From Liolophura sinensis (lineage: Eukaryota; Mollusca; Polyplacophora; Chitonida; Chitonidae), in the NCBI RefSeq assembly GCF_032854445.1, contig NC_088302.1, forward strand, positions 38,570,191 through 38,634,190: a stretch of DNA of 64,000 nt. The letters run 5' to 3'. Made by a program: the position numbers and the translations under genes. Shown one piece after another: positions 1-64,000 of this stretch. The stretch's first letter is position 1; each line of letters opens with the position of its first letter. Below the pieces are notes generated by a model. That model saw only the letters and a list, made by a program, of their open reading frames with translations. It was not told where the DNA came from and did not search any database.

Positions 1-1560
1 GCCATAGTCATTTTAACGCCGCACTGCATGGGTATCACTTATTGGTGAAGTGGCATGGCCATTTGCACTACTAGGGATCACCGTCTAAACACAGACAGCT
101 GGGTCGATCATACATTTAAGATGGTTCATAAACCCACCCCACAGCCTGTCTCTGTTACTATTAAAAGACAGAATTTGTCTACCACTTTCGGCATATTAAG
201 CTTGCTGTCATGAGCGGTACTTTGATGTACAGACTCGGTTTGAAGGATTGAAGTATTAAAGGCGGAATGCCCGAGATCAAGTTCTCCGCCAGTTTGCATT
301 CGCGAGGAGCTGTTAGAGTGGTTATGATGATCACAACATCAGCGTCACATCGGGGAATGTAAATGGCGATTTCTCGCCTCATTTACGTGTCTGGACCGCG
401 GCCTTCATTTCTACCTGTGTCCGTGACGAGCACTTCGTGGAGAGTAACCCAGTGAAACATTACCGGTGAAACATGAGATACTTTGACATAATAACACCAT
501 CTTCTCTGTTAGAAAACGTGTCAGAAAGATTCAACAGTCAATAAGACCGATGTTACCTACATCCACCTTTGTAGGTGACACGCCGATAAACTGGCTTCGT
601 TCTATTTTGAAAAGCACCAAATTCAGCAAAGCCAATATTCAGTATGTCCAGGACCTCTACTTATAGGTAGCACAAACTCGACAGACGATGAGAAACAGGT
701 ATTCTTGTATCTGGCAAGGAACACTACAAACCTATGTAGTAAAAGTTGTAGTTTACAAACTGAAACCTACATAAAAGTGCGCAACACACTTTTTCGAGTG
801 ATAAAACTTTTACATCATTTTGACATCTATCAGTTTTTCTTTATACCAGATCCATTTCCATTTTCCCACTAGTTTCGATTTTGACATTGCTTGTCATTCA
901 TAACTGTGTCTAATTCCTCTTAACCCGGGATTAGAGACCGTAAAATCGTTATGTTCAAGTTGATCTCCACGTTGGATAGACTACAACTCCTAAACTAGCA
1001 TGGTAGACGATTTTGATAGAGATTTCATTCATTCGCCTAGAGTATACCTTGCGCCTTTCCAACAACGCTGAAAACTGCTGACTGCTTCTGTCTGTATGAA
1101 TCCGTTTAATTTCATACTTTATATACTTTCTTAGACTTTTGGTGGTTTGTGTTGAATTAAGTGTATTATCCTGGAACATCCACTTTCGTTGACACACGAA
1201 CGTCTGTTTTGATGCCTAGATCTATATATATATCTTAACATCATAAATATGAAAAGTTCGTCAGTATGCTATAATTTGTCAGAGGCAAGTGGTTTTCCCC
1301 AGATCTTAACATCGAAAAGTTAAAAAAAAACTAAAAAAGATGAAACAAATTCATAGATAATCAATAAGAGCGATGTATCGTAAAAAGGTGCGAAAAAAGA
1401 TCACAATATTTACAGTGAGAAGTTCACTAATAGGCTAGTGTGGGTCGCCATTTTTTCTTTATCATCAAGAAACCGACATACCGTGTCGACAGAATAAAGC
1501 GTCCATCGAATTCAGATATCGCAGCTTTGCAATGTCAGATATACTCTATAACTCACGACA
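1..1560. repeat. Diverged 2.4-kb repeat unit, copy A (interrupted)
   Basis: About 60-900 matches the two later copies (B and C) in order: a block near 210-300 ('ctttgatgtacag', 'cggtttgaa'), a block near 578-650 ('tggcttc...caccaaattcagcaaagccaatatt') and a block near 820-850 ('gacatctatcagtttttct'). Similarity resumes near 1255-1520 with sequence matching ~4095-4250 of copy B. The intervening 960-1225 is a foldback arm that B and C lack here. The boundaries are approximate and the left edge may lie outside the window. No protein-coding capacity is convincing. Confidence 0.6.
985..1225 (+). repeat. Foldback arm, left arm of large element E1
   Basis: This ~240-bp block is similar, in the same orientation, to 60750-61020, and in reverse complement to 7400-7690 and 61605-61850. 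Shared landmarks are 'agcatggtagacgattt', 'cattcgcctaga', 'tttgtgtt' and 'gtctgttttgatgcctagat'. It is one arm of a long imperfect inverted repeat; whether it pairs with 7400-7690 in a single 6.7-kb element or is a solo arm cannot be settled here. Confidence 0.55.
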
Positions 1561-2467
1561 TATGGTGGTCACGACACGATGATCTGCAGCGAGAGTGAAG
1601 CAATTTCCAAATGAGAGAGCAATACCCCAACATGAGGCCAAAAATGAGCAGATTTTGCTGTTTTGTGGCCGTTTTCCTGAGACTCTCCATACTGTTTTCG
1701 TGTTTTAAAATTCAATCATTTAAATCTTCACAGGTAATGTTGACTGATACACACACCAGGGAGCTCAATAAAGGCATATGTTCTGTGGCAACTAGTCTGT
1801 ACTACGTAGAAATCATCATTGGAAGTTGGCAATACTGAATACAATTTTCACTGGATCTGCTTTTACAGGTCAGGGTCACTTAAAATTGAAAGCATAATTT
1901 TTAAAGCGTAGGGTAACCCTCTCATCACAAATAGCTGAGTAAACCTACCAGTCATCCGCGAGCACAGGCAGCTAAGGCAGCAGGAATTGATCAGATATCC
2001 ATACTGACGTGTCAAAACATGCGGTCATCAGCGGTTATTTGATGCAGTTTCGGTTTAAAGAAACAAGAGATTACTGTCAGAATACCCAGCGTTAGGGTCT
2101 CCACCAGTTCCACCACGTCTCCCATGAAGCTTTTGGGATGCTTGTCTTATCACATCGGGGCATGTGACTGGTGATTTGCGTCCTCCTTTATCTGACTGTA
2201 CCGCAACCATCATTTCTACTTATGCTCGAGAAGTGCTCTTTATCGAGAGTAGCTAGTAAGTGATGACCGGTGAAATATGAGAACGTCTGGCAAAACAACA
2301 ACAACTTCTCTGTTACAAAAGGCGCAAGAAAGATTCCAGGGATCAGTAAGAGAGATGTGAAGTACATCAGCTTCAGTATGTGACATGTTGTTAGGCTGGC
2401 TTCACTCCATTCTGGAAAGCGCGAAATTTAGCATTATAATAGACCGGTACGCAACTCATCACATGCC

Positions 2468-2809
2468 ATGATGTCTGACGCAGTACGAATTAAGGGCAAG
2501 TCCGTCACAACACTGGACAGTCACAGGTCAATGAACCGGGCTAAATGTGTTATTCCAAGTAGGTCCGTGTCATGCTACTTTGTGGAAGGCAAATACTTCG
2601 AGGAGTATAGGGATGTACTGACGGCGAGTTGTGATCGAAGATTGCTCTCAAACAATCCATATACAGCCTCCTTGTTTATACGAGAACACCAGTCCGACGA
2701 ACTTCTTTCACTAACTGAGTATTACATCAGGCACCAAAAAGGCACTTGCGATGATAAAAAAACTATCGTTGAACACATTCCATTATCTAGTTTTGCTGAA
2801 CAATTTTAG
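2468..2809 (+). CDS. Hypothetical 113-codon ORF inside repeat copy B
   Basis: An uninterrupted 113-residue frame begins with two methionines and has no recognised domain, signal peptide or membrane segment. The homologous stretch in copy C (4981-5305) keeps recognisable sequence ('gtggaaggcaaat', 'tactgacggcgagt', 'ccgacgaacttctttca') but has an in-frame stop after about nine codons and further indels. There are no obvious splice sites or promoter. It may be a remnant of a transposable-element gene or a chance frame; I do not assign a function. Confidence 0.15.
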   Translation: MMSDAVRIKGKSVTTLDSHRSMNRAKCVIPSRSVSCYFVEGKYFEEYRDVLTASCDRRLLSNNPYTASLFIREHQSDELLSLTEYYIRHQKGTCDDKKTIVEHIPLSSFAEQF

Positions 2810-3969
2810 GGCTGAGTTCACGAAAAGGCACTTTCCATAAATGCTGTAAATGGTTTCCTTCGAATTTCTACAGACTTATATCTATGTGGGGTTGGGCTGC
2901 TCCAAGTTCAACTTGATCTGTCAGGGACTATATATGCGTGCTTGTGATGGAAGACAGAACAGCGCTTAACAGGTTCCACGCATAAATAGATAACAAGCAT
3001 ATGTAAGGACAAACGAATTACATATAAACGTGATAATGCTATAGTATATGATTTGAAAATTACACACCGATGCGTGACAGGCACTTAGAATGACAAAAAC
3101 TCTACACCGTTTTGTCTCGACATCTATCAGTTTTTCTTATTACCTGATCTATTTCCTTTTTCCACGCCTAATGTTAAATTCCGTTACTTATAACCAAAAT
3201 ATCGACTTTTCAATATTATTCAACCTTTGTCACAACTTTTTGTTAGCGTGAACTTGAGCCTTTTCCGGCTAATTTCATTTAGAAAACGTGTTAGTATTTT
3301 TTGATGCCGCTGCTTTAAATACTGTCTAGGGGCTATTTTAAGGATTGACAAATGGCATGCCCGTTTTGCACTTCGCGAAAATACCTCTTTAGTTTCATAA
3401 ACGGTTACCTCTAAGGTCTTTGTTGTTTCTGTGTTGACGGACTTTCTACCCTCAGGGGTACTTTATCGTATAATATACTTAGACTATTATCAACGCATAA
3501 TATTCTTTTATTGGGTTACAAAGACATCATCAAATCATTCCCCGATTGTTGTGGACAAAAAAACTGCTTATTGTTGCTTCTCTGTTAACTTACTTTCTAC
3601 CCTCAGCATTGATTTTGACCTGTTATTGGGTCATACAGACACCATTACTTACCATAAAATTACCTATTGTATGGACTGATCGCTACGTTTAATGCTCACA
3701 CAAGAAGCCCTCATCTCTTATTATCATCCACGAAACGCCTGTGTAGATAAACAGGTCTACAGCCTTTGTCGAAAATACTTCTCGTGTAAAGTTAGTGGCC
3801 GGCTGCTTAGAATATGAATAAAGTTTCCGTCGTTAATAAATTGAACTATGCTTTTTATGCTGTCTAGTTTAAATAGGGCTTGATCTACAATAAGTAAAAG
3901 TGAAACTGTTTTTTATGGTCACATGTTTAGTTTACACATTAATTAATCTAGTTACTCCTTACTTAATCT

Positions 3970-4020
3970 TTATGGGTATCTCGGGGACGTTTTGTATCTG
4001 AGCGGATCGTGCTGCTCCCA
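3970..4020 (+). repeat. Solitary monomer of the 57-bp minisatellite
   Basis: The segment 'ggacgttttgtatctgagcg' with the following 'gatcgtgctgctcc' closely matches one monomer type of the 8195-8935 array, especially its last unit near 8890-8925. The array is over 4 kb away, so this is a dispersed relic or seed. Confidence 0.5.
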
Positions 4021-4339
4021 CAGTAAATTTTGCAATGCTGGTAAGCATTTATTTCAGTGTAAATATTTTCCCTGGGACATTCTTTTATTATTGGATTAAG
4101 AAGTGATCTGGCCAGTATGCTGTAGTTTGGCAAAATAACCCATGATTTTTACTAATATTATGTTCACAAGTTCTCCCACAAATCACGCAGTCTAGTTTTT
4201 AAATCAATCGATAATCGAAGTACCTTTAAGGTGCATTATAAAATAAAGTGTCCATTGATTCTAGCTATGTGAGGTATTTCTGGTACGTGACCAAACTACA
4301 AAAGCCAAGATCTGCATCGGCTTGATTGGCGAGGAAGCC

Positions 4340-6410
4340 AACTCACCTTATTAGAGATTTTACAAATTCCATCTAAACACAGACATAAATCCCCCAGTCA
4401 GTCATTCCCCAGCTTTTTACTAAGAGAGCGTGAATTAAATAGACATACAATGTGTCTACCGTTTATACCCATCCGCGGTTGTCGGCGTATTAAGCATGTA
4501 GTCAGCAGCGGCACTTTGATGTACAGCTTCGGTTTGAAGAATTGAGGGATTACAGGGGGAATCCCCAGCATCAAGGTCTCCTCCAGTTTACTTTTCTCGT
4601 TGAGGCGTTACATTGGTTGTTCAAAATGACCAGAACATTAGTGTCATGTCGTGCGATGTAAGCGGTGATTTGCCTTCTCGTTTATCTGTCTGTATCGCCG
4701 CCGTTACTTCTACCTGTGTCCTTCATGAAGAGAAGCAGTAAGTGGTATGAACCTCTGGCACAACAACACCATCTTCTCTGTTACAAAACATTCCTGAGTC
4801 AGTATGACAGATGTGAAGTACATCAGCTTCTGTTCATGACGCGTTCTCAGGCTGGCTTCATTCCATTCTGGAAAGCTCCAAATTTTGCAACGCCAATATT
4901 CATTAGTGTCGAGGCCTCTACATATCCGCGACACTGACTACACAGTCATTTAAACGTATACGCTACTCAGCATATAGCATATGATGTCTGACACATTACG
5001 GATTGAGGCCTAGTTCGTGAACAACACTGAGCTGGGATAAATGTGTTATTCCAAATAGATCGATGTCCTGTAAGTATGTGGAAGGCAAATATTTCGGGAT
5101 GTAACGGGAAGTACTGACGGCGAGTAGTGATCAAAGATTGCTCTCAAGCAATCCATATGATGCCTCCTTTTTCATATAAAAACACCAGCCCGACGAACTT
5201 CTTTCATTAACCGAGTATTATGTCTGGCACCATAAAGGTCACTTGCGATGGCAAAAAAATTATCGTGGACCACGTTCCATTATCTAGTTTCACTAAACAC
5301 TTTTAGGGCTGAGTTCACGAAATTTTAAGGCACTTTCCATAAATGCTGTAAATGGTTTCCCTCGAATTTCTACAGGCTTATCGGAAAACTTCAATATATG
5401 TGGGGTTGGGCTGCTCCAATATTAACTCGATCGGTCAGGAACAGTTCATGCGTGCATGTGATGAGAAGTCCGAATGTCGATGATCATGTCTTACATATGG
5501 ATAAATAAAATATAAATGTAAGAACAAACCAATTAAATATTAACGTGATAATGCTATAGCATTTGAATTGAAAATTACATATAGATGCGTGACAGGCAAT
5601 TTAAATGGCAAAAACTCTACAAGGTCTTGTTTTGACATCTATCCTTTTTTATGCCAGATCAATTTCATTTTTACACGCGACAGTTGTCCCTTGTCAGTTT
5701 AGCCATTTAAATGAAAGGGCTAGGAGGCACATTTTCCCCATGATGATCCCTTTCAGTAGACACGCCAAAACGAAATCCCGTTTCTTATAACCAAAATATC
5801 GACTTTCCAATATTATTCAATCCTCAAATTAGCATTTTGTTAGCGTGAGGTCAAGATCTTTTACTGCTTATTTCATTTTGGGTTAAAAATGTATGTCTTT
5901 TTTGCGCCACTTCCTTCTTTTTAAATGCTCTCCCGGGACCTATTTTAAGGATTGACAAATGACATTTGCGTTTTACACTTGGCAGAAAGATCTCTTTGCG
6001 TTGATAAACGGTTACCTCCGAGGTATTTGTTGTTTCTGTGTTGACTGACTTTCTACCCTCAGGGGTACTTTATCGTATAATATAATTAGACTACTGTCAA
6101 CGCATAATATTCTTTTATTGGGTTACAAAGACATCATCAAACCATTCCCCGTTTGTTGTGGACAATAAAACTGCTTATTGTGCGGACTGATCGCTTTATT
6201 TCATTTTCTGGCACGAAGTCCTCATCTCTTATTATCATCCACGAACGTCTGTGTAGAGAAACAGATCCACTTCGCGTAAAGTTAGTTGGCATTTGTCATT
6301 GTTTACTCAGAATATGAGTAAAGATTCAATCGTTAATAATTGAACCATGCTATTTATGCTATCTTTTTAAAATAGCGCTTGACCTGGAATAAAATGAAGT
6401 GAAACTTCAG
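4340..6410. repeat. Diverged 2.4-kb repeat unit, copy C
   Basis: This is the third copy, aligned end to end with copy B and, at its left, with copy A ('atctaaacacagaca' at 4372 and 'gtctaaacacagaca' at 83). It contains the degraded version of the 113-codon frame. Deletions relative to B shorten it. Confidence 0.6.
4981..5306 (+). pseudogene. Degenerate copy of the 113-codon ORF
   Basis: It begins like 2468 (ATGATGTCTGAC) and remains alignable to the terminal 'tatctagtttc' segment, but has an early in-frame TAG and several indels. It is non-functional whatever the parent frame encoded. Confidence 0.4.
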
Positions 6411-7019
6411 ATTTTAATTTTACTGGATTAGGTGGGTGTAGCCACAGCTGGGGGACTATTTTGGTCGAAAGCTGAGAACCTGTCATTTGAAGGAATAAAA
6501 ACATTATCGATAATGTACAGTTTAAATCACACCTGTATGTCCTGCCAACAAGTTATTTTTAGTCCCCTGAAATTTGTAATGAATAACCTTGTCCACTGGC
6601 AAACAAAACCACTGCACTGTCCATATCCAACGCAGTATTATATTGGGAATTTCACTCCAGATCACTTCTGAACATGTATATTATTACAAGAATTTGCAAA
6701 ACCAGATATTCCGATGGAGGTATTGCCATACAGGTATTGCCTACGTTGTCCTGCGTAAAGGCCCCAAGTCAAAACATAAAGGTCAACACTCAAATACAAA
6801 AAGTAAACCTGCCTGTATTGGACTTGAAAGTTCCTTCTGACACCAAGAGCATGAGTAAAAATTCACAAAGATGGTCACTAAAACAGAGCAAGCTCATATA
6901 GAGACAGCGGCCTGACGCGAAAAAAAAGTTAATTTTGTGGAAACAGAGGAAGTCGGAATGCATTGGGTAAACCAGTGACCTTTCCCAAGTGACTGACGAC
7001 CATTCCCATGTTTAAGAAA

Positions 7020-7370
7020 TTATGTATGCTCTGACTTTTACGTTGTACTTAACAATTTTTCAGTCACATGACCGCGATAAGTCATTAGGCGTGTCTACAT
7101 ATATACTGTCTTCTTGTGTCAGTCCATGCGATCAACGTGCTGCCGCCTCTGAAGTGTCATGCCGAAGACACCAGGCATGCCACCCCACCCAGTCACATTG
7201 TACCTTCACCGGGCCAAGCAGTCCTGTTTCTTTGGCGCTCCATAACCTCTCAGTGCTGAGCGCCAAGAGAGGAAGCAACAAGTATCTTTTTACTCTTTGG
7301 AATGACCAGATAAGGATTTGATCCCGGGTCTCCCGACTTGGGAGACATGCACACCAGAATATCTATGATA
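7020..7370 (-). mobile_element. SINE family B, near full length, reverse
   Basis: This is the reverse complement of the family defined at 57617-57965. The 3' module (7020-7100, 'aacaatttttcagtcacatg', 'gtcattaggcgtg') comes first, followed by the body with 'ccagtcacattgta' and 'cagtcctgtttct'. It ends at the tRNA-like head near 7320-7350 ('tgatcccgggtctcccgact'). Confidence 0.7.
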
Positions 7371-7399
7371 AACTGTTAAACTGAAATACATCTGTCAGT

Positions 7400-7690
7400 A
7401 TTGAATGAGTTTGACTGAAGTTTGTAATAATCTAAATGTCAAAACAGACAATATCGTAAATATACTAATCGCGAACCATGTATAAGGGACGTTCCTTTCA
7501 ATAACGGCAAGGCCAATTTCCAAAACAAAGTTTAACACAAACCACCAAAGAACTAAGGAAGTGCACAAAATATGGAACCAGAACGGATTCATATAAAGGG
7601 AAGGATGCAGTCAACAGCTTTTAATGATGCTGGAAAGACGCAAGGAATGTTCCATAGGTGCAAAAGTTTAATCCAAATCGTATACCTTGC
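7400..7690 (-). repeat. Foldback arm, right arm of large element E1
   Basis: This is the reverse complement of the 985-1225 arm and runs in the same direction as 61605-61850. Shared landmarks are 'tcaaaacagaca', 'ggcaaggccaatttccaaaa', 'tttaacacaaacca' and 'gctggaaagacgcaaggaat'. The outer end is near 7690 ('aaatcgtatacc'). Confidence 0.55.
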
Positions 7691-8190
7691 CTGATTGTAT
7701 ATACATGTTAATGAGAGCGTATACATCCCGGTTGCAATTTCACCGCAACTAATGTACATATATATGTGTGCGTGTGTGCGTTTGTGTATGTGAGTTCAAT
7801 TAACGGACGAGAAATTACTGAAAACCAATCCATACGTAAATAACATTCATTTATTAGCATTCCTTGTCGTTCACATCAAGCACACTTGGTTATTAAAGTT
7901 CCCAAATAACTTAACATTAACTTTTAAACATACATATATTGAAGTAAATTGTTTTTTAAGTTTGCCATCCAATGAAAAACGTTTTGCAATAAATATGTTG
8001 TTCTGTTTTTAGTCTTAATGTCACGATCGATTATGCAGTCACAGAAGGGTTAAGGTGCCTAATGCAAGTTTGATACTGTAATAGCCACAGGAGAGGCAAT
8101 TCCAATGTCTCCATTGCCACTTTCTATTGCATCGTGAGCTCATGCATCACTCAGCATGAATTTCAGCATGTATCGTTTTATCATGTCGCC
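7691..8190. other. Unassigned intergenic sequence
   Basis: This is AT-rich with a short TG-rich run near 7760-7790. I see no reading frame, recognisable repeat or splice structure. Confidence 0.5.
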
Positions 8191-8194
8191 CTGT

Positions 8195-8935
8195 GTTTTT
8201 TAAATGTACCCTACATGGAACAGTTTGTGTCTAGGCGAATCATGTTTCCACCATTCATTATGAGCATGTCTAGGGCCGTTTTGTTTGTAGGCGGGTCGTG
8301 TTTCTCACTATTGCTTATGGCCATCTCTGGGACCGTTTTGTATCCAGATGGGTCTTGTTTCCACCATTGTTTACGAGCATCTCTAGGGCCGTTTTGTATG
8401 TAGGCGGGTCGTGTTTCTCACTATTGCTTATGGCCATCTCTGGGGCCGTTTTCTATCCAGACTGGTCTTGTTTCCACCATTCATTATGAGCATGTCTAAT
8501 GCCGTTTTATGTCTAGTCGGGTCGTGTTTCCCACTATTGCTTATGGCCATCTCTGGGATCGTTTTTTATCTAGTCGGGTAGTGTTTCTCACTATTTCTTA
8601 TGGCCATCTCTAGGACCGTTTTGTATCCAGATGGGTCTTGTTTCCACCTTTGTTTACGGGCATCTCTAGGGCCGTTTTCAAATTTAAAATATAGTGTTTC
8701 CCACTATTGCTTATAGCCATTTCTGGGACCGTTTTTTATCCAGACGGGTCTTGTTTCCACCATTATGTATGAGCCTCTCTATGTCCGCTTTAAAGCGAGT
8801 CGTATTTCCCACTATTGCTTATGGCCATCTCTGGGACCGTTTTGTATCCAGATGGGTCTTGTTTCCACCATTGTTTACGGGCATCTCTAGGACCGTTTTG
8901 TATCTAGGCGGGTCGTGCTGTTCTACAAATCGGTG
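8195..8935 (+). repeat. 57-bp minisatellite with two alternating monomer types
   Basis: About 13 direct copies of a ~57-bp unit. One type reads 'ccgttttgtatccagatggg' then 'tcttgtttccaccattg'; the other reads 'ccgttttgtatgtaggcggg' then 'tcgtgtttctcactattg'. They largely alternate, giving a ~114-bp composite period. Because 57 is divisible by three, frames stay open, so the short ORFs here are artefacts of the repeat. Confidence 0.85.
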
Positions 8936-9615
8936 GACCCATCGAAAATAAAACGCATAATGCAGGATAAACTCAAAATGTGTTTGATACAGATCCCAGC
9001 ATAGGGGTCGAAATAGGCTCATTTTTACAAATTGCTCCTCAAAGACCTACCTATAGTTTATCAGGTGAATTAAATAATTACTGAGAAAAAAACAAACTAA
9101 AACAAAATGTATGCAAAACCTCAAAGTAGTAGGCTTGCGTGCTGAAGATGTTGATGGGAAGTGTATATCGAAAGGGAAAGCACTCTTTCGTGTATGTAGA
9201 GCTCTTTCTTGAGGAAGGTACATTTTGTTGCGAAGATGTCTGCGTTAAACTGGAACCAAAATTGACAGAAATTTAATTACTGGTATTTAAGGTTACGGGT
9301 ATGTCATGATTGAGTATATTAAAATTTCACAGGAAGGTGTGGATAAATGTACATCTAACGCTGGTCAAGGCTTAGTGCCTATTTTACAGCCTTATGATGT
9401 TTAATTTCTTGCTTGATCATTGTCGAAAACTGGACATCTGATAATGTCAGTCTTGAATAGACAGTCCAACTGCATGATCGTATTTTCTTCAGTCATGTCT
9501 TCAATAACCAAAATCCAGATTAAATTGAAATTAAGCCAGATCAAGTAAGAGCAATTAAGAAACAGTAAAATACAGATTACTCGTTTATGTTTTTTTTTTT
9601 TTCTTTTGGTTGCAG
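8936..9615. other. Upstream region of the ZnT9 gene
   Basis: No coding sequence is supported. It should hold the promoter and any untranslated first exon of the downstream zinc-transporter gene, because the first coding exon is preceded by a strong polypyrimidine tract and AG (9588-9615). I cannot place the transcription start. Confidence 0.4.
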
Positions 9616-9634
9616 CTGTCCAGTTTTTGTAATA

Positions 9635-12600
9635 ATGTGGAAACAGGCTGTCAGGAGAGAGTTGTACCCTTTGGTGGAGACACAGCTTAAGTCTCTCTTG
9701 CAGCAAACTGGCCAATCGAAGTACACTCGACTGATATACTGTAAAGGTATATTCTGAATTTGTTCCAGAGCTTTCATACCTACACGTAAACATAGTCCAC
9801 CCAGTGTGTAGCCAAAGATCTCAACTGTCATCTGTTAATATGGGGTTAGGTGTAGATCACAGCTGAGGAGTCTTCCAAGTTAAAATATTGGCATTTAAGA
9901 ACAGCTTAGCGCTGGGAAACTCTGTACTACAAAATGTGTGCAAAATGACCAATACATGCATTAACCAGGCAAAACTCTGCCAATTTTTTCCACATACTGC
10001 AGTCTTCACGACCAGTACATCCAAGATAATTTACAGTTGTGACTTACTCTCATATGCTGTTTTGACATCGTAACAATATAAATCGAGTTGTTGCTCCCTG
10101 CGCATGTGTGGTTGACCTTTCATGACGTCCCTATGGTTTGATCATTTGTCTGTCAGTTATGACAGATAGAAAGCCATGAAAATGCAGAGGTGCGAATTTG
10201 CAGTTGACTGAAGGCTAAGGAGTAGAGTGACCCCTCTGTTTGTGCGAACTGTCAAATAAAGTTTGCAGTAACAGAAGGGAGCTTATCTTCGACAACTGTT
10301 CCATTCCAAATTTCAAGGAAAGGTCAACTGCTGTTGCGCATTCTCGCTTCACTGACCCGGATTTTAAAAACATGGCAGCGCATGGCGACCTGCTAAATAT
10401 GGGCCTATTTTTGACTTCAGCCAAGATTTACAGGAAAATGGTGATGTAAAGGCAAGTAGCGACTGAGGCAAAATGTGCAGAAATATTTTAACTTTCTGAA
10501 TTGCCGTGCTCTGTGTGTATTCAGGACGAATCTAATGTGCATGCTTCGAAATTAAACTGGGGGTAGCTCTTTGTAAGCATTATACCAGAATCGGGTCCAC
10601 ATGGCCCTCGGGCCAGCAAAGGTGGCCAGTGGTCCCCGTGTGTCATTGTATATAATCAATCCTTAGACCGAAGTCTTGGGCTTAGGGGCTAAGTGTTATA
10701 TGTTAAAATTCATAACACATCAGTGTAGGGGTGCTGAGGATACGCTAAGCTGGCCATATCCTGGCCCAAAGAAGCCATACAGTATCTGTGTACATGTCAC
10801 TTTGCCGACACTATAGCGGCTCTTCAGAGGTGTTCACCGTGTTTCGAGCAAGATCAACAATGACGTAATTTCGGAAAAAAATGACCATTTACGGAAAATA
10901 TGCATAATATAGAGGTATAATTAACAGGTATAAAAATACCCCCGAAAATTTGAAAATTATTTTTTAACAGAAATTCTAGAGCATAATTTTCTTCATTTTG
11001 CTTAGAAACATAGTCTTTGTTTGAAAATTCCTTTTCATGTATCCTTTAACCTCTCTTGTGCTTAAAAAGTGACAGGAATTATGGACTTTCATGCTTTGTA
11101 GTAGACAAATGGTTTAACATTAGGAAAATATCATGAAGTACAAAGCAGTGTTGAATGAGTGATTGCTTGTAGATATCACAGTGATTCTACATAAACACAG
11201 CTTCAAGAGCCAGTTCCGGCCATATGTGGGAAGGTCTGTCAGCTACCTGCGGATGGTCGTGGGTTTCCCCCGGGTTCTGTGCGGTTTCCACCCACCATAA
11301 TGCTGGCCGCCGTCGTATAAGTGAAATATTCTTGAGTACGGCGTAAAACACCAATCAAAAAAAAAAAAAAAAATCAAGAGCCAGTTCTTACCAAATACTA
11401 CACTTTCTAATGGTCAAGAGATAACAAGGATTTCATTGTGCGACAAAATTTCATTCAGGTGTAAAAATAATTGTAATGAAGAAGGGAAGATAGTTAGATA
11501 GAAATTAAACAAGGGAAATTTCATTTCAGTATTAAAACTTCTGTAGACAACTAGACAAAAATTAAGATACAAATAGATGTATGCATGCTTGTACTAATGG
11601 GCAAAAAATAACTTTTGCAATCTTTTGTCAGTATGCCAAAGACCTTATTCAGCCAGACTGAGTGTGCCCAAGAAAATGATTCCTGGGATTCCCTACAGTA
11701 AACAGTTCAAACTGAGCAGATCATTCCTGGCGAAAGAGCTATGTTGTCGAACTGTCAGTACAGATCAAGGCGGAGCTAAAGATGAAAACCATAGTGATAA
11801 AAAGACAGCGGGGACAAAGACAGCTGAAGATGATACTTCAGGGAGCACAGACCAATCCCCTAAAGTGGTCAAAGGTCAGTGGACTGCATGTAAATAATGT
11901 ATACATGTGTCCACTGTTCTACATGTGCATGTATATCAAATGAATGAATCGGGTTGGAAGTACAGGTAGTTTACGTGGAATGTGTGCTGTTCTTGGTTTT
12001 GGTCACCTTGACAATTTACCTTCAGCATCAAAAATTATTCCAGAAGAGTTTTTCATTTCAGAACTGTGTATCTCGTAATAATTTTACTGCAAATGCCAGT
12101 CGTTATATCCATACTTCCATTGTGTTAGTTAGGAAGTAGACCCTTCAGTAGTCTGTATGGACAGAAAGCAACAGGTGAAAGTGAAACTTTTTTAAACACT
12201 TCTCAGAATTTAAATGTATAAAATTTTGCTTAATAAAGTTGCACCTCACACCATAGCCATGTCACTCTCAACTGACACATTGGATTAATGTTTATGGCAT
12301 TTACAGATGGACATAGTTGCTTTACTCTAATAACTCTGCTAAAACTGTGAGCTGGAACTTGAAATTCTTTATGGATACTATAATTATTAAATTTTCAGAC
12401 CAGATATTTTCATGTTTTTGTCTTTCCAGTCACTGCCAAAATTAGAAAGAAGATTGATTATAACTACTCTGGTAATATTTTCATCACCCCGGTCCGAGCC
12501 ATGAATGAATACCTGCTGTCAGCTGAGTATGTCCTGTTCTCTTTGAAATTTGTTCAACAAAATGGGTAAAATGTTTTTCTCTTTGTCATGTGAATATAGA

Positions 12601-15600
12601 CACGACAACCTACATGATAATGCATTAAGTTGTACTTATCTCTGTGGTACAAGAAAGGCAGCTGTCCTGGTACACCATGCTGAAGTGGGTGACTGTAATG
12701 ATTCCTCTTTGTCATGTGAATATAGACATGACAACCTACATGATTGTGCATTACATTGTACTTGTATCTGTGGTACAAGAAAGGCAGCTGTCCTGTTACA
12801 CCATGCTGCAGTGGGTGACTGTAATCATTCCTCTTTGTCATGTGAATATAGACATGACAACCTACATGATAGTGCATTACATTGTACTTGTATCTGTGGT
12901 ACAAGAAAAGGCAGCTGTCCTGGTACATCATGCTGCCGTGGGTGACTGTAATCATTCCTCTTTGTCATGTGAATATAGACATGACAACCTACATGATAGT
13001 GCATTACATTGTACTTGTATCTGTGGCACAAGAAAGGCAGCTGTCCTGTTACACCATGCTGCAGTGGGTGACTGTAATGATTCCTCTTTGTCATGTGAAT
13101 ATAGACATGACAACCTACATGATAGTGCATTACATTGTACTTGTATCTGTGGTACAAGAAAAGGCAGCTGTCCTGGTACATCATGCTGCCGTGGATGACT
13201 GTACTGTGCAGTCTTTTCACGAGCAGTATAGTTTTGACTGACCAACTGGGAAGGTATGCCAGCAACCTGTGGACAGCATGGGATTCTCCAGTACTGGGGC
13301 CACTTTCACAAAACTTCGTAAGTCATGTTTCTCGTATCTTTCTTCGTAAAAGATGTTTGGGTTATTTTGCCATAAGGCGACGTCATTTACGAGAAAAGTT
13401 ACACAAAAGTGATTTATGAAGTCTTGTGAAAGTGACCTCAGTCTGGTTTCCTCCCACCATACCATTGACCATAATGTATGACATACAATACCAATCAGAT
13501 AATCCTTATATGACAGAATAGCAAAAAGTAGAAAGAGAAACATTGGATACCTTATGTTATTCCATCAGTGTTTTGGCACAATCGAGAAATGATGAATGTG
13601 CAGTGGTTTTGAACAAATATCAGTCATGTTGGTCCACAGGTTGTATTAAAAGAGTTCATCATTTACCGATCCAACCATCGGAATGGTGAAATAGAAAGTT
13701 AATGTTACTTCAGTTGACTCTTTGTTTTCATCACATTTAACAGTCACATATTCTTACCTTATTTCAGTGATTTAGACTCATTACCTAAATACATGCGACG
13801 AAGTCCATATGAGCACAAAGCCCCGCTAACGATGTACATGAGGTCAGATGTTGAGAAAAGGTAAAGGATGCTGATGTCACATTGAATGAGTTTAATAGAA
13901 TTACAAAACAGACATTGTAACACTCATCATAGCTCAGTAATATTTACTTAGACGTACGTGATTGAGTGCTAGAAATATTATAATTTGAATATATACATTT
14001 CACAGTAAATGATTTCACAAAATTCTCTGTCTGATTTAGTTCAATTTTTAAAACAAATCTACATGCAAATACATAACTTATTTTCCATCTCAAGTGCGTT
14101 ATTGCAAAACTAGTTAATTGTTATGAAAGTCCATGTGTTACATACATGTAATTGTTGTTGTTGGGTATCAATATTAGCTCAGTGATCATTATAGTTGTAT
14201 AGTATTGATATTGATGATATAGAAATTGAATGCATTATTGTTCCAGAGCTATGGAAATCTGGGGAGATGCGGAAAGATTGGCAAGGGAGAAAACGAGGCG
14301 ATTCTACAGGGACAGCCTGAGTGGTAAAGTCTCAGGTGAGTTATCTCCCTTGTAGAATCATATAATCACATGTAGATGTAATGTCAATGGTCAGCTGTTT
14401 ATTTTTTACATATTGTCTATGAGTACCCCACAGTGATGTGAGTGTCGGGTGTCATTGGCATGGTGTACATGTCATACTGCTACAAGACAGAGTTGTCATA
14501 TTTGTCAAAAATATGTTAAAGGACAAGACAACACCTGGCTACATGTTTCAATGAAAAGCATGATAGTCAGGTTTTGTAAAAAGTATCATTCTACATGCTA
14601 TTCGAGATTTCACCGAATAGCATGTAGAACAAAATGACAATACTGCACAAATGTCTTGTGTGAATCAAGTAAGCCATCTTGAGTATTTTATCCAATAAAA
14701 CATGTTGCTATTAGATTGTGCAGCCTAAGCTGTGGCTTAGCCTTTACCTATACACTCCATGCAGTGACATATGATAACACAGAACGACTGCGTAAGACAT
14801 CATTCTGAGATCGTTTACAACGATTTATTTACGTGTAGTCGAAGGGCCATTTCACACAGTGTTGTGGGACAGGTCTGTATCATTTACAGACCACCACAGA
14901 CGTAAATGAGTTGATTTATAAGCCGTGTAATATTCAACGATCGTATTACATCTTACGTCAGACAGCAGCCAGCATACCGTCTCAGCACAAACCGCATTCA
15001 TCTCCCCCAGTAGCCCTTAGGCATACCTAGACATGATGTTCAAATTATACAAATATATTTTTTTGTCATTCATGTTAGCGTTTAGACAGCATGCAGTTGC
15101 TAAATAACAAATATCACAGTCAGTGAAAAATTCATGTGGGATGTCGATTTATGGGAATGAGAAAATGGCATCTATTGGATAATGCTTTAAATTAGTTAAA
15201 TCTTATCATAGTCTTTTTATCTCTACATTTATTAGAACTGAAGAATTTGAATTTTGCCCTTTGTCTTTCTCTCATACAAGGGATATTTTTTCTCTGTTTT
15301 ATAAAATGCAGTAAAATTATTGAAACAAACTGACACTCTGTGGTTGGGTATCAGGCGTTTCTGTTTGTATTTTCTCATTGGCATCTTCTTTAATACCGAC
15401 TGTTTGGAGGAGCTCTTAGGTTTTGTGACATTACTTAAGATAGCTATAATATGGCAAAATGGCGTCACCAAATGAGTGGCTAGGTACTGACGATCGTTTA
15501 CTATTTATTTTGTTGATAAGAGGTGTAGAATTTTTTCAGTATTTTTAGAACATTTCTGGAATACTGCTTTATTATTTAATTCATTTTTAGTAGCTGACTT

Positions 15601-18600
15601 TATGTTCACTTTAATGCCAGTTTAAGATACTATGAATGGTAGCCTTTCAGTGGACATAAACATTAGTCAGGTGCTATCTTTCACTTTAAAAATGGCATAA
15701 ACCCTGAGAAAAGAAGCACACAAACTTATGACACCCAGATGATTAGTTTCGCTTCTGAGTATTATCAATCTTTCTGTCTATCACTTTTTCATTCATATTT
15801 TATAATTAATAATGGAAAAAAAACCCCAGTTGTTTTGCTTCTGCAGTAATCATGAAATACCTGAGTATTGTCCTCTATATTGTTCTACCATATGAACATG
15901 ATTTTAGCCTCTGTGTCTACATGGGGTGATCAAGCTCAGTGTGAATATAAAAATGGTTCAGACTTTTCATTCAAACAATGTTGTGTTCCTTTCACCTCTT
16001 ATCATGTCTGCCCACAGTTCCTTCCCTTTCACCCGAGGACATCTTACGCCTGAAGATACCAGAGGAGTTGAAGAGCCGGTTAACAATCACAGGGGACGAG
16101 AAACCGTACATACATGGGGAGGATAAAGTCGCTCAGGTGGGTGGGTGCATTGTCCGTTAAATGGTGTCTTACTGAGGGACCGTCATTGATAATGACGTGT
16201 GAGTTTGTCACGTGTGAGTTTGTCAGGTGCTATGATTTCTCAACTCTTACTGATCATCTGTGAGCTCTGGGAGGTTTCCCTTGGGCTCTGACAGGTTACC
16301 TGTGAACTGCCAGGTTTTCCTTGAGCTCTGCTAGGTTTCCTTTGGGCTCTGTCAGGTTGCCTCTGAACTACAGGGCTATCCTTGAGCTCTACTATGTTTC
16401 CTTTGGGCTCTGTCAGATTTCTTCTAGGCTCTGTCAGGTTTGGTTTAATACTCTTAGCCTCCATGTGTATCTGTAATAAAGTAAGCAAGACCTTGTTTCA
16501 AAAATGTAACTTATCATTTCTTGTAAGGCTGTGAATTTGGTGTAACATCATGAGAGTTTGTATATTTTTCTCCTCAGAGCAAAGAACCTTCCTTCTGGGA
16601 GACAGGGTCAGCCAGAGTTGTCATGTATGCCATTTGTGTGTAAGTATGGTCCCAGCATGTACTAAATCTTCTTATAGTTGTACATTTGTAAGCTTTATTA
16701 ATTTTAGTCTTAATTATTATTGTATTTATTTATTTATTTGATTGGTCTTTTATGCAATACTCAAGAATATTTCACTTACACAACAGTAGCGGGCATTATG
16801 GTGAATTCTTATTGTAAGTGGGAGACATGATAACACAAGAATTCATTAACATACATACATGTACATGTGCACTTGAATAATCAGTGGATTTTTGACGGTA
16901 AAACAGTTGTTTATACGTAAGGGACTGAGTTGAATTGAATTATTAGTACTTAACATTAATTCAGATTACAGTTAATGTGCAGTCTTATTTACAACTGCAG
17001 GTTTAACCTCAAATTACCTCTCATTATTTAGCCAATCAGAAGTAACTGCTACCTTTTGAGTCACAATTGTGGTTCATGTTGGCAGAAATGGTGTGAACAC
17101 AGTCCTGAAGCTGGTTGCCTGGCTGTACACTGGCTCCTCCAGTATGTTCTCAGAGTTTATTCATTCAGTGGCAGACACTGTAAATCAGGTAGGTTGTGGC
17201 ATTCTTAGCATAATAAATGAGATGACATCATTAGCTGACATCATAGGTCACATTTCTGTATGTTTTTTTCCCCCACAATCGGGAGGTGGTATATGTTTTA
17301 ATCTGACGAGATGGCTCTGGTATGAAGCAGGACCTTGAGCCATTGTTATGCCAGAAATAAACGTCTACAATATTACAATATATCAGTTTTTATTGTAACA
17401 TCATACTGTTTTTAGTATTACATCTTCATGATGAGCTGGGAAAGGAACAGTTAATGTAAATAAAATGATGCCAGCATTATGCGGTAGAACATTTGACAGA
17501 TCCCCATTGTAAATTGGTTCTTCAGCATGTTGATGTTACAACAAACAGGTTCTCTACTAAACTGGGTCAGTACATATCAGATATGTTTTTAACTTAACCT
17601 ACAAGCCTGGTTACATTTTCATCAGTCAATGTAAATCAGATAGGTTCTCCAGGTGACAATGTCAATAAAATTGGCTTGATTCTTCTGTTCCTTCAGATCA
17701 TCCTAGGATTTGGACTTTACCATTCTATTAAGAAACCTGACGCAGAACATCCGTAAGTAATTTCAAACACTTGGTATTTTAACAGACTCATCTGCATCAT
17801 TTAATACATCACTTATATGGTCCCCCTAGGGCACATCTAATTGTTACTTATATAGCAATGATACAAAGAGTATCTAGTTGGTCATCTAGGATCATACACC
17901 ATTGTATCAGGCTTTTGATGCAAGTAATATATTTCGTGAACTGAAGATGGTGATATTTACGCCATTGTTGTTGTTCCTCTTTACTGTAAACCCTCTTGTT
18001 ACAAACAGGTACAGTTACACAGTGACTCTTGTTACACACAGGTTTTGTTACAGAATGTCTTGTTACTAACAGATATGGTTACACTATGTTTCTTGTTACA
18101 AACAGGTTTGGTGACACAGTGTCTTGTTACAAACAGATATGGTTACACAATATCTCTTGTTACAAGACAGGTATGGTTACGCAATGGCTCTTGTTACAAA
18201 CAGTATGGTTACACAATGTCTCTTGTTACAAACAGGTATGGTTACACCAACCTCCGTTACATCTCCTCCCTCATCAGTGGTGTGGGCATCTTCTGTTTCG
18301 GGACAGGCCTGTCCTGTTACCATGGTATCCAAGGCTTCTTGCACCCAGGGGAGTTAGGCTCTCTCATCTGGGTAAGTGTAATCCTTCCCTGTGATTTTGT
18401 ATTTATTTATTTCATTGGTTTTTTACACTGTATACAAGAATATTTTCACTTATAAGTGGCTAGCATTATGGTGGGAGGTAACCGGATAGGGTGCTGGTAG
18501 AACTTTCATGCATGACTGGAGAGGAAGCCAGCATGAGCCGTACTTGAACTCACAGTGACAGCATTGTTCAGAGACTGCGGGGTCATTGCGCCGCTCCGGC

Positions 18601-21600
18601 GTGTTAACCACGCAGGCCATGCAGGCCCCTGCTTCACCTTTTCTACTGTGGTAAACCTTCAGATATTAATGTGAAGAGGAGAAATACATGTGATACCTGT
18701 GCACAGCTAAAATAAGGATGAAAACTGGATGTAAACTGTTAGTCTAAATTTGGAGATGGTCGTGGTATTATTTTCCATTTCCATGAAAAAAAAATGATTT
18801 GTGTTTTTCAAACCTAAGCCTTACAGATATGTGGAACCTCACTCGGGCACCCTTTCGTACCCAGCTGCGTTTGGTACCGTTAGATGCTGTTCATTGATAC
18901 AGTACCTTGGTTGTATTATTTGTTGACAACATGGATATTTTGTCTTTTGTGCTTAAAGTGGTACATTTTGTTTTATTACAGGCTATAGCTATATTGATGG
19001 GTTCACTAGCCTCAGAGGGAGGTTAGTATTCACATTCACCTTTCTCACGGATGTTTCTAAACATTAATACCATAAAATGACTTCCAATATATTTGTTTTT
19101 ATCAAGGATAGAAAAATAAGATTTTTCTTACAATCAGAGTTTAATCCTCGACTTTTGCTCCATCTATTAACCATAGAGCTATCAAATACATGTGAGTGAA
19201 AAATCCTTTAGTCCACTATTGAACATAAATCAGATATATATAAATAATTTCTTTACCTTTCATTATTAACTTTTCTTAATATTAATATGATGTTGTATGA
19301 GAAAAGTTGGTAAATCTGTTTTTAATATTCATTAAATTTCTATGTCATATTTTCAGCAAGTTTAATTGTAGCTATAAACCAAGTCAGAAAAAGTGCTGCC
19401 GAGAAGAAAATGAAGTTTTGGGAGTATGGTATGTGAATAAAATGGAGTGAATTAGAATGTTTTAATGATACACAAAAGTTTTTGTTGATCAGCAGTCCGT
19501 GCTCTTAACTTAGTAATATGTAATACCGTGAAAAGAAGAGTTCAACAGGCTGTGGCTGTAAAGGAAAATTTGGCACTTGTCTGAGTGTCATTAGGAACAA
19601 AGAAGAGTTTTTTGTTTCAGTACCTGAATCTGTGTTAAATCCAGTTATCCAGTGAAAGTGATAGTATTTCTGTGAAAGATTCATCCATTGGTTTTACATA
19701 ATCTCTCCACTTCAACCGTACTATACACACCCCTTTATGTATGTCACAGTGTGGAGAGGTTATGACCCTAATGTGAACGTGGTACTGCTGGAGGATTTAG
19801 CGGCTGTCATGGGTGTGACGGTGGCAGCTAGCTGTATGACTGTCACTCATATGACAGGCAACCCCTTTGCAGATTCTCTGGGATCTCTGCTGATTGGTGG
19901 ACTGCTAGGGGGTGTGGCCTCATTTATTATCTACACCAATACAACAGCATTAGTAGGGAGGTGAGTAGTCTTTTGATGGGAATTTCATGCAACTTGTATT
20001 TCTTTATAAATATGATAAATGTACAAATGAGTATTATGTCAGGAATAATAATAAGGCAGATCAATATTCAGTATGGTTGGTGTCAGTTTGAAAATTGTTA
20101 TCACTTCACGGATTAAAGCTTGCATTTCTTACCATGGCAATGAACTTCTTGATGATCCTGAAGTAAATGTATGTGAATGTAATAGCAATTGCAATATTCC
20201 AAAAAAAAAAGGTGATGAATGGTGACAATATACATCCTCAGATTCTCAGGACTTTAGATTCCACCTTTTCCTTCACAATAAACGCTGTGCCCGAAATACA
20301 ACGCCCGTAAAATATCATTATTATTATTAATTCTGAAGAGCCTGACATTTTCACTGATTTAAATGTGAAAATAAAAAGATGCTCATTTCACCAACCAAAG
20401 TTTGCGAATTGATCACTAGATCAAGCCTGTTTTATCCATTAGTGGCCTCTAAATGAGTAAAACTGCACCCAAGTTAAAGGCAAGAATTTTAGTACAAGAT
20501 GAGCCCAAATGAACCTGATCTAATGTGCTATCTTGACTAAGTGTTTCATATGTGATTATTATATTTCCAGATCCATTCCTCTTGTGTGGAAAAATAACAT
20601 TAGTCAGCAGTTGGAAAGAGATCGCATGATCAGGTGAGTGGAGTGAAGGGAAAACCCATCAACAGTGCCATTTCTAAAACCATAATCATAAGACAGAGCT
20701 TAAATTTTTCCAATGCGTTTCTTATTGCAGGATCACACTGAAGAGTAGTAGCCAAGGTACAATAGCCGTTGATAGTAGGCTATTATGGGCAGTCTATGAA
20801 ATAAATTAACAGTGTAATCACGAATGACCTTGGCATTTGCTTTCAGGTCATTGCATGATGTCAAGGCCACGGAGATGGGAGGTCAGGTCAGGTTCAAGGC
20901 TGAGATTGACTTTGATGGCAGGGAGATCACACGGGCCTATCTTTACAAGCTGGACCTGGAGCAGTTGCTGGCTGTAAGACATGGAAAAGATGTCTTTATT
21001 GGAGTTACCTGTACTTTGGATATTTGATAGAAAATACTTACATGTACTTTTAATTACCTTTTCCTGTATTCATCAAATCATATTATAACTAATACACGTT
21101 TGAATTTGTCCTGGGAAGGTATTCCAAGAACATTACTCTAACTTAGCATAATCTTGACTTAGCTGAAAATATCAGAGTAAATTGTGCCTCAACAAAATGA
21201 GTGAAAAAAGTTAGGTCGACATTTTCTGTTTAGCGAATGTTGGAAAACGTAAAATAAGACAAGGTGTATCTTGTTACCACTGTCAATCAGGAGATGCAGG
21301 CCCTAAAGAAAACTGATGATGCAGAGCTGTTCATGCTGGCACATGGAGAGAAGATCATTGACATGCTGGGGGAGGAAGTGGACAGGATTGAGAAAATCAT
21401 GAAGGTTAGAGCAAAAATATTACCTTCATGAAGAGACAGGTGTGGTGAAACTGCAATGGTTACAATATTGGAGTGGGTTGGCTTTGATGCGTCCATTTCC
21501 ACAACACTTTTGCAACTTTTTGTGTAAAAGTTTTGTCAAAGTTGCCACTGAACACGTTGACACTGTAAAGATACATGTAATCAAAGCAGTTCAAAACAAG

Positions 21601-22289
21601 ATATACAGGTAGGTGACTAGAACTGTCATGGGGGAAGATATGAAAATGACTCAGCACGATTGGTCTAAAATATGAAACCTGCTGAAATTGTTTTTGTACA
21701 TAGGACTATAACTTTTGTCATGAAGTTTGTGGCTATATGCCATCATAAGAAGATCTGTTGTTCACAAAGAAGAGCCCACAATGTTTGTGGAATTCAGTAA
21801 TTTTTAGTTACCCACACATTAAGAATTCATGATTGGGGTTCTTCACAAGTAAATATTGAATGGTTTCAAGCGACGCATTTTGCTTGATTCTGATCGATTC
21901 ACTTGCCTTATGGGGTCACTTAAGATTTTTTTTTTTTGTGAAGATAAATTTCATATAAGATAAACTTAAATGTTGACATCAAAAGTATCATTTGAAGGCT
22001 TTTATGTGCTTCTGAAAGGGCAAATTTATAAGCCAAACTTTAAGTGAAATACTGTACACATACACTTTTTATAACCGTAAATCCTTTTTCAACCAGTAAT
22101 TTATTTCTGAATAGCTATTAAAATGTTGTTGTTCAAACTATCTTTATTTTATTCAGATCCTAAAAGCTCCTTCACTGCATGTATAAGGAGAGAATTTTTC
22201 TTGAACTGTGCCAGTAACCATGGGCTGACTCACTTCTCTTGCAGGAACAGTATCCTGAACTACGACATGTTGACCTTGAAGCTCTGTAA
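9635..22289 (+). CDS. SLC30A9: Zinc transporter 9 (SLC30A9/ZnT9), 17 coding exons
   Basis: Cation-diffusion-facilitator protein; the family member ZnT9 moves zinc across the mitochondrial membrane (family knowledge). Coding exons: 9635-9746, 11632-11874, 12430-12526, 13768-13860, 14247-14335, 16018-16136, 16578-16639, 17086-17188, 17697-17752, 18236-18371, 18982-19021, 19357-19428, 19750-19960, 20571-20633, 20847-20973, 21291-21404, 22245-22289. All have GT-AG borders and matching phases, giving ~593 aa against 568 in human. Diagnostic stretches: FITPVRAMNEYLL, RRSPYEHK, EIWGDAERLAREK, LYTGSSSMFSEFIHSVADT (H298 and D302 of the TM2 HxxxD site), GYTNLRYISSLISGVGIF, NVVLLEDLAAVMGV, HDVKATEMGGQVRFKAEIDF and the C-terminus ELRHVDLEAL. 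The N-terminal ~70 residues are basic and poorly conserved, compatible with mitochondrial targeting. The start codon is the least certain point: the frame is open for a few codons upstream of it, back to the acceptor at 9615. The phase-1 end of exon 1 fits exon 2 exactly. Confidence 0.94.
11213..11373 (+). mobile_element. SINE family A, 5'-truncated, in ZnT9 intron 1
   Basis: It has the central domain ('tgtgggaaggtctgtcagc', 'ggatggtcgtgggtttcccc') and the 3' tail 'gagtacggcgtaaaacacca' followed by an A-run. The tRNA-like head is missing. Confidence 0.8.
12575..13203 (+). repeat. 125/126-bp tandem array, five copies, ZnT9 intron 3
   Basis: The landmark 'tttgtcatgtgaatatagac' recurs near 12583, 12709, 12834, 12960 and 13086, a period of 125-126 bp. 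Copies are over 90 percent alike by eye. The 126-bp period equals 42 codons, which explains the long overlapping open frames on both strands; none is a gene. The array starts about 50 bp after the intron's donor. Confidence 0.9.
13294..13441. mobile_element. MITE family M1, copy 1 (148 bp), ZnT9 intron 3
   Basis: The terminal inverted repeats are CTGGGGCCACTTTCACAA at the left and the complement of CTGAGGTCACTTTCACAA at the right; similarity continues inward for about 10 more bases ('aacttcgtaa' and 'gacttcataa'). There is no coding capacity. A second copy with the same termini is at 28303-28462. No clear target-site duplication was seen, so the superfamily is not assigned. Confidence 0.75.
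14589..14629. repeat. Perfect 16-bp inverted repeat with 9-nt loop
   Basis: The arms 14589-14604 and 14614-14629 are exact reverse complements ('ttctacatgctattcg'), separated by 'agatttcac'. It lies in ZnT9 intron 5. No wider transposon structure was recognised around it. Confidence 0.8.
16255..16445 (+). repeat. ~20-bp minisatellite, ZnT9 intron 6
   Basis: About nine degenerate copies of a unit like 'tttgggctctgtcaggtttc'. It begins ~120 bp after the exon-6 donor. Confidence 0.8.
16724..16808 (-). mobile_element. SINE family A fragment, reverse
   Basis: Only the 3' module is present: a TTTA run, then 'gattggtcttttatgcaata', 'ctcaagaatatttcactta' and 'gcgggcattatggtg'. In ZnT9 intron 7. Confidence 0.7.
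18000..18260 (+). repeat. ~33-bp array whose unit contains the exon-10 splice acceptor
   Basis: About eight copies of 'cttgttacaaacag' plus 'gtatggttacac' with a short spacer. The last copy is the genuine 3' splice site: AG at 18234-18235 followed by GTATGGTTACACC, which codes Y-G-Y-T of ZnT9. Each upstream copy therefore resembles the intron end plus the first ~12 coding bases of exon 10. Confidence 0.85.
18401..18629 (-). mobile_element. SINE family A, near full length, reverse
   Basis: It runs from the AAAT-type tail ('atttatttatttcattggtt'), through 'ggctagcattatggtgggag' and 'ggaagccagcatgagc', to a diverged tRNA-like head ending 'aggccatgcaggcccc'. In ZnT9 intron 10. Confidence 0.75.
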
Positions 22290-22660
22290 GGTGAAGGTCA
22301 GACAGGAAAGACTGAGGGTGGAAGATTATAGAATATGAGCTAAATGACATGTCAGCATGTTGACCTTGAATCTCTGTAAGATGAACGTCAGATAGGAAAA
22401 ATTGAGGGTGGAAGATTATAGAAGTCACGCTAAATGAGCTCAGACATGTTGATCCCATGGTACTCCATGGAGAGAACAGACAAAAATATTGGAGAAATTA
22501 TAAAGAACAACTCATTCATAGACAGGAGAGGATGAGCGTGGAAGATCAAAGACCCATACACTGATCCAGGGCAGTCCTGTCCCAGCTTTCAACACAGTGA
22601 CAACGTGTATTAGGTGTAATTCCCCATAGACCGGAGAAAATGATTGCGGAAGATCACAGG
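22266..22660 (+). repeat. Decayed tandem array seeded by the last ZnT9 coding exon
   Basis: The segment from 'catgttgaccttga' (22266, coding H-V-D-L-E) recurs at 22356 and partly at 22445. The companion block 'gaggaaagactgagggtggaag'-like occurs near 22300, 22388, 22520 and 22630. The first period is 90 bp, so the terminal codons and the stop are duplicated into the 3'UTR. Confidence 0.75.
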
Positions 22661-22819
22661 CCTATAAATATTTCCAAGAGAGTCTGCTCTTATTTGCAAT
22701 GACAGTGAATATCATAGACCTCTTTTATCAAATCCATGACACTCTGATCTCATCTTTTATTGTGGTCAGTTCTGAGGATTTTAAGAGATAAGATGGGCAT
22801 TTGTGTATAAAGCACCTAC

Positions 22820-22871
<52 letters not shown>
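22820..22871. repeat. (TA)n microsatellite
   Basis: About 25 TA dinucleotides adjoin the 3' end of an inverted SINE-B copy. Confidence 0.95.
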
Positions 22872-22873
<2 letters not shown>

Positions 22874-23190
22874 CAGTGATATGACCACTAGGAATCATTA
22901 GGCATGTGTACATATATTGTGTCTTCTTGTGGCAGGGCAAGTCCATGCCGCCAAAATGCTGTCGCTACTAAAGTGTCATGCCAAAGACACGAGACATGAC
23001 ACCACACCCAGTCACATTGTACTGACACAGGAACAGCCAGTCCTGTTTCCTTGCTCTTACCTCTCAAAGCTTAATGCTAACCAAGACAATACCTCTTTTA
23101 GTCTCTATGATGCAACCTGAGTTTGATCCCGATTCTTATGACTTCGAGGCGGACACTCTGACCATTAGGCCACCGAAGCGTTCTAGCGCG
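22872..23190 (-). mobile_element. SINE family B, reverse
   Basis: It contains 'catgccaaagacacgagaca', 'cacccagtcacattgtac' and 'cagtcctgtttccttgctc', then the tRNA-like head in reverse ('cgaggcggacactctgacca', 'ttaggccaccgaagcg'). The antisense head has a recognisable A-box complement. It lies downstream of the ZnT9 stop codon. Confidence 0.75.
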
Positions 23191-23469
23191 CGTAAAAACT
23201 ATTAAATCCCATTGTAACTGTTTATTATGTAACAGATTTTGCAGATGCATGATGGAGGTAATGTAAGTGATGTTATATATCACAGTTATTTGTACAAGAA
23301 GGGGCCTTACTCTGCAAGGTTCGCCATATGATATTAGTTGATCACAGGTACTGTTTGTTCATACATCTTTAATATGTAAATCCTTACAAAACAAGGCCCT
23401 AGGATTACTGTTGCTTCATTGATCGTATACGTATCAGGAACCTTGACCTAGTCCTATAACACAGCAAAT

Positions 23470-23634
23470 GGGGGCTTCCGTGGCTCAGTTGGTTAGCGTC
23501 CTAGTGCAGCGTAATCACCCAGAAGCCTCTCACCAATGCGGTCACTGTGAGTTCAAGTCCAGCTCATGCTGGCTTCCTCTCTGGCCGTCCGTGAGAAGGT
23601 CTTCCAGCCACCTGCCGATTGTCATGGGTTTTGT
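23470..23634 (+). mobile_element. SINE family A, 3'-truncated
   Basis: It has an intact tRNA-like head: 'gcttccgtggctcagttggt' (A box TGGCTCAGTTGG) and 'gtgagttcaagtccagc' (B-box like), followed by 'atgctggcttcctctctggc'. It ends in the central domain and lacks the usual tail. Confidence 0.8.
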
Positions 23635-25162
23635 TGAAGGTTAAGCAGTTCTACTGTGTCATGTGATAATGTTAGGCCAGCTTTGCCAGAATTGATTCAC
23701 TCATCACAAATGACACCTCTTTCCTTTAGGAACTTTCAGTTCACAAACATTTAGCTCTCAATGTTTCGCCATTGTTCATCTATCCTAAACTACTTTTTGT
23801 GAATCTTTTTCAGGTCACATGATACAGTAGGATTTTTTCTACCTTTAGCAATAAAAGAGTTCAAACTTGAAACATCCTTTACATTACTTTTGCTCTATCA
23901 TAACAGTCGTTCAGCTGTGTGGAAGATAAGTATTTGATGAGACTTTCTGGGGACTTTGTTTTGTTGAGCTCTACTTTCAGGCAATTTACTGCTGTTTGTG
24001 TCTGTGTTCCTATCTCTGAACATCTTATCCCTCTGTATCTGGTGTCTAGTTGTGACAGATAAGTATAGGGCCTATGAGAGACACAAATTCACAGGAGTTC
24101 CGAGTGGGGGCGCTCGAGCAAATATCAGAAGTTGGGGTTAGACAACGCTCTATTCGCCCAGTGCTCATGCGTGAAGGCCATGTACCACCAGGGTTCTATC
24201 CCCAACTTTCGGGATATGCTCGACTGCTGCACTCCAAACTCTTGTGAGCTTGCCTGTGTCATAGCCTATAGGCAAAACTGGACATTTCGTCTTCATGTAT
24301 GTATAAAAGCTAGTTTTGTTGTAAGGCAGTATGACAGTCTGACAGTCTTCTTCTTGCTCACCATTGCCATGGCTATGTTTCTTATTATGTATATTGTCTT
24401 TGTGCCATAACCAAAGCATGAATTTGACCAGTAGAACCTGTGAAGTATTTTCTTGTGTATCTTATTTATTATTGGCAGTGGTATGTCTGGATAAAACTGG
24501 AACCTGTCACATCTGTCACTTTCTCCTGCCCACATTAAAGGGCAGATAACTGGGACTTATCCAGCAGGTTAGTGCATTTTTAGAACGATGTTGGCATTTG
24601 AAATGTCGCTAGTTTGAAGAAGCTATATGTATATACATGTACAGGTATAAGATGTTGGCTTTGGTATGCCTTATGTATGGTCTAGCAGAACTGCACTCTG
24701 AAAGGCAGATATGTTCTGTAATAAAGTGCTCACGTGTCACACACAGTTCTTTGTCCAGTATTCTGTCCACTTGAGGTTCCGCGACTTACTCAAAATACCT
24801 TAAATGACCTAAATTTCGATCATAAAATTGCATTTTTGAAGGCAATTAAATGTTATACCATATTACTTCTGGTATTAAAGTTTACATTTTTTTCAGTAGG
24901 ATATGCTCCCCCCATCCAAAGCAATCCCACAACACCTGTCTAAAATCAGTAAATTGAGCAAATTTGTCCGCTGCCATCTGTGAAACTTTAGGCCATTTAG
25001 GGTAGTTTCTCTTCTACACAAATCATGTACTTATTACTTCTAGTGTGTGGGAACTAGAAATAGGAGCTTTCTGAATTGTAATACTGAATATTTAAAGACT
25101 TGAGGGCCCTCAACTACAAGCACAAAATCCCAGTAGCTGCAGCATCCCTCAAAAAGCTTATG
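23635..25162. other. 3' flank of ZnT9, candidate polyadenylation signal
   Basis: No supported gene. An AATAAA at 23850-23855 is a candidate poly(A) signal if the 3'UTR extends this far; another AATAAA lies near 24721. Short frames at 24132-24549 lack any domain, splice or conservation evidence and were not called. Confidence 0.3.
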
Positions 25163-25375
25163 TTATTTACTTTATTGATCTTTAACGCCATACTCAAGAA
25201 TATTTCACTTATACCATAACTGCCAGCCTAATGGTGAAAGGAAACCCGGAAGCCCGGGACCATCTGCAGGTTAGAGGCAGACCTTCCCATGTATTGCCGG
25301 AGAGGAAGCCAGCATGTGCTGGACTTAAACTCACAGTGACCGCATTGGTGACAGGCTCCTGGTTTATTGCGCCAC
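25163..25375 (-). mobile_element. SINE family A, reverse
   Basis: Tail 'tactcaagaatatttcactt', middle 'gaccatctgcaggtt' and 'gagaggaagccagcatgtgc', head-side 'aaactcacagtgaccgcatt'. The extreme head is diverged. Confidence 0.75.
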
Positions 25376-25569
25376 GTTGGTTTGCTCATCTCTCGGCTAC
25401 AGAGGTGCTCACAACTTATTATGAGAATGACCAATGTTAAAAGACACCATGTATACTGTTTGATTCGCAGACCGTCAGACAAACAGAAACATTTATTCAA
25501 AGAAATGCTTTGTCACAGCTAAAAATTAGCAGACTAAAACTGAAGAATGCCTCAATACACATTAGTTTA

Positions 25570-28466
25570 GCTGATGATAAATATTTATTTAGATTCAAAC
25601 ATCATATATAGCATACGCAGGGTAACAAATAAACAAAATAAAAAAAGTTAATCTCAAAATGTTGGCAAGACGATATAACACCAATACTGATGAACGTAGA
25701 CGTAAACAACTTTGGCTCCAAAGTTGAAAAACAAACTAACAAAAAACTGTAAATTCAAGCATGATGTTAAAGGGTAAAACCAAAATCCCTAATAAAAACT
25801 TGATAAACCATACCTAATATTCAACAATAATATATAAGACATTTAGGTAAACTACAGAACCACTTATTTAAAAACTACACGGCACCATAAATGTGCAATG
25901 GAAGTAATTTTCATCAACAAAGAAATTTTTAGCCCAATCAGTTACCTCAATCATTAATTAACAAGGTAAACATGGTTCTTTTTTTGTGATTTTGTTTAAA
26001 GTTGAACACATTCTTAAACTTGGCTTTCAGATCTTTTAACACAATACAGAATACCACAGGACTAAATCATGCCATGGAGTTTAGTGTCTGGCCATCAAAA
26101 TTTATGCACATCTTCCTACCTTCAGCAGTTACAAATATTGCACAACCATATCTAACGAATTACCTGAAAGACACTTTTGAAGGACAGCTGACAGCTGAAA
26201 GACACTCAGTGCTATTAACCCTGTGGAAACAATTATACAACATTAAACATTAGCCATACATCTGGTTTTATCAAGGATACATGTATAAACAAATTTAAAA
26301 AATAGATAAATAAACCTGACATTTTAATGCACCCGAAAAATAAGAATGAAATAACCAGAGGAACAAAATTCAGACCTTCTAGTTCAAATGCAAAATTATT
26401 TTGTGGAAATAAACATTTAATTATCATGCATGAAAATACTACTCAACAGAGACATGTAAGATTGCACTTCAGGCTGAGAAATTTTCTTGAGCTGTGACCT
26501 TTATAGACATTGCACTTGTAGACACATGTACAAGTATAGAGTATATACAATGTAAATAAATTAAGAATAAAGATACATGTATAATGTAACACTATAGTGT
26601 TGTTAACCGAACAGAGTGGTAATACTCATGAAGTACTAGACGCACATCAGGCCATCATTAAAAATAAGTTTTTTTGTCACAACCGGACCAACCTTCCAAG
26701 GTAGGGACCTATTTAAAGGGGTTTTTTTTGAGATTTGGATAAGTTTTTTTCCCTTTCCATGCTTATTTCTTCAAACTTCAATCTTCTTCATTAACCAAAT
26801 TGTCAGGGTATCCACAACAAAGAATTTTTCAAGGGTACCCTGAGTTTGCTTACAGAATTCTCAATAGTTATATCATACAAATGAGATAACGCAGTGTTCC
26901 ATTTTTGTAACAAAGACACAAAACAGCATTTAATATATGTGTAACAAAGCACCATAGTCAGCCCTCAAAACATCATAACAATGTCATGGCCTTCAAAATT
27001 CACGATACATGTATGCACAAGGTTGGATCAGTTCCATGTTGTATTAATGGAAAATGTATCTAGCCAAGCTATACAGATCCATCCTTTCTACTAAACTGGA
27101 ACTTGTGATTTTTTTGGACATCAAATTTGTTCATTGAACAAGAAAGCATGCATCGCAAAGAGTAGTTTTTAGATGTCAACCCAATGTGTGAGACACTGAG
27201 ATGACTAAGTACAATACAAGTAAATAACATGCTCATTTGTAAAACACAAATATACAAATTACAAGTCTAAATGACACTTAAACAACACCAGAAAAAAAGT
27301 ATCACTACAGTACTTAATCAGTGAAATTTCAAATAATTACCGCTAGCCTGGACTACCACGGAAAGTCGATCAACCACTAACCAACAAGTCTGAATCCAAC
27401 TCTCATTGGTTTGGCTGTCGTTTTACGTCAGCAGTTTTGTCAGGTTCCTGATGAAAGATTTACTTCTGGTACCCTGGCTTTCCTCCAGGTATAAGCCTGA
27501 GAAACTGCAACTGGACAAGCTCGTGAAAAATTGCAGAGCATGATGTTGGACACCAATCAAAAACATCTAACATAAGTCTTCTTCATATCTGGATTTTAGA
27601 GTGATCTAGTGGCTGACTGACCCATTGCCAAAGCACTCTGCTAAATATTGTTACTCAAATAAAACAGTGTTCAATCAAATAAAATCTTGGCAATGAATAT
27701 AATGCTGCCATTCTGCCTGCCAAGTACAGTATACCTAGGCTTTTGTTATTTTTTGGAACAGAATGCTACCCTGGAGAAGTAGCCAGCTACTTAACAGAGA
27801 ACTGAATGAGGTAAAATCGGAGCTTTGGTCAACGCAGGTGGCTACTTGTTTAATTTTTTTCATCAAATTAGTAGGTGGCCGGTAGCTGGTAACTGCCTTT
27901 CAAACAAACCCTCTGGTATACATCAGTGTGACCAGAAATGCCTCAGGAAGGTGACCTAGTTGTTGTTACTCTATCCAAGGCCATTCTTAAAAACATTTGT
28001 GTTGAGGAGGTATCATAACCCTTTAACAACCATATCTGAAGAAACAGGGCTGTTTGGCAGGAAAATTTGTTTTGATTATTCTGGCATATGAAAGAGATAG
28101 GTACTTTAAAGAAATTAACATTGAGAGAAAAACAAAGGGAAAAAAAATTCATCAAAATCCCAATAAAAAACTTCCGAAAAGCGCCCCTTTTTGGAAGGTC
28201 GGTCAGTCTACACCCAACAAACATATATTTTCAATGATAGCCCAACAGGTTCGACCATTATCCCTCCAACAAATATAAGGAGTGTATTCCAATGCTAACA
28301 GCCTGGGGCTACTTTCACAAGAGTCTGGAAATCAAATTTTTGCTAGACTTCTTCATAAATGACATTCAGGTTAAACAGGGCCAAAAGGCTAAGCATAACC
28401 AGATAGTTATGAGAAAAGTCACAAAAAATCTGACGCACACGTTATTGTGAAAGTGGTCCCAGATTC
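25570..28466 (-). other. Probable long 3'UTR of the CD225-like gene
   Basis: This is AT-rich sequence with no supported coding frame on either strand, directly downstream of the minus-strand stop at 28467. TTTATT at 25584-25589 reads AATAAA on the minus strand and could mark the transcript end. The extent is inferred only from position and composition. Confidence 0.3.
28303..28462. mobile_element. MITE family M1, copy 2 (160 bp), next to CD225 stop codon
   Basis: The termini are CTGGGGCTACTTTCACAA and the complement of CTGGGACCACTTTCACAA, the same as copy 1 at 13294-13441. The interior differs considerably. The minus-strand stop codon of the neighbouring gene is at 28467-28469, so only four bases separate it from the element. 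Confidence 0.75.
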
Positions 28467-29051
28467 CTAGCAACCATTGATGCTGCAGACAACAATAACG
28501 GGGACCACAATGATGAGGACAGCTCCAATGGCAACGCTGACGTATATGAGTGTGACGGCAGCTTTGGTCTGCCTCTGTACCAGGGTGTACAGACCTCTCG
28601 ACCTGTCTGTTTTGGCCTCCCAGGCGTAATGGTTAGCCATGATCCCCGTAAGCAGACAGCAGAACATGCTGAGGTACGAGGCCACGATGATTCGGTTGAT
28701 GGTCTTCCAGCCGGGCGGCACCAAATCCTCCGAGGGAACTTTACGCAGAAGATGTGGCACCGTCACAGTTGTCTCCCTGTACGGGTTCTCCGACGTGTTC
28801 TGGAAACAGCTATCTATGGTGTAGGTATTAATAACTCCTACGTGAGCTCCTCGTGTCTGTTCTCTGTTACCATGGTTTTCAATAAGTGCAGCGGCAGCAG
28901 GGTTTATCTCCACATCTTCCAGAGTTTCACACACTGTTACCATGGAGACAGGCTCGCTGCTTCTCGTCTCATCCAATGGTTGGACACATAGGTTTGGATG
29001 TAGCGCTTGTTTCTCTTCATTTACATCTCTTGATTCTACATCATCACTCAT
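28467..29051 (-). CDS. CD225/dispanin-like two-pass membrane protein, 194 aa
   Basis: The dispanin family includes the IFITM and PRRT/TMEM proteins, small membrane proteins with an intramembrane and a transmembrane helix. Here residues 1-115 are hydrophilic and acidic. A hydrophobic segment at about 120-140 carries the paired cysteines 131-132 (SYLSMFCCLLTGIMA), followed by a short basic loop, and a second hydrophobic helix spans about 164-190. That order and the F-C-C motif fit CD225. I chose the ATG at 29051 because the frame upstream runs into a good acceptor (minus strand 'tttgtaggtgcag', AG just before 29096), implying an upstream exon that may be non-coding or add a few residues. Function in this animal is unknown; an antiviral role should not be assumed. 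Confidence 0.75.
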   Translation of the reverse strand: MSDDVESRDVNEEKQALHPNLCVQPLDETRSSEPVSMVTVCETLEDVEINPAAAALIENHGNREQTRGAHVGVINTYTIDSCFQNTSENPYRETTVTVPHLLRKVPSEDLVPPGWKTINRIIVASYLSMFCCLLTGIMANHYAWEAKTDRSRGLYTLVQRQTKAAVTLIYVSVAIGAVLIIVVPVIVVCSINGC

Positions 29052-30262
29052 TGCAACTGTTTTGTTTTTCCTAGGTCCTCGGCTATCTGCACCTACAAAT
29101 GAAGAAAGGAAAAGGTACCGTTGTACATTATTTTCCATACACATCATGTTTTTCCAGAATTTGGTGACTAGCGACTGGGACCCGTCTGCCAGGAAGACCT
29201 TGGCACCATTTTATTAGCATTAAGTCATCCTTTCTTGGCTCATCAAGATGACGTCACATTAAAGACAACAGAAACTAATTAAAAATAATTTTAAAACCCA
29301 TTAAATTGTAGACGGTTATAATCATCTTTTGAACAATGGTTCAGTGTCTTGTTTCGCACTAGTGCCACCTCATGGGTTTAAAAACATTTATCGCCTCCCC
29401 ACTGACTTTTTATTTCATGAAACAAGAAGAAACTTTGCATATATTTGTTAATGTGTTGTAATACAGCTCCTGGTCAATGTTGACCATCCTAATTTTACCT
29501 GTACTAGTAGGCTAATCGAGATCATTAGAATTCAGGGTCACTCCAGATTTTCAGTTTCATCTGCAACGAATACAACAGACCACTGCTACATTCGTCCCAG
29601 GTTGCACATTTTGTCCCCGTCAATTAAAAGTGAAACCAGTGAGAGGGTTAGCGACGAGACAGCTTGGGTCACGTCAAGGAACATGTGGTTTGATTACATT
29701 ACCTGTTTCACACTCAGCAATAAACTTGTCACGGCTTCTTCAAACGACGTCACAATCCCAGCAGGATGCCGGCATCAGCCCGTTCTTCTACTCAGGTAAA
29801 TCGGACAAGCTTTTATCAGTTTATCCGTCTGCAAGTCACCATGTGTTTTGTCTAGCTGTCAATTGTACGGTCTACCTGGACATAAAATACCCGTAGTCTT
29901 AATCCACAAGTGCACACCTAATGGTGACGTAGAATATTTGTAACTTAAAGTACGAGTGTATACCCAAAGCTTTCACTCAATCGAGTCTGAACAAAGCTAT
30001 AATTTGTGCCGTTTGTTAAATGTAGATGTTAAATGAGGTAATCATGTGTGGAAAATGTAAATATCTGCCTTGGGGAAACGGTGATACAAAGGTCGTATTG
30101 AGCCCATAAAATGAAACGTACGAGTGCCGGCATGACGTTAGATTTGTTGTGTACGGCATCTGACTGGGGTATAATTAAGAGACGGAATATGTAATGTTTT
30201 CGTTCTGTTACAACGTGTGAGAGGTACACCGGAATGAAGAAGTGACACTTTTCATCGTCACC
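29052..30262. promoter_or_regulatory. Divergent promoter region between CD225-like and AVT3-like genes
   Basis: The two genes face away from each other with ~1.2 kb between start codons. The interval should contain both promoters and the 5' exon of the minus-strand gene. No TATA-type element could be placed with confidence, and the open frames here are unconvincing. Confidence 0.45.
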
Positions 30263-33200
30263 ATGTCCGGGGAACTTAAATCAGGCGTGGGAACCGCCAA
30301 CCCATTGAAAATATTTGCTAACTTGTTTATATCTTTCATAGGGGCTGGTGTCTTGGGTTTGCCTTATGCCTTCAAAGAGGTAAGTTTGAAGTTTATGTAC
30401 CTGCGAATCTCCACTTGACTGGCCACGTAGACTGCACCTAGTGTGTTAGTGTATTGTATTTGACTTGGTTTTCAGTATTTGACGATATATCAGTGAGTGT
30501 ACGTTTTATTACATTTTTCTTTGTGTTTACTTATTTTTTGTAAGTTAAAATATTACTATTACATATATATACATACATATACATGTGGATCATTTATCAT
30601 TATCATTTGTAAGACTTAATGATAAAGTGTGGACATTATAAAGTTTGTAGTCTGTGATCTTTTTGCTGGGCATCCAAGTTGGCTCCTTGGAATATACAGT
30701 TAAGTGGGACTCCAGGGAGCCAAATTAATACAGAAATTTAGGAGCCAAATGGTTTTAAATTACCTTCAGTTTATTTGAACCCTTTGAATTCATCATGATT
30801 TTACTAGTTGCAATTATATCATTGACAGTGGTTATTCCCCCATTTTCAGGGTAGTCTACTTAATCATTTGTTCCATTGAATTGGTTTACATTATGGAAAA
30901 ACATGATTTAGTAAATTGACAACCATGCTGACTACATTGGTTATTAGTTGGTGTAGCCATCTAAGGGAAAAGAAACTAAATATTTCTGCTACAATTACAT
31001 GTACATTGTCTAAAAAGAACAGACTACATGTCCCAAAAATTAGAAGAAATAGGGTAGTTGCCTTGTGATAATTGTGATATTTATTTGCTATCAGAGATAA
31101 CATCTCAAACCATTATAGGTACATTTTGTGTTAAATGGGCTAACATGGGGTGAATTGGTTTGCTTAGGGTTTAACATGACTTTCACCCTTATATGACTTG
31201 TGATATCACACTGCAGATAGCTTAATTGTATATTTCAAACTCTGTTGTGCCAAAAAACAACAGACATGATACCCCACTCAGTCACGTAAACTCAGTGGAG
31301 TGGTGCAGGGCAAAGAGCGTCCATCTCACTGACAAGAGGCAGCAGTTCAAATCCAAGTAATGTCATGCTTACACTTCAGAATTGGCAGTCTTGTTACTGC
31401 CTTTGGTTTGGTCCTCAGCTTATGGGAATCATAGACCAAAGACTGGGTGACCCAGTGTTTGTATATACTATTACTAATTGGGGTGTGATTTCAAGTGTTT
31501 TTGGCAGGGCATTTAAACTGAGGCAGCGCTAACAATATGTTTATTTGGTGTAGAAATAGGTTTGAACATTTTAAAAAAATTAATAAAACTTGACCTATCA
31601 GACTGCTAAGCATCAAAATGTCTTCAGGAATAAAAAAACAAAAAAATTTTAAATTTAGTGAGTTAAATGTGTTTCCATTTCATTGAAATATGTTATATGA
31701 CACAAATGATATCACCTTGATGACTATACTCGTAATGTTTTGTGTTGGCAGGCTGGGATCATTGAGGGTGCTGTCATCATGGCTGTTGTAGGAGCTCTGA
31801 GGTAAGTCCCCTTGCTCCAGTCCCTTTAAACTGATCCGCGCACAAGCTGTACGTGTGCCTGACCCCAGATAAGAAGCTTTGTTTTCAGCACTCACCAACT
31901 GAAAAATAAGCAATCTCTTTAGTATACATTGTTGAGGGATTGTAAGATTTTTTTGGTTCATGTTTTTCAATTATAGGCTTTACTTTTAGCTCACTTTACT
32001 TCAGTGACATTTGAAGCAGCCATGGCCGTACGACTTTTCATAAGCACACGTATGTGTACTGTAGACCGTTAAGCACATGAGACTACTCTGGATCTATGTG
32101 AAAAATAAAAACACTATAAACGATTTTAGGGCATCTCCACCCTTGCCTTTTGTGCTGGGATAGTAGACCGATGGCCGTACCTTTTTCAAATTGCTTCAGA
32201 CGCACCTGTATTTATAAAGTAAGGGACTGTATCATGAGAAAATTATTCCGAAGGGAAGTTGTGCAATGTGTCAGTGAGGTTAGACTTACTTGCTTACAAG
32301 CTCATAGCTACATTGGTTAAAGTTTTATGTCAGTTAAGAATATTGCTGATGGCCACAACAGCTAGTGTTCATATTCTCACTACCTTATATGCTTACATAG
32401 TTTGAGAAAATATAATCTGTAACTAATGTACACAGGCTGATGTTAATATATTCAGGAGATGTGTGTACTCAGTAGAAGGCACTGTTCCCATCCAAAAGCT
32501 TTCTGGATTTATACACTGACTACCCCAATTACTCAACCTTTTTGCCTATGAAAGAGCAACTTTTAAGTGTGGTTTATGAATCTTCTTAGTTTAATTTTGG
32601 GGTCAAGATTGCATTGGTCGGGTTGATCAGTGCATGAAGAATAAGTCCATATTGCAACCATGTGAAAAGGTTGAAGAATTACAGTAAAGTCTTATATGTG
32701 CATATGTTAGCAGTTTGGAAAATTTTTAAAAAATAGTTGTAGGTTTGCCAGATGTTGCAGTGACAAAGGTGTGTTATATCCTGTGATCTCAAATATTGAT
32801 TTCCAGTGACAGGTGCATATGGTTGTGACAGATAATCTGCTCTTTGAGAGTAACACAAATGAATACAGTTGTATAATGAATACAGAAAAAGAAGTGGATG
32901 GAGAGACATTTGAAGAGGTAGTACACACAGAAACAAGAGCGAAGAGAGACAAATAACAAAACTTGATGCAGATGTTTATATATGAAGACATTTTTGAAGA
33001 TAAATTTAGTTTCTAAAGTGTAAATTTGTTTGAGCTGTGCAGTATAAGTCTACCAGAAATAAACACAGAAGTTATATAAAGATCTTTATATAACTTCTGT
33101 GTTTATTTCTATCTATAGATAATGTTTGCACGTGTCCAGTTGTTTGTGGGAAGGTGTGGCAGCAATCTACAGATAGTCATGGGTTGCCAAGTTTCCCCTC

Positions 33201-36200
33201 CCATCATAATGATGGCTGCCATCGTAAACTGTAATATTCCTGAATACAGTGAGAAACATGTAAAGTTGGAATTGTAAAAAGGAACTTTCAGAAACACGTA
33301 AAGTCCCGAAAATGATCGTTTTGATTGTAAAACTTTTCTAACTTCACGAAAAACAGTGGCTCTATAAGGTGGATCATGGGTCAAAATGTTGACCACCTGA
33401 GTGATAACCTTGACAGAAATAGAAGTCATCCATTGAAATGTATAACAGGTAGGCTCAAAAACATTGTAGAACAAGAAGAAAGTATATGTAGATAAATACA
33501 ACAGACAGTCATTTATGAATCTGCCATCTTGAGCATGTTCAGGATTAAAGGATCCTGCAGGGTTTTCATTTAGAATTGGAGAAGGAGGTCAGAGCTCAAA
33601 AGTAGGTGGCTGAATTGAAAGTAATTATGCCACAGTTACTATTAATTTAAAGAGGAAGAATATTAAAAGTAGGCAGCTAGGGGTACGGCAGTAGACAGCT
33701 GTCTACAGCCAGCTACTTGCCCTTTTTGAATACCTTGTCTTTGTGATGACCTTGGATCATTTTGATGCTATCTTGAGCTCTTAACGTGAATGAAATGAGC
33801 TATCATTATAAATCAGTCTTCCTCTGGCCCCTCACCCTCCCCTCATTTCCAGAGCACTGTATTAAGCCAGTGGAAAATTGGTAATAGCAAAATTTCCTAA
33901 ACCAAGCCAGCAAGAGCCATATCACTTGATCTGGCACATTTGGCAGGTTAGAACTTTGAATTAGACATTAAATACCTGAAAATTTGATGGAAAGGAGAAA
34001 GAAAAGAATGTTTGTAACTGTACTTGTGTAAAAAATACTTCCTATGTTAAAAGAAGAATAGATTAAAGACATTTTTCTACATGTACCTGTATGCTCTACT
34101 ACATACTTTTCCTCTTTAGGGTGCCTCCATGGCCACGTGGAGCTAGTCAGCACAATCACAGGAGCCTCACGCCAACGTGGTGGCCATGAATCCAGCTTAA
34201 GTTGAATTTCTCTTCAGTCGTACATGTAAATGAGAAGATCTTCCAGCAACTTGCGGATGGTTGTAGGTTTCCCCCGAGCACTGCCCAATTTCCTTCCACC
34301 GTCATTATGAAATGGTGAAATACCCTTTAGAACAGTGTAAAACAACAATTAAATAAATAAATAAATACTACATGCCCGCGACGCATAAATATAACGGAGA
34401 GAAATAAATCTTTGGTTTTTGTTGCTGTTGTAGTGTGAAGGCGATGTTGTTGTTGATTGATTGCAAGTACCGCCTGCTAGAGAAGCAGCATCCTTCCAAG
34501 GATTACAAATCCAAGAGGAGGAAAGATTTTCTGAATGGCTCTGGGGTGCTAAGTGCTATAGAGGAATACCTGCCCGAAGATTCAGTGGACCTTCTGCCCC
34601 AAAAAGACAGAGAGGTGTCCGTTGAAGAGCCATCCAAACCTGTGGTAAGTCCACTCATGCTCTTCTGGCCTGCCCAAATAGGGCCTCCCTGAATTACCTT
34701 CCTTGAGGCCCTGTAAAGTGGCAAGTTTTTGGGAGCAAGGTTCATTTAGGTGATACCTCTGAAATGGCTAATGGGAGGTTTTCAGTTAAAGCAGCTTTTA
34801 GAAGACTTACATTCAGGATGGATATTAACTTTGTGTACTGATTTTGAAAGCCCAGGATGAATATTTTGTATATTTTTTTTTATGCTGTATAAAGTAGTTT
34901 TTTTATGCTGTATAAAGTAGTTTTTGTTATGCTGTATAAAGTATGCTGTATAAAGTAGTTTTTATTATGCTGTATAAAGTAGTTTTTGTTATGCTGTATA
35001 AAGTAGTTTTTGTTATACTGTATAAAGAACATTTGAGAATCCCCTAATGGAATCGATTTCAGCCAACAAAAAATGCCTATCTAAACTGAAAAACATCAAT
35101 ATCATTTAAGATCTCTGGACATTTCTGCAGTTGTTACTGTCTTGATATATAAACCTACAAAATGCATACAGAGGTCCCACTGTTTGAAGTTTCATGCCTC
35201 AGAAACTAATTTCACGTTTAAGGTTACTGTATAGCTGGCTCTTGTGTTAAGTTTGTCACAGCAAATCTGTACATGTATGTCACACTTAAGAAAGTTTGTG
35301 AGTGACTTTCCAAAGGTTAGTGGTTTACCCCGTTAGCCCTGGTTTCCATCACTTTAAAACTGATTTGCCATTGAGCTTGTAAAAATGTAGCGCTAAACAA
35401 AAATCAGTCAGTCATTTTTTTTTGTTTTTTTTTTTTTGTCAGGCCCCTGGAGAAGACATAGGCTATGGCTCTTTGGGTGAGTAAGCGACTATACATATTG
35501 TACAGTACACAATGTTTATTTATTAAAAGGTAGATTATTTTCACATTTTATGAAAAGTAGTTATTATGTAACGAATCAAAGTATGATGTTTCATGATGTC
35601 ATTTATGATTTGTTTTCAAAGGATTTGTCAAATTTAATGCTGTGTTTTTTGCAGGTTACTATGCATTTGGGCGAACTGGTCTTCTGATTGTGGATGCGGC
35701 CATTGTTATCTCACAAACAGGTGGGTGGACATGTTTTGTCATGAACCTGTGGGTGGACGTGTTTTCTCACAAACAGGTTGGGGAGCATGTTATTTCACAA
35801 ACAGGTGGGTGGACGTGTTTTCTCACAAACAGGTTGGGGAGCATGTTATTTCACAAACAGGTGGGTGGACGTGTTTTCTCACAAACAGGTTGGGGAGCAT
35901 GTTATTTCACAAACAGGCGGGTGGACGTGTTTTCTCACAAACAGGTTGGGGAGCATGTTATTTCACACACAGGCGGGTGGACGTGTTTTCTCACAAACAG
36001 GTTGGGGAGCATGGTATTTCACAAACAGGCGGGTGGACGTGTTTTCTCACAAACAGGTTGGGGAACATGTTATTTCACAAACAACCGGGTAGACATGATA
36101 TCTCACAAACAGGAAAGTGGACATGTTATCTCACAAACAGGAAAGTGGACATGATATCTCACAAACAGGAAAGTGGACATAAAATGTGTGTAATGTTACG

Positions 36201-39200
36201 ATCTTCTAAATTTTAAGGGCTTGTACGTACTTGATATTGTTGTAACAAAGTAATGGAAATATTTCAAAATGTTTGCCAATTTTATGTATTTAAATGATAG
36301 CATCTTGAGGTATCTTGACTACTCTTCTAATTATATATGTAGTAGGCCTACTTGGTAATATCTTTAAAAGTGTTGGCCAACTTTGTCTATTTTTTGCCAG
36401 TAGCATCAGTATAGTTTCATGAAACAGTAATGACCAAAGATAACTGCAGAGGAAAGATTTATAAAAATATAGCTACATGTATTTATAAACCACCAAGATC
36501 TACTTGTACGTGTAGTTGTGTGGGTTTTTTTTTTTAAATTCGCAAGAGATCACTGTGTGTCAGTGTGAACAAAAATAGTTAGGTATAGATTTAGGATGCA
36601 TTGTGATAAAGGGCAAAAAATATGATACAAGCAATATTAAATACCAAGGCAAACTAACAGACTGAAAGAGCATGGACTGTGTAAACTTTGTAAAGTTAGA
36701 TACAGATTAGATAGAATATCTGAATTGATATGCTATGTGTTGTAGAGTTATTGATTTATCAATTGTAGTTAGCATATGTGACAGTGGGTGTTTCAGGGTG
36801 TCTTCTTACCTATCACTGGCTGATATATGCATACAAATACATGTCCTTGTATGCCAGCTTTACTAACTGAAACAGGGACTGAGATTGATTGTTACCAGGT
36901 GTGCATACACGTAAAAGTGACAAGGATCAATGACAGCTTATGTATTTTGCCGTGGTTGTAGAGGAGGGAAAAATAACGAACCTGTTGTTGTTTAGCGTCG
37001 TTGCTGAATAACCCTAAATGTTCAACCTTTTCAACCTCTAAATTACCTTTTTCAGTGGAATTTATGCATACAATTATTATGAAAAACTCTAGAATGATTT
37101 GTTCATAAAACTGTGCAGATTATTTCTCTACAACCCATACCGCTCTCAGAATGTGTCAGAATCTGGATCACAATATTGGTTGGAAAGGTTGAAGGATTAA
37201 GGTAGGCCTATTGTTATTGCCATAGCAGGGCCTTGCGATGGGGTTTAGCATGCCAGCACAGCGTAATGACCCAGGAGCCTCCCAACACTGCAGTTGTTGT
37301 GAGCTCAAGTCCAATTCATGCCTTCTTCTTGTCTGTCCATTTTGTGGGAAGGTCTGCCAGCAACCAGTGGATGGTCATGAATTTCTACCAGGCTCTGGCC
37401 GGTTTCCTCTCACCAGAATGTTGGCTGCTGTCATAAGCGAAATATTCTTGAGTGCTAAAATACCTCTGAAACCAAGTTTTTGCAGACGGAAATATTAAAA
37501 TTATATGAAGGAAACCCTACGGAACAGAGCTAACACCACTGTTCAAAAACCTTTACGATGAATAATACTATTTAACACCTATTTATACTAAGTGAAAAGT
37601 CCTCTAACATGTTTCTGTAAAATTTTCTCGTGATGTGGCAATATTCCTTATGTGAGGACGAATCGGGCAGATATGGCGTCGAGTAACACAATTATGTTGG
37701 AATTATGTCATGAGTGTTTGAACGCACGACGTCATTTGTGGCTATACGTCACGATGGGTGACAACAAATGTTCTTGCATGACAGCACACCACTCCAGGTA
37801 AAATTGGAATGAGAGAAAACTTCAGTTTCTTTATAATTATTCTCCGAAACTATGGTTTTAATACAATGCAAACTTTTTTTAAGATTTAGTGAAGCAATTC
37901 AGACCATCTCCATTCTTATCATTTCACTCTGCTTGTAAGAAATATAGGTCTTGACACTGAAGTAGCACTAAACTAAATGCAATGTTCTTGAGTAAAGCCG
38001 AGGATACACTAGACAAATGTTTTCACTTGTACAGGCGTATTTTGAGAATTTCTAAAAATCTGTCTAGTGTTTCCACACCTGTGACAGCATATTTCGCAGG
38101 CAACGTTAACCGCTTCAAAATCCACTTGTATCAAACATGTCAGAGATACTAGCAAAGAAATATGCATGCCATGCCATCTGTCCATTTAGTATGTCCGTTT
38201 CAGCGAATTTCGATGATCGAGATGACCAATCAAACAACATTTAATTGTGTCATTGTGTCACATGATTTACTAGGTCACGTGACATAACTTACTGACCATG
38301 ATTTCTGAAAAAATCTACCTAGTGTGTTTGCAACTATGCTGTGAATATCGCCAGCATATTTTGTGGGTGGAGACAAACAATCTTCCTATAGTGTGTCCCT
38401 GATATAAGGGACAAAACATGTGTAGCCTAAACAGTTGTGTGAAGAGTCACAAGTGTTCATAAACAGCTGTCAGATTTTCATGATATTGAATACGTTACAT
38501 TCCACAGAAGTGCCTGACAATAATCCATATTATCTACGAGATAATAATATGCTAAACACTGAATAAACTTCAAAATTCAGCTATCAATATTTTATTCTGT
38601 TTTAGTTGACTGTTCATTAAATTCCACCGGCTATTTTCACTAAACATTTTAGAATTCCTCCGTTTAGACGCCTAGCCAATGAAGTTGCTAGGTGAGAATG
38701 AGCTCATACCTGCCGCCAACATGTGTATTTCCATCAGAAAGATGGTGTGTTTGTCAACCCATAAACCCTGACCACATGATGTATTAGAGATAACAGCACA
38801 AAACTGTATCATTTAAACCATTTCAGCCAGTAATCAGAGAAAATGTAGAACTTTCACCTTTGGTTATAAATTTTAATACTTTTATTAAATATTTTGCTTC
38901 GCACCCACTTTTTAAATAGTTCTGTACTTCTGTTTCAGGTTTTGTGTGTGCATATCTCATTTTTATCTCAGAAAATCTCTCGGACTACTTACATGGAATG
39001 AAGCTGTAAGTTGTTATGCATTGTTCCGTAGAAAATTCTGGAATTTTATTAATAAACTCATCTGTATATATAAAAGGTATACATAGCTAAATTCTGTGGA
39101 AACTTCTATGAAAGAAATTAGTTCTTCAGTGTGCACATATTTTTCTGACTTAATATGATGAGACAGTTGTTTGTACCATTTTATACATGTATGTACAAGT

Positions 39201-42200
39201 AACTATATATGAAGTTTGTGTTAAATATTAAAACAGTGACTGGGGAGGAGGTGGGGGGCTTCATGGCCGAGGTGGTTAGCACGCCAATGCAGCATAATGA
39301 CTGGGTAGCCTGTCACCAATGGAGTTGCTGTGAGTTCAAGTCCAGCTAATGTTGGCTTCCTCTCCGGCCAAAGGTGGGAAGATCTGCCATTACCCTGCGG
39401 ATTTCCTCCCCTAATGCTGGCCACCGCCATACAAGTGAAATATCCTTCAGTGCAGCCTAAAACAGAAACCAAGTAAATAAGTAAATTATTTAAAACAGTA
39501 ACTTTTTAGTTTGGCCATGGTCATCAGTTAAACACAAGTACCTTAAAGCATTTCAGTGCTTAGTTTGTTTACTCTGTTTTACTGGTTTATGTCATTTCAG
39601 AATCCACTGGTTGTTGATCCTGTTACCCCCGCTGTACTTGTTAACCCTTCTCCGCCATCTCAGTAGTCTGGCCATATCAAGGTGTGTCCCTCAAAAGCTC
39701 ATATGTGCATCTGTCTTTGTATTTTAAGCATTGATAAAGGCTTTTGTCACATGTGGCTATAACAGTGTTTTTGCTACAGCAGATCAACCCCTGGCCAGTG
39801 AGGCTGCAGGTTCTAATCTAACTATGGCTAGTTGGGTTGCAACTGTAAATCAGATACATGTACCTGGCAAAGTACTTTTTTTTGCATTTTTCATCAAGTT
39901 CATCATTTTTCATGTGACACATTTTCCTTTATTCTGATTCGTCCACCTTAAAGGGTTAAAAAACAAGAGTATTTTTTGTGAAGTTTGATTAATTTCTTGT
40001 TAGGTATCAAAAGTATTTGATATTTAAGCTTCTGAAGCGTGGTTTTACACACCAAACTTTATGTGAAATGCAGTACTCCGGTTTTCTCCTGTTTCTTCAA
40101 AATCTAAATGTCAGATACAGCCTAACTGTTGTAATAAAAGTAAAAGTGACTGAGAAAGGCATTACATGCTAATCAAATAATATACAGGTATAAATACTTG
40201 ATGGCTGTGACCATCATTCAAGGAGACACAACCTAACTGTTGTCATATAAGTAAAACTTACTGAGTAAAGCTTGAAACACTTACCAAATGAAGAGTCAAA
40301 TAAATATTAGCAAGTTGTGTCCATTGTTCAAAGTGATACAGTAGGTGTGGTGTAACTGAAACAGTGTTGAAAGTTACTGTCAACCCAAGCATGTAAAGAT
40401 ATAAGGCATATCTTTAAACCACACACTACAGTCATTCTTCAACCGTTCTCATGTTTGCTAAATGTTTATTCAAGCATATTCTGAAAGTAATATTCATTGT
40501 AGACTTATAAAATTACACCTTTTGTAAAGCCCTGATATTGGCTAATTCAATCAGTGTAGTTTTGTCTCGATAATAAAATTTAAAATGTGCATAAATTGTT
40601 GCTCTTTTGTATGTGAAAAGGTTGAGCAATTAGGGTAAGTAACAGTACCCAGATTGTGCTTGATACATTACAGTTTGAAAATCCCATTGTTAAAGGATGT
40701 TTACATTTAGCTACAATATTGTGTTGAGTAAAATAATGACAGATTTAAGAAAATACAAATGTGAAAGTGTTACTTAGGTTTTTATCATTTTTCAGCATGT
40801 TTGCACAGATGTCCATCTTCCTGGCCTTCAGTGTTGTTTTCTGGTTCGATTTTGAGCATTTTCATAACATCGAGTAAGTATACAACAGCTACAGAATTCT
40901 ACCTATAAATGTCACTTACTCTGAAGTTATAATACTTGTATATAGCTTTGATGTCATCATGAGCATGATTTAATAGTCAGCGTACCTACTTTCTACTTGG
41001 GGAGTCTATGGCCAAGTGGTTAACATGCTATCACAGCACAAGCATTCAGGAGTCTCTCACCAATGTGGTCAGTGTAAGTTCAAGTCCTTCTCATGCAGGC
41101 TTTTTCCCCAGTCGTTTGTTCAGAAGGTCTGTCCACAACCTGCAGACCGTCTCGGGTTTCCCCCGGGCCCTGCTTGATTTCCTCCCACCATAATGCTGGC
41201 CACCATCATATACATGTAAGTGAAATATTCTTTAGTACGGCGTAAAACATCAATCAGATAAGTAAAATAAATAATTACTGTCTAATTTTGCAGAATACAT
41301 CCCAAGAAGATCAGGTTGAAGGGATTTCCATTTTTCCTGGCTATAGCAATGTATTGCTATGAGGTGAGTTCTGGGAATCATTATATCTGTAATAATTCAG
41401 TCTGCCCTTTAGCATAGGTGGTCGAGTAGCATTGCTACTAGTTGAGATACGAGATCACTGAGTTCAGTCCCTATTGGTTCAGTTGTGTTCTTTTCAGCTC
41501 ATGAACATAGAGGTTGTCAGGTGCACAATATCTAAGGTGCAGTGGTTTTATTCAGGTTTTCTTGTCATTCATGCCTTTTCTTGACTCTGCGTCATTTGCA
41601 TATTTATTTGCCACTTTGAATGTATCTGTTTTTATCTACTGTATTGTATTTCTTTCAAATGAATTTGACCAGCAAAGCAAATGATGATCAGCAAACAAAA
41701 CGGATAAATATGTCGACCCTCTTAGGTTTAAATGTTCTTGAGCAATAAGATATGTAAAAAAAACCTTACATCTTATTATTATACAGTGTACTGGTTGCAT
41801 AACTTTAATGCATTTTAATCTTGGCTAGAATTAAAGATAATCTTCATAGTACTTAAATGCTATTCTTTTTTTCCTTTTATGAGTTTTTGTTTTTCCTCAG
41901 ACTTGATATATCTAGTATCAAGGTTTAATTAAACCGTTCTGTTGTGCCGTGTATTTTGATCAATCTCAGGAGCTATAATTTGGAGTTTATAATTTCAGGG
42001 CCAAGGCCTGATTCTCAACCTGGAGGCTTCTGTTTCTCAGGAAATCAGACATAAATTTAGAAGGTACGGTGTCTTACATGATATGTGTGATCACCATCAT
42101 GTATATGAGGGATTCATAATTGAGGCAGAGAATATTGAGTTTAATTACTTTAGGTAAATCAAGATAAATCTTTTAATATTAATACTCATATTGCATTTTA

Positions 42201-45200
42201 ACCTGCACTTGTTAGGGTCCATACATGCATTTTAGTTGAATAGTTCAGATAGTATATTTATTTTATTTATTTGATTGGTGTTTTACGCCGTTCTCAAGAA
42301 TATTTCCCTTATACGACGGCGGCCAGCATTATGGAAACCGGGCAGAGCCTGGGGGAAACCCACGACCATCCACAGGTTGCTGACAGACCATCCACAGGTT
42401 GCTGACAGACCTTCCCACCTACGGCTCAGATAGTATAAGCGAATTCGTCAGATAAACATCTACATTTACTTGCTCTCCTGTTGATTTGATTGAATAATTT
42501 ACTTCTTTTATTTTCAGATATTTTATTATTACATTAGCTATTGTGACAGTGCTGTACATTTCTTTTGGGATGTGTGGTTACATGGTAAGAATTTTTATTT
42601 CTTGATTTGATTCAAAAATAAAAGTATAAATACATACTGTATTTCTGTACTCTATTGACCTTTTTTTGGATAGGATAGGCCTAGGGCAAGGTAGGAATCA
42701 AGTGTAACTTCTGTATTTAGCAGAACCAGCTCAAAAGAGTAATATGCATATGCATATGCTTGTATTAAAATGAAATGCATAATTAAAATGCATAAGTCAT
42801 TGTGAATGACACATTTGTGAAGAATGGTAATCCTTGAATTGGGGGCCTCCGTGGTTCAGGTTGTTAGCACAGCATAAAGACCCAGAAGCCTCTCACCAAT
42901 GCGGTCACTGTGAGTTCAAGTCCAGCTCATGCTGGCTTCCTCTTTGGCCGTACGTGGGAAAGTCAGCCAGCAACCTGAGGATGGTCGTGGTTTTCCCCCA
43001 TAGTAATGCTGGCCGCCCTCGTATAAGTGAAATAGTAGTGAGTACGGTATAAAACACCAGTCAAATAAATAAACAAATAATCGTGGAATTTGTATATCCA
43101 TCTTTGTGATTACATGACTTTCAAAATCTTGGAGCAGATTAGTCATTGAATAGGACTTAGAATGCCCCAAGCTTTCATATCGTCATTTTTCTTATTTTAT
43201 GCCTTTTAATATCAAGTCCTTTTAAGTGCACTTTTGCACAAAGCGCTTGTTAAGTTATTATATTGTGTATGTTTAACAAACAGTATTGAAGACATAATGT
43301 TGGCATGGTAGGTTATAAGTGCTTGTAACACTATGATCTCCTCAAGCAAAAGAGCCGGTTTTGTCATTTCTCTGTGTGACTTGTTTTAAGAAAAGAGTTC
43401 AAGTTTGCAAGTTTAAATTGTCTCAATGGAATAATTAATCAAGAAGGAATACTTTTCTCTTTTCATTGGCTTGTAGTTTTCTGCATTGTTATGATAATGA
43501 ACTTTCCTGTTTTATTTTTTTTTTTCAGTCCTTTGGTGTTGAGACCAATGCAATCATCACATTGAATTTGCCAAAAGGTAACGTTTCTTCTGTGGCTTGC
43601 AAGTTGCATGTACACTGAAGTATAAGCAAATCTTTTGAAAACTTAGAAATTAGATATGCATTTAGATTTGTATAATCAAGATTGCAAATCGTTTCAGCCA
43701 CCAGTAGTGCCGTGCTGATATCTGCTTTGATTGAGTCCTGTCTGGCCACCTGTAGGCCAGATACCGTTAATACCTGAGACTGGTTGCTCAAAAGTGATCA
43801 TTAAGTGATTAATTCACTTGATTATTTCAAATTTATTATTGCTAAACACCAGCCTGAAGACTTTTTCACTTGTATGACGCCAGGCAGTTTATTGAGTAAA
43901 GGAAACCACTGTTCTTTGGCAAGTTTCTCTTTCTTTCTTTTTGTGATGCCATATTGTTGGACAACAAGTGTCTTCAGTGACCATAAGACTGCACAAACAT
44001 GTGCGTCTTTGACCAGTTCTTGTCACCAGGGCCACAGGAGCAATGAGAGGGAGGAAATCAACCAATTTCCCGCCAAAAACTGATACTGAACCCACATAAA
44101 CCATAGGGTTTTAGTCTAGATTTTTTTTTTTTTTTTTTTTTTTGATTGGTGTTTTACGCCGCACTCAAGAATATCTCACTTATACGATGGCGGCCAGCAT
44201 TATGGTGGGTGGAAACCGGGGGAAACCCACGACCATCTGCAGGTTGCTGGAAGACCTTCCCGCGTACGGCCGGGGAGGAAGGCAGCATGAGCTGGTCTTG
44301 AACTCACAGCGACCGCATTGGTGAGAGGCTTCTGGGTCATTACGCTGCGATAGCACGCTAACCGACTGAGCCACGGAGGCCCCTAGGCTTTAGTCTAGGC
44401 TAATGTTGATATCTCTCTTACATGTAAATCTAACTAGGGGGCATGACAGTGCTGATATTAGTAAGATAAGCTAATCCCAACTGCTGCTTCATTAGTCCAA
44501 GCTCAAGATGGAATTTAATGCCTTATCAGCTCCAGTTTTTTCATCAAAGACTATTTTCTCTTTCACCATTGTGGCGTGAATCATACTTGAGAGAGTTTAT
44601 CATTAACTTTGCACCGTTTGCTGGTTTACCCTGGGCACTCTGATTTACCCTGGGCACTCTGGTTTACCCTGGGCACTCTGGTTTACCCTGGGCACTCTGG
44701 TTTAAATCACCTACAGAACTGACCTCCATTGTACAAGTGGAAAACGCTTGAGTTTGATATTAAGTGATAGGCCTAATCAAATAAACAGAAATTCAGGCTT
44801 TTTATATTTGTGAACAATCAGTTCCTTCCCCCTGCTTAAACACTGCATTTTGTGAAGGGCCACAAAAGGTTAATGTGCTATTTTGATCTGAATTCTTTCA
44901 CTTGCTTTGCATGTATTGAAAACACTTGTGCATTCTGCTTGGTACATTTGTGTGCAAAAACAGTTCTGAATAAAGGGAGATAACTAATCTGTTTGAACCA
45001 TCTCAGAAGTAACCTGTTTCTTGTGTGGCTGCTTGATAAGTTAATGACTAACATGGCTGAAATGACTGTGATATTGACACCTTGTGTCAGGTTGTAGAGA
45101 TCTAACCTCTCTACTCACCTGTGTATAACCAGATGTAGCTGTATGATTGCTAACAACTGTGTGACAGACCCCATGTCTGATGGTACAAATCTAACATCTC

Positions 45201-48200
45201 TACTCACCTGTGTATAACCAGACATACCTGTATGATTTAATGTCCACAGTGTTTTTTGATGACAGGTGAGTCCCTGGACATCGCCATGATTGTCAAGAGC
45301 TGTCTCTGCCTGGCACTTTTCTTCACCTACCCAGGTATGTAAAACACAGCCCTGGAATTTGTTAAAAGTAAAAGCATGTAATATTACAGCATTATTATGT
45401 GATGGATTGTCTTGTTTGTGAAAACAATTGTGGTAAGTTTTTGGAATTACTATATAACTTGTAAAGGACTTGATATCTTGATACTTTAAGAAAGCCCTAT
45501 ATAAATAGTGTACATGTATAAATGTGATAGGCCTACAGGTCAGCAAGGTGTCATTTATATGCTTTGACTGGTCTAGGAACAAGGTAGTGTCTGAGACATG
45601 AAATACACTGAAGTGGCACATTAAACCTCAAATTAAACATCTCCATTACTGATATAATGTGCATATATCTCTGGCTCAAATGGCAAAACTCTTACCCAAA
45701 GGCTCTTGAGCAATTTATCGCCACGATATGGCTGAAATATTGCCGATGTGGCATTAAGCCATAATCATCCTTGAGCAATTTGTTTTATCCTAATGGAGTG
45801 AATGGGTAAAAGAGTCACAAATTGTGTATTTCAGATGTATAGTCATAGAACGTGGAATATATCAGCATGACTACGGAAGTGGTTTAAGGATAGCAGTGTT
45901 TGTTGTGTAACCGAATACATGTGAACGTTGTTGTGTACCAAGTGAAATCCCAAGAATGCACAGCATTCAAGGGATTTGACGAGGTACAAAACAAGTTCAG
46001 CTGTATCTTGTTACTTAACAGATACCAAAACTAGGGTGTTACAGTCTATTCTACCCCCAAAAAAGAAAAATTTGTGCCGTTCTCTATCACTCCCTCCTCG
46101 AAGGTTATGCATTTTAGATCAGTCAGCGGCAAGCTTAGTTGACATAGGTTTTTCAAAGCTTTTCATTTTTGACACCATGTCTTATTGTTGCATGATGTAG
46201 GAATGTAAAAGTGTACTGTACAGGTATCATGACGTCATACCACTGAGCTCAGATTGAAACGTCATGAAACAAATGTATTTTTTTCCATGTCATGGCACCT
46301 GCGTGTAAAATATCAAAAATGTAAAAACATTTATAAACTGTGCAAAATAAGACTTTTATCTCTGCAGGAAATTTCGATATTTCACGTGTATATAAATCAT
46401 AAAAGCAAATCTGACATATTTGTAGAAATGAAAGGCATGAAATGATATTATTTTGGGAGGTTAATGTATGCCAGTGTGCTGCATGACACACTCATTGTGT
46501 TATGAAAGGCCATCTCAGTTTAACATGTATATTTGCAGACAGCCCATAAGAATGGGGTAGCATTAGTGTCCGGTTTTGGAAATGTTGCAGTGGTGAGAAA
46601 TCCCTTAATATTGCTGTTTCAGTCATGATATTTCCTGTGGTGAAGATACTTGAGGGCCACTTCCTTCCATCAGCAGAGACTCGAATCTGTGCAGGGGTAA
46701 GTCAGTGGACAGGTCACTTTTGTGATAATCCATACCATGCCTGTAATGGGAAAAGTAATCCTTCTAGATCAAGCCAGTTCAAGGGATGTACTCTTCTTGC
46801 TCTTTTCTGTAATTCGTCACCATTTCTATATAGTTGTGCTCGTAAAGGCAAAGAGATAGTTCACAAGCACCGCAGCTTCGCAGTAGAGACTATTTACCCT
46901 AATTCTTCATTCTTTTCAACCAACTCAGCAGCCAGTATTTTGAAACATTCTGAGAGAACTATGGGGTGTAGAGAAATGATTATCACAGTTTTATGAAGCT
47001 TGCATCTCCCGAATGACACAAACACATCAATAAATTCCACTGAAAAAAGTGATTTGGGGTTGAAAAGGTTGAAGATTTACAGTGAATGTTTTTAACTCAG
47101 CTTGGAACAACATGGTCCGACAGCAAATATTCCATAATGCAAATGTGTCTGGAACTGTATTAGATAAACACTACTGTCTTTTTGTCATTGCCCTAGTACA
47201 TCTGCAATATATTGTCAAATGGGCATAAGCGGTACAGATTGCTACATGTACATTTTGTGTCACCTGTTAGGGCTGCCATCTGGTTAGAACCTGGAACTAA
47301 CTTATTAGTATAATATTATATTAGTCCCAGTTAGAAAAAACTGCCAGGTGTCTGCCAGCAACCTATGGATGGTGTTGGGTCATGTAAAAGAGAACTCTGC
47401 TGTATAAGGGCTATATTCTGTATAGCATAAGCATCAGTCAAACAAATAATCAGCCACAGTGCTTGAGCCATAACTTCCAGTGTGAATAAGTTGTTTACCT
47501 GTGCTCAAGCCATAACTTCCAGTGTGAATGAGTTATTTACCTGTGCGTGAGCCATAAATTTCACCATTAATGAGTTTGTTTAGCTGTGCTTGAGCCATAA
47601 ATTCCACTGTGAATGATTTCTTTACCTGTACGGGAGCCATAAATTCCACCATAATTGAGTTGTTTACCTGTGCTTGAGCCATAAATTCCACTGTGAATGA
47701 TTTCTTTACCTGTACGATAGCCATAAATTTCACCATGATTGAGTTGTTTACCTGTGCTTGAGCCATAAATTCCACTGTGTGTGAATGAGTTGTTTACCTG
47801 TGTTTGAACCTAAATTCCACTGTGAATGATTTCTTTATCTGTATGTGAGCCATAAATTCCACCATGAATGAGTTGTTTACCTGTGCTTGGGCCATAAATT
47901 CCAGTGTGAATGATGAGTTGTTTACCTGTATTTGGGCCATAAATTCCAGTGTGAATGAGTTGTTTACCTGTGCGTGAGCCATAAATTCCACCATGATTGA
48001 GTTGTTTACCTGTACTTGGGTCATAAATTCCACTCTGAATGAGTTGTTTGCCTGTACTTAGGCCATAAATTCCACTGTGAATGAGTTGTTTACGTATACT
48101 TGGGCAATAAATTCCACTGTGATTGAGTTGTTTACCTTGTTACAGAATGTGCTGCGCTTGGTGCTGGTGCTGTTGACAGGTTGTATTGTATCCATGATAC

Positions 48201-51200
48201 CAAATTTTGCACACCTGATGGCTCTGATAGGGGCCACATGCTGCAGTCTGCTGGCCTTTGTACTGCCTGGCGCATTTCATCTCAAGCTGTTCAAGGGGTG
48301 AGAATCTTGCATATGAAATTTTTTTTTTGTTGTTTTAAAGAAGTCATCATTGAACCAAGTGTATATATACATCAACAAAGTATCCCACAGGAAACACAAA
48401 AACCATCACTATTTACCTTTCTGATGTTGCACAACCGAGATATCGCAGTTCAAAGTAACTAAAATGACGCACATTGAGACAGTTGAAAGTGCCACAATGT
48501 TATCACTGTTAACCAATCAAGCGTGCAGTATTTCTACTTAGATCACCTGAACCCTGTTCTGCCTTTTAACCATAACTGTGTGCCTGGTGTATGAGTGACT
48601 CCACGTCATGTTTGCAGTTGCTCTAACATAGTGCATCCCATGGCTGTGTGAGAATTCCTGAGTAAAAGTTATCAAGCAAGTCATGAAAAATGTTAATGTC
48701 CATAAAAGTCTGTTCCTCTTTGCTTCATAAATAACTCAGGTTATGTTATCTTTCTTTTTAAACAAATTCTCAACTTGAACTGTTAGTATGCTGCAGCGTG
48801 TACACCTTCTTAACAATGATCAAGATTAAGGGGATGTCGAGCTATGTGGGACAACAATTTGTTTATCTTCATAGAGATAAAGCTATTTAACATTTAACGC
48901 AGCCTTTTTTTGAATATCTTTTTTAAATAGTAATTTCCCTGCATTTTCATATCTCATTTTCAGTTCCGCTATCACGCATTCTTGACCTTTGATGTAGTTT
49001 TTTTTAATTCTTTTTTCATCCTGCAGACCAGTTCATTTATTAAACTGCAGGTTGCACATTCTTTGGGTAAAAAGGATTGCTTACCCTATTTCTTCTAATT
49101 TTTGGGACAGTTATTAGAAGTGTGGAAAGGAGAATATTACATTTCTTTACCAACCTTTTGGAATAGTAAAGATATGAGCATGTTGTTCATTAGATGGTCT
49201 AACCATGTGAGATAAAAGAAACTCAGTATTCCTACTGTGATTAGATATATATTGGCTAAAATGAGCAGACCAGGGGTCCCAAAAATTAGAAGACATAGGT
49301 TACATTTTAAAGATTAACAGACACTTCCATCCTCATGGCCTGCACTTGGCAATTCATCCAAAATTTGTTAGCAGTGGAAGTGAAGTTAATGTACATGTGA
49401 AGTGAACATATGATGGGCATCTGGAAGATTGACATGTATGCTTCAAAAATCATTTGCTTATCCAGAAAAAGGTTTTGTGAAATTTACCTTGTCAAACCTT
49501 AAGTTTAATAAAATATTTCAAATTTTGATGGCTATCTTGGATACTTTTTCAGCTTCCAGTGCTATGACACAATAGCCCCTACCAGCAGTATAGAAGTGAA
49601 ACGTTTTATGTTCAGCTCATGCTGGCTTCCTGTCTGGCTGTACACGGGAGGGCCTGTCAGCAACCTGCGGATGGTTGTACATTTCGCCCAGGCACTGCCC
49701 AGTTTCCTCCGACCATAATGATGGTTGCCATCGTACAAGTGAAAAATTCTTGAGTATGGTGTGAAACTCCAATCAAATAAATAGATAAATATATAATTTT
49801 TTGGACATGCCATAAAACAGCTTTTTCACATTTTGTAGGTCATTATCAAAGTCAGCTTTAGCTCTGGATATATTTTTCATCTGTCTAGGAATTGTCGGGT
49901 GAGTATTTAAGTCTTTGAGTAATATTAATGAAGAGTAGCAAAATATACACTTGACTATGAAGTGTGATATTTTTAGCTCACTGTAGTTTATGTGGTACCC
50001 TGAACGTCAGCATCCAATAACAGGGAAAGCAATGTTAAACAAAATGTTAGGGGTGGTATCCTAAAAAGTACTGCAGGTATTGTGATCAGGGTTTTGCACA
50101 CATGTGGAGCACAGTTGCACAAGGGGGATATTCCATCGTTGATTTGATGTGTACATGTTAAATACCATAAATTACTGAGTTCATGACTTAGTGAATTGTG
50201 TATTAGAGTCAGTGTATTAGAAACAAAATGTTAGGGATCGTATCTCAAAAAGTACTGTAAAAGTATGTATGGGCCTGAAGTTTTACATGCATATTAAGCA
50301 CAATTACACAAGGGGGAATGGTCCATCACTGATGCTCTATGTGCATATTAATTACTATAAATTACCAAATTCATGATTTCAGTTGTTTATGTAATGAGCT
50401 GAATTTTTTGCATTCATGTGTCTCCTGCAGGCGAGATCTGTAGTAGCCTTGCTACAAAATATAAGTTATTAATTGATCCTGAATATAAATTATTTGATTT
50501 GAATGAAGCATACCCTTTTTAACCTGGGCATTCTTATAATAATTAGAGATAAGATAAAGTGTACACAAGTTTGTCATGTAAATAGTAATACTGGTTTCAA
50601 ATAATTGTGGGTAATAAGAAAATCATTTTTGGAATAAAATGTTCAAAATCTGGTTGCAAAATAGTTAAGAATACTTGTAAACTATATCATCGCTTCATTC
50701 GTAACAATAAATGTTTCTCCTTTATTTATGCGAGCGAAGTGGCATCATCCAGGAAGGCAACAAAATCTCTAAATGTAATTATTATAATTAAAAACAAGCC
50801 AAGATTTAACTAGATTTAATAGGTCAAAGTGTGGGAAGGTCTTCCAGCAACCTGCGGAAAGTCATGGCTTTCCCCTGGGCTCTGCCCAGTTTCGTCCAAC
50901 CATAATACTGGCTGCCATCGTGTAAGTGAAATATTTTTGAGTAAGGCGTAAAACACCAGTCAAATAAATAAACAAAAAATAGGTCAAAGTTCTCTGTTAA
51001 TTACTGTGGTGTTGGGCAGTGGGCCATTATCTGTCATTCATCATATCTTGGAATGTACTAATACCATATGTTATCTGGCAACAAGGCTCTAATACCCAGT
51101 TTTCTCTCCACAGAGCAATATTGGGTACATGGGACGCCCTCAAGAGGCTGGGTGGAGAAACTGAACACGTCCATATAGTACCCTTAGTGACTAAGTTCAA

Positions 51201-51261
51201 TGAGACCACAGGGGTGACAGAAATCTTCCCGGGCAACTGGAGCTCAACAGTCACAGTTTAA
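30263..51261 (+). CDS. AAAP-family amino-acid transporter (AVT3/SLC36-like), 17 exons
   Basis: Likely a vacuolar/lysosomal or plasma-membrane amino-acid transporter of the AAAP superfamily; substrate and location are inferred from the family only. Exons: 30263-30379, 31752-31801, 34434-34644, 35443-35476, 35655-35720, 38939-39005, 39601-39681, 40796-40873, 41294-41363, 41999-42063, 42518-42584, 43529-43577, 45266-45334, 46623-46696, 48146-48297, 49839-49898, 51114-51261. All GT-AG with consistent phases; 485 aa. The start has a strong CACC-ATG context. The signature first helix is NLFISFIGAGVLGLPYAFKE, followed by EGAVIMAVVGAL. Exon 3 encodes a ~70-residue charged loop. Then come YGSLGYYAFGRTGLLIVDA, FVCAYLIFISENL, FPFFLAIAMYCYEGQGLIL (family-typical E-G), SFGMCGYMSFG, ALFFTYPVMIFPVVKILE and SMIPNFAHLMALIGA. 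About 11 membrane segments are visible. It is head-to-head with the CD225-like gene. Introns hold SINEs and minisatellites. Confidence 0.94.
31260..31440 (+). mobile_element. tRNA-like SINE fragment, AVT3 intron 1
   Basis: The tract 'gtggtgcagggcaaagagcg' followed 35 bp later by 'gcagttcaaatcc' resembles A and B boxes. The preceding 'agacatgataccccactcag' resembles the SINE-B body. It may be a rearranged SINE-B or a third family. Confidence 0.3.
33055..33110. repeat. Perfect 56-bp palindrome without spacer
   Basis: 33055-33082 and 33083-33110 are exact reverse complements, centred on AGATCT. The arm runs from 'agaaataaacacagaagtta' to the centre. In AVT3 intron 2. No coding or known element was recognised. 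Confidence 0.95.
33148..33262 (+). mobile_element. SINE family A fragment
   Basis: Central and 3' modules: 'gtgggaaggtgtggcagcaa', 'cccatcataatgatggctgc' and 'gtaatattcctgaatacagt'. Diverged and headless. Confidence 0.6.
34228..34367 (+). mobile_element. SINE family A, 5'-truncated
   Basis: It runs from 'gaagatcttccagcaacttg' through 'ggtttcccccgagcactgcc' to the tail 'gtgtaaaacaacaattaaat' with AAAT repeats. It ends ~65 bp before exon 3 of the AVT3-like gene. Confidence 0.75.
34870..35030 (+). repeat. ~24-bp minisatellite, AVT3 intron 3
   Basis: Six or seven copies of 'tatgctgtataaagtagttt' plus a short T-rich joint, with one shortened unit. It starts ~225 bp after the exon-3 donor. Confidence 0.9.
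35706..36182 (+). repeat. ~28/56-bp array whose unit contains the exon-5 splice donor
   Basis: About 17 copies of a ~28-bp unit in two alternating types ('tctcacaaacaggttgggga' and 'tttcacaaacaggtgggtgg'). The first copy is the end of AVT3 exon 5 itself, with the exon ending 'atctcacaaacag' at 35720 and the intron starting GTGGGT. Every later unit therefore carries a look-alike exon end plus GT. Confidence 0.9.
36183..37224. other. AVT3 intron 5, unassigned part
   Basis: AT-rich intronic sequence. I found no exon, SINE or array in it. Confidence 0.5.
37225..37462 (+). mobile_element. SINE family A, nearly full length
   Basis: A diverged head ('gcatgccagcacagcgtaat') and 'gtgagctcaagtcc' B-box, then 'tgtgggaaggtctgccagc' and the end 'cgaaatattcttgagtgct'. 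The AAAT tail is lost. Confidence 0.75.
37997..38404. mobile_element. Candidate MITE, ~400 bp, AVT3 intron 5
   Basis: The ends resemble each other in inverse orientation: 'gaggatacactagacaaa' at the left and the complement 'agggacacactataggaa' at the right. Related 'ctagtgt' motifs recur internally. There is no ORF. The inverted repeats are short and imperfect, so the call is tentative. Confidence 0.4.
39256..39486 (+). mobile_element. SINE family A, nearly full length
   Basis: Head 'ggcttcatggccgaggtggt', B-box 'gtgagttcaagtccagc', a deletion in the central domain, and tail 'aaccaagtaaataagtaaat'. In AVT3 intron 6. Confidence 0.8.
40998..41276 (+). mobile_element. SINE family A, full length
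   Basis: Head 'ggagtctatggccaagtggt', B-box 'gtaagttcaagtcc', 'cctcccaccataatgctggc', and tail 'gtacggcgtaaaacatcaat' plus an A-rich end. In AVT3 intron 8; it ends ~20 bp before exon 9, so it abuts the branch-point and acceptor region. Confidence 0.8.
41411..41485 (+). mobile_element. tRNA-like fragment
   Basis: 'gcataggtggtcgagtagca' and 'ctgagttcagtccct' are spaced like tRNA A and B boxes but do not fold as an obvious tRNA. Probably a SINE head of a third family. Confidence 0.25.
42257..42430 (-). mobile_element. SINE family A, reverse, with internal duplication
   Basis: Tail 'gattggtgttttacgccgtt' and body 'acgacggcggccagcattat'. The 24-bp piece 'accatccacaggttgctgac' is tandemly duplicated. 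The head is missing. Confidence 0.8.
42841..43080 (+). mobile_element. SINE family A, full length
   Basis: Good head 'gggcctccgtggttcaggtt', B-box 'gtgagttcaagtccagctc' and tail 'acaccagtcaaataaataaa'. Imperfect target duplication candidates flank it ('aatccttgaatt' and 'aatcgtggaatt'). Confidence 0.85.
44120..44388 (-). mobile_element. SINE family A, full length, reverse, with target duplication
   Basis: Tail T-run then 'gattggtgttttacgccgca', and head end 'ccgactgagccacggaggcc'. It is flanked by the 10-bp direct repeat 'tttagtctag' (44110-44119 and 44389-44398), a likely target-site duplication. In AVT3 intron 12. Confidence 0.9.
44622..44703 (+). repeat. 20-bp minisatellite, four copies
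   Basis: The unit is 'ggtttaccctgggcactct', nearly identical between copies. In AVT3 intron 12. Confidence 0.9.
45095..45245 (+). repeat. Direct duplication just upstream of AVT3 exon 13
   Basis: The ~50-bp segment 'ctctactcacctgtgtataaccagac'-type occurs at ~45100-45145 and again at ~45188-45240, only ~20 bp before the acceptor of exon 13 (45266). Confidence 0.7.
47345..47455 (+). mobile_element. SINE family A fragment
   Basis: 'gtctgccagcaacctatgga' and 'agcatcagtcaaacaaataa' match the central and tail parts; the intervening sequence is heavily diverged. Confidence 0.45.
47456..48140 (+). repeat. ~42-bp minisatellite ending at the exon-15 acceptor
   Basis: About 16 copies of 'gagttgtttacctgtgcttg' plus 'agccataaattccactgtgaat'. 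The final unit degenerates into 'gagttgtttaccttgttacag', whose AG (48144-48145) is the genuine AVT3 exon-15 acceptor. Confidence 0.9.
49613..49798 (+). mobile_element. SINE family A, 5'-truncated
   Basis: 'cagctcatgctggcttcctg', 'cagcaacctgcggatggttg' and tail 'aaactccaatcaaataaata'. It ends ~40 bp before AVT3 exon 16. Confidence 0.8.
50828..50980 (+). mobile_element. SINE family A, 5'-truncated
   Basis: 'agtgtgggaaggtcttccag', 'catcgtgtaagtgaaata' and 'aaggcgtaaaacaccagtca' with an AAAT tail. The sequence 'taggtcaaagt' flanks both sides (from ~50819 and ~50980) and is a probable target duplication. Confidence 0.8.
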
Positions 51262-54235
51262 CACAACCACAACTGTCCCTACTAAACATTGACACCAGAC
51301 TTGCAGTGGATATATTATTGCCAGTAAGCTTTATAGTACATATATCCCATCAGACCCTGGGGAACATTAACATCGCTCCGTTCGAGGACACAGTAGTTTA
51401 GGGACATACATACAATTATATACTGCGTAAGACTCATGCATGGGCTCAGTAAGACCAATATTGAAGTCAAGGCATCACCATGTAAATGTACATGTCAAAG
51501 GTTTCTTGATACAGATATCGGCATGTGGATCAAAAGCTTGTGAAACCTTTGACTTTGATATGGTGATGCCTCGACTTTGTTATTAGTAATATTTACGTCA
51601 GATCTGAAATCCATCACGCCTTTTCCTACTTAACATTATTAGCATTGCCTTGGTGCTGCACACATTATTGTTTCACCATAAAACATTTAAATTTAAACAT
51701 TAATGGAGGATATACTATTTTCAGTAGAAGTTCTATAGTATGTTACTGCTGGTCTTAAGTCCTAATACACTTTTGAACAACCAGCTCATGGAGAGAGATT
51801 TTCTCACCATACTCAAACTGCAGTCGGATGATGTGTTGTACTATAAGAATTTACCTGGGTCTAAACCTCTGATTAATCTGCAGTAGATTCTACTGATAAT
51901 AATAATAAAGTCAGTCATCAAACAACAGATTTCCCCCATAGCACCTGTCATTAAAAGTCAAAGGCATAGGAAATGTGTTTATCATATCCTGACTAAAGAG
52001 CTATATTTAGTTATGCCTTTAATGCATTTATGATCATAAACTGGGTCTTGGTAGCTTTATGAGCTTGGGCCTTTACGTACATTTAACTTTCACCTTGGTA
52101 TAAGCCAGTTTTTGGTAAAGGATTTTGGTAAAATTTGGTAAAAGTCGACCCATTTACACAACTGGAAATACAGAAGTATTCATTAATACAGGTATTAATA
52201 GTGGTTAGAATATCATGATTATATATGAGATGAAAACGAAATGAAAAGCAATAGTCACAGTCCATAGTGTTTAAGATGTTTTTTGGAAACAAAATACATA
52301 TTTTTAGAGAGAGTGGCAGTTCTACATTGTGTCCTGTATATCATATCATGAGGGACCAAGTTATACTGTTGTGTTCAAAAAGTGTGATTTGTTGGAAAGA
52401 CATATGTACTTTGTCAAATGGGAATACATTTGTATTCCTCTTGATGTGTAACCATCACCCTGTGAACACAGCTTAACCCCGAAAATTCTATGACAGTTTA
52501 CGTGGATTTTGAGTTTTATTTATGTATTATTGAATTGAAGACGTCAAGTCTTTTTATGCAGCTTTCAGACGTTTGCTCCATCTTCCAGCAGATTAAATTT
52601 TTGACCTGATGTTACTTTCGATTGGATTGCGTGTACTTATACATTGTCATGTATATACATACCCCAACACATCATGTAATGCCAAGGGCAGATTTGAATT
52701 CACGTATCATGGAGTTTTTTACCAAGAAGTTTTGATCATGGTTGGAATCAAAGTGTAAGCTGTTTGTGGATGCACAATGATTGTAGGATTCGAATGCCAG
52801 TTTTATTCACAGTTTAATAGACATATCATAAAAAATACATAAACTTAAAATGCATTGATTTTCCTTTTTTTTTGCGGCTCTGTGTCTTTTTCTTTGATTA
52901 TTATCAGTTGCCAACACTAAGAAATTGCTGATAAGAATTGTGTTACTGTGATTCTAAAATAGAGAATTCGAGCGTCATGAAAAGTAGATCTGTTTGACAA
53001 CACTTTTTGAAGTTTGTCTTCCAAGTCATATCATTTATGGTAAATTCCAGCAAACTTGATCTAGTCAGGCCATTTTTCATCATATACGCGATGTCTCGAA
53101 TCACACTTATTTCAGTTTTATGCACACAATAATGATACAATGAGATAAGAGGGAGTCGAATTGGATCATAAAACATTTATAACTGGAGGTTCATGAACAA
53201 TTCATGTCTGATTGACATGATTGATTCAGCTTTATAATTAATTTAAAGATGTAATATTGGAATTTACATGCGGTATACTTAGTTACTTTTCCCCAGTGTA
53301 CTTTTTGGTTTGGCATATTCGTGAACTGGTATTACTTGTTAATGACATCGCTAGTTAAAGTAACAGCTCTAGCTTTGTAAGGCAGACAGAAAGTAGTTAC
53401 TGGGGAATTCTTTCATGAAGTGGTGTTTGATTTTAATCAAAATTTCAAACTTTATTATAATGCTTTAGTTTGCTTTAGTGCTCAAGAAATTTAACTTATA
53501 ATACGTCTATCCTCTTGAGTTTGGTACTAAGCAAGAATCAAGTAAATAAATAAATTAGATCTATCTAATCTTAACGCGTGGTAGGTTGTTGAAGCTTTAC
53601 TTGCAATGATGAAAAAGAAAAACCAGGCAAAATATCGAGTTTTAAAAATTACCTTAAATCAAGTCTCTTTTAATCCAACCCACCCTATGACAGGTAGAAA
53701 TCCGGACCAGTGAGCACCTTTAATCAGTGGTTCGTTTCGTGTGTCCAGATATTACTCAGTAGCTCATTTCACGTTGTGGATGGGGACATGTACTTTGAGA
53801 TACTGAGTTTGAGATGTGATAGAGATACACGTCAATCTTTTTCTTTTGTATAGGTAACTGTATTTTTGTAACAGTAATATACACACATTTGTTAATGATG
53901 AGAAGATATTTCTTTTTTTGTGGGGATAATGGTTTCGTTTTAAGAGCCTTGCCCGTTGCAGGGTGGCGGGCCACTTTGGTAATATATATACATTTATGGT
54001 TTGTTGAATAAATATTTAATGTTTGTACATACTATGAAAGTATACAAATTATAATGATTTGTATGTGTTGGATGTCTATAAATCCATATCTTGTAAATAA
54101 AAAAGTAATTTATCTTATGAATATTGTTTGCATAAATCACCGGTAGTTTTCATGTAGATGGTAAGAGTAAAACTAAAGTCCTCTGGAATTACAGGAGAGA
54201 TATATGTGTGAAGCTGGTCTCCAACCCCAACCTGA
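51262..54235 (+). other. 3'UTR and downstream flank of the AVT3-like gene
   Basis: No coding frame is supported. AATAAA occurs at 54007-54012 and 54096-54101 in an AT-rich setting, both plausible transcript ends; earlier candidates exist near 51905 and 53545. No repeats were recognised here. Confidence 0.35.
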
Positions 54236-54239
54236 CCTC

Positions 54240-54385
54240 ACCGGACATAGCCCGGGGGGAACCAGGTTGCCGGCAGACCTTCCCACATACAACCGGAGAA
54301 GCTCGTAGTGAGCTCGATCGCGTTGGTGAGAGCCTCCTGGGTCATTGTGCTGTGCTAGCTCGCTAACCGCCCTGGCTGGCTGCTA
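54240..54385 (-). mobile_element. SINE family A, reverse, degraded
   Basis: 'ggcagaccttcccacataca', 'gtgagagcctcctgggtcat' and 'gctcgctaaccgccctggc' match the central domain and head in reverse. Confidence 0.6.
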
Positions 54386-54410
54386 AGGAGTTCCACTCTA
54401 TAAATCATTA

Positions 54411-54490
54411 GGTGTTGTGGCCAAGTGGATGAAGGTGCTTGAGTTTATGTTTTCGGCCACATGATTCAGTCCCATACTGTGACTAGAAAT
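54411..54490 (+). mobile_element. tRNA-like SINE head, third family
   Basis: 'ggtgttgtggccaagtggat' (A-box like) and 'tgattcagtccc' (B-box like) are ~40 bp apart. A genuine tRNA seems unlikely because the acceptor stem does not pair. Confidence 0.3.
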
Positions 54491-54581
54491 TTTCACTGCT
54501 TCCCTTGTTCTCTGAGACTTAGCGGTAATAAGCTGTCGACCCTGTTGTCTCAAGTAGACATACCTGAAGTCCGTTGGCAGG

Positions 54582-54912
54582 GACCGCTACGGTGGCCTAG
54601 TGGTTAGAGCGTCCGCCTCAAAGTCGGAAGAACGGTTATACCAAAGGTTTTATAAACGGCACTTGTTGCTGCCTCATTTAGAGCACAGCACTGATGGACT
54701 GGAGCCAAAAACAAGGCCGGTTGGTCCGGTGTCAGTATAATGTGACTGAGTGGGGTGTCATATCTGGTGTCTTCGACATGATACTTCTTTGGCGACAGCA
54801 CTTTGGCGGAATGGACTCGCCTTATCAGAAGAAGACAGAGTATACGTACACTCACCTAATCATTCCTTCTCGCCATATAACTGAAAGTGATCAAAGCACT
54901 AGTCCTTGATAT
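54582..54912 (+). mobile_element. SINE family B, nearly full length
   Basis: Head 'ccgctacggtggcctagtgg' with A-box TGGCCTAGTGG, 'gtccgcctcaaagtcggaag', body 'cttgttgctgcctcatttag', 'gtcagtataatgtgactgag' and 'cacctaatcattccttctcg'. The standard 3' tail is replaced by unrelated sequence. Confidence 0.75.
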
Positions 54913-54984
54913 TATAATTTGCATGTCTGAATCCAGCAAGTTCGACTGCGATTTTAGATCAGCGGGTTTAATTCCATAATATGC

Positions 54985-55065
54985 TCCTTCATAGCTTCAG
55001 CCATCCGTTAGCTTGGCGGCTATGAAATGTTCTAGAGTATGACATAAAACACCGAACATTTAAAG
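54985..55065 (+). mobile_element. Isolated SINE 3' module
   Basis: 'gaaatgttctagagtatgac' followed by 'ataaaacaccgaaca' matches the shared 3' end of families A and B. Confidence 0.45.
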
Positions 55066-55269
55066 AAATACACATGTAAGTAAAAGGATACATGAAACGA
55101 TTGTTTTGTATTCCTTAATATGCAATTCAGGATGAGTCCTCTCTTCTTGGAGCGTAAAAATGGCTGTAAAGCCATAGTTTTCTTCATTCCCTTAAAGAAC
55201 TAGAATTCCGTTTTGTGTATCCTTAAACTTTCTTATTACGGTGTGAAAGTAAATGGACTGGTGTGGTTA

Positions 55270-56345
55270 GCCAAGGAATGAATGTTTTTGTTGCTTTGGA
55301 TCATTAGACGTAGCCAACGGGATTCATACTTCGTTTCTTTAGACCACAGGTCATGGCCGAATTAATCAAACCTTTGTTGTTGTTTTTCTGTGGCTTTAAA
55401 CCATTGGTCTTGGTCGCACGGTTGAATGTTTTGTTGTTTTGAACCATTTTGCTTTGTTGAATAGATCAAGGCTTTGTTGTTTTAGACCAATAGACTTGGC
55501 GTAATGGCTGAACGCTTTCTATGGCTTTTGACCATTATGCTGGACCAAACGGGCCATGCCTTTGTTGTTTTAACTTGGGCGAATGGATCAATGCTTAATT
55601 GTTTTAAACCAGAGGTCATGTACGAATTGATCAACGCCTTGATGCTTTAGATCATTAGAACAGGCCAGATGGGTCATGACTTCATTAGCTTAGACCACAT
55701 GACATGCGATTTGGTCAATGTTTTGCTGCGTTAAACCCCTAGACTTGACCAAGGCTTTGTTGTTCTAGATCATTGAACTTGGCTGACTGGATCGACACTT
55801 TTTTGCTTAGTTTAGAACATTGGACTTGATCTAACGGATTACGCCTTTCTTGCTTTAGGCCATTAGATTTCTTCGATTAGATCGACCATTGCTGCTTCAG
55901 ATCTTTAGACTTGGCCAAATGGGTCAAGGTTTTACTGCCTTAGACCATAAGACTTGTCCGAACGGATGAAGGCTTTGTTACTTTGTACCATTAGACTTGG
56001 CTGAACGTATCAAGGCTTGGTTACTTGAGACCATTAGACTTGTCCGAACGGATCAAGGTTTGGTTACTTGAGATCATTAGACTTGTCCGAACGTATCAAG
56101 GCTTTGTTACTTTAGATCATTAGGCTTGTCCGAACGTATCAAGGTTTGGTTACTTTAGACCATTAGACTTGTCCCGAACGGATGAAGGCTTTGTTACTTT
56201 GTACCATTAGACTTGGCTGAACGTATCAAGGCTTGGTTACTTGAAACCTTTAGACTTGTCCGAACGGATCAAAGCTTGGCTGCCTTAGGCTATTAGTCTT
56301 GGCCAAATAGATTAAGGTTTAGTTGTTTTAAACCATCAGTCCCAT
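55270..56345 (+). repeat. 43-bp minisatellite with a five-monomer higher-order repeat
   Basis: About 24 monomers resembling 'gaccattagacttgtccgaa' plus 'cggatcaaggcttggttacttga'. Early units are diverged and late units similar. The block beginning near 55956 is repeated at 56171, 215 bp or five monomers later, including shared variants. It lies between the 3' end of the AVT3-like gene and that of the FGF gene. Confidence 0.9.
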
Positions 56346-56396
56346 TGATCCCAGGAATAAAGCTTTGATTTTAAAAACAAGTTTTACAGCAAACAA

Positions 56397-56402
56397 TTTA
56401 TT
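56397..56402 (-). terminator. Candidate polyadenylation signal of the FGF gene
   Basis: TTTATT on the plus strand reads AATAAA on the minus strand, ~570 bp downstream of the FGF stop codon, in AT-rich sequence just before the minisatellite. Confidence 0.4.
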
Positions 56403-56973
56403 GCAAATTATTTTCCCATATCTTACAACATAACAGGAAGCATAAATATAAATATTATAATAAATATCTAGTCAATACAATTCATGACATGGCAGAAGAT
56501 ATATCTTCAGTAAGCAATATGGCACATTTGTGTAATAGATGGCTCCGTGGTCGTGGTATGTAAGTAATCATCAATGATGACATGCCGGCTGAAACCAGTT
56601 TAGAACATACAGAGTGATGTTTTGCAGGATTGTTCTAAAAGAAAGTCCCTTTTTACAGCATTGATAGTCTTCAATGGTGTGTTTTTCTCCATAAGAAGAG
56701 TGCTTCCCTCGTTGGCATGTTTGCTGATGAAGTAACGTCAGCATGGGTTCATACAAACGCTAGAGGACTTTGAGGGCATGTTAAGCCTTTCGAAGACATT
56801 ACAAAAAGAAGAAAAAACACATGTAAAACTATCCTGAAATAGTCTTAAAGTCAAAATGACCACATGTAATCGCCAGCTGCCTTAGAATTTCTGCATATAA
56901 TGTCCACTTTCTGGTCATTTACACTGTTCCATTAAATTACACACCGAATACCAACGTATGGCATGTAGTGATG

Positions 56974-59553
56974 TCACAAAGCTGCCAGAGCCTCTTTCTG
57001 GATCACGAACCTTGCCTCCGTGCTGTCCGGTCTCACCTCAGACGGACGCATGATGTTGCCGTTTTTCCGTACCCCCAGGAACCATCCAGGGTGAAGGAGA
57101 GATTCCAGTAAACAATATCCCGTGGGTCCCTGGTGGATGATGAAATGGCAGGTTTCATCGCCAGTACCCTGAGGAATGAATCATACTAGCGTAAGAAAAA
57201 ACATATATGGATGTACATATAATTTCTATCATGTTAAAACGCATCCATACAGAATCTTTTACTGTATATATGCTCACTTTAGTTATTAAGACTTGGCTAC
57301 TACCCAGTTACTGCTCTAGAACATTGGTGTCAGAAACACCATGCGCTTGTGCAAGTTTATTTGTAAACTAACTCGTGAACAAATCAGTTATGCTAATTAT
57401 CACGTTACTTCACTACCAATACTTTATAACCACTCTTGATTGAAATGGGTGGTCAGTTTAAAGGTTCTCTGGGTGTCACAACTTCATATACAATTGCTAT
57501 GTGGGGCTGTATATGTGTCTTTCTCTAAAAGTTTGTTACGATTGCCGATGGTATCTGTATATCAAGACCTACAGCATGAAATACTGCCTTTCACATCATG
57601 CTTTAACTTTCCAGTGGATGGCTTCGGTGGCCTAAGCGCTTTCGCCTCGAAGTCGGGAGACACGGGATCTAGTTCAAGGTTCGGGTCATACCAAAGACTT
57701 TAAAAATGGTACTTGTTGCTCCCTCGCTAGGCGCTCGGTGCCGAGACCTAAGAGCAAGGAAACAGGACTGGTTGACCCTGTGTCAGCATAATGTGACTCG
57801 ATAGTGTCGGGTGACGCTTCAGTGGTGGCAGCATTTTGGCGCCATGGACTCGCTCTGTCACAAGAAAACACAGTATATATACACACACCTAATGACTCCT
57901 CGTCGTAAAATGGCAGAAAAATTGTCAAGTACGACGTAAAACCCCAAGCATACATACATACATACCTTTCCAGTGACTAGACCATTCTTGATGCCCACGT
58001 GAAGCCTAGAATTTTTCGTGCTTTGTATCATCACCTTCCGAGAACCAATTACAACCAGACGCAGTTGTTCTACAAAACGGAATTTCGCAAACACAGGCTT
58101 AAGGTTTTGAGCAGTTCAATATATTCATCGTTTTATGATATTATTTCGTGATTTAATTTGACTTTAACACCTTTGCTTCAACTTCGAACCTAAATTCAAT
58201 TATCCACAAAAAACAACCAAACCAACAGAGTTACCAAATGTCATTAGATGTCTGGAGTCTGAGATCAATCCATCGTTCAAGTTGATAACAAATCTATTTC
58301 AACAACCTGTGGTTTTCCTTCCGGTTCTGGCCACCGTCGTATAAGTGAAATATTCTTGAGTATGGCGTAAAATACCAATCAAATAAATAAATAAACAGAT
58401 CTACTTTGCTTTGATTGAAAATGAATGAAAAGTCATGGCTTGATATCACCGAACTAGTATTATATGGTGAGAAATATAAAGATGGTGTGGCTAGTAAATG
58501 TTATAGGCCAACTGCTGCTTGTAATTAAGAGAGTAACCAAGATTCCAAGCAACGCATCTCATAAAATCGTTTTACGCTAATGTGAAACGTACATGATAAA
58601 TGTAGCTGTAGACCAAAGATAATAGGCTACTAACCATAGTGTCCGAACACCCCTCTGCCATATAGCTCCCCGACTGACAGGATATCCAGGTATTTACCGC
58701 TCCCCCGGGCCCAGATCCTCACAAAGAAGGACGGGACAGTTCTGCCATTCTGTATCACGACCGGTTTGTTCTGGTTCGTCTGACTCAGGTACTGCAGCTC
58801 ATCCACGTGCAGGCTGCAGATCTCGACCAGTCCGATATTATCCACGAATGGATCACAGAGGTTTAGAGGGTGAATGAAATACGGCGCAATGTCGGCTGAT
58901 GCTTTCACAGGGATGCTGCCTGGGGATATAGGCGTCAGAGGTATGGCGTCACCTTTCAACTGTGGACTAGATACGGATAATGGTGACGTCTCCGGAACTT
59001 TCCGTTCCGTTGCTGCAGCTGCTCGAGCTACCCCTCTTGATTTATCCTTGCCATCGAGGACACGGTGAGCTTTGACGGTGTTGCTTGTAACGTGGGCCAA
59101 ACCCGAACGGCTTGTCTGGAGGACACCGGACACCGGGGTTGACACCGGCTTCCTGGTGTGTCCAGTGTCCAATATACCACGCACTGACTTATCAGTAGAT
59201 GAACAATTGTTTATACGGGGGTTTGTTTCATCGCTTACAGGCAGAGGGTGAGTTTGAGAAAAGGTAAGCACGGCTTGGTGGTAAGCGGGAGGTGAGTGTT
59301 TGGCTGTTTTTTGGATGGACTGTATCCCTGACGACTCTTTGGACATCTTGGCCATGGATTCCTTGCTGGTCCTCGGTGACGGCTTTGGGGTGGCCCTGAC
59401 CTTGGTGAGGGGGATGGGCGCTGGGGATGGGACTGGAAGGTTCAGCTGACTAGATTTGGACAAGAAGCCTGGGATGATAACGGACGCATCGGCCATTGAC
59501 AGGGTTGAGGATTTACCGTCCGGCGCGGATCGTCGAGCTACGCGCACGGCCAT
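56974..59553 (-). CDS. Fibroblast growth factor family ligand, long N-terminus, 3 exons
   Basis: FGFs are beta-trefoil ligands of receptor tyrosine kinases. Exons (minus): 59553-58635, 58069-57966, 57168-56974; phases 1 and 0; 405 aa. The trefoil is at about 275-405: RGSGKYLDILSVGELYG, QLRLVVIGSRKVMIQST, NSRLHVGIKNGLVTGK, then C348-H-F350 with Y359 at the PROSITE FGF spacing, and PGWFLGVRKNGNIMRPSEVR, the family-typical W-x-x-G-x-x-x-N-G strand. The 104-nt middle exon with phase-1/phase-0 borders is the classic vertebrate FGF arrangement (recalled knowledge). The FGF signature is only partly kept: V replaces L/I/M, and T precedes the cysteine. Residues 1-270 are low-complexity, rich in S, P, T and K, with no signal peptide; an in-frame TAA lies 24 nt upstream of the ATG, which has A at -3 and G at +4. 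So this is either a non-classical or intracellular FGF, or an alternative first exon is missed. The subfamily is not assigned. Confidence 0.87.
57617..57965 (+). mobile_element. SINE family B, full length, at the FGF exon-2 donor
   Basis: Head 'gatggcttcggtggcctaag' with B-box 'ggttcgggtc', body 'cagcataatgtgactcgata', 3' module 'gtcaagtacgacgtaaaacc' and a (CATA) tail. It is flanked by 'ctttccagtg' at 57607-57616 and 57966-57975, a target-site duplication. It is antisense to the FGF gene, inserted exactly at the exon-2/intron-2 border. Confidence 0.92.
58306..58398 (+). mobile_element. SINE family A, 3' fragment, FGF intron 1
   Basis: 'ggccaccgtcgtataagtga', 'cttgagtatggcgtaaaata' and AAAT repeats. 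Confidence 0.8.
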
Positions 59554-60749
59554 TATACCAATGATAAAGGATGCTTACTCACTTCGGATAAGGAACGGCC
59601 TGTAAAATAATAAAAATCATTTCCAGACAATTATCTTTATAATTTATTCCTGATTAAAATAGTAACTCCAAGAAGAAACAAAGTCTTCATTTTCGTATTC
59701 AATATTTCAACACTGGCTTTATGATGCTCTCTAGAAATACCTTTCTCTCTAGAGGTTGATACATTGAATGCCAACAGTAAGGTTCGTCTTCTCTTGGTGT
59801 TAAGTTTCTGCTCTACGTTGTGAAATGAGCCAATGATAAATCTACATGGATGATGGTAATCATCTATTCCTCTTAGCCTTTCTCATCTAAAATTAAACCA
59901 AATTATCAGTCGAGCCTATTGCCTGGTAGGCGCTCACCCGGTAGGCGCTATAGGCACTTGGCCATCGCAGTGGGGTTTGGAATACTAGTCAGAATTTATA
60001 AACCACACTCAATTTAATGCAAAGCAAATTTTATAGTTTATAGTCTGGACTAAAGGGTTCATAGCGGCTTTAGTTGCAGATACATATCATCTCAACCAAT
60101 TTGGATTGATTTCGGTTTTTCTACTATACACAGTCTCTTATATTGTGGGTTATTTGTCAGTAGCGTAGAATTACGTGAACGTATCACCCCCACCCCTAAT
60201 TATGTGTAGCCAACCCGGTGATCGACTACTCTGTCACAAACCTCTAGTTAACGCTTTGTCATTGTCACCCAGCTTAAAATTAAACCTATCTATTTGCAAG
60301 ATGTCACTATTTGTGTTCTTCGTTCGTAATAGATACACAGAGTCCAGTGATACCCATGCGTGTTATTTCATCACCAACTAATACAGGCCTATTTTTTTCT
60401 AATTATTTGTCGTAATAAATGCGAATGGATGGAATCTAACCAGTCATCTGAGTTTATATTATAATTGCTTGAGAGTCTTTCACAACCATCGTTCTAGATT
60501 AGATTAACAACAGGATTCATTTGCCTGTGAGATGGTTAGATTACACTAAATTGCATTCTGTGGGTTTTAACTATCTTGTGAAGTGTTTAACTGAATATCT
60601 TGTGAACGAGAAAAACTGTCATGTCCAACGTTATTCTTACTTATACAGAATTGGTACCACTACAAGATACAGATATATACAATGCCCCCGTGACGCATTA
60701 TAGATGCGTTGGCGATGCTATATGTAGGCGGATCTGTTGATAAGTAATA
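59554..60749. other. FGF upstream region, unassigned
   Basis: It should contain the FGF promoter. An alternative 5' exon with a signal peptide could lie here or further right, but no convincing candidate was seen. No repeats were recognised. Confidence 0.35.
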
Positions 60750-61850
60750 AGAGCCAGGCTAGTTTTACATAGCATGGCACACGATTTGAATACTGATTTC
60801 AATCATTCGACTAGAACATATCTGCGCCTTTCAAACATCACTTAAAACTGTTCACTGCTTCTCTTTACATGGTAAGATCCTAATTTCGTACTTTATATAC
60901 CTTGTTCTTTGGCGCTTTGTGTTAAACGTTGTTTTGAGAATTGGCCTTGCGATTATATTGACAGGGAGCGTCCATATTGGCTGGTGTACGAATGTCTGTT
61001 TCGATGCACAGATGCCTATAATTTAACTGTGTCACTAGAAAGTATTCCACCACGTATGCGGAAAATAGAATTCGGTGAAGGATCGCGACGTGTACTCTAT
61101 GAAAGCGGAAACACGATTGATATGTGTAACTATATATAGTATCTTGCTCGGGATGAGATACGGACCACAAACCTGAAGTATATATTTGATATCGAACCAC
61201 ATTGGTTTTACACCGGGGATTCTCACGACTGAGGAAAGAGTGAAATATCGGACACAGAAGTAGACCTAAATTCATGCAGATTAAGATGCGTTCATTGGGA
61301 ATTCGAAGTCAGGATAAGACGCACGCTATGGCAACTGGAACCAAGTCACGATGAGACACGTGCGCTGCGGAATCCGGAGCGAAGACAGGATGTTATACGG
61401 ACGCTGTGGCATCAGGAACGAAGTCAGGATGAGATATGCATGCTGTGGCATCAGGAACGAAGTCCGAATGAGATATGCATGCTGTGGCATCAGGAACGAA
61501 GTCAGGATGAGATTCGCTCACTGGGGCTTCCGATATGAAGTCAACTTGAGATACCTTCTTTGAGGCAATCGGAATGAGGCAATATCAGTAAGAGATATAC
61601 CAATAGGATTTCCGAAACGAATCTATGCATCGAAATAGACAATCTATACCACCAACAAAATGGACGTTCCAGGTCAAAAATCGCAAGGCCAGTTCCCAAA
61701 ACGACATTTAACACAAACCATTTAACAATGTACATAAAAAGAAGTAGCCAACAATTTCCAGTGATCTTGGAAAGACACATGGAATGTTCTAGGCAAATGA
61801 GTGAAATCGTGTATCATGCTAGTATGAAAAATGTCGACATTAAAATATGT
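60750..61850. mobile_element. Foldback element E2 with minisatellite core
   Basis: The left arm (about 60750-61020) and right arm (about 61605-61850) are imperfect reverse complements over ~240 bp. Landmark pairs are 'ctttgtgttaaacg' with 'catttaacacaaacc', 'ggccttgcgatt' with 'aatcgcaaggcc', and 'gtctgtttcgatgcacag' with 'ctatgcatcgaaatagac'. The core holds a 45-bp tandem repeat. The arms also match 985-1225 and 7400-7690. No transposase is present, so it is non-autonomous. Confidence 0.75.
61290..61560 (+). repeat. 45-bp minisatellite in the core of E2
   Basis: About six units of 'ggcatcaggaacgaagtcag' plus 'gatgagatatgcatgctgt'. The unit is exactly 15 codons, so a frame from 61351 runs through as 15-residue repeats (C-G-I-R-N-E-V-R-M-R-Y-A pattern). 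Probably not translated. Confidence 0.85.
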
Positions 61851-62079
61851 ATCTCATGCTGAAGATAAGATGAGGTACTGTGTATGAGCCTCAAAATCTG
61901 ACGCCGAGATATGACACCTCTATACGGCTGCAAACCCCAGTGGAGTTACACTGTTGATAAGCTATGCCACTATACCTTTTACATCTATGAATAGATGCAT
62001 CAATACGACAAAGCTGGATTCCATAGCTGACACTACTTATTAGATCTGCAACGTTATACAAGTGCCTGTTACACGTAAT

Positions 62080-62339
62080 GATTTAATTATTTATTTATTT
62101 GATTGGTGTTTTACGCTGTACTCAAGAATATTTCACTTATACGACGGCGGCCAGCATTATGGTGGGAGGAAACCAGATAGAGCCCGGGGAAAACCCACGA
62201 CCATCCGAAGGTTTCTGGAAGACCTTCCCACGTACGGAGGAAGCCAGCATGAGCTGGACTTGAACTCACAGCGTTAGTGAGAGGCTCTTATGTCATTACA
62301 CTGCACTAACGCGCTATCCAACTGAGCCACGGAGGTCCC
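62080..62339 (-). mobile_element. SINE family A, full length, reverse, with target duplication
   Basis: Tail AAAT complement, 'gattggtgttttacgctgta', body 'acgacggcggccagcattat', and head end 'caactgagccacggaggtcc'. The 10-bp repeat 'tacacgtaat' flanks it (62070-62079 and 62340-62349). Confidence 0.92.
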
Positions 62340-62349
62340 TACACGTAAT

Positions 62350-64000
62350 AACGTCCATCCAATCAAGAAATGTATACAAATGGTAAAACGGACTATTTAT
62401 CCACAAATCTTCATATCCATATTTAACAGTGCATGGTATGTATTTTAACAAGCGTATTATTCTGAGAGTATGTATTATATTTAACGTTATGTATGCCATA
62501 TATGTATCTATACGTAAAAACTGTATACTTACCGTTCTGCACCAATACCACATATTAACGAATATCTAACTATAGATATATAGGCCTATATGTATATACA
62601 TATAAACTATATAGTCACCAAGTTGTGTTCATCATTCCATAATCAAATAAATATTCATGTCAGCCCTTGTAAACACACCAATGCAGAATCATGTATGTCA
62701 AAACATGTGTATTCGTTTGTTTGTTTGTTCGTGTGCATTCAAGGATGATCCCATATATAGTGTTCACACTCACCTATTACACTGTGCTCTGGCTGGGGTA
62801 TAATACAAGTACTGACAGAATCGGCAGTAGTAATACGTATAGTCTAACTTGAAGATCGCACAAACACCGTAGCTTCCTATCACGACAACCGTAAATTATC
62901 TGCACCCTACCAGGTTTGTCCCGGCTTTGAAGTCTGACATTTCGTGGACACGGCCTATAAATGCTGTTAGCCCACTGTCGAATCAATCAGGTACATATGT
63001 AGGTAGACACAAATGTGACACTGACCTCGTTTCCACAAGTTTGTTTTATCTTTTTTGCATCTCCTGTTAATGTTTGTTACTTGCTTTTTCTCCTCTTTAA
63101 GTATCACGACCTGGTTGTTTTTCTCACCCTTAGAAAATACTTGTCATCTGGGCGGCGTTCTTTTTCCTTGAAAAAAATGATACCCACTGAAATAACAGAA
63201 ACTGTTTTCTAAATCGGTGTCCCGAAATAACCCAGATATCTTGTAGGTACACGTATTTTTTCTTCAAAGCACTTAACCACGGCCATGCAGTCACTGTACA
63301 TGTCTTAACCATAGGGAGCCCCATCTAAAATGCTTTGTAGATTGGCGACAGGTATTAGTTCTACTCCTATGGACCCTCATGGCAGCGATCTGTATGCATG
63401 ACAAACGACAGTGATATTGTCAACGGACCACTGCTGGTATGCGGAGACCTCACCCAACAAAAAAGTTCGAGACCTTTGTAATAGCATTTTACTGGGATAA
63501 CTGGGGAGTATCGTTACCAGGAGTGACTGGGGAAAACTGTGCAGTATATGTGGTCTGCGATCTGTGATAATGAAATTTACCTGTTCTTACATTCCATTTA
63601 CTCGAGCTATACATAGACAGACTAGTCATGAATCACAACACTATGAAAGAGATAGTATGGGGTCGAGAACAGCAACGTTTCACCGACACCAGGCCTTGTC
63701 GGAGTCTGGCAAAGTGGAAAAACTGGATGAAACATTCGTAAAAATACCTCATTTACTCCGAGGGCACCCTAATTGGCTTTTCCTACTCTGTATATAGGGT
63801 TTAGGCCCTACACCTGATGCACGTGGGCGTTTGTAAAGTTATAAATATATCACGTATGCTAATGAAGACATAACGGGTCTAAAGATATATATGTACAGGT
63901 ACATGATAAAAGCTTTTATTTTATTTTTTTATTTATTTGTTATTATTGTTTTTGCATCTCTCAGTTTTTGCTTCGCATTCTTACGAATTTGAGAACTTAC
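62350..64000. other. Unassigned sequence at right edge
   Basis: AT-rich sequence without a supported gene. A 77-codon frame at 63564-63797 and others are short and featureless. Only small simple repeats (GTTT near 62716) were seen. Confidence 0.4.

What the first reader, a model, noticed from the sequence alone, without database searches (positions are those of the whole stretch)
57606..57976. A SINE supplies the working splice donor of FGF exon 2, and the displaced ancestral donor is dead
Seen: a full-length SINE-B with a 10-bp duplication ('ctttccagtg') inserted precisely at the exon-2/intron-2 border. On the minus strand the exon ends CACTGGAAAG and the intron begins GTATGTATGTATG, where the G fits an 11-bp duplication and TATGT comes from the SINE's CATA tail. 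The displaced copy of the border, 349 bp further on, reads CACTGGAAAG then TTAAAG. Changing one base (position 57606) would restore GTAAAG, a strong donor. Inference: insertion duplicated the border, the SINE tail created a replacement donor, and the old one then lost its +1 G. The 104-nt exon length is preserved.
Basis: partly seen in the sequence, partly recalled or inferred. Interest (0 to 1): 0.82.

Follow-up and report, generated by a model that had tools for sequence, protein, structure and literature searches.

The report
Retroposon tail replaced FGF splice donor
In a chiton, a small jumping element appears to have landed exactly at the end of an exon of a growth-factor gene and to have supplied a new splice signal, leaving the predicted protein unchanged; this is an unusually readable example of a process already known in outline.

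Summary
On the minus strand, exon 2 of an FGF ligand gene (58069-57966, 104 nt) ends CACTGGAAAG and abuts an antisense, near-full-length repeat of SINE anatomy (57617-57965) whose CATA tail reads GTATGTATG on the gene strand. The exon end is duplicated beyond the element (57607-57616) and is followed there by TTAAAG, not GT. Sibling copies show similar duplications. Splicing at 57965 keeps exon length and intron phases as in paralogous FGF genes of the same genome and gives a complete FGF domain. The tail donor pairs with U1 better (-8.7 kcal/mol) than the inferred old donor GTAAAG (-6.8), so calling the old site strong overstates it. That the old site once read GT is inference: a 10-bp duplication fits the letters equally well. 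The assembly matches Liolophura japonica in published statistics. No RNA or ortholog could be examined. By one exact pattern, only three places in the genome outside one tandem array read AG|GTATGTATG before the tail; this is the only one with a recognised exon end. Transposon-supplied splice sites are known; this donor hand-over is a variant.

The parts
58635..59574 (-). First FGF exon visible here (open frame; its 5' end was not determined); ends CACTATG, donor GTTAGT, phase 1
   Evidence: open frame and translation; the FGF match begins in it once the exons are joined
57966..58069 (-). FGF exon 2, 104 nt, acceptor TTTTGTAG, ends CACTGGAAAG, phase 1 to phase 0
   Evidence: paralog exon 2 lengths 104, 107, 104 nt
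57960..57965 (-). putative working 5' splice site GTATGT, made of the antisense CATA tail (the first G, and possibly the first three bases, may instead belong to the duplication)
57617..57965 (+). SINE-type repeat copy, antisense to the gene, tail (CATA)n; 87.5% to the family consensus
57966..57975 (+). target-site duplication, copy kept in the exon
57607..57616 (+). target-site duplication, displaced copy, now intronic
57601..57606 (-). displaced border TTAAAG; inferred former donor GTAAAG with the +1 G lost at 57606
   Evidence: sequence; former state is inference
56974..57168 (-). FGF exon 3 as read to its first stop codon, 195 nt; acceptor ATTCCTCAG

Best explanation
A CATA-tailed SINE inserted antisense, by target-primed reverse transcription, across the exon 2/intron 2 border of an FGF ligand gene. 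The target-site duplication (11-13 bp) left the last ten exon bases in place next to the SINE tail, and the antisense tail reads GTATGT, so a full donor AAG|GTATGT was present at once. The former donor was carried 359 bp downstream with the second copy of the exon end. Its +1 G later became T. Intron 2 is now spliced from the SINE tail to the exon 3 acceptor, and the mRNA is the same as before. Shown here: insertion, duplication, position, phase, domain continuity. Inferred: use in RNA, the former GT, the order of events, the priming mechanism.
For: Exact flanking duplication beside a repeat with many copies. Sibling copies with duplications of 8-15 bp. Exon 2 length as in three paralogs of the same genome: 104, 107, 104 nt, with the border to exon 3 in the same alignment column in the two that include exon 3. 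Joined exons 1-2-3 give one FGF match over profile positions 3-123 of 124, 42.8 bits, against 39.5 with a 12-nt extension, no match for the read-through product and 35.1 when the exon 2 residues are left out (a score comparison only, since real skipping breaks the frame). U1 pairing -8.7 kcal/mol for the tail donor, -6.8 for the inferred old donor, -0.1 in register for the present displaced site (U1 sequence recalled). Use of the displaced place would add 359 nt and an in-frame stop after 35 codons. An AG|GTATGTATG junction is rare: the first antisense GTATGTATG is preceded by AG in 0 of 63 sibling loci that have one, of 87, and an exact pattern finds 3 places outside one tandem array.
Against: No RNA and no ortholog were available. 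A 10-bp duplication with the tail ending in C scores the same, and then the base before it was always A and no GT stood there. Exon 2 alone is not recognised by Pfam, and the gene is divergent (19% and 16% to two paralogs over exons 2-3, 9% to the third, of which only exon 2 was given and whose end that alignment misplaces). GTATGT repeats every four bases, so slippage to a neighbouring donor is possible. The copy is old (12.5% from consensus). No empty copy was found in the assembly: a query from the exon side matched only this place (the intron-side flank was not searched).
Confidence: 0.74

Rival explanations
1. The duplication is only 10 bp, the base at 57606 was always A, and exon 2 formerly ended elsewhere: for example 12 nt further, at GAT|GTGAAA, which keeps the frame and adds four residues, or one base earlier at AAA|GTTAAA. 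The SINE then moved the exon end rather than replacing a donor in place.
For: 10 of 10 identity over the shorter duplication; both GT dinucleotides stand in the displaced flank; 3 of 11 accepted sibling duplications are 10 bp or shorter, and more would be if the weaker 7-8 base candidates were accepted.
Against: The present exon end is where the paralogs have it. The 12-nt extension lowers the FGF score from 42.8 to 39.5 bits, a modest difference. U1 pairing in register is +2.3 and +6.4 kcal/mol for the two alternatives (-2.4 and -1.6 when the register is left free). The AAA|GTTAAA site shifts the frame.
Confidence: 0.14
2. The insertion damaged the gene: exon 2 is skipped, retained or spliced at mixed sites, and the gene is a weak or dying FGF.
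For: No expression evidence; divergent sequence; a four-base ladder of GT sites in the tail.
Against: The three exons are open and bounded by AG acceptors and GT donors where these were examined, although the insertion is old (12.5% from consensus). Skipping exon 2 (104 nt) breaks the frame.
Confidence: 0.09
3. The SINE is itself an intron, introner-like: donor in its tail and acceptor in the displaced duplication (GGAAAG|T), so that the inserted piece is removed alone.
For: The displaced copy ends in AG, and introners that carry a donor and borrow the acceptor are described in passages of PMC9860276.
Against: Intron 2 is older than the insertion, since paralogs have an intron at the same place. 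After such removal the next GT sites are out of phase or weak. By eye there is no pyrimidine tract before the displaced AG.
Confidence: 0.03

Closest known systems
Exonised or splice-site-donating transposed elements in human and mouse (PMC2394776, passages seen)
   Same: A transposed element supplies a splice site to a host gene; the category 'transforms an existing exon to an alternative 5'ss exon' is the nearest.
   Different: Here no SINE sequence is predicted to enter the mRNA and the old donor is gone, so it would be a replacement of a constitutive donor and not an added isoform. The donor comes from the simple tail, not from the SINE body.
Introners (PMC9860276, passages seen)
   Same: Target-site duplication plus an element-borne donor can leave the mRNA unchanged.
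   Different: Introners make new introns in coding sequence. Here an old intron gets a new donor and is lengthened.
Drosophila transposons that add donors and acceptors to genes (PMC7605248, passages seen)
   Same: Antisense insertions provide splice sites.
   Different: Those passages describe chimeric transcripts from intronic insertions, not an insertion on a splice border.
Maize Ds and similar elements spliced from transcripts near their ends (recalled, no paper seen)
   Same: Splice signals at element ends together with the target duplication.
   Different: DNA transposon, intron created within an exon.

Membership tests
SINE (non-autonomous retroposon) | Dispersed copies with target-site duplications of variable length | tested here: met
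   40 other matches listed; 11 distinct sibling duplications of 8-15 bp accepted out of 35 full-length siblings examined
SINE (non-autonomous retroposon) | Pol III-type head from a small RNA gene | tested here: inconclusive
   Consensus holds A-box and B-box strings (motifs recalled) at 12 and 56, not found in this copy; ARAGORN found no tRNA in the consensus, Rfam none in 4 siblings or in the window copy
SINE (non-autonomous retroposon) | Simple 3' tail shared with a LINE partner | tested here: inconclusive
   75 of 87 sibling loci have two or more CAT[AT] units in a row, 41 of 87 three or more CATA units; 48 of the 87 loci were chosen by such a tail. LINE partner not sought
FGF ligand gene | FGF domain over the curated cut-off | tested here: met
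   joined exons 42.8 bits, cut-off 24, profile 3-123/124
FGF ligand gene | Core introns in phase 1 and phase 0 around an exon of about 104 nt | tested here: met
   three paralogs in the same genome. Vertebrate lengths are recalled only
Transposon-derived splice site in use | Transcripts joined at that site | not testable with these tools
   No RNA data in the tools; RNA-seq of five tissues is mentioned in PMC11068029
Introner | The element itself constitutes a new intron, repeated in many genes | tested here: not met
   Intron 2 is at the paralogs' position; by exact pattern two other AG|GTATGTATG junctions lie outside one tandem array, neither with a recognised exon end upstream

The most novel reading that the evidence does not exclude
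CATA-tailed SINEs are self-healing at 5' splice sites when inserted antisense: the duplication keeps the exon end, the tail gives GTATGT, and the tail's TAC end could even pair with the GTA of the target donor during priming. Insertions at donors would then be tolerated in one orientation only, and donor turnover without protein change could be a recurrent route by which introns are re-founded on retroposons in chitons.
Probability: 0.15. Interest if true: 0.6.

Novelty: new variant of a known kind. Interest (0 to 1): 0.42.

Why it matters
It records the steps of a donor hand-over in one locus: duplicated exon end, new donor from a retroposon tail, old donor apparently dead. It shows how an insertion on a splice border can leave the predicted coding sequence of a developmental signal gene unchanged. 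The assembly is published and RNA-seq exists, so the key step can be checked directly.

Tried and rejected
Looked for a second haplotype or empty copy of the site: a 304-base query from the exon side found only the window itself; the intron-side flank was not searched. Looked for a tRNA in the SINE head: ARAGORN on the consensus and Rfam on four siblings and the window copy gave none. Asked whether SINE tails make AG|GTATGT junctions commonly: AAAGGTATGTATG occurs 70 times in the genome against 71 for the reversed control pattern, so there is no excess. A tail pattern with exactly three repeats found one place, on C13. The relaxed tail pattern gives 86 places, of which 83 lie in one tandem array on C4, one is the FGF site and two are elsewhere, without a recognised exon end in the translated 180 bases upstream. 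These patterns allow no mismatch, so older tails are missed. The same pattern without the preceding MAG gives 1,494 overlapping matches, several per copy and with that array included, so no rate per copy was computed. An early pattern was a guess of mine that is not the window's sequence and bears on nothing.

Papers: ten searches ran. Six of them asked about splice sites and elements; the others asked about SINE families, molluscan FGF and chiton genomes. In the listings I saw no title or abstract start that describes this locus or a SINE tail replacing a constitutive donor, but listings were capped (one search showed 20 of 85, one search showed 10 of 75), two searches returned nothing and the library is open-licence only. 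Passages were seen in PMC11068029, PMC12005716, PMC9860276, PMC2394776 and PMC7605248; no whole paper was read. The sigma-70 promoter scan is irrelevant to an animal gene and was ignored.

Full report
What is in the sequence. CTTTCCAGTG stands at 57607-57616 and 57966-57975 and nowhere else in the window on either strand, flanking 57617-57965 without a gap. The base given as the start of the finding, 57606, is the differing base. On the minus strand the exon ends CACTGGAAAG at 57966 and continues GTATGTATGTATGTATG; the displaced copy continues TTAAAG. When the 5' flank was compared with the sequence after the element body, 0 of 300 shuffles reached the score of this pair; with a longer flank 1 of 100 did.

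The element. It belongs to a large family: the search listed 40 other matches (39 copies and a second piece of one), at 73-81% identity to this copy, from 5,612 first-look candidates of which 40 were scored, so counts are lower bounds. I worked with 87 sibling loci, of which 48 were chosen by a CATACATAC tail pattern and so are biased toward that tail. A consensus of 32 full-length copies is 369 bases long. This copy is 87.5% identical to its body; the median of 71 siblings with more than 200 aligned bases is 89.0%, and 14 of the 71 are lower. It is thus an old, ordinary member. The consensus has A-box and B-box strings (recalled motifs), but ARAGORN found no tRNA in it, and Rfam found none in four siblings or in this copy. 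'SINE' therefore rests on size, dispersed copies, variable duplications and a simple tail; the tRNA origin is likely, not shown.

Sibling duplications. Of 88 loci (87 siblings and the window), 36 were full-length with enough flank to examine. Seventeen of the 35 siblings had p of 0.033 or less. I kept 11. Dropped were L035 (dinucleotide repeat), L004 and L032 (same segment as L023), and L024, L062 and L054 (7-8 bases, lying 5-11 bases from the element start); L027, also 8 bases and 5 from the start, was kept, so the cut is not strict. The 11 lengths are 8-15 bp, 8 of 11 are 11 bp or more, and 4 of 11 carry at least one mismatch; with the three short ones counted in it would be 8 of 14. For this copy the method reports 13 bp with one mismatch (TAACTTTCCAGTG / TACCTTTCCAGTG), but the exact 10-bp match scores the same, so the letters alone do not decide.

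The gene. Pfam FGF finds seven stretches in the genome, among them exon 3 of this gene. Joining exon 1, exon 2 (58069-57966) and exon 3 (from 57168) gives one FGF match over profile positions 3-123 of 124, 42.8 bits, cut-off 24. Alternatives score lower: 39.5 bits with the exon 12 nt longer, no FGF match for the read-through product, which stops after 35 added residues, and 35.1 bits with the exon 2 residues left out (this is a score comparison only, as real skipping breaks the frame). Exon 2 alone gives no match. In three other FGF genes of the same genome the matching exon is 104, 107 and 104 nt, phase 1 to phase 0, each followed by a GT donor. In an alignment of exons 2-3 the border falls in the same column in this gene and the two paralogs whose exon 3 was in hand; the third, given as exon 2 alone, was misplaced at its end by the aligner. 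So the present exon end is the conserved one, and intron 2 is older than the insertion.

The donor. U1 duplex energies (U1 sequence recalled): tail donor AAG|GTATGT -8.7 kcal/mol; inferred former donor AAG|GTAAAG -6.8; present displaced site -0.1 in register (-1.3 free); the 12-nt alternative +2.3 (-2.4 free); the one-base-earlier alternative +6.4 (-1.6 free). Donors of the paralogs' exon 2 range from -5.4 to -13.4 in register.

Was the old donor a GT? This is inference. If the duplication was 11-13 bp, the displaced border read GTAAAG and one base changed; a change of C to A is seen at 3.0% of consensus C sites in the siblings (167 of 5,580) and 4 of 81 in this copy, so the step is unremarkable. 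If it was 10 bp, there never was a GT, and exon 2 must have ended elsewhere, against the paralogs and the domain fit. The present sequence does not show whether the loss of the old donor came through relaxed constraint or was favoured.

Is the junction a family habit? Apparently not. Of 63 sibling loci with an antisense GTATGTATG, none has AG before the first one. AAAGGTATGTATG is no commoner in the genome than its reversed control, 70 against 71. The relaxed tail pattern with M-AG finds 86 places: 83 in one tandem array on C4, the FGF site, and two others, neither with a recognised exon end upstream. These patterns are exact, so degraded tails are missed. The FGF junction thus seems to owe its AG to the exon. 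This is what the donor hand-over predicts, and it speaks against a frequent recurrence and so against the novel case.

Where it comes from. The genome held has 632 contigs with C1 of 96,433,062, C9 of 37,343,639, C4 of 25,057,479 and C5 of 19,479,325 bases. PMC11068029 gives for the chiton Liolophura japonica 632 scaffolds, longest 96,433,062, N50 37,343,639, and scaffolds 12 and 13 of 25,057,479 and 19,479,325 (passages). The total differs slightly (609,464,459 held, 609,495,693 published). I take the identification as secure. The same paper mentions RNA-seq from five tissues, which makes the main claim testable.

Comparison. Splice sites from transposed elements are well known: additions to isoforms in mammals (PMC2394776, passages) and flies (PMC7605248, passages), and new introns with element-borne or duplication-borne sites in introners (PMC9860276, passages). 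This case differs in that an old constitutive donor is replaced, in place, by an antisense simple tail, with no predicted change to the mRNA. I saw no such description in the listings of the six searches that asked about it in an open-licence library, with capped lists, which is not proof of absence. Verdict: real, well preserved, a variant of a known kind; the RNA step is missing.

Noticed in passing
G000:C4:22646944-22653348: A tandem array with a unit of about 58 bp in which many units carry CAGGTATGTATGTTTGGGGTTT, which resembles the antisense SINE tail; 83 of the 86 matches lie there.
   Followed up: no
G000:C12:20974602, 21095041, 21211290, 21271377 (L032, L026, L023, L004): Four copies of what looks like the same SINE insertion, with nearly the same flanks, within 0.3 Mb: apparently a segmental duplication.
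   Followed up: no
window 58635-59574 (-): The first visible FGF exon has a long open frame (about 280 residues, serine- and proline-rich by eye) before the FGF core, which seems long for a ligand; its start was not determined.
   Followed up: no
L041, L042, L043: Three further FGF genes or parts of them, two about 56 kb apart on C8; exon 2 of L042 is one codon longer (107 nt).
   Followed up: partly
window 12528-13285, 35592-36235, 47459-48210, 55829-56382: Several tandem arrays with units of about 126, 28, 42 and 43 bp; open frames run through some of them.
   Followed up: no
sibling SINE copies: Tails occur as CATA or CATT types; of the two only CATA gives GT on the other strand, so they differ in their possible effect on splicing.
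   Followed up: partly
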